Assembly: GCA_014382375.1 (NCBI GenBank)
Contig: JACNJU010000043.1
Location: 1 to 44,318 of the forward strand
DNA from: Rhodospirillaceae bacterium
Lineage (GTDB): Bacteria > Pseudomonadota > Alphaproteobacteria > Rhodospirillales > JABHCV01
Length of the DNA stretch: 44,318 nt
Reading direction: 5' to 3'
Shown here: positions 1 through 44,318 of the stretch, in pieces
Layout: every line of letters starts with the position of its first letter
How positions within the stretch are numbered: the stretch's first letter is position 1
Notes under the pieces: generated by a model
The model's database searches: none
The model's input: the letters and a program-made list of their open reading frames with translations, nothing else
What the model was told of the DNA's origin: nothing
Program-made: the position numbers and the translations under genes

Positions 1-36
1 CTTTCTCATACTGACCATAATACCAACTATATGGTG

Positions 37-612
37 TTATCTGGTACAGCCCCTTAATTTTAGCTGTAAGATTCCCGTCCCATCTATTCCGCCATCTCCG
101 CTTCGCCCCGAAACTACGACTGTCGTGAAGCCAGATTCACGAAGGATACGCTGAGTCAGTCGTTCGAAGGCGTCAGGAGTGATTTCAAGCAATATGGTTA
201 TTAAAACTTCTTTCCAGTCATCGCCGTCTATTTCCCCATTTTTCTCAACATCTTGGCCTTTATTATGAGCTGTGGATTTTGATCTACGTCTAACTTTGCT
301 AACAATATTTGGGATATCCTTCTCAGTTAACTTCTCCCCAATGTCAGTAGTAGACCACACGCCTCGATCACTGTTTTCTAAGGCTCCTCCTTTTTTTAAA
401 TATGTCCTCGCCCACGCCAGTCGATATCCAAGCCTAGTTTCGTTACCAGTCACGTGAGGAATTGATTGGGCCTCTTCGGAAAAACCTTCAATTTCAGCGA
501 CTTTAGATAGTATCTCGCTAATATGGGCAGAGCCGCCAAGTTCCTTTATGGCCTTAAGTGTTGGCCACATTAGATCATTATGCTGTGGAATTTCTTCTAT
601 TTTATCGGGCAT
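37..612 (-). pseudogene. Truncated or frameshifted Mrr-like restriction endonuclease
   Basis: The 191-residue product has an N-terminal winged-helix region of the Mrr_N type (about residues 10-100). The beginning of an Mrr-type PD-(D/E)xK nuclease domain follows (about 130-180), ending in the motif GRSGDGGIDGTGIL. Complete Mrr proteins are about 300 residues and continue into a QCKRY-type segment with the catalytic Gln/Lys. Here the frame stops about 10 residues after GIDG, so that half of the active site is missing. A second minus-strand frame is open across this point to the window edge and reads IKGLYQITPYSWYYGQYEK, so a frameshift, a fusion junction or an overlapping gene is possible. The segment is visibly AT-richer than its neighbours, which fits a laterally acquired defence gene. 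Family assignment is fairly secure; the broken state is inferred because the window ends here. Confidence 0.6.
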
Positions 613-678
613 AAACTACCTCAATTAACTATCAAATGAGTGTAACTAAACCTCTGATCTCCTTAACTAACAAGTGAT

Positions 679-1275
679 TTATAAAAAACACGCCTTGACC
701 AACTTCCTGAAGGCTTCGGCGCGGTGGCTGATGGCGTGTTTGGCGGCCGGGTCCATCTCGGCGAAGCTGATCCCCATGCCCTCTGCCACGAACGTTGGAT
801 CGTAGCCGAAACCCTTGTCGCCACGCGGCGGCCAGACCATGGCACCATGGACCTGTCCCTCGAAGCTCTCCATGTGGCCATCGGGCCAGCACAAGGTCAG
901 GGCACAGGCGAAATGAGCGTTTCGATTTTCTTTATTTTCAAGGGCTTGTTCCACTTTTTTCATGGCAACAGTGAAGTCTTTTTGAGGCCCGGCCCAACGC
1001 GCCGAATAAATACCGGGTTCGCCGCCAAGGGCATCAACGGCGAGGCCACTGTCATCGGCCAGTGCGGGCAAATTTGAGGCCAACGCTGCCGCCCGGGCCT
1101 TGATTTCCGCATTGGCGATGAAGGTCAGGCCGTCTTCGACTGGTTCAGGCAGACCCAACTCACCTGCAGAAATGACGTCTGCGCCAAAAGGCGCCAAAAG
1201 ATCGCCGATTTCCCGGACTTTTCCCGGGTTATGGCTGGCGATGACAAGTTTTCCGCCGGTAAATTTTCGCGCCAT
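679..1275 (-). CDS. rdgB: RdgB/Ham1-family dITP/XTP pyrophosphatase
   Basis: This is a house-cleaning nucleotide pyrophosphatase that hydrolyses non-canonical purine triphosphates (dITP, XTP, ITP) to monophosphates, keeping them out of DNA and RNA. The 198-residue length is normal. Visible family motifs are the N-terminal [14 protein letters not shown], the central [21 protein letters not shown] with its metal-binding acidic residues, and the C-terminal GFGYDPTFV and SHRAEA. The start at 1275 is preferred over a longer upstream reading because AAGGAG lies about six bases before it and the protein then begins directly before the first strand. It lies downstream of rph on the same strand, but a 200-bp palindromic repeat separates them, so co-transcription is uncertain. 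Confidence 0.95.
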
Positions 1276-1305
1276 AGGCGCTCCTTTTCTTTGTAGCCCC
1301 TCATT

Positions 1306-1510
1306 AAGGGTCAAGTCCCTCAGTCGCCGGTCGTTCGCTCCGCTCACTTGGCTGGGTCTCTGGAAGCCAAGTTCTAAATGGATACAGGAACCTGGCCATT
1401 AAAATCTAGGCTGCTGTTGCCAGGCCAGCCTTGATTTCCAGAGGCCGCGCCACCCGAAGGGTGCGAAGCCAAGAGGCCGGAGGCCTCGCCCGGCGCTTAA
1501 GGGCTAATAA
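1306..1510 (+). repeat. Palindromic intergenic repeat, copy 1
   Basis: This copy fills the rph-rdgB gap almost exactly, ending at the rph stop codon. Its first 48 bases (1306-1353) match 44 of 48 bases of the minus strand at 36941-36988 (copy 2). Both ends carry related inverted arms: TCCCTCAGTCGCCGG on the left, and CCGGCGCTTAAGGG read inward on the right. A central hairpin ATGG..CAGG/CCTG.CCAT (about 1378-1399) is also shared in design with copy 2. There is no coding capacity. It is a dispersed non-coding repeat, possibly a MITE or REP-like element; copy number in the genome cannot be seen here. Confidence 0.8.
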
Positions 1511-2221
1511 TTAAAGCGCACCGCGCTGCGCCGCCACCAGCTCATCGACGCCTTTACGGGCCAAATCCATCAATTCACTGAACTGTTCCGGCGAAAAGGG
1601 CTCTTCTTCTGCGGTTCCCTGGATTTCGACGATGCCCTGCCCGGCGGTGAGGACGAAATTGGCGTCGGCCTCCGCCGTGCTGTCTTCGTCGTAATCCAGG
1701 TCCAGAATGGCATCTCCTTTGTACAAACCGCAGGAAATGGCGGCGACCTGGTCGGTCAGCGGTACAGATGCCAGAACACCCAGATTGACCATCCGCTGAA
1801 AAGCCAGATGCAGGGCTACATAAGCGCCGGTGATGGAGGCGGTGCGGGTGCCACCGTCGGCCTGAATGACGTCGCAATCGACAGTGACCTGCATTTCGCC
1901 CATTGCCTGAAGGTCTGTGACAGCGCGTAAAGAACGGCCGATAAGGCGTTGAATTTCCTGTGTTCTGCCGGACTGTTTGCCGCGCGCGGCTTCGCGGCCC
2001 ATGCGCGAGCCGGTGGAGCGCGGCAACATCCCGTATTCGGCGGTCACCCAGCCTTTGCCGGAACCCCGCATCCACGGCGGAACCCGCTCTTCAACACTGG
2101 CCAGACACAACACATGGGTTTCGCCCATCTTGATCAGGCACGAGCCTTCGGCATGTTTGTTGACGCCGGTTTCAATGGAAATGGCGCGGAGTTGATCAGG
2201 CTTACGACCGGAAGGTCTCAT
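1511..2221 (-). CDS. rph: Ribonuclease PH (tRNA 3'-end phosphorolytic exoribonuclease)
   Basis: RNase PH trims the 3' ends of tRNA precursors by phosphorolysis, releasing nucleoside diphosphates, and works as a ring hexamer. The 236-residue protein starts [14 protein letters not shown] and shows the family hallmarks in order: [14 protein letters not shown], the RNA-contact region [14 protein letters not shown] (about residues 67-80), the phosphate-binding stretch [17 protein letters not shown], and [10 protein letters not shown]. The upstream extension of the frame was rejected because this start has AGGAA eight bases upstream and gives the usual length. It diverges from hrcA across 110 bp. 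The order rph then rdgB on one strand, opposite hrcA-grpE, is a familiar alphaproteobacterial arrangement. Confidence 0.96.
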
Positions 2222-2253
2222 GAATTTCGTTCCTATATTGACTTCATAATGGC

Positions 2254-2267
2254 GCACGCTAACGTGC
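2254..2267. promoter_or_regulatory. Perfect inverted repeat in the rph/hrcA divergent region
   Basis: GCACG-CTAA-CGTGC is a perfect 5-bp-arm inverted repeat 33 bp upstream of the rph start and just upstream of the proposed hrcA -35 box. It does not match the CIRCE operator recognised by HrcA (TTAGCACTC-N9-GAGTGCTAA). It could be a protein site or chance. Confidence 0.25.
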
Positions 2268-2272
2268 CCGCG

Positions 2273-2301
2273 TTGACGGGGCAAGGTCTGGTCACTACAT
2301 T
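2273..2301 (+). promoter_or_regulatory. Candidate sigma-70 promoter for hrcA-grpE
   Basis: TTGACG (2273-2278), a 17-bp spacer and TACATT (2296-2301) form a good housekeeping-type promoter, about 30 bp before the hrcA ATG at 2332. It was found by inspection only. No CIRCE element is present, so simple HrcA autoregulation at this site is not supported. Confidence 0.5.
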
Positions 2302-2331
2302 CCGGGAACATATTGGTAAAAGCTAAAGATC

Positions 2332-3372
2332 ATGATTCCTGAACTGGATGAACGCTCGCGCACTATCTTCAAGCAAATCGTCGACGCCTACGTGACAACC
2401 GGCGAGCCTATTGGCTCGCGCACTCTGTCGCAACGCCTGAACTCATCGCTGTCCCCGGCGACGGTCAGAAATGTCATGGCTGATCTGGAAGATGCCGGTC
2501 TGCTGTTCAGCCCGCATGCCTCGGCCGGACGCTTGCCGACGGACGCCGGTATCAGGCTGTTCGTCAATGGCTTGTTGCAGGTTGGCAATTTAAGCCGCGA
2601 AGAGCGCGAAAGCATTGAGGGCCAGTGCCATGTGGAAGGCACATCGATGGAAGGCTTACTGAAAGAAGCGACGACAGTGCTTTCCGGCCTATCCCATTGC
2701 GCCGGTCTTGTGATGGCACCAAAGACCGACGTGCCCTTAAAGCATATCGAAATTGTCGCACTCAGCCCGGGCCGGGCGCTGGTTGTGCTGGTTACTGAAA
2801 ACGGCATTGTTGAAAATCGCATTATCGAAACCGCCCATGACTTGCCGCCATCGGCGCTGATTGAGGCCAGCAATTTCCTGAGCGCCCGTCTGGTCGGTCG
2901 CACGATCAGCGAGGCCTCAGGTCAGATTATGACGGAACTGGACCAGCACCGGGCCAATCTTGACGATTTGACCAAAAGCGTCGTCGCTTCCGGGCTGGCC
3001 AGTTGGGCCGGTAACGATGAAGGCGGCACCCTTATTGTCAGCGGTCAGGCAAACTTGCTGGAAGATGTGCGCGCCGCCACTGACCTTGAACAGATACGCT
3101 CCCTGTTTGAAGCCCTTGAGACCAAGGAAACAATGCTTAAATTACTGACACTTGCCGATAGTGCCGAAGGAGTGCAAATATTCATCGGATCGGACAATCA
3201 ACTGTTTGGGATGTCCGGCTGTTCGATGATTGTTGGCTCTTACCGCGATGGTCGTGAGCAAGTTGTGGGTGCAATCGGGGTTGTCGGACCGACGCGAATG
3301 AATTATGCCCGCATTATTCCGATGGTCGACTACACTGCCAAGCTTGTCGGGCGGCTTGTTGGTAACCGCTAG
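2332..3372 (+). CDS. hrcA: Heat-inducible transcription repressor HrcA
   Basis: HrcA is a dimeric repressor that binds CIRCE operators in front of groESL (and, in some bacteria, dnaK) and is helped to fold by GroEL, linking chaperone supply to repression. The 346-residue length is normal. The N-terminal winged helix (about residues 5-80) contains GEPIGSRTLSQRL and LSPATVRNVMADLEDAGLL followed by HASAGRLPTDAGIRLFV, the classic HrcA signature. The C-terminal part has the family segment FIGSDNQLFGMSGCSMIVGSY-like, read here from about residue 283. It is followed 33 bp later by grpE, so the two are likely one transcript. No CIRCE sequence is found anywhere between rph and dnaK; its targets are therefore probably elsewhere. 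Confidence 0.95.
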   Translation: MIPELDERSRTIFKQIVDAYVTTGEPIGSRTLSQRLNSSLSPATVRNVMADLEDAGLLFSPHASAGRLPTDAGIRLFVNGLLQVGNLSREERESIEGQCHVEGTSMEGLLKEATTVLSGLSHCAGLVMAPKTDVPLKHIEIVALSPGRALVVLVTENGIVENRIIETAHDLPPSALIEASNFLSARLVGRTISEASGQIMTELDQHRANLDDLTKSVVASGLASWAGNDEGGTLIVSGQANLLEDVRAATDLEQIRSLFEALETKETMLKLLTLADSAEGVQIFIGSDNQLFGMSGCSMIVGSYRDGREQVVGAIGVVGPTRMNYARIIPMVDYTAKLVGRLVGNR

Positions 3373-3405
3373 TTTTAAAAAGAGTGTAAGAGAGTTAAAG
3401 CCACC

Positions 3406-4212
3406 ATGTTCCCAGGTACAGATAAAGACAGCGAACAAGATATTGAAAACGAAATTGCCGACGAGACGCCGGATATGAAAATGAACGACGGCGAGGGCGA
3501 TGGCGCTGTCGCCGCGACTGAAGGCGGGGACGATGATCCGCTTTTCGGGCCAGACGCTTCGGATGAAGAACTTGAGCTTCTCGACGGCGGAGAACCCGAA
3601 GGTGATTTAAGCGTCCTGGAAGCTGAGTTGGCCGAGGTCAAGGATCAGTTGCTGCGAGCCGTCGCCGAAACTGAAAATGTCCGCAGGCGTGCCCAGCGCG
3701 AAAAGGAAGACGCCGGAAAATACGGTATCGCCTCCTTCGCCCGCGAGATGCTTTCGGTCTCCGATAACCTTGTCCGGGCTCTCGACAGCGAACGCGCCGA
3801 CGAGGAAAAGAAGGCCAACGCCGATTTGAGCACCGAAGAACTGCTCGAACGCTTTAGTAATTTTATTGAAGGCGTGCAGATGACCGAAGCCGCCCTGCAA
3901 AAAACGTTCGAGCGCATTGGCATTAAAAAACTCGATGCCGTTGGCCAGCCCTTTGATCCTAAATTGCATCACGCGATGTTTGAAGTGGAAGACCCAAGTC
4001 AGGCGTCAGGCACTGTCTTGCAGGTGATCGAAGCGGGCTATGTCCTGCAGGACCGTCTGCTGCGGGAAGCCAAGGTCGGTGTTTCCAAAGGCGGCCCCAA
4101 GGCCGAGGCCAATGCCTCCGATCATGAAACAGGCCCCCTTGAAGCCGAAGGTGCCGCTAACGCTTATGAACAGCCGGTTGAGACCGGGTCAAAAGTCGAT
4201 AAAGAGCTATAA
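3406..4212 (+). CDS. grpE: Nucleotide exchange factor GrpE
   Basis: GrpE is the homodimeric ADP/ATP exchange factor for DnaK. At 268 residues it is longer than the usual 190-210. The extra length is a very acidic N-terminal tail of about 65 residues (rich in D, E and G) and a C-terminal tail of about 45 residues after the beta domain. The core contains the long coiled-coil helix beginning ELAEVKDQLLRAVAETENVR and the GrpE signature around MFEVEDPSQASGTVLQVIE and GYVLQDRLLREAKVGVSKG. It lies between hrcA and dnaK, its partner, which has a similarly acidic C-terminus. Function is certain; the role of the long acidic tail is not known. Confidence 0.95.
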   Translation: MFPGTDKDSEQDIENEIADETPDMKMNDGEGDGAVAATEGGDDDPLFGPDASDEELELLDGGEPEGDLSVLEAELAEVKDQLLRAVAETENVRRRAQREKEDAGKYGIASFAREMLSVSDNLVRALDSERADEEKKANADLSTEELLERFSNFIEGVQMTEAALQKTFERIGIKKLDAVGQPFDPKLHHAMFEVEDPSQASGTVLQVIEAGYVLQDRLLREAKVGVSKGGPKAEANASDHETGPLEAEGAANAYEQPVETGSKVDKEL

Positions 4213-4234
4213 AGGGAAAAAAGCATCGACAAGG

Positions 4235-4263
4235 TTGCGTCGCTTGGCTGTGCACCATATATA
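4235..4263 (+). promoter_or_regulatory. Candidate promoter for dnaK-dnaJ (sigma-70 or alphaproteobacterial RpoH type)
   Basis: TTGCGT (4235-4240), a 17-bp spacer and TATATA (4258-4263) sit 137 bp before the dnaK ATG. The same stretch also reads TTG..-CACCATAT, which resembles the heat-shock promoters described for some alphaproteobacteria, so the sigma factor cannot be decided by eye. The 187-bp grpE-dnaK gap supports a separate dnaK promoter. Confidence 0.4.
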
Positions 4264-4399
4264 ACGCCCGGAAGCTGCTTTGTTTCGTTAGTCGGAAAAG
4301 CAATTTCCAGGAACATAATTTTGACAAGGGGATTTTCCGCCGGCAAGCGCCCTGATGGGGCTGACTAGGAAATTCTGCCGTAAAGTAAAAGGATAGAAC

Positions 4400-6373
4400 A
4401 TGAGCAAGGTTATCGGAATCGACCTTGGCACCACCAATTCCTGTATCGCCCTGATGGACGGGAAGGAAGCCAAAGTTATTGAAAACGCCGAGGGCGTTCG
4501 CACAACACCGTCAATTGTCGCCTTTACCGATGGTGGCGAGCGGCTTGTCGGCCAGCCAGCCAAGCGCCAGGCGGTGACAAACCCCGAAAACACACTGTTC
4601 GCGATCAAGCGTCTGATCGGTCGCCGTTTCGACGATCCGCTGACAGAAAAGGACAAGGGCCTGGTTTCTTATTCAATTGTTGCTGGCGACAGTGGCGATG
4701 CGTGGGTCGAGGCCGGTGGCAAAAAATACAGCCCCAGCCAGGTTAGCGCCTTCATCCTGCAAAAAATGAAAGAAACGGCGGAAAACTTCCTTGGCGAAGA
4801 GGTCACCCAGGCGGTGATTACGGTTCCTGCTTATTTTAATGACAGCCAACGCCAGGCAACCAAGGACGCGGGCAAGATCGCCGGCCTTGAAGTGTTGCGC
4901 ATTATCAACGAGCCAACTGCGGCGGCGCTGGCTTACGGTTTGGACAAGAAAGAAACCGGCACCATTGTTGTTTACGACCTTGGCGGCGGCACCTTCGATG
5001 TATCGGTCCTGGAAATCGGCGACGGCGTGTTCGAGGTTAAATCGACCAACGGCGACACCTTCCTGGGCGGCGAGGATTTTGACGCCCGCATCGTTGAATA
5101 TCTTGCCGACGAATTCAAAAAAGACAGCGGCATCGACCTGCGTGAAGACAAGCTGGCCCTGCAACGCCTGAAAGAAGAAGGCGAGAAGGCGAAGATCGAA
5201 CTGTCCAGCGCCATGCAGACGGAAATCAACCTGCCGTTCATCACCGCTGACGCATCCGGGCCGAAGCACCTGAACATCAAGCTGACCCGTGCCAAGCTGG
5301 AAGCCCTGGTTGATGATTTGATTGTCCGCACCATCGAGCCCTGCAAGAAAGCACTTAAAGACGCAGGTTTGACGGCCGGTGATATCGACGAGGTGATCCT
5401 TGTGGGCGGCATGACCCGTATGCCCAAGGTCATCGAGATGGTGAAAGAATTCTTCGGTCGCGAACCCCACAAAGGGGTCAACCCCGATGAAGTCGTCGCC
5501 ATTGGCGCTGCCATTCAGGGCGGTGTCCTGCAAGGTGATGTCAAGGATGTGCTGCTGCTCGACGTAACGCCGCTGTCTTTGGGTATTGAAACCCTGGGCG
5601 GCGTGTTTACCCGCTTGATTGATCGCAACACAACAATCCCGACCCGTAAAAGCCAGGTCTTCTCGACCGCCGAAGACAGTCAGACTGCGGTTACCATCCG
5701 CGTCTTCCAGGGCGAGCGTGAAATGGCTGCCGATAACAAGATACTGGGTCAGTTTGATCTGGTTGGCATTCCACCATCGGCACGCGGTATTCCGCAAATC
5801 GAAGTGACCTTCGACATCGACGCCAATGGCATTGTCAATGTGTCGGCAAAAGACAAGGCCACGGGCAAGGAACAACAGATCAAGATCCAGGCCTCCGGTG
5901 GTTTGACGGACGAAGATATCGAAGGCATGGTCAAGGACGCCGAGTCCCATGCGGACGAGGACAAGAAACGCCGCGATGTTGTTGACGCCCGTAACCATGC
6001 AGATGGTCTTGTTCATTCAACCGAAAAGAATTTGAAGGAATACGGCGACAAGATCGACGCAGGCGACAAAACGGCTATCGAAGCAGGCATTCAGGAACTC
6101 AAAGACCTGCTCGCCAGTGACGATCCGGACGCTGAAGCAATCAAGGCGAAGACTGACACCTTGAGCGAGCAGGCGATGAAGCTTGGCGAGGCCATGTACA
6201 AGGAAAGCCAGGCCGAAGCTGAAGCCGGTGATGGCGCATCTGGTGAAGCGGATTCTGATGATAGTGGTTCTGATGACGGCAATGTCGTCGACGCTGAATT
6301 TGAGGAAGTCGATGCAGAAGCTGACACCGGGAAAGACAAGCCTGAAGCAGATGAAGAAAAAAAGAACGGTTAA
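4400..6373 (+). CDS. dnaK: Molecular chaperone DnaK (Hsp70)
   Basis: This ATP-dependent Hsp70 chaperone binds exposed hydrophobic peptides, with cycles driven by DnaJ and GrpE. In 657 residues the nucleotide-binding domain (about 1-385) shows [58 protein letters not shown] and [10 protein letters not shown]. The interdomain linker is [16 protein letters not shown]. The substrate domain and helical lid follow. The C-terminal tail is long and very acidic and contains [12 protein letters not shown], the usual bacterial Hsp70 end, followed by about 20 further charged residues. AAAGGA lies about six bases before the ATG. It is followed by dnaJ, the normal co-chaperone partner. Confidence 0.98.
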
Positions 6374-6489
6374 AACCCGTTCACTGAAACTGATAACAAG
6401 CCACCCCGGCGGGTCTAATTGACGCGTCGGGGCGGTTGTGCATTAAGGCCGGGTCGCCTATCCGTCTTTTTATGATAGTGGGGACTAGC

Positions 6490-7635
6490 ATGTCCAAGGA
6501 AGATTTCTATACGCTCCTGGGGGTTGCGCGGGACGCGGACACGGATAAGATCAAGAAGGCCTATCGCAAGCTGGCCATGAAGTATCATCCTGACCGAAAT
6601 CCGGGCGACGAGGAAGCAGAACGCAAGTTCAAGGAAGTCAACGAGGCCTATGAGGTCTTGAAGGACGATGAAAAGCGCGCCGCCTTTGACCGTTTCGGCC
6701 ATGCTGCTTTCGAGCAGGGCGGCCCCGGTGGCGGCGGTGGCTTTAGTGGTGGCGGCGGTTTCGGTGGTTTCGCCGATATCTTCGATGAAATGTTTGGTGA
6801 CTTTGGCGGCGGCGGTGGTGGCGGTGGTGGCCCCAGGGGCGGCGGTCGCGGTTCTGACCTGCGCTACAATATGGAAATTACCCTGGAAGAAGCCTTCGAA
6901 GGAAAGAAGAGCAATATCAGGGTGCCCACATCGGTTACCTGTGACAATTGTACCGGTTCGGGCGCAGCGGGTGGGGCGGCCCCCGTTACATGCTCGACCT
7001 GCGGCGGCCATGGACGTGTTCGCACCCAGCAAGGATTCTTTACGGTCGAGCGCACCTGCCCGTCCTGTCAGGGCACCGGCCAGGTGATCAAGGAACCGTG
7101 CACATCATGTGGCGGTCAGGGCCGGGTGCATAAGGAAAAAACCCTGTCGGTAACCATTCCTGCCGGGGTTGAGGACGGCACCCGCATTCGCCTTGGCGAT
7201 GAGGGCGAGGCCGGTTTGCGCGGCGCTCCGGCTGGTGATCTGTATATTTTTCTTTCTGTCAGTCCGCACCGCATGTTCAGGCGCGACGGCGCCAACATTC
7301 ACTGCCGGGCGCCCATCCCCATGACCACCGCAGCCCTCGGTGGCTCCATCGAAGTGCCGACAGTTGAAGGCAAATTGACCCGCATCTCCATTCCGGCCGG
7401 CGCCCAGTCAGGTCAGCAGTTTCGCCTCAAGGGCAAGGGTATGCATATTCTGCGCTCCAACGCGCGCGGCGACATGTTCGTGCAGGTCGCCGTGGAGACG
7501 CCAGTCTCGCTCAACGCCAGACAAAAAGAATTGCTCAAGGATTTCGAGGAAGAAAGCGACCATCAACAACACAGTCCCGAATCCCACGGTTTCTTTGACA
7601 AGGTCAAGGAACTTTGGGAGGATTTGAAAGAATAG
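6490..7635 (+). CDS. dnaJ: Co-chaperone DnaJ (Hsp40)
   Basis: DnaJ delivers substrates to DnaK and stimulates its ATPase. The 381-residue type I DnaJ has the J domain (residues 1-70) with the essential HPD in [10 protein letters not shown], then a glycine-rich G/F linker with long runs of Gly (about 75-120). The zinc-binding domain follows with four CxxCxGxG repeats ([32 protein letters not shown]), and then the two C-terminal beta domains. The start [11 protein letters not shown] was chosen because it is the standard DnaJ beginning; an in-frame upstream extension of 18 residues has no family counterpart. It lies 116 bp after dnaK and 11 bp before dapB. Confidence 0.97.
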
Positions 7636-7646
7636 GGAGTGTAAGC

Positions 7647-8444
7647 ATGAAAATCGGAATTGTCGGATGTGCCGGACGCATGGGTCGGATGTTGGTGGCT
7701 GAAACGCTGACCACGGATGGTTGTGCCTTGATCGGTGGCACGGAACATGCCGAAAGCCCGTTTTTGGGTGCTGACCTGGCAGCTTTGGCCGGTATCGATA
7801 ATGCCGGCTTACATGTCGGCAGTGACACAAACGCGCTTTTTGCCGAAGCCGATGTGGTTATTGACTTCACCTTGCCGCAAGCAACCATCGACCACGCCGA
7901 CGCGGCGGCCAAAAGCGGCACGGCACTGGTTCTGGGCACCACCGGGCTTGGCGTCGCCGAGCAGATGGCTGTCGAGAGGGCGGCTGAAAGTGTCACCGTT
8001 GTTCAGGCCGCTAATTATTCTGTCGGCGTAAATCTGTTGATGGCGCTGACGAAGCAAATGGCCGGGCTTCTTGATAACGACTACGACATCGAAATCGTTG
8101 AAATGCATCATCGCCACAAAGTCGACGCCCCCTCGGGTACGGCACTGGCCTTGGGTCAGGCGGCTGCTGACGGCCGCGGCGTTGATTTGCAAGGTGTGTC
8201 CGAACGGGTCCGCGATGGCCATACCGGAGAGCGAACACCAGGTGACATCGGCTTTGCCACGTTGCGTGGCGGCGATGTGGTCGGCGAGCATTCGGTTATT
8301 TTCGCAGCCGATGGTGAACGCATTGAGTTGACCCACAAGGCTTCGAGCAGGGCCTTGTTTGCGCGTGGTGCCGTTCGCTCGGCGCTGTGGTGTGAGGGCA
8401 AGCCTGCGGGCCTCTATTCCATGGCCGACGTGCTCGGCCTTTAA
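7647..8444 (+). CDS. dapB: 4-hydroxy-tetrahydrodipicolinate reductase
   Basis: DapB reduces hydroxy-tetrahydrodipicolinate with NAD(P)H on the diaminopimelate/lysine pathway, feeding peptidoglycan as well as lysine. The 265-residue protein has the Rossmann motif KIGIVGCAGRMGRML at the N-terminus, VIDFTLPQATIDHADAAA and GTTGL of the cofactor site. The catalytic signature EMHHRHKVDAPSGTAL contains the conserved His and Lys. Start choice: MKIGIV with GGGAG eight bases upstream; the longer in-frame reading starts inside dnaJ. The dnaJ-dapB adjacency, with an 11-bp gap, suggests read-through from the chaperone operon. Its stop overlaps the convergent DUF2244 gene by 4 bp. Confidence 0.97.
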   Translation: MKIGIVGCAGRMGRMLVAETLTTDGCALIGGTEHAESPFLGADLAALAGIDNAGLHVGSDTNALFAEADVVIDFTLPQATIDHADAAAKSGTALVLGTTGLGVAEQMAVERAAESVTVVQAANYSVGVNLLMALTKQMAGLLDNDYDIEIVEMHHRHKVDAPSGTALALGQAAADGRGVDLQGVSERVRDGHTGERTPGDIGFATLRGGDVVGEHSVIFAADGERIELTHKASSRALFARGAVRSALWCEGKPAGLYSMADVLGL

Positions 8445-8929
8445 GGATTTTTCGGGGCGCTCTTTTTTAAGGAAGCCAGCGCCTCGTTCAGTTGCCTGGC
8501 AATGTCGTCACACTCATTGGCGGTCAGCAGCGCACCGACGATTATACGCTCCCCGTGCGACGAGATTTCAATATGGCCGTAACGCCGGTCAGCGGAGTCA
8601 GAAACAACACGCACCCAGTAAGGATCAAAAGATTTTTCGGCGTGGAAACGACCGGGCCCCTTTACATGCAGGGTGCCTGTTTTCAAGGTTATGGTCTCAA
8701 TGCGGTTGCCAGTTTTGATGAACATCCGGATAATGCCAAGGATCAGAAAGAACTCGGCCCCGTAAAAAACCGACAGCGGCCAAACCCCGAAATAAGCAGC
8801 ACCTCCACCGATCACCGACCAGAAAAAGCCAAGCACCAGCAGCACGATAAAACCGGCACCGGGCTCCGAGCTGCGCCGGGGCTTTAAGATGGCCTGATAC
8901 AAGATATCGTCTGCGGGGGTATCGTCCAT
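8441..8929 (-). CDS. DUF2244 family membrane protein
   Basis: This is a 162-residue protein with two adjacent hydrophobic segments near the N-terminus (about residues 27-47 and 50-68), followed by a soluble, strand-rich domain. That domain includes HVKGPGRFHAEKSFDPYWVRV and ISSHGERIIVGALLTANE (in part). This pattern matches the DUF2244 family of alphaproteobacterial integral membrane proteins, which are often encoded beside nth, as here. Function is not known. It converges on dapB with a 4-bp overlap and diverges from nth across 55 bp. No clear ribosome binding site precedes the ATG, so the exact start is less sure than the frame. Confidence 0.8.
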   Translation of the reverse strand: MDDTPADDILYQAILKPRRSSEPGAGFIVLLVLGFFWSVIGGGAAYFGVWPLSVFYGAEFFLILGIIRMFIKTGNRIETITLKTGTLHVKGPGRFHAEKSFDPYWVRVVSDSADRRYGHIEISSHGERIIVGALLTANECDDIARQLNEALASLKKSAPKNP

Positions 8930-8984
8930 GATTTAAAAATAAGCGTTTCACCCTGGGGATTGCCACGTTAAATTCAAAATTGAC

Positions 8985-9620
8985 ATGAAAAAAACCGACA
9001 TCGAAACATTTTATCAGACCCTGTCTGATAATAACCCGGAACCCCGGGGCGAGCTCGACTGGGTCAACACTTACACCCTGCTGGTCGCCGTGGTGTTATC
9101 GGCGCAGGCGACGGATGTTGGGGTTAACAAGGCGACGGGACCGCTTTTCAAAAAAGTCAAAACACCGGCGGCCATGCTTAAGTTGGGCGAAGAGGGCCTG
9201 CGCGGCTATATCAAGTCCATCGGCCTGTTCAACACCAAGGCCAAGAATGTCATCAAGCTGTCACAGATGCTGGTTGACGGTTATGACGGGCAAGTGCCCG
9301 AAGATCGCGCCGAGCTGGAAAAACTTCCCGGCGTTGGCCGCAAAACCGCCAGCGTCGTCATGAACATCGCTTTCGGCGCGCCGACCATCGCCGTCGATAC
9401 CCATATTTTTAGGATTTCCAACCGCACCGGGCTGGCACCGGGCAAAACACCGCTGGCGGTAGAGGCAAAGCTGGAAAAAGTCACCCCCGCCCGCTGGAAA
9501 CTGCACGCCCACCACTGGCTGATTTTGCTTGGACGGTATGTTTGCAAGGCCCGGAAACCGGAATGTTATCGTTGTCTCGTCCACGATGTCTGCGCCTTTA
9601 AGGGCAAGACGACGCTTTAG
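8985..9620 (+). CDS. nth: Endonuclease III (DNA glycosylase/AP lyase)
   Basis: Nth removes oxidised pyrimidines from DNA and cleaves the abasic site in base excision repair. The 211-residue protein keeps every key residue at the E. coli position. The helix-hairpin-helix LPGVGRKTASVVMN holds Lys120, and VDTHIFRISNR holds Asp138. The [4Fe-4S] cluster ligands are Cys187, Cys194, Cys197 and Cys203, in CKARKPECYRCLVHDVC. The N-terminal LLVAVVLSAQATDVGVNKAT is also typical. Its stop overlaps the convergent lipoprotein gene by 4 bp. The upstream ribosome binding site is weak. Confidence 0.97.
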   Translation: MKKTDIETFYQTLSDNNPEPRGELDWVNTYTLLVAVVLSAQATDVGVNKATGPLFKKVKTPAAMLKLGEEGLRGYIKSIGLFNTKAKNVIKLSQMLVDGYDGQVPEDRAELEKLPGVGRKTASVVMNIAFGAPTIAVDTHIFRISNRTGLAPGKTPLAVEAKLEKVTPARWKLHAHHWLILLGRYVCKARKPECYRCLVHDVCAFKGKTTL

Positions 9621-10075
9621 TGCGCCAATGCCTCAAGCAGACATTCGGTGCCTGATACTTTTTCGATGCTGTGGCCGCGCGCCTCTACGTGGCTGACCCG
9701 GTAGGTATCTTCACCCAGGTACAGGAAGACGTCGAGCAGGCAGCCGGATTTTCGGTACTGCCAGATCTCCGCCGGTGGATCGCGGCGCTTGAAGTTGGGT
9801 AGGCCCAGCATTTTCTGTATGGCGGTTGCGGAAAGACCAACCAGCCGCTCCGGGCCCGGCGCGTCCGGGCCGTTCAAACCATCACGCATGGCCCGTTCGG
9901 GCGGCTGCATGGTGATCCGTGGAAAATTGGCGAGATCGCGGGCGGGGCGAGTAGAGTCCACGGGCGCACTAACCTGTGGAGATTGTGGCGGGCCGGTTTC
10001 TTCCGGCACCGCGCAGCCAGCCAGCCAGAAGACAAGAAACAGGGATATGAGTTTAAAACGGGCAGACACGTTCAC
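9617..10075 (-). CDS. Small lipoprotein with a BamE/SmpA-like motif, function unknown
   Basis: This is a 152-residue predicted lipoprotein. A signal peptide ends in the lipobox LAGC with Cys21 as the lipidation site. A Pro-rich linker follows, then a small C-terminal domain with GLSATAIQKMLGLPNFKRRD and IWQYRKSGCLLDVFLYL. The GLxxxxIxxLLGxPxxxR...WQY pattern resembles the BamE/SmpA (OmlA) fold, but this is only a motif-level resemblance. The start is GTG, overlapping the bactofilin stop as GTGA, so translation is probably coupled. Together with EI24 and bactofilin it forms a three-gene minus-strand operon, which suggests an envelope or cell-shape role. Confidence 0.75.
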   Translation of the reverse strand: MNVSARFKLISLFLVFWLAGCAVPEETGPPQSPQVSAPVDSTRPARDLANFPRITMQPPERAMRDGLNGPDAPGPERLVGLSATAIQKMLGLPNFKRRDPPAEIWQYRKSGCLLDVFLYLGEDTYRVSHVEARGHSIEKVSGTECLLEALAH

Positions 10076-10656
10076 GCCGGATCAGCATCCGCGTCGTCTT
10101 TGTCAGGTGTCGCCGGGGCTGCGGCGTCAAGGGCGTGCATATCGCCGGACACTTCGCCACCAGCCTCGATAATGATGCTGCCGTAGTGGACCGAACCGCT
10201 TATTCTGCCGCCACTGCGCACGGTTAACTTGTTGCTGACAACCAATTCACCATCGACGTGACCACTGATGTCGGCGTTTTCAACTTCGGCGCTGCCCTTG
10301 AAAACGCCGCTCGGGGCAACCTCGATAAGGCGCGCACCGGCAAGGCTAACCTCCACATGACCCTCGACAACCAGTCGCTCACAGGAGGTAATCTCGCCAG
10401 ACAGGCGAATGTCGCGGCCAACCACCAGTCGTTTGCTGTCGCTCTCACCGGAGCGGTGACGGTCAAGGCGGTTGGGCACCGATGGAATGTCGACGGGTCT
10501 TTTCTGGTTGGCCGCACTTGCGCCGCTACTGTTCAGGTTGGGGGCTTTGGTCGGCGGCTTGGACGGTGTGTGTGTTCCCTTGGAAGCGAATGGTTTTAAT
10601 GGCGGCGCGTCAATGCCGCCGTCATCATCGCCGTTATCCTTGTTTCGCCGGAACAT
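10072..10656 (-). CDS. Bactofilin (polymer-forming cytoskeletal protein)
   Basis: Bactofilins assemble into nucleotide-free filaments that place cell-wall or envelope enzymes. The 194-residue protein starts MFRRNKDNG, has a disordered Pro/Ser-rich N-terminal region of about 75 residues, then the repetitive right-handed beta-helix core. That core has regular valine/glycine rungs (RDIRLSGEIT, CERLVVEGHVEVSL, VFKGSAEVENADISGHVDG, LTVRSGGRISGSV), followed by an acidic tail. The start was placed at 10656 because AGGAGAGGG lies just upstream; the longer reading overlaps the preceding gene. It sits between EI24 (14 bp upstream) and the lipoprotein (overlap), and co-expression is likely. Confidence 0.9.
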   Translation of the reverse strand: MFRRNKDNGDDDGGIDAPPLKPFASKGTHTPSKPPTKAPNLNSSGASAANQKRPVDIPSVPNRLDRHRSGESDSKRLVVGRDIRLSGEITSCERLVVEGHVEVSLAGARLIEVAPSGVFKGSAEVENADISGHVDGELVVSNKLTVRSGGRISGSVHYGSIIIEAGGEVSGDMHALDAAAPATPDKDDADADPA

Positions 10657-10669
10657 GACATCCCTCTCC

Positions 10670-11332
10670 TTAGACTCGGTTACGAAAATCCTCAAACAGA
10701 TGGACCATCATACCGGTGGCGATAATCGGCGCCAGTAAATTGACAACAGGCACCGTCAGCAAAAAGGCGATCAGCGCCCCGGTCATGAAAAGTTTGAAGC
10801 CGTTATTTTTACGAAGCGCCGTCGCCTCGGCGGGCTCCAGACGCCTGAGCGCCACCAGCTCAAAATATTCACGTCCCAGAAGATAGCCGTTCACGCTGTA
10901 GAAAACAAAAGGGAAAAGAGGCCCGGTTAACAAAAGCGGCAGCATCAGAACATTGAGCGCCAGCATGATCGCCAGGAATCTGAGTGTGGTCAGAACCGTA
11001 TCACGAAAATTCAGGCCGTGCGCCTCTCCCAAATCAGGATAGTGCCGGGCCTCGACAGCGCTGGCGATTTCTTCAAGAAAAAGACCAATAACGGCGCTGA
11101 TTGCAGCGGGAAACAAAAGCCAGGTCAGGACTCCGGTTGCCAGCCCGCCAAGCCAGTCGATGGCGGTTTCAAGCCAGCCAATGGAAAAAAGCGCGGTGTT
11201 GGCAAGCAGGAATCCAATGGCCACCCACAGCAAGATAAACACCCCAGCAGCGGCGGCCAGGGCGAACCAGATGACCCTGCGCGCCCTGGGGTCGGAAATT
11301 TGCTGCGCCGCCTTGATAAATGCACTGATCAC
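10670..11332 (-). CDS. EI24/CysZ-like integral membrane protein
   Basis: This 220-residue polytopic protein has about four strong hydrophobic segments (near residues 20-45, 60-85, 118-145 and 180-205). The family-typical cytoplasmic stretch includes FPFVFYSVNGYLLGREYFEL and ALRRL. This matches the EI24/CysZ family, members of which include the sulfate permease CysZ, but no sulfur gene lies in this operon, so the substrate is open. The start is GTG. It is the first gene of the EI24-bactofilin-lipoprotein operon and diverges from the pfkB-family kinase gene across an inverted repeat. Confidence 0.8.
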   Translation of the reverse strand: MISAFIKAAQQISDPRARRVIWFALAAAAGVFILLWVAIGFLLANTALFSIGWLETAIDWLGGLATGVLTWLLFPAAISAVIGLFLEEIASAVEARHYPDLGEAHGLNFRDTVLTTLRFLAIMLALNVLMLPLLLTGPLFPFVFYSVNGYLLGREYFELVALRRLEPAEATALRKNNGFKLFMTGALIAFLLTVPVVNLLAPIIATGMMVHLFEDFRNRV

Positions 11333-11374
11333 CTGGAATGCCGCCTCGTCTGCGAGTGTTAAACAATTACAGGA

Positions 11375-11404
11375 TGTGTAGACTTAAACGGGCTCCTGCG
11401 GCAA
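11375..11404 (-). promoter_or_regulatory. Candidate promoter for the EI24-bactofilin-lipoprotein operon
   Basis: On the minus strand TTGCCG (plus 11399-11404) is followed by an 18-bp spacer and TACACA (plus 11375-11380), about 43 bp before the GTG start at 11332. The -35 box lies inside the left arm of the inverted repeat at 11397-11425. Confidence 0.4.
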
Positions 11405-11425
11405 GGGCTTTAACCCTTGCCCGCA
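11397..11425. promoter_or_regulatory. Strong inverted repeat spanning two divergent -35 boxes
   Basis: TGCGGCAAGGG, loop CTTTAA, CCCTTGCCCGCA pair over 11 bp with a single-base bulge. The arms contain the proposed -35 boxes of both the minus-strand EI24 operon and the plus-strand kinase gene. It has no following T-run, so it is not a typical terminator. It may be an operator or simply a symmetric divergent promoter. Confidence 0.6.
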
Positions 11426-11444
11426 AAGGCTTTGTCGCTATACT
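11417..11444 (+). promoter_or_regulatory. Candidate sigma-70 promoter for the pfkB-typA run
   Basis: TTGCCC (11417-11422), a 16-bp spacer and TATACT (11439-11444) lie 45 bp before the ATG at 11490. The -35 box is in the right arm of the inverted repeat at 11397-11425. Confidence 0.5.
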
Positions 11445-11489
11445 GCGCCGCCTTATAGCCAAAGCACTATCAAGATTAAGGAACATCCC

Positions 11490-12482
11490 ATGAGTGAGAC
11501 CCGTTTTGACGTGGTCGGCATCGGCAACGCAATCGTTGACGTTCTGGCCCATGCCAATGACCAGTTCATCAATGAAAACAATCTGATCAAGGGGACCATG
11601 AGTCTGGTTGATGAGGAAACCGCCCAATCTGTGTATGGCAAGATGGGTCCCGGCATTGAATGTTCCGGTGGTTCGGCGGCCAATACCATTGCCGCATTGG
11701 CCTCGCTTGGCTCAAAGGGCGCTTTCATCGGCAAGGTCAGGGATGATCAGCTGGGAGAAGTTTTCCGTCACGACATCACCGCCCTTGGCATTACTTTTGA
11801 AACTGAAGCAGCCCGCAACGGCGCTTCGACCGCCCGCTGTATGATCCACGTCACCCCTGATGCCCAGCGCACCATGCAAACATTTTTGGGTGCCTGTGTT
11901 GATCTTGGCCCCGACGATATTGACGAGGAAATCATCACCGCCGCCGCTGTGACATATCTGGAAGGCTACCTGTGGGACCCGGATCATGCCAAACAGGCCT
12001 TCCGCAAGGCGGCCAAGGCTGCCGAACAGGCCGGCCGTCAGGTGGCGCTTAGCTTGTCCGACCCGTTCTGTGTCGATCGTCATCGCGATGATTTTCTCGA
12101 TCTGGTGAAAAATCACGTCAATGTGGTGTTCGCCAACGAAGAAGAAGTTATGTCGCTATATCAGGTTGAAAACTTTGATGAGGCCTTGCAGTTGGTTCGC
12201 GCCGATTGTGATATCGCCGCCCTGACCCGCAGCGAAAAGGGCTCAGTTATTGTGCGCGGTGACGAGGTTCATATCGTTGACGCTGAACCGGCCGACCCTG
12301 TTGTCGATACAACAGGGGCCGGGGATGCTTACGCTGCGGGCTTCCTGCATGGCCTGACCACTGGCAAACCCCTTGATGTGTGTGCCCGTCTGGGCGGCAT
12401 CGCGGCGGCTGAAGTGATCAGCCATGTTGGCGCTCGTCCAGACGCCTCCTTAAAAGAATTAGCTGAAAAGAAACTCCTTTAA
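11490..12482 (+). CDS. PfkB-family carbohydrate kinase, probably adenosine kinase
   Basis: This 330-residue ribokinase-fold enzyme carries the glycine-rich N-terminal signature CSGGSAANTIAALASLG (about residues 57-73). The C-terminal PfkB signature VVDTTGAGDAYAAGF (about 271-285) holds the catalytic Asp and anion hole. The opening FDVVGIGNAIVDVLAH and the early NLIKGTMSLVDE resemble the adenosine kinase-like subgroup common in alphaproteobacteria, which phosphorylates adenosine to AMP. A different sugar or nucleoside substrate cannot be excluded. AAGGA lies eight bases before the ATG. It is followed one base later by typA, so the two are co-transcribed. Confidence 0.85.
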   Translation: MSETRFDVVGIGNAIVDVLAHANDQFINENNLIKGTMSLVDEETAQSVYGKMGPGIECSGGSAANTIAALASLGSKGAFIGKVRDDQLGEVFRHDITALGITFETEAARNGASTARCMIHVTPDAQRTMQTFLGACVDLGPDDIDEEIITAAAVTYLEGYLWDPDHAKQAFRKAAKAAEQAGRQVALSLSDPFCVDRHRDDFLDLVKNHVNVVFANEEEVMSLYQVENFDEALQLVRADCDIAALTRSEKGSVIVRGDEVHIVDAEPADPVVDTTGAGDAYAAGFLHGLTTGKPLDVCARLGGIAAAEVISHVGARPDASLKELAEKKLL

Positions 12483-12483
12483 C

Positions 12484-14310
12484 ATGAAATTACGAAATAT
12501 CGCCATCATTGCCCACGTCGATCATGGCAAGACAACGCTGGTTGACACACTGTTGCGTCAATCCGGCTCCTTTCGCGATAACCAGCGGGTCGAAGAGCGG
12601 GCCATGGATTCGGGCGATCTTGAGCGCGAGCGTGGCATTACCATTCTCGCCAAGTGTACCTCGGTTGAATGGAAAGGCGTGCGCATCAATATTGTCGATA
12701 CCCCTGGCCATGCGGATTTTGGCGGCGAGGTCGAGCGTATCCTGTTCATGGTTGACGGTGTTCTGTTGCTGGTGGATGCCGCCGAAGGGCCGATGCCGCA
12801 AACCAAGTTTGTCACCGCCAAGGCGCTTAAATTGGGTCTTAAGCCGGTCGTCGTGATTAATAAGGTTGATCGCCCCGATGGCCGCCCCTACGAAGTCCAG
12901 GACGAGGTTTTTGATCTGTTCACGGCACTGGAAGCGAGCGACGAGCAGCTTGATTTTCCGACCATATTCGCCTCCGCCAAAAACGGCTGGGCGGCGATGG
13001 AACCCGAGGGACCACAGGAAAACATGCATGACATTTTCGATCACATCCTAAGCCACGTGCCCGAACCGGAAATCGATCTGGACGCTCCGTTTTCGATGTT
13101 GGCGACGACCCTGGAATCCGATCCCTTCCTGGGCCGGATTCTGACCGGGCGTATTCAGTCCGGTACGATCAAGGCCAATGATCATATTCACGTGCTCAAC
13201 CGGGATGGCGAAGAGGTTGACCAGGGCCGCGCCACCAAGCTTTTGGCCTTTCGGGATTTGCGCCGCGAGCCGGTTAATAGCGCGTCTTCTGGTGATTTGA
13301 TTGCGATCGCAGGTTTGACCAGGGCAACCGTCGCCGACACCCTGTGCGCGGTAGAGGTCAGCGAGCCGTTGAAGGCCGATCCGGTTGACCCGCCGACTTT
13401 GGCGATGACATTTTCCATCAACTCCTCGCCGATGGCCGGCAAGGAAGGTTCGAAAGTGACGTCACGGATGATCCGCGACCGCCTGATGTCGGAAGCCGAA
13501 GGCAACGTCGCCATCCGCATTTCGCAGGCCGATAACACGGATTCTTTCGAGGTCGCCGGTCGTGGCGAGTTGCAATTGGGCGTGTTGATTGAGCAGATGC
13601 GGCGCGAGGGTTTCGAGCTATCCATCTCTCGTCCCCGCGTGTTGTTTCAGGAAGACCCGGATACGGGCAAGACGCTGGAGCCTTTCGAGGATGTCCAAAT
13701 TGATGTGGACGAGGAATTCTCCGGCATCGTTGTCGAGGCGATCTCGGTGCGCAAGGGCAAGATGACCGAAATGCACCCCTCAGGCGGCGGTAAGGTCCGG
13801 CTTTCCTTCCTTGCCCCGGCCAGGGGACTGATTGGCTATCACGGCGAGTTTCTGACCGAAACACGGGGCACCGGTGTGATCAGCCGTACCTTCCACAGTT
13901 ATGGTCCCCACGCCGGCGACATCACCGGGCGACGCAACGGCGTTCTTATTTCAAACGCACCGGGCAAGACGGTGGCCTACGCCCTGGCCAATCTGGAAGG
14001 CCGCGGCTTCCTGTTCCTTGGTTCCGGCGTTCCGGTTTACGAGGGCATGATCATTGGTGAGCACGCCAAAAACGGTGACCTTGAGGTCAACCCCATGAAG
14101 GGCAAGCAATTGACCAATGTGCGGGCCTCGGGCACGGACGAGGCGGTGCGCCTGACGACACCCCGGCAAATGAGCCTGGAAGAAGCCATTGCCTATATTG
14201 CCGATGACGAACTGGTCGAAGTGACGCCTGATAATGTCCGCCTGCGCAAACGACACCTTGACCCGCATGAACGCAAGCGGGTCGAGCGCGGACGCGAGAA
14301 ACGCGGATAG
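12484..14310 (+). CDS. typA: Translational GTPase TypA/BipA
   Basis: TypA (BipA) is a ribosome-binding GTPase of the EF-G/LepA group that assists 50S assembly and growth at low temperature or under stress. The 608-residue length is exactly typical. G motifs are [15 protein letters not shown] (G1), RGITI (G2), [14 protein letters not shown] (G3) and [10 protein letters not shown] (G4). The C-terminal half has [20 protein letters not shown], the TypA-specific [19 protein letters not shown] and [15 protein letters not shown]. It is flanked by the kinase gene (1-bp gap) and roxA (10-bp gap). The gene after it encodes a ribosomal-protein hydroxylase, so the pair may form a small ribosome-maturation unit. 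Confidence 0.97.
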
Positions 14311-14320
14311 TGATTTAATT

Positions 14321-15523
14321 ATGGTCAAGGGCGCACCCCGTCAGTTTGTCATTCTTGAGGCGATGCCCCCGGCCGGTGATTTTTACGAGCTGTACTGGAA
14401 CAAACGCCCCTTTGTCGTCCGCGGGGCCATTTCAAAAGACGTCATCGATGGCTTGATCGGGGCGGATGAATTGGCTGGCCTTTCCATGGAGGAGGCCCCC
14501 CTGTCGCGGATGGTTAAAACGGCGGGCCCGAACAGGCAATGGTCGTGCCGATTTGGCCCTTTCAGTGAGCAGGATTTTAAAAATACCGGGGATAAAGACT
14601 GGAGCCTACTTGTCCAGAACGTCGAGCAGTTCCACCCTGAAACGGCTGAATTACTTGGCCACTTCAATTTTGCGCCGCGCTGGCTGATGGACGATATCAT
14701 GGTCAGTTATTCGGCCCTCGGCGGCTCGGTTGGCCCGCACATTGACAGCTACCATGTGTTTCTTGTGCAGGGTCAGGGAAAGCGGGCCTGGAAAGTGGCT
14801 GACCAGACCATGGCCGAGGAAACCTATATAGAAGGACTGGATTTGAAAGTTCTCGACGCTGATTTTACGGGTCAGGATGTTGAGGTCGGCTATGGTGACG
14901 TGCTTTATCTGCCGCCGAAATTTGCCCATCAGGGAACAACGCTGGAGCCCTCGCTGACATTCTCTGTTGGTTTTCTTGGGCCAAAACTTTCCGAACTGTT
15001 CAGTGGTTATGGACATTATTTATCGATGCGCGAAGATCTTGACCAGCGGTATCTGGGTGAGGGCGTTGACGGTGATAGTGTCGGCTTTACATTGACCAGC
15101 GGCGTTGTTGACGACGTTCGGGATCGCTTTGTCGGCCAGTTGGAAACCCTGGATTTCAGACGTTGGCTGGTGCAATTCTTCACCGAGTCCGGGCACGAGG
15201 ATTTTGGCAATTATAGTGAGCGCGAAGATCCGATTGAAGCCGGCGCCCTGAAGGACGCGCTGGAGCAAGGGGCAGCCTTGATCAAGCCGCCCTACGTCAA
15301 ATTCGCCCTCACGCAAACGGCCCCCGAATCATTCTGTCTGGGGTTTAACGGCCACAGCTTTATGGTTGGGCAATCCCTGCTTCCCATGCTCAAGGTACTG
15401 ATGAAAGAGCAGGGCGTAAACGCGACGGGCAACCCGGAAATTTTATCTGATCCGGGGGCTCTTGCGTTTCTGCTCGCCCTCCATAACCATCAGGGTCTGG
15501 AATTAGGTCCAACTTGCACGTAA
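14321..15523 (+). CDS. roxA: JmjC/cupin 2-oxoglutarate oxygenase, RoxA-like ribosomal protein L16 hydroxylase
   Basis: RoxA (YcfD) is a 2-oxoglutarate/Fe(II)-dependent oxygenase that hydroxylates an arginine of ribosomal protein L16. The 400-residue product has the JmjC-type Fe(II) triad HxD...H: His140 and Asp142 in GGSVGPHIDSYHVFLVQG, and His203 in YLPPKFAHQG. The cupin core is preceded by ELYWNKRPFVVRGAI, the usual entry to this family. A C-terminal winged-helix-like region follows, as in YcfD. The start at 14321 was chosen because earlier in-frame codons lie inside typA; the ribosome binding site is poor and translation may be coupled to typA. L16 as target is inferred from the family. 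Confidence 0.85.
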   Translation: MVKGAPRQFVILEAMPPAGDFYELYWNKRPFVVRGAISKDVIDGLIGADELAGLSMEEAPLSRMVKTAGPNRQWSCRFGPFSEQDFKNTGDKDWSLLVQNVEQFHPETAELLGHFNFAPRWLMDDIMVSYSALGGSVGPHIDSYHVFLVQGQGKRAWKVADQTMAEETYIEGLDLKVLDADFTGQDVEVGYGDVLYLPPKFAHQGTTLEPSLTFSVGFLGPKLSELFSGYGHYLSMREDLDQRYLGEGVDGDSVGFTLTSGVVDDVRDRFVGQLETLDFRRWLVQFFTESGHEDFGNYSEREDPIEAGALKDALEQGAALIKPPYVKFALTQTAPESFCLGFNGHSFMVGQSLLPMLKVLMKEQGVNATGNPEILSDPGALAFLLALHNHQGLELGPTCT

Positions 15524-15532
15524 AAAAGAACA

Positions 15533-16747
15533 ATGAGCGATTCGCCCAAACACAACACATCCATTTCCGGCCACCATTTTGTCAGCAGCGCTTTCTGGCG
15601 GATGTTTCCTGAAGGTATGCGGCGGCGCTGGTGGCTGTTCAGGCTGTTTGACCTGATCGCCAGATATATGCCCGTCCTTAAACCACGGCGGGGGGTATTG
15701 GTGGTGCGTATGGACGGTATTGGCGACATGGTGCTGTTCAGAACAAGCCTTGAGCATTACGCCGAAGTCTTCGGGGTTGAAAAATCAGACATTACGGTGC
15801 TCGGTTGTGAGAGTTGGAGCGATATCACCAGCGAAGTGTTTGCCGGTTACCGGGTATTGATCATTAATGAACACGCCTTTGCTCGTTGGCCGTTATACCG
15901 GTTTTGGGTTTCGCTGAAGGTCCGGGCGCTTAATCCGGCGATCAGTGTTTGTGACAGCTATTTGCGTCGCACGATGATGGCTGACAGCCTTGTTTGGGTG
16001 TCCGGTGCGTCCCAAGCCATCTCGTCACTACCTTTCATCGGCGAGAGAACGCGCCCCGAATATCTTTATTACCTAAGCCAGGTCGACAAGGTTGTTCCGA
16101 CCGGCGACTATCCAACCCACGAAATTGTTCGCCACTATAATTTTCTATCTGCCATAGCGGGGCGTAAAATCAAACCCGAAGCGCCTCATATTTCATGGCG
16201 CGACACGTTGCCATCCAAAGACCTGATCCCGCCGGGTGTCCCTTACGCCGTCCTTAATCCCGGCTCCAACGAATATGGCAGACGCTGGCCGTTGGCTAAA
16301 TATCAACAGCTGGCAGCGGCATTGATTGAAAAAAACCTGCACGTGATATTCGTTGGCGGCGGCGGCGAGCGGCCAGGCGTTATCGACACCGGCGAAAGCC
16401 GTATTATAGACCTGATAGGCAGGACCGATTTGCCGCAGTTGCTTGATATTATGAATCACGCACAGCTGGTGGTCAGCAATGACACCGGCCCGGCGCATCT
16501 TTCCATTGCCCTTGGAACGCCAACCCTGGTTGTTGTCGGTGGCGGGCATTTCGGCTGCTTCGTGCCCTACCCCGAAGAAGTTCGCCCCACCCACGCCCGC
16601 TTCGTATATTACAAGATGGACTGCTACCACTGTTTCTGGAATTGCCCGAAGCGGGCCTCCAAATTCGAGGTCTTTCCTTGTGTCGAGGCCGTCAGCATTG
16701 AACAGGTTTGCGATGAGGTCGAAACCCTGCTGGTGCCTGGTCCATGA
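15533..16747 (+). CDS. Glycosyltransferase family 9 (heptosyltransferase-like)
   Basis: This 404-residue GT-B enzyme belongs to family 9, which transfers ADP-heptose or related sugars in LPS-core or surface glycan synthesis. Evidence: the N-terminal strand and loop VLVVRMDGIGDMVLFRTSL (about residues 55-73), and the C-terminal donor-site segments AVLNPGSNEYGRRWPLAKYQ and LVVSNDTGPAHLSIALGTPT. An unusual Cys-rich C-terminal end, CYHCFWNCPKR with a later PCVEA, resembles the four-Cys tail seen in some GT9 proteins that act on non-LPS glycans. A roughly 50-residue basic, aromatic N-terminal extension precedes the domain. It overlaps ampG by ATGA, so the two are translationally coupled. Exact donor and acceptor are unknown. 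Confidence 0.85.
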   Translation: MSDSPKHNTSISGHHFVSSAFWRMFPEGMRRRWWLFRLFDLIARYMPVLKPRRGVLVVRMDGIGDMVLFRTSLEHYAEVFGVEKSDITVLGCESWSDITSEVFAGYRVLIINEHAFARWPLYRFWVSLKVRALNPAISVCDSYLRRTMMADSLVWVSGASQAISSLPFIGERTRPEYLYYLSQVDKVVPTGDYPTHEIVRHYNFLSAIAGRKIKPEAPHISWRDTLPSKDLIPPGVPYAVLNPGSNEYGRRWPLAKYQQLAAALIEKNLHVIFVGGGGERPGVIDTGESRIIDLIGRTDLPQLLDIMNHAQLVVSNDTGPAHLSIALGTPTLVVVGGGHFGCFVPYPEEVRPTHARFVYYKMDCYHCFWNCPKRASKFEVFPCVEAVSIEQVCDEVETLLVPGP

Positions 16748-18078
16748 AAACCTGGCTCCAGGCCTCGAAGATTTATTTGGAGCGCCGGGTTTTGGTTATC
16801 TTGCTGCTCGGCTTTTCAAGCGGCTTGCCGTTGCTGCTGGTTTTTCAAACTTTGTCTGCGTGGCTGCGGGAATCGGACATTTCACTGACCATGATTGGCT
16901 GGTTCAGCCTTGCCAGTACCGCCTACGCCTTGAAATTTCTATGGGCACCCCTAGTCGATAAAGTACCGCTGCCGATCCTTTGCAAGATTTTCGGACAGCG
17001 TCGCGGCTGGCTGATATTCTCACAGGGACTGATCGCCCTTGCCATGCTCGGCCTGGGCAGTGCCGACCCGGTGAACGATCTTGCCACGATGGCGCTTTGG
17101 GCCGTGGCCCTGGCTTTTGCATCGGCGACCCAGGATATTGCCGTTGATGCTTATCGTATTGAAAGTCTTGATGAGGATCAGCTCGGCGCTGGCTCGGCCA
17201 ATTATGTACTCGGTTATCGCATCGCCATGCTGGCCGCCGGTGCTGGCGCCTTGTTTGTTGCCGATATCTGGGGCTGGTTTGCCGCTTATGCGGTGATGGC
17301 TGCGTTGATGGGGGTCGGCGTGACGACGGTCCTGCTCAGCCCCGAACCTGAACACATAACCAACCCCCAGACCCAGCAGCGTGAGCAAAAAGTCATCGCC
17401 TTCATGGACCGGAATACTCATCTTCCGGCGATGTTGCATGGGGCCATGGTCAGGATTTACGAGGCGGTGATCTGCCCATTCGCCGATTTCATGAGCAGAC
17501 CACACTGGTTAATGATTTTGCTGTTCGTTGCCCTGTACAAATACGGCGAGGCGCTGCTTGGCGTTATGGCCAATCCGTTTTATCTCGATCTGGGCTTTTC
17601 CAAATCTGAAATCGCCGCCGTCTCAAAAGGTTACGGCCTGGCCATGACCCTGATTGGCGGCTATGTAGGCGGTGTTATGGTGGCCCGTCTGGGCATCATG
17701 CGTGCCTTGCTTTATGCCGGGATTTTCCAGTGTCTGGCCAATCTGGCGTTCGCCTTGCAGGCCATGGTTGGCTATTCGGTGCCGATGTTGGCCGTCACCA
17801 TCAGTATCGAGAACCTGACCGCCGGGATGGCGACGTCGGCGTTCATTGCCTATCTTTCAAGCTTGTGCAATGTCGCCTACACGGCGACCCAGTATGCCTT
17901 GTTGTCATCATTGATGAATGTTACCCGCACCGTATTTGCCGCTGGCGGCGGCTGGCTGGCCGAGCGTATGGACTGGACCGGCTATTTCGTGTTGACAACG
18001 TTCGCCGCAGTGCCGGGTCTGATTGTTCTGGTCTGGCTTATGAAACGACAGCCTCCCCAAGAGCCTCTGCTACGGTAG
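16744..18078 (+). CDS. ampG: AmpG-family MFS transporter (muropeptide permease-like)
   Basis: AmpG imports GlcNAc-anhydroMurNAc peptides released during peptidoglycan turnover. The 444-residue protein is strongly hydrophobic throughout, with about 12 membrane segments. The AmpG-type opening is LVILLLGFSSGLPLLLVFQT, then IGWFSLASTAYALKFLWAPL and FASATQDIAVDAYRIE, which holds the conserved acidic TQDIAVDA motif of this family. It is coupled to the upstream glycosyltransferase by a 4-bp overlap and overlaps the convergent second glycosyltransferase by 41 bp at its 3' end. The glucosaminidase at 35664 and the DdpX-like dipeptidase at 38911 fit a cell-wall recycling theme, but are not in this operon. 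Confidence 0.88.
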   Translation: MKTWLQASKIYLERRVLVILLLGFSSGLPLLLVFQTLSAWLRESDISLTMIGWFSLASTAYALKFLWAPLVDKVPLPILCKIFGQRRGWLIFSQGLIALAMLGLGSADPVNDLATMALWAVALAFASATQDIAVDAYRIESLDEDQLGAGSANYVLGYRIAMLAAGAGALFVADIWGWFAAYAVMAALMGVGVTTVLLSPEPEHITNPQTQQREQKVIAFMDRNTHLPAMLHGAMVRIYEAVICPFADFMSRPHWLMILLFVALYKYGEALLGVMANPFYLDLGFSKSEIAAVSKGYGLAMTLIGGYVGGVMVARLGIMRALLYAGIFQCLANLAFALQAMVGYSVPMLAVTISIENLTAGMATSAFIAYLSSLCNVAYTATQYALLSSLMNVTRTVFAAGGGWLAERMDWTGYFVLTTFAAVPGLIVLVWLMKRQPPQEPLLR

Positions 18079-19030
18079 CGTAAGGAATACGCGCCATCTC
18101 GCGGCCGCCAAAATCTTTTGCTTCGATGATGGTCAAGCGCTCACTCATAGGCATGAACTTTTCAGGCACCGTCGGTCCGAACAAGGAGACCAGCGGTTTT
18201 CCGGCAAGGGCAATCATGTGACCGACGCCTGAATCATTGGACACGGATGCCGACATCCGTTCAGCCAGCGCAATGGTGAAAAGCGGATCAAAGCCGTTGT
18301 TTTTTTGTTGCAGGGGAAACAGCGAAGAAGCAACCCGGGCGCGTACCGGCGCCATCCATTCCGGTTCCTGGGGACCCAGGAAAAACACCGGTATACGACC
18401 CTGATCGGCCTGGGCCTGGGCCAGGCGAATAAAATTTTCCAGATCCCAGCACTTGGGCTTGCCACCGCTGCCTGGAGCAAAACCCACATATTCGGCCCCT
18501 ACGGGCAGTAATTTCAGGGCATCGACCCGGTACCGGGGGCTGGGATGAAGGTCGAGTCCTGACGGTGTTGGAAAGGTTTCACCACTGGCAAGTTCAAGCA
18601 GATCAAGGAGTTGACGCTGCATTGATTTGGGAAATTTATAACCCTTTGGCGGTTTTTTCGAGGACAGCAAAAACCGCGCCGCTGGCGAGATAAAGGTCTT
18701 GTGGGGGATGCGCCACAGGGACAGCGAAGCCCAGAAGATTTTCTGACTGTCGATAACCAGATCAAAGCGTCGGCCAGTCAATGGTTTTCTCAGTAATTCG
18801 GACGGGTGCAGGCCAATACCGGCGTATTCGATGACCTCATCAAGAAAGCCCTCGACAAGCGGTGCCAGGACTGAGGCATAAACACTGGTTTCCTTGCCCG
18901 CAAGCCAGGTAATATGGGCGTCGGGGAATGCCTTCCTGAGGCCACGCACGAACGGCAGCTTAAGCAGGCCGTCACCGACCCTATCAAGGCCGACATAGAC
19001 GAGGACACTTTCAGGCTTGCTGGTGTTCAT
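18038..19030 (-). CDS. Second glycosyltransferase family 9 protein
   Basis: This 330-residue GT-B protein has the N-terminal SVLVYVGLDRVGDGLLKLPF and the acceptor-side AFPDAHITWLAG. The C-terminal GT9 donor-site segments are YVGFAPGSGGKPKCWDLENF and ASVSNDSGVGHMIALAGKPL, ending LFGPTVPEKFMP. It is only distantly similar to the plus-strand GT9 at 15533 and lacks that protein's Cys-rich tail. The start at 19030 puts the first strand immediately after the N-terminus, as usual; an in-frame ATG at 19060 is possible, and neither has a clear ribosome binding site. Its 3' end overlaps ampG by 41 bp tail to tail. It diverges from ppa. Confidence 0.85.
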   Translation of the reverse strand: MNTSKPESVLVYVGLDRVGDGLLKLPFVRGLRKAFPDAHITWLAGKETSVYASVLAPLVEGFLDEVIEYAGIGLHPSELLRKPLTGRRFDLVIDSQKIFWASLSLWRIPHKTFISPAARFLLSSKKPPKGYKFPKSMQRQLLDLLELASGETFPTPSGLDLHPSPRYRVDALKLLPVGAEYVGFAPGSGGKPKCWDLENFIRLAQAQADQGRIPVFFLGPQEPEWMAPVRARVASSLFPLQQKNNGFDPLFTIALAERMSASVSNDSGVGHMIALAGKPLVSLFGPTVPEKFMPMSERLTIIEAKDFGGREMARIPYATVAEALGEAVVS

Positions 19031-19108
19031 GGTAAACCGTTTTAGAAATATGCTCTCCATCGGTTATCATATTCCGCTCAAAGTAACCAAGTTTCTATGG
19101 GTTTTTTG

Positions 19109-19137
19109 TTGCGACGATATGACTGGGCCGTTAAATA
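19109..19137 (+). promoter_or_regulatory. Candidate sigma-70 promoter for ppa
   Basis: TTGCGA (19109-19114), a 17-bp spacer and TAAATA (19132-19137) lie 51 bp before the ppa ATG. The -35 sequence TTGCGA is the same as that proposed for mucR at 41010. Confidence 0.45.
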
Positions 19138-19188
19138 CAACCGCTACATTAGCTTTTCTTAATATAAACAAACAGGATTCTTAAGCGC

Positions 19189-19716
19189 ATGAATATCAGC
19201 AAAATACCGGTCGGTGAAAACGCTCCGTACGATGTGAATGTTGTTATCGAAATTCCGATCGGCGGCAACCCGGTCAAATACGAGCTCGATAAAGCATCGG
19301 GGGCCATGTACGTCGACCGCTTTCTGCACACGGCGATGTACTACCCGTGTAACTACGGCTTTATCCCCCATACCCTGTCCGACGATGGTGACGCGGTAGA
19401 CGCCGCCGTAATGGGGCAAATTCCGGTAATGCCGGGCTGTGTCATTCGTTCAAGGCCGGTCGGGGTGCTGATGATGGAAGACGAGAGCGGCATTGATGAG
19501 AAAATTCTCTGCGTACCCGTTGATAAACTGCATCCCTATTATGCCAATGTCGGGTCTTACCGGGATTTGCGTCAGGTACAGCTTGATCAGATAGAACATT
19601 TTTTCACCCACTATAAAGACCTTGAAAAAGGCAAATGGGCCAAAACGAAAGGCTGGGGTGAGGCCGAAGAAGCAATGGAACTGATCCGTATCGGCATGAA
19701 TCGGGCTCAGGATTAA
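19189..19716 (+). CDS. ppa: Inorganic pyrophosphatase (family I)
   Basis: Ppa hydrolyses pyrophosphate from biosynthetic reactions to two phosphates, using Mg2+. The 175-residue length is that of bacterial family I hexameric enzymes. Visible active-site segments are EIPIGGNPVKYELDK, YPCNYGFIPHTL, and DDGDAVDAAV, in which Asp66, Asp68 and Asp71 match the E. coli metal ligands Asp65, Asp67 and Asp70. Asp98 and Asp103-like positions lie in MMEDESGIDEKIL, and KTKGW is near the C-terminus. Twelve bases separate it from the SulP transporter gene. A candidate promoter is at 19109-19137. Confidence 0.97.
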   Translation: MNISKIPVGENAPYDVNVVIEIPIGGNPVKYELDKASGAMYVDRFLHTAMYYPCNYGFIPHTLSDDGDAVDAAVMGQIPVMPGCVIRSRPVGVLMMEDESGIDEKILCVPVDKLHPYYANVGSYRDLRQVQLDQIEHFFTHYKDLEKGKWAKTKGWGEAEEAMELIRIGMNRAQD

Positions 19717-19728
19717 ACGGCTTTTTCC

Positions 19729-21357
19729 ATGAACTTTATTCACGGCCTCCGGTTCGACAATATTCGCGGCGACATCTTTGGCGGCCTGACGGCGGCTGTT
19801 GTTGCCTTGCCGCTGGCGCTGGCCTTTGGCGTCGCCTCAGGGGCCGGACCCATGGCCGGCCTGTGGGGGGCCATTCTGGTTGGTTTTTTCGCCGCCCTGT
19901 TTGGCGGCACCGCAAGCCAGATTTCCGGCCCGACCGGCCCGATGACCGTGGTCATGGCGGTGATTGTCACCAAATACGCCCATGACCCGGCGATGGCGTT
20001 CACCGTCGTGATGATGGGTGGCGCCTTGCAAATCGCCTTCGGCGCGTTGCGCCTGGGCAGCTATATTTCACTGGTGCCGTTTCCGGTGATTTCCGGGTTT
20101 ATGAGCGGTATCGGCTGCATCATCATCATTTTGCAAATTGCCCCGCTTTTGGGACAGGTGACACCGGGCGGCGGGACCCTGAGCGTGCTGGCAGCGTTGC
20201 CGGAAATCTTTACCGGCATCAGGCCCGAGGCGGCGCTGATTGGCATCGGCGCGCTGGCCATTGTCTACCTGACTCCCAGACCGATTGACCGGCTTTTGCC
20301 GGCCCCGTTGATCGCCCTTGTTGTTGGCACGGTTGCCGTCTGGACCCTGTTTCCCGATGTTCCGACGTTGGGGGAAATTCCCATCGGCTTTCCCGACCCA
20401 CAGCTGCCGACCCTTAGCATCAAGGCCTTGCCTGATATGCTCGGCTCGGCCCTGATTCTGGCGCTGCTTGGATCTATCGACAGTTTGCTGACCTCGTTAA
20501 TTGCCGACTCGATTACCCATTCCCATCACAAGCCTAACCGCGAGCTGATTGGCCAGGGTATCGGCAATATGATCGCCGGCATGTTCGGGGCCATTCCAGG
20601 GGCCGGTGCGACCATGCGTACCGTCGTCAATGTACGGGCCGGGGGGGCGACGCCCCTGTCGGGCATTCTGCACACGGCTGTCCTGCTCGCCGTGGTTCTG
20701 GGACTGGGGCCTCTGGCAGAGCACATTCCCCATGCGGTGTTGGCTGGAATTCTGCTCAAGGTTGGCCTGGATATTGTCGACTGGGCCTATATCAAACGAT
20801 TACCGGGCGCTCCCAGGGCCGGTGTGGTGTTGATGTTCATTGTTCTGGGTTTGACCATTTTTGTCGATTTGATCATGGCGGTTGCAGTCGGTGTCGTCGC
20901 CGCCAGCCTGCTGTTTGTTAAGCGCATGTCGGATTTGCAACTTGAAAGCATTCGCGCATCTGACGGCTCTCACGGCCCGGTGCCCATGAGTGCTGTGGAG
21001 GCGGCGGCGCTCGATGCGGCCGCCGATCAGGTGCTGCTCTATCACTTTAGCGGCCCGGTCAGCTTTGGTGCGGCCAAGGGCCTGGCCCGGCGTGTCGTAC
21101 CCGGCGACAGCCACAAGGCGCTGATCCTGGACATGACCGATGTCACCTTTGTCGATACAAGCGCCGCCATGGCGCTTCTGGATATCATCACCAAATCCAC
21201 GGACCAGGGCTTGCGGGTCTATGTTGTCGGTTTGCGTGAACCGGTTGAAAAGGTGTTGATGAAGCTGGCTGTGCTGGATGATTTGCCAGCCGACCAGCGG
21301 CCCTCTTCGCGTCTGCAGGCCATTGAAGCGGCGCTCAGGAAAATAAATGGCGCTTGA
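19729..21357 (+). CDS. SulP-family anion transporter with STAS domain
   Basis: SulP transporters move sulfate, bicarbonate or other anions, usually with Na+ or H+. The 542-residue protein has 10-14 hydrophobic segments over the first 410 residues. These include the SulP-typical FGVASGAGPMAGLWGAI, TASQISGPTGPMTVVMAV and GQGIGNMIAGMFGAIPGAGA. A cytoplasmic STAS domain follows (about 430-540), in which ILDMTDVTFVDTSAAMALLD is the conserved STAS strand-helix. The substrate cannot be told from sequence. A sulfate role beside ppa is conceivable, since sulfate activation makes pyrophosphate, but no sulfur assimilation gene is nearby. It overlaps the macro-domain gene by 11 bp. Confidence 0.9.
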   Translation: MNFIHGLRFDNIRGDIFGGLTAAVVALPLALAFGVASGAGPMAGLWGAILVGFFAALFGGTASQISGPTGPMTVVMAVIVTKYAHDPAMAFTVVMMGGALQIAFGALRLGSYISLVPFPVISGFMSGIGCIIIILQIAPLLGQVTPGGGTLSVLAALPEIFTGIRPEAALIGIGALAIVYLTPRPIDRLLPAPLIALVVGTVAVWTLFPDVPTLGEIPIGFPDPQLPTLSIKALPDMLGSALILALLGSIDSLLTSLIADSITHSHHKPNRELIGQGIGNMIAGMFGAIPGAGATMRTVVNVRAGGATPLSGILHTAVLLAVVLGLGPLAEHIPHAVLAGILLKVGLDIVDWAYIKRLPGAPRAGVVLMFIVLGLTIFVDLIMAVAVGVVAASLLFVKRMSDLQLESIRASDGSHGPVPMSAVEAAALDAAADQVLLYHFSGPVSFGAAKGLARRVVPGDSHKALILDMTDVTFVDTSAAMALLDIITKSTDQGLRVYVVGLREPVEKVLMKLAVLDDLPADQRPSSRLQAIEAALRKINGA

Positions 21358-21871
21358 TCGTATCGACGTAATAGCAGCCGACATTACGACACTGGCCGTT
21401 GATGTCATCGTTAATGCCGCAAATGAAAGTTTGCGGGGCGGTGGCGGCGTTGACGGGGCCATCCATGCCGCTGCGGGTCCTGATTTGCTTGAAGAATGCA
21501 AGACTATCCCCGGCGGCTGTCCAACCGGCGAGGCCCGCCTGACCCATGGCCACAAACTGCAAGCCCAATATATCATTCATACCGTCGGCCCCATCTGGCA
21601 GGGTGGCGAGGCCAACGAAGATGGCCTGCTTGCCCAGTGCTATCGCCGTTCGCTGGGATTGATGGTCGGCAATAATTTAAAGACCATCGCGTTCCCGGCG
21701 ATTTCGACAGGCGTCTACCGCTTTCCGTTGGAGCGGGCAGCAAGCATAGCCCTGAGCACAACAGCCGCTTTTTTGACCGGCGATGATCGAATCGAAAAAG
21801 TCACGTTCTGTTGTTTCGGGGAGCCCTCCCTTCACGCCCACGAGAAGGCGCTTGCCGGGCTCACCCCCTGA
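21347..21871 (+). CDS. Macro-domain protein (O-acetyl-ADP-ribose deacetylase/ADP-ribosyl hydrolase-like)
   Basis: This 174-residue stand-alone macro domain of the YmdB/MacroD type binds ADP-ribose and typically removes O-acetyl-ADP-ribose or mono-ADP-ribose from acidic residues. Visible: VIVNAANESLRGGGGVDGAIHAAAGPDL, shown in part as NAANESLRGGGGVDGAIH, with the catalytic Asn/Asp. Also CPTGEARLTHGHKL, YIIHTVGPIW and FPAISTGVYRFPLERAA. AGGA lies six bases before the ATG. It begins inside the last codons of the SulP gene (11-bp overlap), so expression is coupled, and it ends two bases from the convergent PiT gene. No ADP-ribosyltransferase partner is seen in the window. Confidence 0.93.
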   Translation: MALDRIDVIAADITTLAVDVIVNAANESLRGGGGVDGAIHAAAGPDLLEECKTIPGGCPTGEARLTHGHKLQAQYIIHTVGPIWQGGEANEDGLLAQCYRRSLGLMVGNNLKTIAFPAISTGVYRFPLERAASIALSTTAAFLTGDDRIEKVTFCCFGEPSLHAHEKALAGLTP

Positions 21872-21873
21872 GC

Positions 21874-23418
21874 CTACCCCGCGTTGACCGCTTCAAGCGC
21901 CTTGAACAGCAGCGCCGCCAGCAGGGCTGCGGCCGGGACGGTGACAACCCAGGCAGTTGCGATGGTGGTCAGGTGTTGACGGCGCACCAGCATTCGTTTT
22001 GCTGATTTGCGGATTTTTTTGGCCTGCAACTCCATCAGCATTTCGTCGGCCTCTTCGGCCGCAGCGGTAATGGCGTTGCCAACGTCATCACCAGCCAGGG
22101 CGGTTGGCTTGACGAGGTTGCGTTTGCGGTTGGAGATAAATTCCCGGTACAGCCCGACCCCGAAGACACCGCCGACGGCGATGTGGGTCGATGAAACCGG
22201 CAATCCCAGGCCCGAGGCGATAATAACCGTAATCGATGCCGCCAGGGCGACGCAAAAAGCGCGCACCGGATTAAGCTTGGTGATTTTCTCGCCGACGGTC
22301 TTGATCAGTTTTGGCCCGAACAAAACCAACCCGGCAGAGATACCCGCCGCACCGACCAGCATCACCCATAAGGGAATCCCGACCTTGGCCGCAATATCGC
22401 CACTGGTTGAAGCCGAAACAATGGCAGCTAGGGGTCCGACCGCATTGGCGACGTCATTGGCGCCATGAGCAAAGGACAGCAGGGCGGCTGAACCAATCAG
22501 TGGAATGACGAACAACTGGTTGACGGATTTTTTTCGGTTTTCCATGGTCGCCGAGTGTTTGTCGACCCATACCTTGACGATGAAATAAACCACCACATAG
22601 GCAAGCGCACCAATCACCATGATGCTGACGGCGTCGACCTTGATGATTTTTTTAAGACCCTTCATCACCAGATAGACTGAAAAAGCCGAGCCCATAATGC
22701 CGACGACGACGGGAACCCAGCGCCGGGCGGCGGCGATCTTGTCTTTCTGGTTGAGCACCGTGTATTTCAGGAAGGCTAAAAACAGCGCCGCAATAATGCC
22801 GCCCATCAGTGGCGAGATCACCCAGCTTGCGGCAATTTTGCCCATGGTCGGCCAGTTGACGGCATCAAAACCGGTAGCGGCGATGCCGGCCCCCATGACC
22901 CCGCCGACGATGGAGTGGGTGGTCGATACAGGTGCGCCAACATAGGTCGCCAGATTAAGCCACAGGGCGGCAGCCAGAAGCGCCGCCATCATCGCCCAGA
23001 TGAAGACTTGTGTGCTGGGCATCAGCGACGGATCAATGATGCCCTTCTTGATGGTCTTGATAACATCGCCACCGGCCAGGATAGCACCCGATGATTCAAA
23101 AACAGCGGCAATCACCAGTGCCCCAACCAGGGTCAGGGCCTTTGAGCCGACCGCCGGACCAACATTGTTGGCGACATCGTTGGCACCAATGTTGAGGGCC
23201 ATGTAGCCGCCGATGATACCGGCGGCGATAACGTAGGCGCTGTTATCGATGGAACCCGTCTGCATGGAGGCAAAAATCCAGACGATGACGAGAAACAGGA
23301 TACTCAGGCCGACTTTAACAAACTTCTGGCCTGACTCCTGGGTTGCCCTTTCAAGGCGAACAATTTTCTTGAGGTCTTTATCGAGTGACGTCTTCTTCTT
23401 AAAAGCATGCTCATTCAT
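21874..23418 (-). CDS. PiT-family inorganic phosphate transporter
   Basis: PiT proteins are low-affinity, metal-phosphate/H+ symporters. The 514-residue protein has about ten hydrophobic segments in two related halves. Each half carries the family signature: IGANDVANNVGPAVGSKAL near residue 70 and AHGANDVANAVGPLAAIV in the second half. A charged hydrophilic N-terminus (KKKTSLDKDLKKIVRLERA) and a large charged C-terminal region (about 440-490) are probably cytoplasmic. The start at 23418 has GAGAG seven bases upstream and is preferred to the codon seven residues earlier. I do not see a convincing PhoB box upstream and no phoU-like gene is adjacent. Confidence 0.93.
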   Translation of the reverse strand: MNEHAFKKKTSLDKDLKKIVRLERATQESGQKFVKVGLSILFLVIVWIFASMQTGSIDNSAYVIAAGIIGGYMALNIGANDVANNVGPAVGSKALTLVGALVIAAVFESSGAILAGGDVIKTIKKGIIDPSLMPSTQVFIWAMMAALLAAALWLNLATYVGAPVSTTHSIVGGVMGAGIAATGFDAVNWPTMGKIAASWVISPLMGGIIAALFLAFLKYTVLNQKDKIAAARRWVPVVVGIMGSAFSVYLVMKGLKKIIKVDAVSIMVIGALAYVVVYFIVKVWVDKHSATMENRKKSVNQLFVIPLIGSAALLSFAHGANDVANAVGPLAAIVSASTSGDIAAKVGIPLWVMLVGAAGISAGLVLFGPKLIKTVGEKITKLNPVRAFCVALAASITVIIASGLGLPVSSTHIAVGGVFGVGLYREFISNRKRNLVKPTALAGDDVGNAITAAAEEADEMLMELQAKKIRKSAKRMLVRRQHLTTIATAWVVTVPAAALLAALLFKALEAVNAG

Positions 23419-23573
23419 GCGGTTTCTCTCTTTTTTCACTTGCTATATATCGAGGCATCTTTGACCCGATTGGCAAACTAAAATCAAGGCTGTTTTTTCG
23501 ATCTGAAAGTAGTAGATTGAAGAGTTCCAGCCTGGGCCGGATCAGAATTAATCCGGTATTATACAATAACGAG

Positions 23574-23607
23574 CAGTCCCCACACATGCGGGTAGGGCTG
23601 GTTTTTT
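23574..23607 (+). terminator. Terminator-like hairpin with T-run, no plus-strand gene upstream
   Basis: CAGTCCC pairs with GGGCTG across a loop that can itself fold (CCC..GGG), and the stem is followed by G and six T on the plus strand. Both neighbours (PiT and maeB) are on the minus strand, so it does not obviously terminate either. It could end an unannotated small RNA or stop antisense transcription. Confidence 0.4.
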
Positions 23608-23637
23608 ATGCACACAAGCCCAGCAAAGCCGTCACTT

Positions 23638-25896
23638 TTAAGTGGCGTCGTGAGCGGCAAGAGCGGCCATGTTGACCATGTCCGAAACCGTCGCCCCCAT
23701 GGGTACGATCTGGGCCGGTTTTGAAAGTCCCATCAACATCGGCCCGATCACCGTGCCGCCGCCAAGTTCGTGCAGCAGGTTGGTGGCGATTTGCGATGAA
23801 TGAAGACCCGGCATAATCAGCACGTTGGCCGGTTCGGACAGGCGGCAGAACGGGTAATGTTTCAAAAGTTCGGAATTCAAGGCCACATCGACGCCCATCT
23901 CGCCGTCGTATTCAAATGAAACCTGGCGTTCGTCAAGAACATGAACGGCGTCGCGAATAATTTCAGCACGATCCAGCATGGGATTGCCAAAATTGGAAAA
24001 CGACAACAGCGCCACCCGTGGCTCATGACCCATACGGCGGGCCACAGCCGCAGACTGAATGGCGAAGTCGGCGAGCTGGTTCGGATTGGGTAATTCGTGG
24101 ACAGCGGTGTCGGCGACGAACAAAGTGCGATCACGGGCCAGCACCAGTGACAGGCCAAAGATATGCTCGTCGGGCTTGGAGTCCAGCACGCGGGTGATTT
24201 CGTCAAGAGCGACATAATAGTTTCGCGTCAACCCGGTCAACATGGCGTCGGCGTCGCCAAGGGCGACCATGCAGGCGGCGAAAAGATTGCGCTCCTGATT
24301 GACCATGCGCTGACAATCCCGATAAAGCGCCCCCTTGCGCTGCAGGCGCTCATACAGGAAGTCAGTATAGTCCTTGTTTGATGTGCTTAAGCGGGCGTTG
24401 TGAATTTCCAGGCCGTCGATTTTTGGCAAACCCAGTGATTGCATGGTCTCCAGAACCTTGTCCTCACGGCCCAGCAGGATCGGCACGCCGTATCCCGAAT
24501 TGTGAAAGGACACGGCGGCACGAATACTTTTTTCTTCCTCACCTTCGGCAAAAACAACGCGTCTTGGATGGGCCCGCACTGATTCGAAGATCGCCTGCAG
24601 GCTGGCCGCCGTCGGATCAAGACGGGCCGACAGTTCGTTCCCGTAGGCTTCCATGTCGATAATCGGTTTACGGGCGACACCCGAATTCATCGCCGCATTG
24701 GCGACAGCTTGCGGCACCGCCTTGATCAGGCGCGGATCGAAAGGAGCCGGGATCATGTATTCGGGGCCATATTGCAGACTGCGCCCGTAAGCCGCACCGA
24801 CTTCATCAGGGACGTCTTCGCGGGCCAGTTCGGCGATTGCGTGGGCGGCGGCAATTTTCATTTCATCATTAATGGTTGAGGCGCGAACATCCAGCGCACC
24901 GCGGAAAATATAGGGAAAGCCGAGCACATTGTTGACCTGATTGGGATAATCCGAACGGCCAGTAGCTATCAGCACGTCAGGTCTTGCTGCCTTGGCGACT
25001 TCGGGCAGGATTTCCGGATCCGGGTTGGCCATGGCGAAAATAATCGGCTTGTCGGCCATTGACCGGACCATTTCAGGACTGACCGCGTCCTTGACTGAAA
25101 GACCCAAAAAGACATCGGCACCGACCATGGCGTCTTCCAGGGTGCGGGCGTCCGTTTTGATGGCGTGGGCAGATTTCCACTGGTTCATGCCGTCTTTGCG
25201 ACCTTGATGAATGACTCCCTTTGAATCGCACATGATGACATTGTCGTGTGCCACCCCCATGCGCTTGATGAGCTCGACACAGGCAATGGATGCCGCGCCC
25301 GCGCCATTGGCGACAACCTTGACCGAGGACATATCCCGGCCCGTCAGGTCAAGGGCATTAATCAGTCCGGCGGCGGTGATAATGGCGGTGCCATGCTGAT
25401 CATCGTGAAAAACCGGAATATCCATGATTTCGCGCAGTTGCTGCTCAATGATAAAACATTCAGGGGCCTTGATATCTTCAAGGTTAATGCCACCGAATGT
25501 GGCACCCAGGAATTTAACGCAGTTGACGAACTCATCGACGTCTTCGGTGCTGACTTCAAGATCGATACCATCGACATCGGCAAAGCGCTTAAACAGCACC
25601 GCCTTGCCTTCCATCACCGGCTTGGAGGCAAGTGCCCCCAGGTTGCCCAGTCCCAGTACGGCCGTACCGTTCGAGATAATGGCGACGATGTTGCCTTTGG
25701 CTGTGTAGTCGTAGGCAAGGGACGGGTCGCGTTTGATTTCAAGGCACGGGGCGGCGACGCCAGGTGAATATGCAAGCGAAAGGTCACGCTGGGTGGTGAG
25801 CGGTTTTGTCGGGTGAATTTCAAGTTTTCCGGGCCGCCCCTGGGCATGAAACTTCAGGGCTTCGGTATCGGTGACGCTGCTTTTTCTATCGGCCAT
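23638..25896 (-). CDS. maeB: NADP-dependent malic enzyme with C-terminal phosphotransacetylase-like domain
   Basis: MaeB decarboxylates malate to pyruvate with NADP+ reduction, supplying NADPH and pyruvate. The 752-residue length is that of the large fused form. The malic domain (about 1-160) shows [18 protein letters not shown] with catalytic Tyr43 and the metal site [10 protein letters not shown] (163-171). The NAD(P)-binding domain (about 170-410) has [16 protein letters not shown]. The C-terminal PTA_PTB-like domain (about 430-752) is usually regulatory, binding acetyl-CoA, rather than catalytic. A small stress-type gene lies 24 bp upstream on the same strand, so the two are probably co-transcribed. 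No terminator with a T-run is evident on the minus strand after the stop. Confidence 0.96.
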
Positions 25897-25920
25897 ATTG
25901 ATCAGTACCCTTAGGTGTGA

Positions 25921-26415
25921 TTATTCAGCTTCGTGAATGTGGACGTTGCTGGCGCTATTGTCATTTAAGATTTGGGTGGCGAGGTCTTCACGGTCCCTGG
26001 TTTCGGCGCGCACCCACAAGATGACGCTTCCGGCCTCCAGCGAGCGGGCGAAGTCTTCAGTGTGTGGGCTTGATGTCACCCCTTCGATCACTTCCTTGGC
26101 GGCAATAACGCCAGTGGCTGCACCGATCAGGCCCGCTACAGTCGCCGCCATCGGTCCGCCGGCCAGGAAAATGGCCCCTGAAGCAACCAGCGGCGCTTCG
26201 AATTTCAACTCCCCGACAAGGGCCGTCAGGACGTCGCGCCAGGGCTTGCCGGGCTCGCCTGCGGCCTCGAGTGATTCGTGGGATGACAACAGGCTCAGGT
26301 CCGAATGCTCGAACCCGGATTTTTGCAAGGCTGTGATGGCGGCCTCGAAAGTTTCGCGTTCGGCAAACAGGCCGACGACCTCACGGGCTGATGTGGCTGA
26401 AGGAGTATCGTTCAC
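25921..26415 (-). CDS. Small protein with glycine/alanine-rich hydrophobic core, general-stress-like
   Basis: This 164-residue protein starts with GTG, which has AAGGA nine bases upstream. The N-terminal REVVGLFAERETFEAAITAL plus FEHSDLSLLSSHESL and the C-terminal GSVILWVRAETRDREDLATQ look like the two halves of a ferredoxin-like YflT/general stress 17M-type domain. They are interrupted by a hydrophobic Gly/Ala segment (about residues 75-110) that could insert in or lie on the membrane. Function is unknown. It is the upstream gene of a likely two-gene operon with maeB, and it diverges from mutS. The family name is a motif-level guess; existence of the gene is well supported by its ribosome binding site and coding pattern. 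Confidence 0.7.
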   Translation of the reverse strand: MNDTPSATSAREVVGLFAERETFEAAITALQKSGFEHSDLSLLSSHESLEAAGEPGKPWRDVLTALVGELKFEAPLVASGAIFLAGGPMAATVAGLIGAATGVIAAKEVIEGVTSSPHTEDFARSLEAGSVILWVRAETRDREDLATQILNDNSASNVHIHEAE

Positions 26416-26566
26416 GATATATTTTCCTTAAAAGTCCCAGGGTGTTTTGCCTATTGTGCCCAACGATGGCGTTGAATCCTAGTCTAAAGAGGAAAATCAT
26501 CATCGCCCGAGTAGCCGCCGCCAAATCGGGTGTGATAAGGTGGCCCACCTTTTATTATCCCGGATC

Positions 26567-29311
26567 ATGCCAGTGTCCAAGTCAGCGTCAAAACCCAGCC
26601 CCCTTGAAAGTGTGCCCGCGCAGGCAGATGCCCCGGCCAAAGCCCCTTCCATGGCCTCAAGGTCAGACGGTGTAACGCCGATGATGGTCCAGTTCATGGA
26701 AATAAAGGACGCTCATCCGGATTATATTCTGTTTTACCGGATGGGGGATTTCTATGAGCTGTTCTTCGATGATGCGATCAAGGCTGCCGCCGCCCTCGAC
26801 ATTACACTGACCAAGCGCGGCAAGCACCTGGGCGAAGACATCCCCATGTGCGGGGTGCCGGTTCACTCCCACGAAAGCTATCTTGAAAAACTGATTTCCA
26901 GTGGTTTCAAGGTTGCCGTTTGCGAACAGGTTGAAGACCCGCTGGAGGCAAAGAAACGTGGCCCCAAAGCCGTTGTCAGACGCGCCGTTCAGCGTCTTGT
27001 GACGCCGGGAACGCTGACCGAGGAAACCCTGCTTGATGCACGTCAGCACAATTATCTGGCTGCTATTGCAGAAGCGGGCGGCAAACTCGGCTTGTCGTGG
27101 ATCGAAATTTCAACCGGTGAGTTTTTATGCCAGCCCATAAAAGCCGACTATTTGGCCGCCGCCCTGGCCCGCATTGGCCCCGGCGAGCTGCTGGTTTCAG
27201 ATACCCTCATCGAAAAACCGGTGTTGTTCGAGACTCTGGCAGACTGGCGCGATCAGTTGTCGGTACTGCCGTCGGCCCGTTTTGATAGCTCAAACGGCGA
27301 GAAGCGCCTGCTCTCCCTGTACGGGGTGGTGGCACTCGACGTTTTTGGAGATTTTGAACGCGCCGAACTGGCCGCCGCCGCGGCCCTTGTTGATTATGTT
27401 GAGCTGACCCAAAAGGGCCATCTGCCCCGTATCGCGCAGCTCAAACAGCTGAGCGTAACCCAGGTCATGGAAATCGACGCGGCGACCCGGCGTAATCTGG
27501 AACTGACCATGACCTTGAGCGGCGAGCGTAAGGGATCACTCCTCAGCATTATTGACGCGACCCTGACCGGTGCCGGTGCCAGGTTGCTGGCGTCCCACCT
27601 TGCCGCACCACTTCGCGAACCGACGGCAATCGATGGCCGTCTCGACATGGTGCAATTCTTTATGGAGGGCGAGCGGCTCTGTGAGGATGTGCGTGACGGC
27701 CTCAAGCGCTGCCCCGACATCGCGCGCGCCCTCTCAAGGCTGACCCTTGGTCGCGGCGGTCCACGCGATCTGGGCGCAGTCCGTGACGGCCTGGCTATGG
27801 GCGCGACGTTAAGGGGCGTTCTTGAAGGCCCGGACGTGGCGGTGCCGCCGCAGGGGATCGGCGATGCGGTGCAGGGCCTTGGTCATCATGGCGAGTTGAT
27901 CGAACGACTGGCCCGGGCTCTGTCGCCAGAGCTTCCCCTGTACGCCCGCGACGGTGGTTTTATCGCCGAAGGATACGCCGCCGAACTTGATCAGTTCCGT
28001 CTGCTCAGGGATGAAAGCCGCCGTCTGATCGCCGGACTGCAAAGCCGCTATGTTGAGGTCACTGGAATCCCGGCATTGAAGGTTAAGCACAATAATGTGC
28101 TCGGCTACTTTGTCGAAGTTTCGGCCAGGCACGGTGACAGCGTGCCGTGTGGACCTGAGGATCCTTTCATCCATCGTCAAACAATGGCCAACGCCATGCG
28201 CTTTTCCACTGTTGAGTTAAACGAGCTGGAACAGAAGATTGGCCGCGCCGCCGACCAGGCGCTGGCCCTGGAGCTCAGTTTATTTGAGGACCTGCTTGGT
28301 GAAATCACCGGTCGGGTTGAAGACATTGCCCTCTGCGCCGCCTCCCTGGCCTGTATCGATGTCGCCGCAAGTCTTGCCCATCTGGCGCGGCAGCGGCGCT
28401 ACACCCGGCCCCGCGTTGACGCTTCCAGAGAATTTGATGTTCAGGGCGGCCGCCATCCGGTGGTCGAGGCGGCGTTGCAACAGCGCGGCGAGGCGGCCTT
28501 CGTCGCCAATGATTGCAGGCTTGGCGGGGACGGTGCGGACGATGGTCATTTGTGGCTGCTGACAGGTCCGAACATGGCCGGTAAAAGTACCTTCCTGCGC
28601 CAAAATGCGCTGATTGCGGTGCTCGCCCAGATGGGCTCATTCGTGCCCGCCGACCGTGCCCATATTGGCGCTGTCGACAGGTTGTTTTCGCGGGTTGGGG
28701 CGGCTGACGACCTGGCGCGTGGGCGCTCCACCTTCATGGTTGAAATGGTCGAGACGGCGGCCATCCTTAATCAGGCCGGGCCGCAGGCGCTGGTTATCCT
28801 CGATGAAATCGGTCGCGGCACCGCTACTTTCGACGGCCTGTCCATTGCCTGGGCGGTGATCGAGAATTTGCACGAGGTCAACCGTTGCCGGGCCTTGTTC
28901 GCGACCCATTATCACGAGTTGACGGCGCTGACCGCAAGGCTCGACCAGCTCGCTTGCCACACCATGAAGGTCAAGGAATGGCAGGGCGATGTAGTTTTTC
29001 TGCACGCCGTCGGTCACGGCGCTGCGGATCGCTCCTACGGCATCCACGTCGCCGGTCTGGCCGGGCTGCCCGGGGCGGTGATTACCCGGGCCGAGGAAAT
29101 TCTTGAAAATCTGGAAGCCGGTGAACAGTCTTCGGCCCTGACCAAACTTGCCGATGATTTGCCGCTGTTTCAGACAAGCCGGCAAGCCACCGCCAATGCC
29201 CATGGCCCGTCGCCGCTTGATGAAGCGTTGGCTGAAATCCATCCGGACGAGCTAAGCCCGAAAGAAGCGCTCGAGGCGCTTTATCGCCTCAAGGGGCTTT
29301 TGAAGAGTTAG
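26567..29311 (+). CDS. mutS: DNA mismatch repair protein MutS
   Basis: MutS recognises base mismatches and small loops and recruits MutL using ATP. With the start used here it has 914 residues. The mismatch-binding domain has the Phe-x-Glu motif in [11 protein letters not shown] and [18 protein letters not shown]. The clamp and lever regions follow. The ATPase domain contains Walker [10 protein letters not shown] (about 667-675), Walker B and signature [19 protein letters not shown] (about 744-762) and FATHYHELT. The N-terminus before [11 protein letters not shown] is long and Ala/Pro/Ser-rich; GTG at 26540 and ATG at 26651 are alternative starts, none with a clear ribosome binding site. It is followed 3 bp later by glnD. 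Confidence 0.96.
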
Positions 29312-29314
29312 GCC

Positions 29315-32113
29315 ATGTCTTCAAATTCAAAAAAGCCTTCAAACTCAAAAAAGATTCTCCGCCAGCGTGATATCATCGACCGCAAGGCGCTGTTCGCCCG
29401 TCTTGCCGAGATGGCCGCCTGGTCAGGCATCGGTACTCGCAATCGCGGCGAGGTTCTCGTCGTTTTCAAGGAAGTGTTGGCTGCTGGTAATGCCGAAATC
29501 AGGCGGCGCTTCGAGACTGAACGGGTCAAGGGCTCCGATACGGTGCGGGCCCAGTCGTTCCTGATCGACCAGTTGATCCGGGTACTTTACGACACTGCTG
29601 TAGCGTATGTTTATCCGGTCGCCAATCCGACCATCGGCGAGCAGATTTCGATCATCGCCACCGGCGGTTACGGACGCGGCGAACTGGCCCCGTATTCAGA
29701 TATCGACCTGATGTTTTTGCTCAATTACAAACGCACCCCCCGTACCGAGCAGGTCATCGAATACATGCTCTACATGCTGTGGGATCTGGGGCTAAAGGTC
29801 GGCCATGCGACCCGCTCTGTCGAGGAAGCGGTCAAACTTTCCCATGATGATCTGACCATCCGCACCTCGCTTCTGGAGGCGCGCTACCTGTGGGGGGATG
29901 AGTCCCTTTACAAGCGTTTCAAGGAGAAATTTACTGCCGATATCGAAACCTCTTCCGGGCCAGCATTTGTTGATGCCAAGCTGGCCGAACGGGACGAGCG
30001 GCACGAGCGCATGGGCGACACCCGCTATGTGCTGGAACCCAATGTCAAGGAAGGCAAGGGTGCCTTGCGTGATGTCCAGACATTGTTCTGGATCGCCAAA
30101 TATCTGTACCGGGTCGAGGCTGTCGAGGAACTGATCGAGAAAGATGTGTTGAGCAAGCGCGACGTCATGCGTTTCGCCAAAGTGCAAAACTTCCTGTGGA
30201 CGGTACGTTGCCACCTGCACTATCTGGCTGGCAGACCCGAGGAACGCCTGACTTTTAATGTGCAGAGTGAACTGGCTTTGCGGATGGCCTACAAAGACCA
30301 CGCCGGAAGTCGTGGCGTTGAACGTTTCATGAAACATTATTTTCTGGTCGCCAAGGACGTTGGCGATCTGACCCGGATTATCTGCGCGGTGCTTGAATCC
30401 GAACATAAAAAGCGGCGCTTCCGCCTACCCAGGTTGTCGTTCCTGCGCCGTGATGTGCAGGGCTTCAGGGTCGATGTTGATCGCCTCGCCCTGGAATCGC
30501 CGAGCGCCTTCAAGCAAGACCCTATCAAACTGTTGACCCTGTTTGCCGAAGCCCAGCGCCTTGAGCTTGATATCCATCCCAGTGCGCTGCGGGCGGTCAC
30601 AGAGTCCCTGCGTTTGATCGACAAGTCCATGCGCCGTGACAAAAAAGCCAACGCCGTGTTCATGGATATTCTGACGTCCCGGAAAAATCCTGAATTGTCG
30701 CTCAGGCGGTTGAACGAGGCCGGAGTGTTTGGCCGCTTTATCACCGAATTCGGTCGCGTCGTCGCACAGATGCAATACGACATGTACCATGTCTATACGG
30801 TTGATGAACACACCATCCGCGCCATCGGCATTTTGGCCCGTATCGAAGAAGGCAAGCTTGCCGATGATCACCCTGTCGCCACCTCGGTAATCCGCGAACT
30901 GCAATCCCGTCGCGTCCTTTATGTGGCCGTCATGCTGCATGATATCGCCAAGGGACGGGGCGGCGATCATTCGGAAATAGGCGGCGTCATTGCCCGCAAA
31001 CTGTGCCCGCGCCTGGGCCTGAACGAGTGGGAAAGCGATACCGTTGTCTGGCTTGTCGAACAGCATTTGACGATGAGCAGGACCGCCTTTAAACGCGATG
31101 TGGATGATCCCAAGACGATCAGTGATTTTGTCGAGGTGGTGCAATCACCCGAACGCCTGCGCCTGCTTTTAATCCTGACCGTTGTTGATATCCGCGCCGT
31201 TGGTCCCGGTGTCTGGAATGGCTGGAAGGCGCAGCTTTTGCGTGATTTGTATTACAGCGCCCAGGAAACCATGGCCGGGGGCACCACCGCCGATGTGCGC
31301 TCCAAACGGGTCGCCCGCGCCAAGGAAATGTTAAGCGCCGAACTTAGCGACTGGCAAGACTCTGATATTGAGGCTCACATTGCCAAGGGCTACGATGATT
31401 ACTGGCTTTGTTACGATGAGGTCGCCCATGCTCACCACGCCCGCATGATCGCCGGGGCCGATGCCAAGGGCCGCGACATCACCATCGAAAGCCGTCTCGA
31501 TCAGGAACGTGAAGTGACCGAGGTTGTGATCTATACCCACGATCATCCGGGTGTTTTCGCCCGCATCGCCGCGGCCATGTCGCTGACAAATGCGACCATT
31601 GTCGATGCCCGCATTTCAACCCTGGCCAACGGCATGGCCCTGGATACGTTCTGGATTCAGAATGCGGACGGGGAACCGTTTGATAAAAAGGAAAATTTAA
31701 AACGACTGAAGGTACGCATCGCCGACGCCCTGAAAGGCAAGTTGCAACCGGTCCAGGAACTCAAAAAGGTGCGCGAGCGGGCCATTCCCAGCCGCACCGG
31801 CGTCTTCAAGGTGCCGCCGCGAGTGTTGATCGACAACACGGTCAGCGCCAAGTACACAGTGATCGAAGTTAACGGGCGCGACCGTCAGGGATTCCTGAGC
31901 GATGTTACGGGTGCCCTCACCAGCATCGGCTTGCAAATCGCCTCGGCCCATATTTCCACCTACGGCGAGCGCGTCGTCGATGTCTTTTACGTCAAGGATG
32001 TGTTTGGTCTTCGTGTTGAACACGATAGCAAAATCGAGCAAATCAAGAAGGCCCTGCTTGAAGCGATCACCCCGCCTGAGGATAAAAAACAGACGGCCAC
32101 CACCACCGGTTAG
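29315..32113 (+). CDS. glnD: Bifunctional PII uridylyltransferase/uridylyl-removing enzyme
   Basis: GlnD is the primary glutamine sensor of the nitrogen regulatory cascade: it uridylylates PII proteins when glutamine is low and deuridylylates them when it is high. In 932 residues the nucleotidyltransferase motif GGYGRGELAPYSDIDLMFL (about 116-134) is followed by the helical linker. The HD hydrolase domain is AVMLHDIAKGRGGDHSEIG (about 537-555). Two C-terminal ACT domains (from about 740 and about 850) begin VVIYTHDHPGVFARIAAAM and VIEVNGRDRQGFLSDVTGAL and bind glutamine. A Ser/Asn/Lys-rich leader (SSNSKKPSNSKK) is unusual but short. It is part of the mutS-glnD-murJ-trpS run. Confidence 0.97.
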   Translation: MSSNSKKPSNSKKILRQRDIIDRKALFARLAEMAAWSGIGTRNRGEVLVVFKEVLAAGNAEIRRRFETERVKGSDTVRAQSFLIDQLIRVLYDTAVAYVYPVANPTIGEQISIIATGGYGRGELAPYSDIDLMFLLNYKRTPRTEQVIEYMLYMLWDLGLKVGHATRSVEEAVKLSHDDLTIRTSLLEARYLWGDESLYKRFKEKFTADIETSSGPAFVDAKLAERDERHERMGDTRYVLEPNVKEGKGALRDVQTLFWIAKYLYRVEAVEELIEKDVLSKRDVMRFAKVQNFLWTVRCHLHYLAGRPEERLTFNVQSELALRMAYKDHAGSRGVERFMKHYFLVAKDVGDLTRIICAVLESEHKKRRFRLPRLSFLRRDVQGFRVDVDRLALESPSAFKQDPIKLLTLFAEAQRLELDIHPSALRAVTESLRLIDKSMRRDKKANAVFMDILTSRKNPELSLRRLNEAGVFGRFITEFGRVVAQMQYDMYHVYTVDEHTIRAIGILARIEEGKLADDHPVATSVIRELQSRRVLYVAVMLHDIAKGRGGDHSEIGGVIARKLCPRLGLNEWESDTVVWLVEQHLTMSRTAFKRDVDDPKTISDFVEVVQSPERLRLLLILTVVDIRAVGPGVWNGWKAQLLRDLYYSAQETMAGGTTADVRSKRVARAKEMLSAELSDWQDSDIEAHIAKGYDDYWLCYDEVAHAHHARMIAGADAKGRDITIESRLDQEREVTEVVIYTHDHPGVFARIAAAMSLTNATIVDARISTLANGMALDTFWIQNADGEPFDKKENLKRLKVRIADALKGKLQPVQELKKVRERAIPSRTGVFKVPPRVLIDNTVSAKYTVIEVNGRDRQGFLSDVTGALTSIGLQIASAHISTYGERVVDVFYVKDVFGLRVEHDSKIEQIKKALLEAITPPEDKKQTATTTG

Positions 32114-32159
32114 ACGGTGCCGCCTTTTCAGGGCCACAAATAACCTTTAATCAGGGGGC

Positions 32160-33701
32160 ATGACTTTATTACGCTCCATCGCCACGGTCGGCTCGATGAC
32201 CATGGTCAGCCGGGTTTTCGGCTTTGTTCGCGACATCCTGATTGCCGCCGTGCTGGGCGCGGGGATGTTGGCGGACGTGTTTTTTGTCGCCTTCAAATTC
32301 CCCAACCTGTTCCGCAGGCTTTTCGCCGAAGGGGCATTCACTATGGCGTTTGTACCGATCTTCGCCGGGATTCTGGAAGAACAAGGCGATGCGGAAGCCC
32401 GGAAATTTGCCGATCAGGCGCTGGCGGCGCTTTTGTGGACGTTGTTTGTACTGGTCATTGTTCTGGAACTGGCGATGCCGTGGGCGATGGCGGTCTTTGC
32501 GCCGGGGTTCTTGGCCGAGCCTGAAAAATTCGACCTTGCCGTCGCCTTAACCCGGATCACTTTCCCCTACATCATCTTTATCTCGCTGGTCTCGCTGATG
32601 GCCGGTGTGCTGAACTCGTTTGGCAAGTTTGCCGCCGCCGCCGCGAGCCCGATTTTGCTAAACATCTGCCTGATTGGCGCCGTCCTGATTTTTGCGCCGC
32701 TGGCCAAAACCCCGGCCCATGCCTTGGCGTGGGGTGTTTTTGTCGCCGGTATCGTGCAGTTTGGCTGGCTTGTTATTCACTGTCGGCGGGTCGGGTTTCG
32801 GCCTCGTTTGCGGATGCCTATATTCAGCGATAACGTCCACCTGCTGGTCAGCCGGGCCTTGCCGGTCGCCCTGGGGGCCGGGATTTATCAAATAAACCTG
32901 CTGATCGACACCATCATCGCCTCATTCCTGCCTGCGGGCTCGATCTCCTATTTGTTTTTTGCCGACAGGGTTAATCAATTGCCGCTGGGGGTCGTCGGTG
33001 TCGCCGTTGGCACTGCCCTGCTGCCGATGTTGTCACGGCAAATCAGGGCCGGTGACGACGGCGCCGTGCAGCACAGCCAGAACCGGGCGGTGGAATTCTC
33101 CTTGTTGCTCACCCTGCCCGCCGCCTGCGCGCTTTTTGTCATTGCCGACCCGTTGGTCCGTGTGTTGTTTGAGCGTGGCGCTTTTGGTGAGCCACAAGCC
33201 ATGGCGACGGCTGCGGCGCTGAGCGTTTTCGCACTCGGGCTTCCGGCTTATGTGTTGGTCAAGGCGCTGGCTCCGGGCTTCTTTGCCCGCGGCGATACGG
33301 CCAGCCCGGTGAAAATTGCGGTCGCCGCCATGATCGTCAACGTTGCCCTCTCGCTGATCCTGATGGGGCCGTTTTTGCATGTTGGCATTGCCATGGCGAC
33401 GGCGGCCTCAAGCTGGCTCAATGCCGGTTTGATGGCTTATGTCTTGTATCGCAGGGGACATCTGGTCCCTGACGGGCGTCTGAAATTCCGCCTGCCACGC
33501 ACCGCGCTTGCCAGTATTGGCATGGCAGCAGGGCTTTATGTCGCCATGCCCGGGCTGGCCTCGCGATTGGCCGGGGCAGAGTTCGAGCGCGGTCTCGCCC
33601 TGCTCATACTGATTGCGGGCGGGCTTGCGGGCTTTGCCATTCTCGCCCAGATCAGTGGCGCGGCCCGTCTTGACGATATAAAAAGTCTGCGTCGCCCTTG
33701 A
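32160..33701 (+). CDS. murJ: Lipid II flippase MurJ (MviN)
   Basis: MurJ flips the peptidoglycan precursor lipid II to the outer face of the cytoplasmic membrane. The 513-residue MOP-superfamily protein has about 14 hydrophobic segments. It opens with the typical SIATVGSMTMVSRVFGFVRD and LADVFFVAFKFPNLFRRLFA, followed by EGAFTMAFVPIFA; the basic residues in these segments are those needed for flipping. YLFFADRVNQLPLGVVGVAV and VLFERGAFG are further MurJ signatures. AGGGGG lies immediately before the ATG. It is 46 bp after glnD and 54 bp before trpS. Confidence 0.97.
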   Translation: MTLLRSIATVGSMTMVSRVFGFVRDILIAAVLGAGMLADVFFVAFKFPNLFRRLFAEGAFTMAFVPIFAGILEEQGDAEARKFADQALAALLWTLFVLVIVLELAMPWAMAVFAPGFLAEPEKFDLAVALTRITFPYIIFISLVSLMAGVLNSFGKFAAAAASPILLNICLIGAVLIFAPLAKTPAHALAWGVFVAGIVQFGWLVIHCRRVGFRPRLRMPIFSDNVHLLVSRALPVALGAGIYQINLLIDTIIASFLPAGSISYLFFADRVNQLPLGVVGVAVGTALLPMLSRQIRAGDDGAVQHSQNRAVEFSLLLTLPAACALFVIADPLVRVLFERGAFGEPQAMATAAALSVFALGLPAYVLVKALAPGFFARGDTASPVKIAVAAMIVNVALSLILMGPFLHVGIAMATAASSWLNAGLMAYVLYRRGHLVPDGRLKFRLPRTALASIGMAAGLYVAMPGLASRLAGAEFERGLALLILIAGGLAGFAILAQISGAARLDDIKSLRRP

Positions 33702-33755
33702 CCGATGGTGCCCTGCCCCATAAGTTCGCCGTCTTCATTTAAGGTCTTAGAAACT

Positions 33756-34748
33756 ATGAGCAGAATATTCTCCGGCGTACAGCCGACAGGCGATCTTCAC
33801 CTTGGCAACTATCTGGGCGCGATTCGCAACTGGGTGCGTCTGCAAGATGACTATGAATGCCTGTTCTGTGTCGTCGATATGCACGCCATCACCAACTGGC
33901 AGGATCCGGCCGAACTGCGCGCCAATACCCGCGAAGTCGCTGCCGCGATGATGGCCTCGGGCATTGATCCAAAGCGTAATATCATCTTCAACCAGTCACG
34001 GGTTCCGGCGCACGCCGAACTGGCCTGGATTCTGAATTGCGTTGCCCGCTTGGGCTGGCTTAACCGGATGACCCAGTTCAAGGAAAAGGCCGGCAAGAAT
34101 CGCGAGAACGCATCGGTCGGTCTGTTCGCCTATCCGGTCCTGATGGCCGCCGATATTTTACTCTACAAGGCGACTCACGTCCCGGTCGGCGAAGACCAGA
34201 AGCAGCATCTGGAGCTGACCCGCGACATCGCCCAAAAGTTCAACAATGACTTTAAGAAAGAATTATTTCCCGTTGTTGAGCCACTGATTTTTGGCGCCGG
34301 TACGCGGGTCATGTCCTTGCGTGACGGGACCAACAAGATGAGCAAGTCCGATCCCTCTCAGCAATCGCGCATCACCATGACTGATGACGCAGACGCCATC
34401 GCCAGGAAGGTCAGGAAAGCGAAAACCGATCCGGACGTCCTGCCGGGTAGCCCGACTGGATTTGCTGGCAGGCCCGAAGCGGCAAATCTTATGGGCATTT
34501 ACGCGGCCTTGTCAGATACTGACATTAGCCAAGTCTGCCAAGACTTTGGTGGCCAACAATTTTCTGCCTTCAAACAAAGTCTGGCTGATCTGGCTGTCGC
34601 CAAGTTGGCACCCATTCAGGATGAAATGCGCCGCCTGATGGACGACCCGGCCTATGTTGAGGGAGTCCTGGCTGATGGTGCAAAAAAGGCCCAGGCCATG
34701 GCCGCGCCGATTTTGGCTGAAGTGCGTGAAACGGTCGGGTTTCTTTAA
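33756..34748 (+). CDS. trpS: Tryptophanyl-tRNA synthetase
   Basis: This class I aminoacyl-tRNA synthetase charges tRNA-Trp. The 330-residue length is standard. The HIGH-type motif is [12 protein letters not shown] near residues 11-22 and the KMSKS loop is NKMSKSDPS near residues 193-201. Other family segments are VVDMHAIT and [20 protein letters not shown]. The start [12 protein letters not shown] is the canonical one; the frame extends 17 codons further upstream without family similarity. It is the last gene of the mutS-glnD-murJ-trpS run, and a separate promoter follows for nfu. Confidence 0.97.
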
Positions 34749-34778
34749 AAAGATAAATCCGCTTTAATCCCGCAGCCC

Positions 34779-34808
34779 CTTGAAATTTTTGTCATTTAGG
34801 CCCATTTA
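34779..34808 (+). promoter_or_regulatory. Sigma-32 (RpoH) type heat-shock promoter upstream of nfu
   Basis: CTTGAA (34779-34784), a 15-bp spacer and GCCCATTTAG form a near-consensus RpoH promoter. The -10 region continues as CCCATTTAGTAG, which, as I recall it, is the same as in the E. coli dnaK P1 promoter. It lies about 65 bp before the nfu ATG at 34873 and just after the trpS stop, so it would drive nfu alone. Found by inspection. Confidence 0.6.
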
Positions 34809-34872
34809 GTAGCTTCCCGTTAACAAGGCTTTCTGGCCGACCCGTTCAAAGTTGTAAAGGTTGAGATCGAAA

Positions 34873-35433
34873 ATGTTTATTCAGACCGAAGGCACCCCCA
34901 ATCCTGCGACCCTTAAATTTCTGCCAGGCTGCGATGTCATGAACGCCACTGGCCAGGGCGGCGCTAATTTCACCGGTGCCGATATGGCGGCGCGCTCGCC
35001 GCTGGCACTGCGGTTGTTTGAACTCGATGGCGTCGATGGGGTTTATCTGGGCGGTGATTTCATCACCATTACCAAGACCGAGTCCAAGGAATGGGAAACC
35101 ATGAAGCCGCTGGTTCTTGGCGCCATCATGGAACACTTCACCGCCGGCAAGCCGGTGATCGAAAGCAGTGATGCGGACGATGACGACGATGATGCCGCCG
35201 ACGGCAGCATAGAGGCGCAAATCAAGGAACTGCTCGATACCCGCGTTCGTCCGGCCGTGGCCCAGGACGGTGGCGACATCATTTTCCACTCCTATGAGGA
35301 CGGCGTTGTTTATTTAACCATGCAAGGCGCCTGTTCAGGTTGTCCGTCATCAAGTGCGACGCTCAAGCACGGTATTGAAAACATGCTGCGTCATTACATT
35401 CCTGAAGTCACGGAAGTGCGCCCGACCGAATAA
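34873..35433 (+). CDS. NFU1-type iron-sulfur cluster carrier protein (NifU C-terminal domain)
   Basis: Nfu proteins carry [4Fe-4S] clusters to client enzymes. The 186-residue protein has the N-terminal Nfu domain opening MFIQTEGTPNPATLKFLPG, as in mitochondrial NFU1 and its alphaproteobacterial relatives. A linker with a run of acidic residues (ADDDDDDA-like, about residues 97-105) follows, then the C-terminal NifU domain. That domain contains RPAVAQDGGDIIF and the cluster-binding CxxC in GACSGCPSSSATLKHGIE (Cys about 154 and 157). The start at 34873 is chosen over an in-frame TTG four codons earlier because MFIQTE is the family start. The sigma-32-like promoter at 34779 suggests heat-shock control. 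Confidence 0.93.
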   Translation: MFIQTEGTPNPATLKFLPGCDVMNATGQGGANFTGADMAARSPLALRLFELDGVDGVYLGGDFITITKTESKEWETMKPLVLGAIMEHFTAGKPVIESSDADDDDDDAADGSIEAQIKELLDTRVRPAVAQDGGDIIFHSYEDGVVYLTMQGACSGCPSSSATLKHGIENMLRHYIPEVTEVRPTE

Positions 35434-35600
35434 CCTTAAAAAGAAGGTGTGGCATCCATGCATCTGTTGCAGGGGCGATATGCGTTCGCGGGTGCCGAAT
35501 CTGCGTGACTCCATACCGTAAAATTTACTAGTATCCGATCCTTCGCCGGTCATCGTTCCACTCGATTTACACGCTTTGGGCACAATATTTAGCGTGTTAT

Positions 35601-35634
35601 TTGATTTTTCCACAATATAGTGTATATTTTGTGG
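35601..35634 (+). promoter_or_regulatory. Candidate promoter overlapped by an inverted repeat, upstream of the glucosaminidase gene
   Basis: TTGATT (35601-35606), a 16-bp spacer and TATATT (35623-35628) lie 35 bp before the ATG at 35664. CCACAA (35610-35615) and TTGTGG (35629-35634) form an inverted repeat straddling the -10 box. CACAATAT occurs twice, at 35581 and 35611, 30 bp apart. This looks like a regulated promoter; the regulator is unknown. The rest of the 230-bp gap (35434-35580) shows nothing I recognise. Confidence 0.45.
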
Positions 35635-35663
35635 CGATTTTACGAGACGGATCGGGTTTACTT

Positions 35664-36761
35664 ATGGGTCATGAACAATCAGATTTGAGCCGAAGTGACG
35701 CGGCTCGACAAGTTCCAGAGAAAATGATGAATTTTGAACGTGGCGCACTCGCCCTCGTCGGGGGCTTTGTATCTGTCTTGATTGCGGCGGCTTGGATCAG
35801 CCCGCCGGCAAGCGGCAGTGCTGCGCCGCGCGCCGCCCTTAACAAGGCCGAGCCGATGATCCTGAGCGGTGGCCTTGCGCCGGGCGCAGTGACCAGCGAA
35901 ATGATCAAGCCGCTTGACCTGGAGCAGGACCTGAATGGTTTCGATGTTGCCGCGGGTCCCGTCGGCGCGACGGCAGGAAGTCTGCACGCAACCTTTGGCC
36001 GCCTTGGCTATCATCTTGACAAGATCAAGTCAGGCGACAAGCCGGTGCCCAGGGTTTTCCTGGCAACCCTTCCAGAGGACTTGGCCCAGGTGCCTGAGAA
36101 CAAGCAACGCAAGGCGCTGTTTTTCCGAACCATGTTACCGCTGGTGTTGCAGGTGAACGAAGAAATTCTCGCCGATCGGGCGCGTTTGTGGAAATTGCGT
36201 TACAGCACAGGCCTCGGCCAAAAACATACAGCCGCCGAGCGTCTATGGCTCAGGGTGATGACTGAACGCTACGGCGTCAAGGCCGGTGATATTGACGCTT
36301 TGATCAGTCGTATCGACATTATTCCACCTGCCCTGGCGTTGGCCCAGGCGGCAGAAGAAAGCGGCTGGGGAACGTCACGTTTTGCCAAAGAGGGCAACGC
36401 TATATTCGGCCAGTGGACATTTTCTTCGAGCACCGGCATAATCCCGCTTAAGCGCGACCAGGGTAAGAACCACCAGGTTAAGGCCTTTGATTCACTGATT
36501 GATTCGGTGCGCGCCTATACCATGAATTTAAACAGCCATCGCGCCTATAAAAAATTCAGGAGCGCCCGCCAGGCCATTCGCCGCGCCGGTGGACCTCTCG
36601 ACAGCCGGGTGTTGGCCGGTAAACTGCAAAAATATTCCGAACGCCGTCAGGCCTATGTGGCAGCGTTGCGGAACCTGATCGATTTCAACGGCTTAAGCCC
36701 CCTCGACGATGCCCGTCTTGATGACGGCACACCAGAGGAAAAGATCGCCTCGGCGATTTAA
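35664..36761 (+). CDS. Bax-type glucosaminidase-domain protein (peptidoglycan hydrolase)
   Basis: This 365-residue protein has one N-terminal hydrophobic segment (LALVGGFVSVLIAAAWI, about residues 29-45) that would anchor it in the membrane or act as an uncleaved signal. A low-complexity region follows, then a GH73-like beta-N-acetylglucosaminidase domain of the Bax type. Its core ALAQAAEESGWGTSRFAKEG (about 227-246), with the presumed catalytic Glu, and NAIFGQWTF are clear. C-terminal SYRAYKKF-like and RRAGGPLDSRVLAGKL segments complete the domain. It probably cleaves peptidoglycan glycan strands in the periplasm. The start at 35664 fits the promoter at 35601; ATG codons about 20 residues later are alternatives. 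Confidence 0.85.
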   Translation: MGHEQSDLSRSDAARQVPEKMMNFERGALALVGGFVSVLIAAAWISPPASGSAAPRAALNKAEPMILSGGLAPGAVTSEMIKPLDLEQDLNGFDVAAGPVGATAGSLHATFGRLGYHLDKIKSGDKPVPRVFLATLPEDLAQVPENKQRKALFFRTMLPLVLQVNEEILADRARLWKLRYSTGLGQKHTAAERLWLRVMTERYGVKAGDIDALISRIDIIPPALALAQAAEESGWGTSRFAKEGNAIFGQWTFSSSTGIIPLKRDQGKNHQVKAFDSLIDSVRAYTMNLNSHRAYKKFRSARQAIRRAGGPLDSRVLAGKLQKYSERRQAYVAALRNLIDFNGLSPLDDARLDDGTPEEKIASAI

Positions 36762-36774
36762 GAAAACCCTCTTT

Positions 36775-36988
36775 AAGGATCAAGTCCCTCATCAGGAGCC
36801 CCCTCAAGCGTCGGGCGGGGTCTCCGACTCCTTGGCTCGCCGGATAAGCGGCGGCCCGCAGTCGCGGGCTTGATGAACCAAGAATTCATGGCGACAGGAT
36901 ATTCTCCTGCCGCCATTTTAGTTTGACTTCCAGAGGCTTAAGCCAAGAGAGCGGAGCGAACGCCCGGCGACTGAGGGGCTTGATCCTT
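36775..36988 (-). repeat. Palindromic intergenic repeat, copy 2
   Basis: This copy fills the convergent gap between the glucosaminidase and deacetylase genes. The outermost 17 bp are inverted copies of each other (AAGGATCAAGTCCCTCA at 36775; its near-complement at 36972-36988, 16 of 17). The minus strand at 36941-36988 matches copy 1 (1306-1353) at 44 of 48 positions. Internal hairpins include GCCCGC-AGTC-GCGGGC (36854-36869) and the one listed separately as a terminator. There is no coding capacity. Confidence 0.8.
36888..36924 (+). terminator. Probable rho-independent terminator inside repeat copy 2
   Basis: ATGGCG.CAGGA (36888-36899) pairs with TCCTG.CGCCAT (36905-36916) around a short loop, followed by TTTTAGTTT. 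Placed 127 bp after the glucosaminidase stop, it would terminate that transcript and limit read-through into the convergent deacetylase gene. Confidence 0.55.
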
Positions 36989-36993
36989 TATTA

Positions 36994-38040
36994 CTATCTC
37001 TTAAAAAACTGACGCCCAAACCAGTACCAACGACCATCCTTGGCGGGCAGGGTGCAGTTTATCCGGGTGCGGCCTCGCGGCAGGACTTTTTGCATTCTGA
37101 TTTCAATGCGCGTCTGCCCGCCCTCCCCTTCAAGGCGCGAAACATCAAGCTTACCTTCGTGAGAGCCAAAACAGGACAACTGGCTGAGGCTTTTTGTCAG
37201 GGCCTCATCGCCGTTAAGGGTGAAGCCAAAGGCTGGTGGATTGTCGTCACCAGCGTCAATAAACGGGTCGCTCGGAGTGACGTCGACCACGTTCAGGGCA
37301 AGGGCATTTGCGGCCAGCCGGAAACGTTTCATATCACCGTAGGCTTCATTCAGGGCAAAGCGCGGCAGATAATACAGATTCGGGGTTTTGGCGGCGACGC
37401 CCGAATGCTGGCCAAGCCCGGCCTTAAAGCCGGTTGAGCGGACCAACTCGATGACCCGGTCACTGGCTTCACCATAAGGATAGGCAATGAAGGCCGGTTT
37501 TGCGCCAAGCTCTTTCTTGAAGCGCTCGTTGGATTTATCCAGATCGCGGCGATTGGCGAGAACACTGGAGCTCGCCATATGCAGGTGGGAAGCGGTCTGG
37601 CTGCCGATGCCGGCGCCGCCTCGTTGCAACTCACGGATTTGATCCCACGACATGTAACCGCGAATGCCCCGGTCGACAGGATCGGTGGCGACAAACAGCG
37701 TAAAAGGAAAGCCCAGCGCCTTGAAGCGCGGCCAGGCTTTCTCATATACGGACAGGTAGGCATCATCGATGGTGATGGCAACAGCTTTATCGGGAAGCTC
37801 CTGACCATCGCGCAGGGCCTTGATAATATCGGCCAGCGCCATCACCTGATAGCCACCGGATTTTAATTCCTCAAGATGGGCCTCGAACTGGGCGATCTTG
37901 ATGGAGGTTGTCGGGAAATCACCCTCACCAAAACGGTGATACATAAAGATAACGGCCGAATTGCCGGCATGGGCCGGAAGCGGCACGGCGGACAAGACAA
38001 GTACAATGACAAAAAGAACGGACAGAATATGTCGCAGCAC
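36994..38040 (-). CDS. Secreted polysaccharide deacetylase-family protein (NodB-like)
   Basis: This 348-residue protein starts with GTG, which has AAGGGG six bases upstream. A signal peptide follows (LRHILSVLFVIVLVLSAVPL, cleavage after AHA). The longer ATG reading at 38094 would begin inside the repeat element and place 18 charged residues before the signal, so it was rejected. The NodB-like domain has VIFMYHRFGEGDF, AVAITIDDAYLSVYEKAWPR with the Asp-Asp pair (92-93), and GIGSQTASHLHM. In the last motif the usual first metal-binding His of HxxxH is Gln148, with His152 kept. FIAYPYGEAS and a C-terminal strand-rich extension of about 90 residues follow. It probably acts on a periplasmic or cell-wall glycan; activity is uncertain because of the Gln. 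Confidence 0.82.
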   Translation of the reverse strand: MLRHILSVLFVIVLVLSAVPLPAHAGNSAVIFMYHRFGEGDFPTTSIKIAQFEAHLEELKSGGYQVMALADIIKALRDGQELPDKAVAITIDDAYLSVYEKAWPRFKALGFPFTLFVATDPVDRGIRGYMSWDQIRELQRGGAGIGSQTASHLHMASSSVLANRRDLDKSNERFKKELGAKPAFIAYPYGEASDRVIELVRSTGFKAGLGQHSGVAAKTPNLYYLPRFALNEAYGDMKRFRLAANALALNVVDVTPSDPFIDAGDDNPPAFGFTLNGDEALTKSLSQLSCFGSHEGKLDVSRLEGEGGQTRIEIRMQKVLPRGRTRINCTLPAKDGRWYWFGRQFFKR

Positions 38041-38084
38041 GCTAAACCCCTTAATCAATGATATCTCATTTTCCACAGTAATGG

Positions 38085-38292
38085 TTAATACCAAATTGCG
38101 CTAATAATGACCCATAGAGACGGCTTCACAAGGCTTTTGGCAAGGAGCGCTCGGCGCGGCGATGCGTGCGCAAGACGGGCGCAACGCCGTTCAAAAGCCT
38201 TAACGGTGCACCGCATCGCCAGCGGCTTTCCTCCTACTCGACGAACTGCGTAAGCGATCTCTATGGGTTATTATTAATGCAACTTGGTATAA
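38085..38292. mobile_element. MITE-like non-coding element with 35-bp terminal inverted repeats
   Basis: The left arm at 38085-38120 and the right arm at 38258-38292 are inverted copies: TTAATACCAAATTGCG..CCCATAGAGA against TTATACCAAGTTGCAT..CCCATAGAGA, with only a few differences. TAA stands directly outside both TACCAA...TTGGTA ends and may be a 3-bp target duplication. The interior has two further perfect inverted repeats, AAGGCTTTTG (38130) with CAAAAGCCTT (38192), and GGCGATGCG (38158) with CGCATCGCC (38212). These are interleaved rather than nested. There is no open frame of note. It fills most of the 279-bp gap between the deacetylase and nitroreductase genes. Confidence 0.75.
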
Positions 38293-38293
38293 T
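38285..38293 (+). promoter_or_regulatory. Extended -10 promoter at the right end of the MITE-like element
   Basis: TGG-TATAAT is a perfect extended -10 (TGnTATAAT). TTGGTA comes from the element end and TAAT from the flank. It is 26 bp before the nitroreductase ATG; no good -35 lies upstream, as is normal for extended -10 promoters. The left end has the counterpart TGGTATTAA facing the deacetylase gene (minus strand, plus 38085-38093). Confidence 0.5.
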
Positions 38294-38319
38294 GCAAAGC
38301 AAATGAAGGACGAAGCCCG

Positions 38320-38904
38320 ATGAAAGCCGATGATGTGACACTCGACCTGTTGTTTAACAAGGCCCGGACCAGAAACGGCTGGACCGACCAGCCGCTGCCT
38401 GAGGGGATGCTCGAGGATATCTGGAATCTGACCCGCATGGCCCCGACCAGCGCCAACTGCTCACCGGCCCGCATTGTTTTTGTGACCAGTGACGCGGCCA
38501 AGGAAAAACTGCGACCAGCCTTGATGGGCGGCAATGTGGACAAGGTGATGGCGGCTCCGGCAACGGCTATTATTGGCTACGATTTGGAATTTTATGAACA
38601 TCTGGGGAAGTTGTTTCCGCACACGGACGCGCGCGCCTGGTTCGCCGGTAATGACGAACTGATCCAGACCACCGCCTTTCGTAACGGCACCTTGCAAGGC
38701 GCTTATTTTATGATGGCAGCCAGGGCTCTGGGGCTTGATTGCGGACCCCTGTCGGGTTTTGACAACGCCATAGTTGATGCGGATTTCTTTGCAGACACGA
38801 CAGTTAAGTCGAATTTTATTTGTTCCATCGGCTACGGCAACGATGACAACCTGTTTGGACGCAGTCCCCGCTTCAGTTTTGATGAGGCCTGTCGGGTTGA
38901 ATAA
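38320..38904 (+). CDS. Nitroreductase-family protein, RutE-like (malonic semialdehyde reductase-like)
   Basis: This 194-residue FMN-dependent nitroreductase-fold protein is closely similar along its whole length to E. coli RutE, which reduces malonic semialdehyde to 3-hydroxypropionate in pyrimidine breakdown. Shared blocks are ARTRNGWTDQPLPE, PTSANCSPARIVFVTS, LRPALMGGNVDKVMAAPATA, FPHTDARAWFAGN, TAFRNGTLQGAYFMMAARAL and GPLSGFDNAIVDADFF. No other rut gene lies nearby, so it may instead be a general aldehyde or quinone reductase. Its promoter seems to come from the end of the repeat element 26 bp upstream. It converges on the DdpX-like gene with a 6-bp gap. Confidence 0.88.
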   Translation: MKADDVTLDLLFNKARTRNGWTDQPLPEGMLEDIWNLTRMAPTSANCSPARIVFVTSDAAKEKLRPALMGGNVDKVMAAPATAIIGYDLEFYEHLGKLFPHTDARAWFAGNDELIQTTAFRNGTLQGAYFMMAARALGLDCGPLSGFDNAIVDADFFADTTVKSNFICSIGYGNDDNLFGRSPRFSFDEACRVE

Positions 38905-38910
38905 TCAACC

Positions 38911-39468
38911 TCAAACCATCATCGATTGCTCCAGAACACGATCACCCATGACATCATAGGAGCGGCTATCGAAAAGCTGGTAGTGCCACCATTCTTTCAG
39001 ATAACAATCCCAGCCCGCTGCCGTCATTAATCCCAACAGGCGGTAGCGATTTTCCTGGGCGGTCGGGGAAATGTCGGTATTGCCGTGGTGCGACAAGGGG
39101 GTGAAGGCATCAAACGGCGTTCCCATATCAAGAGCCTCGCCGGTCTGGGCGTCAAGGAGCGTTAGATCGATAGCGACCCCCCTTGAATGGGGCGAGCCCC
39201 GATTGGGATCGGTCAGGAAATCCGGATCAGGGGTGTGATCCCAAAGCCTGAATTGGGCTTCGGACGGGCGGAAGGCATCAAAGATCTGAAATCGCCACCC
39301 CTGAACACGTGCAAGGGCGATGGCGCGCCGCAAAAACACTTCGGCATCACCGAGTAAGTAACATCCGGGCCGACAGTAAACCGGCTTGCCGGTGAAGTTG
39401 TCAGCGGTGGCATACATCATGGTGATCGTCACATCGTGGCTTTCGGTGGTAATGGGGATCAGGGTCAT
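38911..39468 (-). CDS. D-alanyl-D-alanine dipeptidase (VanX/DdpX family)
   Basis: This 185-residue zinc peptidase cleaves D-Ala-D-Ala. The family signature is visible in order: MYATADNFTGKPVY, FQIFDAFRPSEAQFRLW, the zinc site SPHSRGVAIDLTL with His94 and Asp101, and KEWWHYQLF with Glu159 as general base and His162 as third ligand. It has no signal peptide, so it should be cytoplasmic like DdpX, allowing use of D-Ala-D-Ala from wall turnover as a nutrient. There are no vanHA-like genes, so resistance is not implied. The start at 39468 gives the normal length; the frame runs 40 codons further upstream, into the tsaB gene. The ribosome binding site is weak. It diverges from tsaB. Confidence 0.9.
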   Translation of the reverse strand: MTLIPITTESHDVTITMMYATADNFTGKPVYCRPGCYLLGDAEVFLRRAIALARVQGWRFQIFDAFRPSEAQFRLWDHTPDPDFLTDPNRGSPHSRGVAIDLTLLDAQTGEALDMGTPFDAFTPLSHHGNTDISPTAQENRYRLLGLMTAAGWDCYLKEWWHYQLFDSRSYDVMGDRVLEQSMMV

Positions 39469-39482
39469 GGTTAAGAGGAGCC

Positions 39483-39510
39483 TTGTTGTTGACGAGAATC
39501 GCAGTATAAC
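39483..39510 (+). promoter_or_regulatory. Candidate sigma-70 promoter for tsaB-rimI
   Basis: TTGTTG (39483-39488), a 16-bp spacer and TATAAC (39505-39510) lie 29 bp before the tsaB ATG, which also has AAGG five bases upstream. Confidence 0.45.
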
Positions 39511-39539
39511 CCTCTCATTAACAAGCGGAGCAAGGCAAG

Positions 39540-40235
39540 ATGCGGATTTTGGCCATGGACACGTCGACCAGCGCTTGCTCGGTGGCACTGTGGTGTGACG
39601 GCGCTATCGTCAGCTATCGCCTGAGTGAAATGTCCCGTGGTCAGGCAGAAGCCCTGGCCCCGATGATCGCCGCTGTGTTGGACGAAGCTGGTTTGAACGC
39701 AAGCGCGCTTGATTTACTGGCCGTGACGGTTGGTCCCGGGGCGTTTACGGGTTTGCGCATAGGCCTTGCCACGGCCCGCGCCCTGGCGCTGGCAGCGGAT
39801 GTTCCCTGTCTTGGTTTGAGCACGACGGAAGTGATCGCCCAGGGGGTTGATGAAAACGCATGGCCCGACGGATGTTTATTGGTAGCGCTGGATTCGAAGC
39901 GCTCTGATATCTATGTGCAGATGTTTTCAAAACCGGGTCAGGCGGCAGGTGAACCACAGGCCATTGAGCCTGAAAAGCTGGGCCAGTGGCTCGGTGATGT
40001 CTCAGGCCACATTGGTGTTGTTGGCGACGCCGGTGCGGTGGCGCTTGTCGCCCTGTCTGAAAAGGCAAATGATGTTTTCGCCGTTGATGCTTCCGGCGTC
40101 CCGGATGCCAGGGCGGTGGCGGCCCTTGCTGCGCAGCGCTGGAACGTTGGCGATCCGACCCCCTCGCCAACGCCCCTTTATCTGCGTCCACCGGATGCCA
40201 AGCTGCCCCGCGATGGCGGCAGACTACGCCCATGA
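39540..40235 (+). CDS. tsaB: tRNA threonylcarbamoyladenosine biosynthesis protein TsaB
   Basis: TsaB is the non-catalytic partner of TsaD in the threonylcarbamoyl transfer that makes t6A37 in ANN-decoding tRNAs. The 231-residue ASKHA-fold protein opens MRILAMDTSTSACSVALW and has the TsaB hallmark VTVGPGAFTGLRIGLATARA (about residues 62-81) and LVALDSKRSDIYVQMF. It overlaps rimI by ATGA, the usual bacterial arrangement for these two genes. tsaD is not in the window. A candidate promoter is at 39483-39510. Confidence 0.95.
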   Translation: MRILAMDTSTSACSVALWCDGAIVSYRLSEMSRGQAEALAPMIAAVLDEAGLNASALDLLAVTVGPGAFTGLRIGLATARALALAADVPCLGLSTTEVIAQGVDENAWPDGCLLVALDSKRSDIYVQMFSKPGQAAGEPQAIEPEKLGQWLGDVSGHIGVVGDAGAVALVALSEKANDVFAVDASGVPDARAVAALAAQRWNVGDPTPSPTPLYLRPPDAKLPRDGGRLRP

Positions 40236-40687
40236 AAGCTGAAATTATTGAAGTCGGCATCGCCCACGCTGAGGTTATTTCGGCCCTGCACGGGGGCTGT
40301 TTTGATATCCCGTGGGAGCACAAGGCAATTACTGAAATCCTTGCCATGCCGGGTGCCAGTGCGTTGATTGCCAGCACAGACGATCTGCCACAGGGCTTTG
40401 CCTTGTTCCGCCTGGTCGCCGATGAGGCTGAAATAATCAGCATCGGCGTTTTACCTAAGGCCCGACGTGGCGGACTGGCAGGGCGGCTTATGCTGGCATT
40501 AATCGATCACACGACAAAGCAGGGAGCGGCAAAAATATTCCTCGAGGTGGGTGAAGATAATCTGGCTGCCCGGGCGCTCTATGAAAAGGGCGGCTTCTCG
40601 ATTGTCGGAAGGCGCAAGGGGTATTACGACAACGGTGGAAAAAAAAGCGATGCTTTTATTTACAATCTCGAAATAACAAGCAAGTAA
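40232..40687 (+). CDS. rimI: Ribosomal protein S18-alanine N-acetyltransferase (GNAT family)
   Basis: RimI acetylates the N-terminal alanine of ribosomal protein S18. The 151-residue GNAT protein has ALHGGCFDIPWEHKAITEIL at the N-terminus. The acetyl-CoA binding strand and loop are ISIGVLPKARRGGLAGRLML, matching the R/Q-x-x-G-x-G/A pattern, and the C-terminal IFLEVGEDNLAARALYEKGG and RRKGYYDNG are RimI-like. Assignment rests on these motifs and on the coupled position after tsaB. Other small GNAT activities cannot be excluded, but the context makes RimI by far the best call. It converges on the TusA-like gene 37 bp later. Confidence 0.92.
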   Translation: MKAEIIEVGIAHAEVISALHGGCFDIPWEHKAITEILAMPGASALIASTDDLPQGFALFRLVADEAEIISIGVLPKARRGGLAGRLMLALIDHTTKQGAAKIFLEVGEDNLAARALYEKGGFSIVGRRKGYYDNGGKKSDAFIYNLEITSK

Positions 40688-40724
40688 TAAAGAAAAATAT
40701 CTAAAAGTACCGAAGATTCTAAAG

Positions 40725-40979
40725 TTACCTTTTGCGGATCACCAATCGATGGATTCCATCGTCTGTGATGGTCTCGGCTTCGGGTTCCATACTGACCACT
40801 TCATGGCCCATATCAAGCACTGAACGAGGGACATTTTCCAGGGGTTCTATGCCCTGTAGGCGCACTTCAGCCAGTTCGCCCAGGGCCATTTTTTCGATCA
40901 ACAGCTTGGTCCGAACAAAAGTCATGGGGCATGTCTCTGGCGTAATATCCAGGAAGAAGTCGGGGTCTATCGGATTCAT
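40725..40979 (-). CDS. TusA/SirA-like sulfurtransferase-family protein
   Basis: This 84-residue protein of the TusA fold has the characteristic Cys-Pro motif: FFLDITPETCPMTFVRTKLL with Cys17, the residue that carries persulfide in TusA. The middle IEKMALGELAEVRLQG and ENVPRSVLDMGHEVVSME complete the alpha/beta sandwich. The family covers tRNA thiolation, sulfur delivery and metabolism roles; which one applies cannot be told, and no tus, sox or moa gene is adjacent. The start at 40979 leaves the usual short leader; an ATG at 41000 is an alternative. It diverges from mucR across a 70-95 bp region with a good plus-strand promoter. Confidence 0.85.
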   Translation of the reverse strand: MNPIDPDFFLDITPETCPMTFVRTKLLIEKMALGELAEVRLQGIEPLENVPRSVLDMGHEVVSMEPEAETITDDGIHRLVIRKR

Positions 40980-41009
40980 TCTTTGCTTGTTTTTATTCAT
41001 GCTTATAAC

Positions 41010-41038
41010 TTGCGATTGGGATGTGTGTTCTTTATATA
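41010..41038 (+). promoter_or_regulatory. Candidate sigma-70 promoter for mucR
   Basis: TTGCGA (41010-41015), a 17-bp spacer and TATATA (41033-41038) lie 36 bp before the mucR ATG. The -35 equals the ppa one and differs by one base from that proposed for dnaK. The AT-rich surroundings (TTATATATTACTTAAT) are the kind of T/A-rich target that MucR proteins bind, so autoregulation is plausible. Confidence 0.5.
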
Positions 41039-41073
41039 TTACTTAATCATAAATTTACTGGAATTTTCTGAAA

Positions 41074-41496
41074 ATGAGCGACAAGCCAAACATAAATGAG
41101 GTGCTGGAACTAACGACCGAGATTGTCTCGGCCCATGTCGGCAATAATACGGTTGCCGTCAGTGACCTGCCCAATCTTATACAGGAAGTATATAAAACCC
41201 TGTCTTCTATTGGAAGCGAACAGGGCCCGGCGGAGCGTCCGCGCCCGGCCGTTGCGGTTAAAAAGTCAATTTTTCCTGATTACATCGTCTGTCTGGAAGA
41301 TGGTAAAAAGCTTAAAATGCTGAAGCGCCACCTGAAAACATCTTACAATATGTCGCCTGAAGAGTATCGTGAACGCTGGAACCTGGGTGCGGATTATCCG
41401 ATGGTTGCCCCGAATTATGCTAAACACCGCTCCAACCTGGCAAAGAAAATCGGGCTTGGAACCAAACCTCGTAAAGGTCGGGGCAAGGCTGCCTAG
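41074..41496 (+). CDS. mucR: Ros/MucR-family transcriptional regulator
   Basis: MucR/Ros proteins are alphaproteobacterial zinc-finger or H-NS-like regulators of exopolysaccharide, motility and cell-cycle genes, binding AT-rich DNA. The 140-residue length is typical. The N-terminal oligomerisation region has ELTTEIVSAHVGNNTVAVSD and LPNLIQEVYKTL. The DNA-binding core is FPDYIVCLEDGKKLKMLKRHL followed by NMSPEEYRERW, DYPMVAPNYAKHRSNLAKKI and a basic tail. In the finger, the second Cys of CxxC is replaced (CLED), as in many MucR proteins. Which genes it controls cannot be seen. Fur follows 37 bp later and may be co-transcribed. Confidence 0.93.
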   Translation: MSDKPNINEVLELTTEIVSAHVGNNTVAVSDLPNLIQEVYKTLSSIGSEQGPAERPRPAVAVKKSIFPDYIVCLEDGKKLKMLKRHLKTSYNMSPEEYRERWNLGADYPMVAPNYAKHRSNLAKKIGLGTKPRKGRGKAA

Positions 41497-41533
41497 GCAG
41501 CTGTTTTCAGCAAATGGAAGTTATGAGCCTTAA

Positions 41534-41962
41534 ATGACGGCGATATCACGGATCGAGCAGATCTGCATAGACAAGGGCATGAAGATGACCGGCCAGCGCC
41601 GGGTTATCGCCCGGGTTCTTTCAGAATCAGACGATCATCCCAATGTTGATGAAGTGTATCACCGGGCCTCGGTCATCGACTCGAAAATTTCCATCGCTAC
41701 GGTTTATCGGACAGTTCGTCTGTTCGAGGAAGCTGCGATCCTTGAAAAGCATGATTTTGGCGATGGAAGTGCCCGTTATGAAGAAGCCACCGACGACCAC
41801 CACGATCACCTGATCAATGTTCGAAGTGGCTCGGTTCTTGAATTTCATAACGAGGAGATAGAGGTCCTGCAGCGCAAGATCGCTGCAAGTCATGGCCTCA
41901 AACTTGTCGGACACAGGCTCGAGCTTTACGGCGTCCCTTTGGGCGACGATGAAAAGGAGTGA
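41534..41962 (+). CDS. fur: Ferric uptake regulator Fur (Fur family)
   Basis: This is a metal-responsive repressor of the Fur family. The 142-residue protein has the winged helix with MTGQRRVIARVLSESDDHP, VYHRASVIDSKISIATVYRT and VRLFEEAAILEKHDF. The dimerisation domain has metal-site residues HHDHLINV (His89, His90, Asp91, His92). The CxxC structural zinc site of E. coli Fur is absent (INVRSGS in its place), which is usual in alphaproteobacteria. The ending HRLELYGVPL is characteristic of Fur rather than Irr or Zur. Its position before miaB is conserved in related genomes. Whether it responds to Fe or Mn is unknown; alphaproteobacterial Fur proteins are often Mn-responsive (Mur). Confidence 0.88.
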   Translation: MTAISRIEQICIDKGMKMTGQRRVIARVLSESDDHPNVDEVYHRASVIDSKISIATVYRTVRLFEEAAILEKHDFGDGSARYEEATDDHHDHLINVRSGSVLEFHNEEIEVLQRKIAASHGLKLVGHRLELYGVPLGDDEKE

Positions 41963-42073
41963 TCTAAGGCACGTGCGCAACCAGCTTGAAACACCCAAAC
42001 ACAGTGTTACCATTTTCTCAGATAATGTGCCCGCGCAAGCCATGACTTTTTGGTATAAGGACGGGCCTGACAC

Positions 42074-43471
42074 TTGACCAGGAAACTGCATATCAAGACC
42101 TACGGCTGTCAGATGAACGTCTATGACTCGGCCCGGATGACTGATGTCCTGCTGCCTTTGGGGTACCAGGTAACGGATCATCCCGATGATGCCGATATGG
42201 TCATTCTCAATACCTGCCATATCCGTGAAAAAGCGGCCGAAAAAGTATATTCGGAACTGGGACGCCTGAACCGTACCAAACAGTACAGGCAAGATCAGGG
42301 GTTGGATATGATTTTGGCTGTTGCGGGTTGTGTCGCCCAGGCCGAGGGTGATGAAATATTGCGCCGGGCGCCATTTGTCGATCTGGTTTTCGGGCCACAG
42401 ACCTATCACAATCTGCCTGAAATGATCGCCCGTACCTCGCGTCAGGGCGGGACTGTGTTGAATACGGATTTCACGGTCGAGGCAAAGTTTGACCATCTGC
42501 CTGAAACGACTGCGGATAGCGGCGCGCTTGATGGTGCGTCGGCTTTCCTGACCGTTCAGGAAGGCTGCGATAAATTTTGCGCTTTTTGTGTCGTTCCCTA
42601 TACACGGGGCGCGGAATTCTCGCGCAGGCCCGCTGAAATCCTTGAAGAAGCGCACAGACTTGTTGATCTTGGCGTTAAGGAAGTCACCCTGCTGGGTCAG
42701 AATGTCAACAGCTATCACGGACTCAGTGGTGATGAACATGAATGGGGACTGGGCCGTCTGATCCGGGCAACAAGCGAAATCGCCGGGGTCGAGCGGATCA
42801 GGTACACCACGTCTTATCCGGCGGATGTTGATGACGCCCTGATCGCCGCTCATCGGGATGTGGAGCAGTTGATGCCGTTCCTGCACCTGCCGGTTCAGTC
42901 GGGATCGGACAGGATCCTTAAGGCCATGAACCGGCGTCATGGTGCCGATGATTATCGGGCTTTGGTCGAAAGGTTGCGTGCGGCGCGCCCCGACCTTGCG
43001 CTGTCGTCGGACTTTATTGTCGGCTTTCCCGGTGAAACCGATGACGATTTCAAGGCGACAATGAAACTGGTCGAGGACATCGGTTTTATTCAGGCATACT
43101 CATTTAAATACAGTCCGCGACCGGGAACCCCGGCGGCGACGCTTGAAAATCAAATCGACGAAGCCCTTAAAGGGGAACGACTGGCCATTTTGCAAGAGTC
43201 CCTGAACGCCCAGCAACTGGCATTTAACAAAAGCTGCGTTGGGTCCGTGATGCCGGTTCTGCTCGACAGGCTGGGACGAAAAGCCGGGCAGATGGTCGGG
43301 CGCAGCCCCTTTATGCAGCCAGTTCACGTTACCGCGCCTGAGGAATTGTTCGGAACCATCGTCGGCTTGTGTATAGAAGAAGGCAAAGCCAACAGCCTGG
43401 CCGGATCACTATCGGAAGGGGATATTTCGTCTTCCAGAAACCCCAAACAACATAAAGAGAACGCCGCATGA
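42074..43471 (+). CDS. miaB: tRNA-2-methylthio-N6-dimethylallyladenosine synthase MiaB
   Basis: MiaB is a radical-SAM methylthiotransferase that adds the 2-methylthio group to i6A37 of tRNAs reading UNN codons. In 465 residues the N-terminal cluster ligands are Cys12 (KTYGCQMN), Cys48 ([10 protein letters not shown]) and Cys86 (AGCVAQ). The radical-SAM cluster is Cys165, Cys169 and Cys172 ([16 protein letters not shown]). QNVNSYHG and HLPVQSGSD are further signatures, and a TRAM domain ends the protein. The start is TTG: an in-frame TGA lies two codons upstream at 42068, and the next Met would lose Cys12, so TTG is the only reasonable choice. AAGGA lies about 12 bases upstream. It overlaps phoH as ATGA. 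Confidence 0.96.
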
Positions 43472-44318
43472 CGCCGCCAACCAAGCCACACAGTTTGCAG
43501 GACAACGCCGAAAACACCCGCAAGTTGACTTTCGATGACAACAGTCTTGCCATGCAGCTTTTTGGCGCCCATCAGGCGCATCTGACAATTATCGAGCAGC
43601 AGCTTGGGGTGACAGCCCGGTCCGTTGGAAACGAGGTAACGCTGATCGGTGAGGCCGAAGCCATTAATGCTGCTGCTGCTGCTCTGGACGGATTGTACGG
43701 GCGCCTTAGGAAAGGCATGTCGGTTGATCGCCACGAAGTTGAGGCGGTGCTGCGGATGGCCTCCACATCCGGCTCGCAGGTCACCGATGCCAACATTGAG
43801 ATCAAAACCCGCAAGCGGACGATCTCTCCGCGCACCCCGACCCAGGCCAAATATCTGCAGGCCATTGATGAAAACGAACTGGTTTTTGGTATCGGTCCGG
43901 CCGGTACGGGAAAAACATATCTGGCCGTGGCCAAGGCGGTGGAACGACTTGTCAGGGGTGATGTCGAGCGGATCATCCTGTCCCGTCCGGCTGTCGAGGC
44001 AGGAGAACAACTGGGCTTTCTGCCGGGCGACATGCAGGAAAAGGTCGATCCCTATTTGCGCCCGCTTTATGACGCCCTGCATGATATGATGCCGGGAGAA
44101 CAGGTCGCCAAGCGGCTGGAAAGCGGCGAAATCGAAGTTGCGCCCCTTGCTTTTATGCGTGGGCGAACATTGGCCAATGCGTTTGTTATTCTTGATGAGG
44201 CCCAGAACACCACAGCCGTTCAGATGAAAATGTTTCTGACCCGATTGGGCGAAAATGCCCGTCTGGTGGTAACGGGCGATCTGCCCCAGGTCGATCTTCC
44301 CCGCGGTATCCGTTCCGG
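43468..44318 (+). CDS. phoH: PhoH-family ATPase (YbeZ-like), 3' end beyond the window
   Basis: This ATP-binding protein of the PhoH/YbeZ group, usually paired with the endoribonuclease YbeY, is implicated in rRNA maturation and RNA turnover. About 283 residues are visible. There is an N-terminal KH-like region (about 35-85, with [20 protein letters not shown] and GEAEAINAA). The P-loop ATPase has Walker [19 protein letters not shown] (about 141-158), [19 protein letters not shown] and Walker [21 protein letters not shown] (about 239-258), then [12 protein letters not shown]. The ATG overlaps the miaB stop by 4 bp, so translation is coupled. The frame runs off the end of the window; ybeY would be expected next. 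Confidence 0.95.

Follow-up and report, generated by a model that had tools for sequence, protein, structure and literature searches.

A MITE insertion that completes an extended −10-like motif before a nitroreductase-family gene, and a hairpin core found between several kinds of terminal repeat

Several described mobile elements carry promoters that point outwards from their ends. The Correia repeat enclosed elements of Neisseria are MITEs, the first of them 204 bp long, and their sigma-70-like promoters can drive adjacent genes; the review that describes them covers other MITE promoters as well (PMC10969869). MITEAba12 of the Moraxellaceae is likewise short and non-autonomous, with outward sigma-70 promoters predicted at both ends and transcripts from one (PMC6382973). 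In Paracoccus, work with trap plasmids describes insertion sequences in which outward promoters at the element's ends, or hybrid promoters across them, drive the neighbouring gene (PMC3281130). Finally, the GTAG and CGTC families of REP, BIME and REPIN sequences consist of paired inverted hairpins, some of which lie inside longer palindromes (PMC3733652).

The element described here, found in a 44,318-bp stretch of DNA from a Rhodospirillaceae bacterium (the window), resembles each of these in part, as far as the cited sections of those papers go. Its size is about that of the Correia element, but the promoters there were tested experimentally, whereas those here are sequence motifs; the Correia elements also have other terminal repeats and another host, and they differ from the family described here, which shows no preference for gene starts. 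In MITEAba12 the predicted −35 and −10 both lie inside the element, whereas the window element has no −35 and its −10 is completed by the target. The Paracoccus insertion sequences are autonomous, and their hybrid promoters combine a −35 of the element with a −10 of the target, whereas here the −10 comes mostly from the tip. REPs measure 20–40 bp, whereas the hairpin arms here are ~95–100 nt long, lie inside terminal repeats and show no link to a Y1 transposase.

The reading we favour, at a probability of about 0.75, is that the window contains a MITE copy with an internal deletion, from a family of TACCAA/TTGGTA-tipped DNA transposons that are non-autonomous and mobilized in trans with a 3-bp TNA target duplication, and that the promoter is a by-product. 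A transposase supplied in trans would move the element and duplicate the 3-bp TNA target. At the level of the bases, the right tip, the TAA and the T that follows write TGG-TATAAT, from which the nitroreductase gene would gain an extended −10 promoter and a ~20-nt leader.

Several features mark the element as mobile (Table 1). A TAA adjoins both tips, TACCAA on the left and TTGGTA on the right. The preliminary description had reported a MITE-like element with 35-bp terminal repeats ending in TTGGTA; the repeats are present, and a repeat search gives them 39 nt at 85% complementarity. The MITE-like character is supported by its mobility, inverted repeats, target duplication and dispersed copies, and from a short length without a transposase gene; no ORF of at least 100 aa in the window's ORF list falls inside it. 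Relative to its family, the window copy is without ~60 nt of interior, and the joint falls within AAAAGCCTT, a word close to one present in both arms of relatives. A single strand of the window element folds far more strongly than shuffled sequences do (z = −9.5). The window gave no match to Rfam covariance models at gathering scores, and two further loci (L050 and L054) gave none up to E = 1.

Table 1. Features at and around the element, in positions of the window
Feature	Position	Strand	Basis
MITE copy, 201 bp	38089..38289		tips (TACCAA from 38089, TTGGTA to 38289) and length; interior deleted relative to the 261-bp family
Left terminal inverted repeat	38088..38126	+	repeat search; 39 nt, 85% complementary to right
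Right terminal inverted repeat	38252..38290	-	repeat search; 39 nt, 85% complementary to left
Left TAA, target duplication copy	38086..38088		TAA single in the empty site
Right TAA, target duplication copy	38290..38292		TAA single in the empty site
TGG-TATAAT, outward extended -10-like motif	38285..38293	+	TGGTATAAT; last base from the flank
TGG-TATTAA, outward -10-like motif	38085..38093	-	TGGTATTA at 38086-38093; hexamer 38085-38090
Nitroreductase-family gene	38320..38904	+	PF00881; ATG 38320
Polysaccharide deacetylase gene	36994..38040	-	PF01522; GTG start 38040-38038 chosen; mechanical ORF start 38094

The insertion itself can be read from a sister species (G001), in which both neighbours are present (proteins 91% and 90% identical) and the element is absent. 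The empty site there is GTAATGGTTAATGCAAAGC; the window has GTAATGGTTAA, then the element, then TAATGCAAAGC. Because TAA occurs once in the empty site and twice around the element, the target duplication is the 3-bp TAA, which settles an initial proposal of TA or TAA in favour of the latter. Side by side, the two loci show a recent, precise insertion in this lineage that is absent from the sister species. The element entered a divergent intergenic gap of ~71 bp, and where the empty site has GTTAAT the window has TATAAT, at an equal distance from the gene. With only 30 bp between tip and ATG, an ordinary promoter of the nitroreductase gene would now have to lie at the tip or within the element. 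On the other side, the GTG start of the deacetylase gene was chosen from an AAGGGG 6 nt upstream and from the start of the homologue in the sister species.

The right-end motif is as the preliminary description had it, a perfect extended −10-like TGG-TATAAT, with TGN directly before the hexamer (TGGTATAAT), and the spacings agree as well, 26 nt from TATAAT to the nitroreductase ATG and 44 nt from the left-end motif to the deacetylase GTG. The left-end TGG-TATTAA also lies where it was placed, facing the deacetylase gene, but its hexamer matches TATAAT at only 4/6 positions. In the 44,318 bases of the window, TGNTATAAT occurs once, at the right tip, against an expectation of 0.45; as at least one occurrence arises in 34 of 100 shuffles of the window, a lone site is not rare in itself, and it is the place at the tip that stands out. 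A simple sigma-70 scan that required both a −35 and a −10 called neither end of the element; its one match nearby runs on the minus strand from 38298 to 38270 (expected 0.5). The same kind of scan found one promoter-like site at the sister locus, on the minus strand on the deacetylase side (expected 0.4), which is uninformative about an older promoter. The right-end motif is a plausible promoter of the nitroreductase gene, although this putative promoter has no −35 and may be silent; the left end would be at most a weak one.

How general such motifs are can be judged from 81 distinct full-length copies, 80 of them readable on both sides, whose 160 ends come from related copies. Tip and target site together write TGGTATNA, pointing outwards, at almost all ends. 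TNA adjoins the tip at 77/80 left ends and 72/80 right ends, and 52 of the 80 copies have the same 3 bp on both flanks; the target of Correia elements, by comparison, is TA. The base after TNA is G at 47% of left and 59% of right ends and T at 17% and 11%, respectively. Because that base is mostly G, TATAAT is scarce: three hexamers are perfect, 69 match at 5/6, 84 at 4/6 and 4 at 3/6, and the best −35 at spacers of 15–19 reaches 3/6 matches or fewer in 159 of the 160 ends. It had been proposed that each insertion would automatically create promoters out of both ends. An outward TGGTATNA does arise nearly always, but TATAAT only at 3/160 ends; by the test set beforehand, further copies whose ends do not complete a −10 box, the general claim is not supported, with the right end in the window unaffected.

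Nor do ends that face gene starts differ from those that face gene 3' ends, as oriented by mechanical gene calls (ORFs of at least 70 aa). For genes within 200 bp, the mean hexamer score is 4.45 at start-facing ends (n = 60) and 4.46 at 3'-end-facing ends (n = 52); T stands at the last hexamer position in 10/60 and 9/52, and TATAAT at one and two ends, respectively. In the band from 15 to 80 bp, T is last in 5/34 start-facing and 7/42 comparison ends, and the other distance bands agree that start-facing ends are no better. An element selected for delivering promoters, because both ends drive neighbours wherever it inserts, was the strong form of the initial proposal. Such an element would account for TGGTATNA at nearly every end and for the perfect, well-placed right-end motif in the window, and it has precedents in Correia elements and MITEAba12 as far as the cited accounts describe them. 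We nevertheless consider it very improbable, given how few ends carry TATAAT, a favoured target that places G last, start-facing ends that score no better, and core-bearing elements with other terminal repeats, described below, that do not end in TTGGTA. We infer instead that the promoter motif is a by-product of tip and target site rather than the element's purpose, its creation following from the end and target preferences of the transposase. We conclude that it is by chance that the −10-like motif of the window's right end is perfect and lies in a good position. A selected promoter role may exist at a few sites and is conceivable, as the comparison rested on mechanical gene calls and related copies.

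The same mechanical ORFs point to a different feature of the insertion sites. Gene 3' ends are faced by 66 ends, and at 29 of these the ORF stops at one of three fixed places, namely in the duplicated TNA (11), 16 bp inside the element (11) or 29 bp inside it (7). Among the 80 copies, the element thus seems often to have inserted at a stop codon or close to one.

The family to which the window copy belongs is ~261 bp long (exactly 261 bp in 59 of 80 full-length copies) and occurs in Rhodospirillales-like bacteria. Copies are found at three places in the genome of origin. Ten of 60 relatives have matches, as do 10 of 240 genomes sampled from the class; both counts include the genome of origin, and in the latter at most three candidates were scored per genome. 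A pattern scan of public genomes returned at least 119 stretches, several per MAG. Among the matches listed are Proteobacteria, Alphaproteobacteria, Rhodospirillales, Rhodospirillaceae and Kiloniellaceae MAGs and one Treponema; the Treponema record (L127), missing from the listed profile matches, was taken as chance. End matches to a short pattern number 90 in one genome (G037) and 42 in another (G018). Plasmids and phages gave no match, viral contigs gave no exact pattern match, and in the open-access literature we recognised no description of a TACCAA/TTGGTA family.

Individual copies vary in setting and in form. One in the genome of origin (contig C103) has a TATAAT end and sits between two gene 3' ends. 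Another is common to that genome (C134; L010, 1080–1345) and the sister species (C48; L038), between sdhE-like and recG-like genes, names that come from reading the translations. Its duplicated target overlaps the recG start codon, which leaves the TATTAT there without room for a leader. In G018, 10 of 16 picked places are solo ends, nearly identical over ~20–37 bp and followed by unrelated sequence, as if one-ended remnants (L204, L207, L209, L210, L211, L214, L215, L216, L217 and L218). A minimal copy of 55 bp (L223, 2105–2159) has two ends, almost no interior and TNA on both sides, and some MAGs have an end fragment of 56 bp immediately before a further copy, or two partial copies in tandem (L135, 1717–1842; L161, 2325–2648; L164, 1245–1664).

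The family also has a conserved hairpin interior. Of 21 diverse copies that were aligned, 17 belong to the main kind and four have other ends; the alignment shows a terminal stem and two arms, with pairing in 95.5% of cells. Both sides have changed in 78 of 102 pairs, and covariation is strong, at 0.512, whereas shuffles give 0.179 and slid partners no more than 0.106. Such double changes are expected in the terminal repeats of any transposon, but not in the arms. Template-switch correction between the arms of a palindrome could yield double changes without selection. The two arms share one motif in inverted orientation, approximately YTAGGAG, stem, GGCGATGCnnnGCATCG..AAG, stem, CGACGCC. Arm I folds better on the plus strand in 18 of 21 copies (p = 0.0002) and arm II on the minus strand in 20 of 21 (p = 3e-6), p-values that overstate the significance because the rows are related. 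An apparent wobble asymmetry, which first suggested this strand preference, had G-U far in excess of A-C in arm I and A-C in excess in arm II, but was not relied on: it depends on the strand folded (Fisher 0.003 with the plus structure, 0.015 with the minus structure), and over pairs common to both structures it gives 0.095 for the 21 sequences and 0.26 for the 80 copies. As the wobble count is strand-dependent, the folding energies of both strands were used instead.

These properties could be those of a structured RNA or mRNA-processing element that the host keeps at each site, its mobile look being secondary. The strong fold, the double changes and covariation, and the greater stability of each arm on its own sense strand would all suit such an element. 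However, the target duplication is clean and the empty site exists, Rfam gave no match, and the shared insertion between recG and sdhE is losing its pairing. The two versions of that insertion differ at 18 of 261 positions; seven pairs are broken only in the genome of origin and one only in the sister species, three survived a one-sided change and none was kept by a double change. Loss of pairing makes a function for the host at this locus less likely and is consistent with a role in propagation, and we regard a host-kept RNA as very improbable. For the favoured transposon, the terminal repeats and the two-hairpin core would be what selection keeps, as parts needed for propagation.

The least probable of the explanations weighed is an element of REP or REPIN type, whose single-stranded hairpins would be the substrate of a mobilizing Y1 (RAYT-type) transposase. 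Its inverted hairpins with YTAGGAG and CGACGCC do recall the GTAG- and CGTC-tagged REP dimers, as far as the cited sections describe them (PMC3733652), and in each arm it is the sense strand that folds better. Against this, six of ten element-bearing genomes gave no Y1_Tnp match (G001, G018, G037, G041, G163 and G253; the other four did), and these six include G018 and G037, which carry the most copies. Moreover, a 3-bp target duplication points to a DDE-type transposase.

The target rules of the IS5 family offer one comparison, the IS1031 group using TNA and the IS427 group TA. The 3-bp TNA duplication of the former is likewise seen here, but none of the transposase loci searched is bounded by such ends. 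A search for an autonomous partner through PF13586, PF01609 and PF13358, at 42 loci in eight genomes, gave no TACCAA/TTGGTA pair, in MAGs that break at repeats. IS5-type domains occur in several of these genomes (PF13586 in three of eight, PF01609 in seven), and none of their 32 loci has such a pair. Across 196 loci, seven TACCAA/TTGGTA pairs are separated by 0.6–4 kb and have TNA next to each end; from their weak arms alone, these were judged to be MITE-to-MITE pairs or chance rather than autonomous elements. In a well-assembled genome (G033), the only exact end matches come from its one MITE, and the other 15 carry two or three mismatches.

The core is not confined to TACCAA/TTGGTA elements. 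It is found between ends that start with GTGTGGTG, GTACTCCC / GTACCC / GTACTCAC, GCACCCACTATC, GGAGCCTGTCCGAG or TACCAA and, as one arm only, beside ends that start with GAGCATATTCGG; besides TACCAA, the kinds of terminal repeat around it thus number five or more, and the total length hardly varies. Core-only matches have profile scores from 47.8 to 97.9 bits, and one-armed L303, at 12.8 bits, is doubtful. Among 12 two-armed elements with other ends, four of which are also in the 21-copy alignment, 11 measure 259–265 bp and one 282 bp, and folding is better on the own sense strand for arm I in 11/12 and for arm II in 12/12. Of the 12 elements without TACCAA, eight have TA on both sides and four on the right only, so that TA-centred flanks, as in the IS427 group, are met in most of them. 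Other families of the class also hold the core, with different terminal repeats and TA-flanked targets (L289–L291 in G163, L294, L302 and L303); the ends of L302 we take to be IS5-like. Both TA and TNA targets would suit transposases of IS5 type (IS427, IS1031) or IS630 type.

Tentatively, and as a suggestion that falls a little short of even odds, these elements may form a superfamily of short alphaproteobacterial mobile elements, with one core, at least six exchanged kinds of terminal repeat and lengths mostly of 259–265 bp. Its hairpins would be conserved in single-stranded form, as RNA or single-stranded DNA, each on its own sense strand, and the core would be the lasting unit that perhaps aids whichever transposase is available. 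This modular hairpin core is more surprising than the promoter. The window and the sister species nonetheless form a natural before-and-after pair, so that the birth of a promoter from a MITE tip is directly testable. MITEs are usually regarded as elements whose ends alone count; a conserved core that stays in position and constant in length amid changing terminal repeats turns this view around, and it poses the testable question of what role the core has in transposition or as an RNA.
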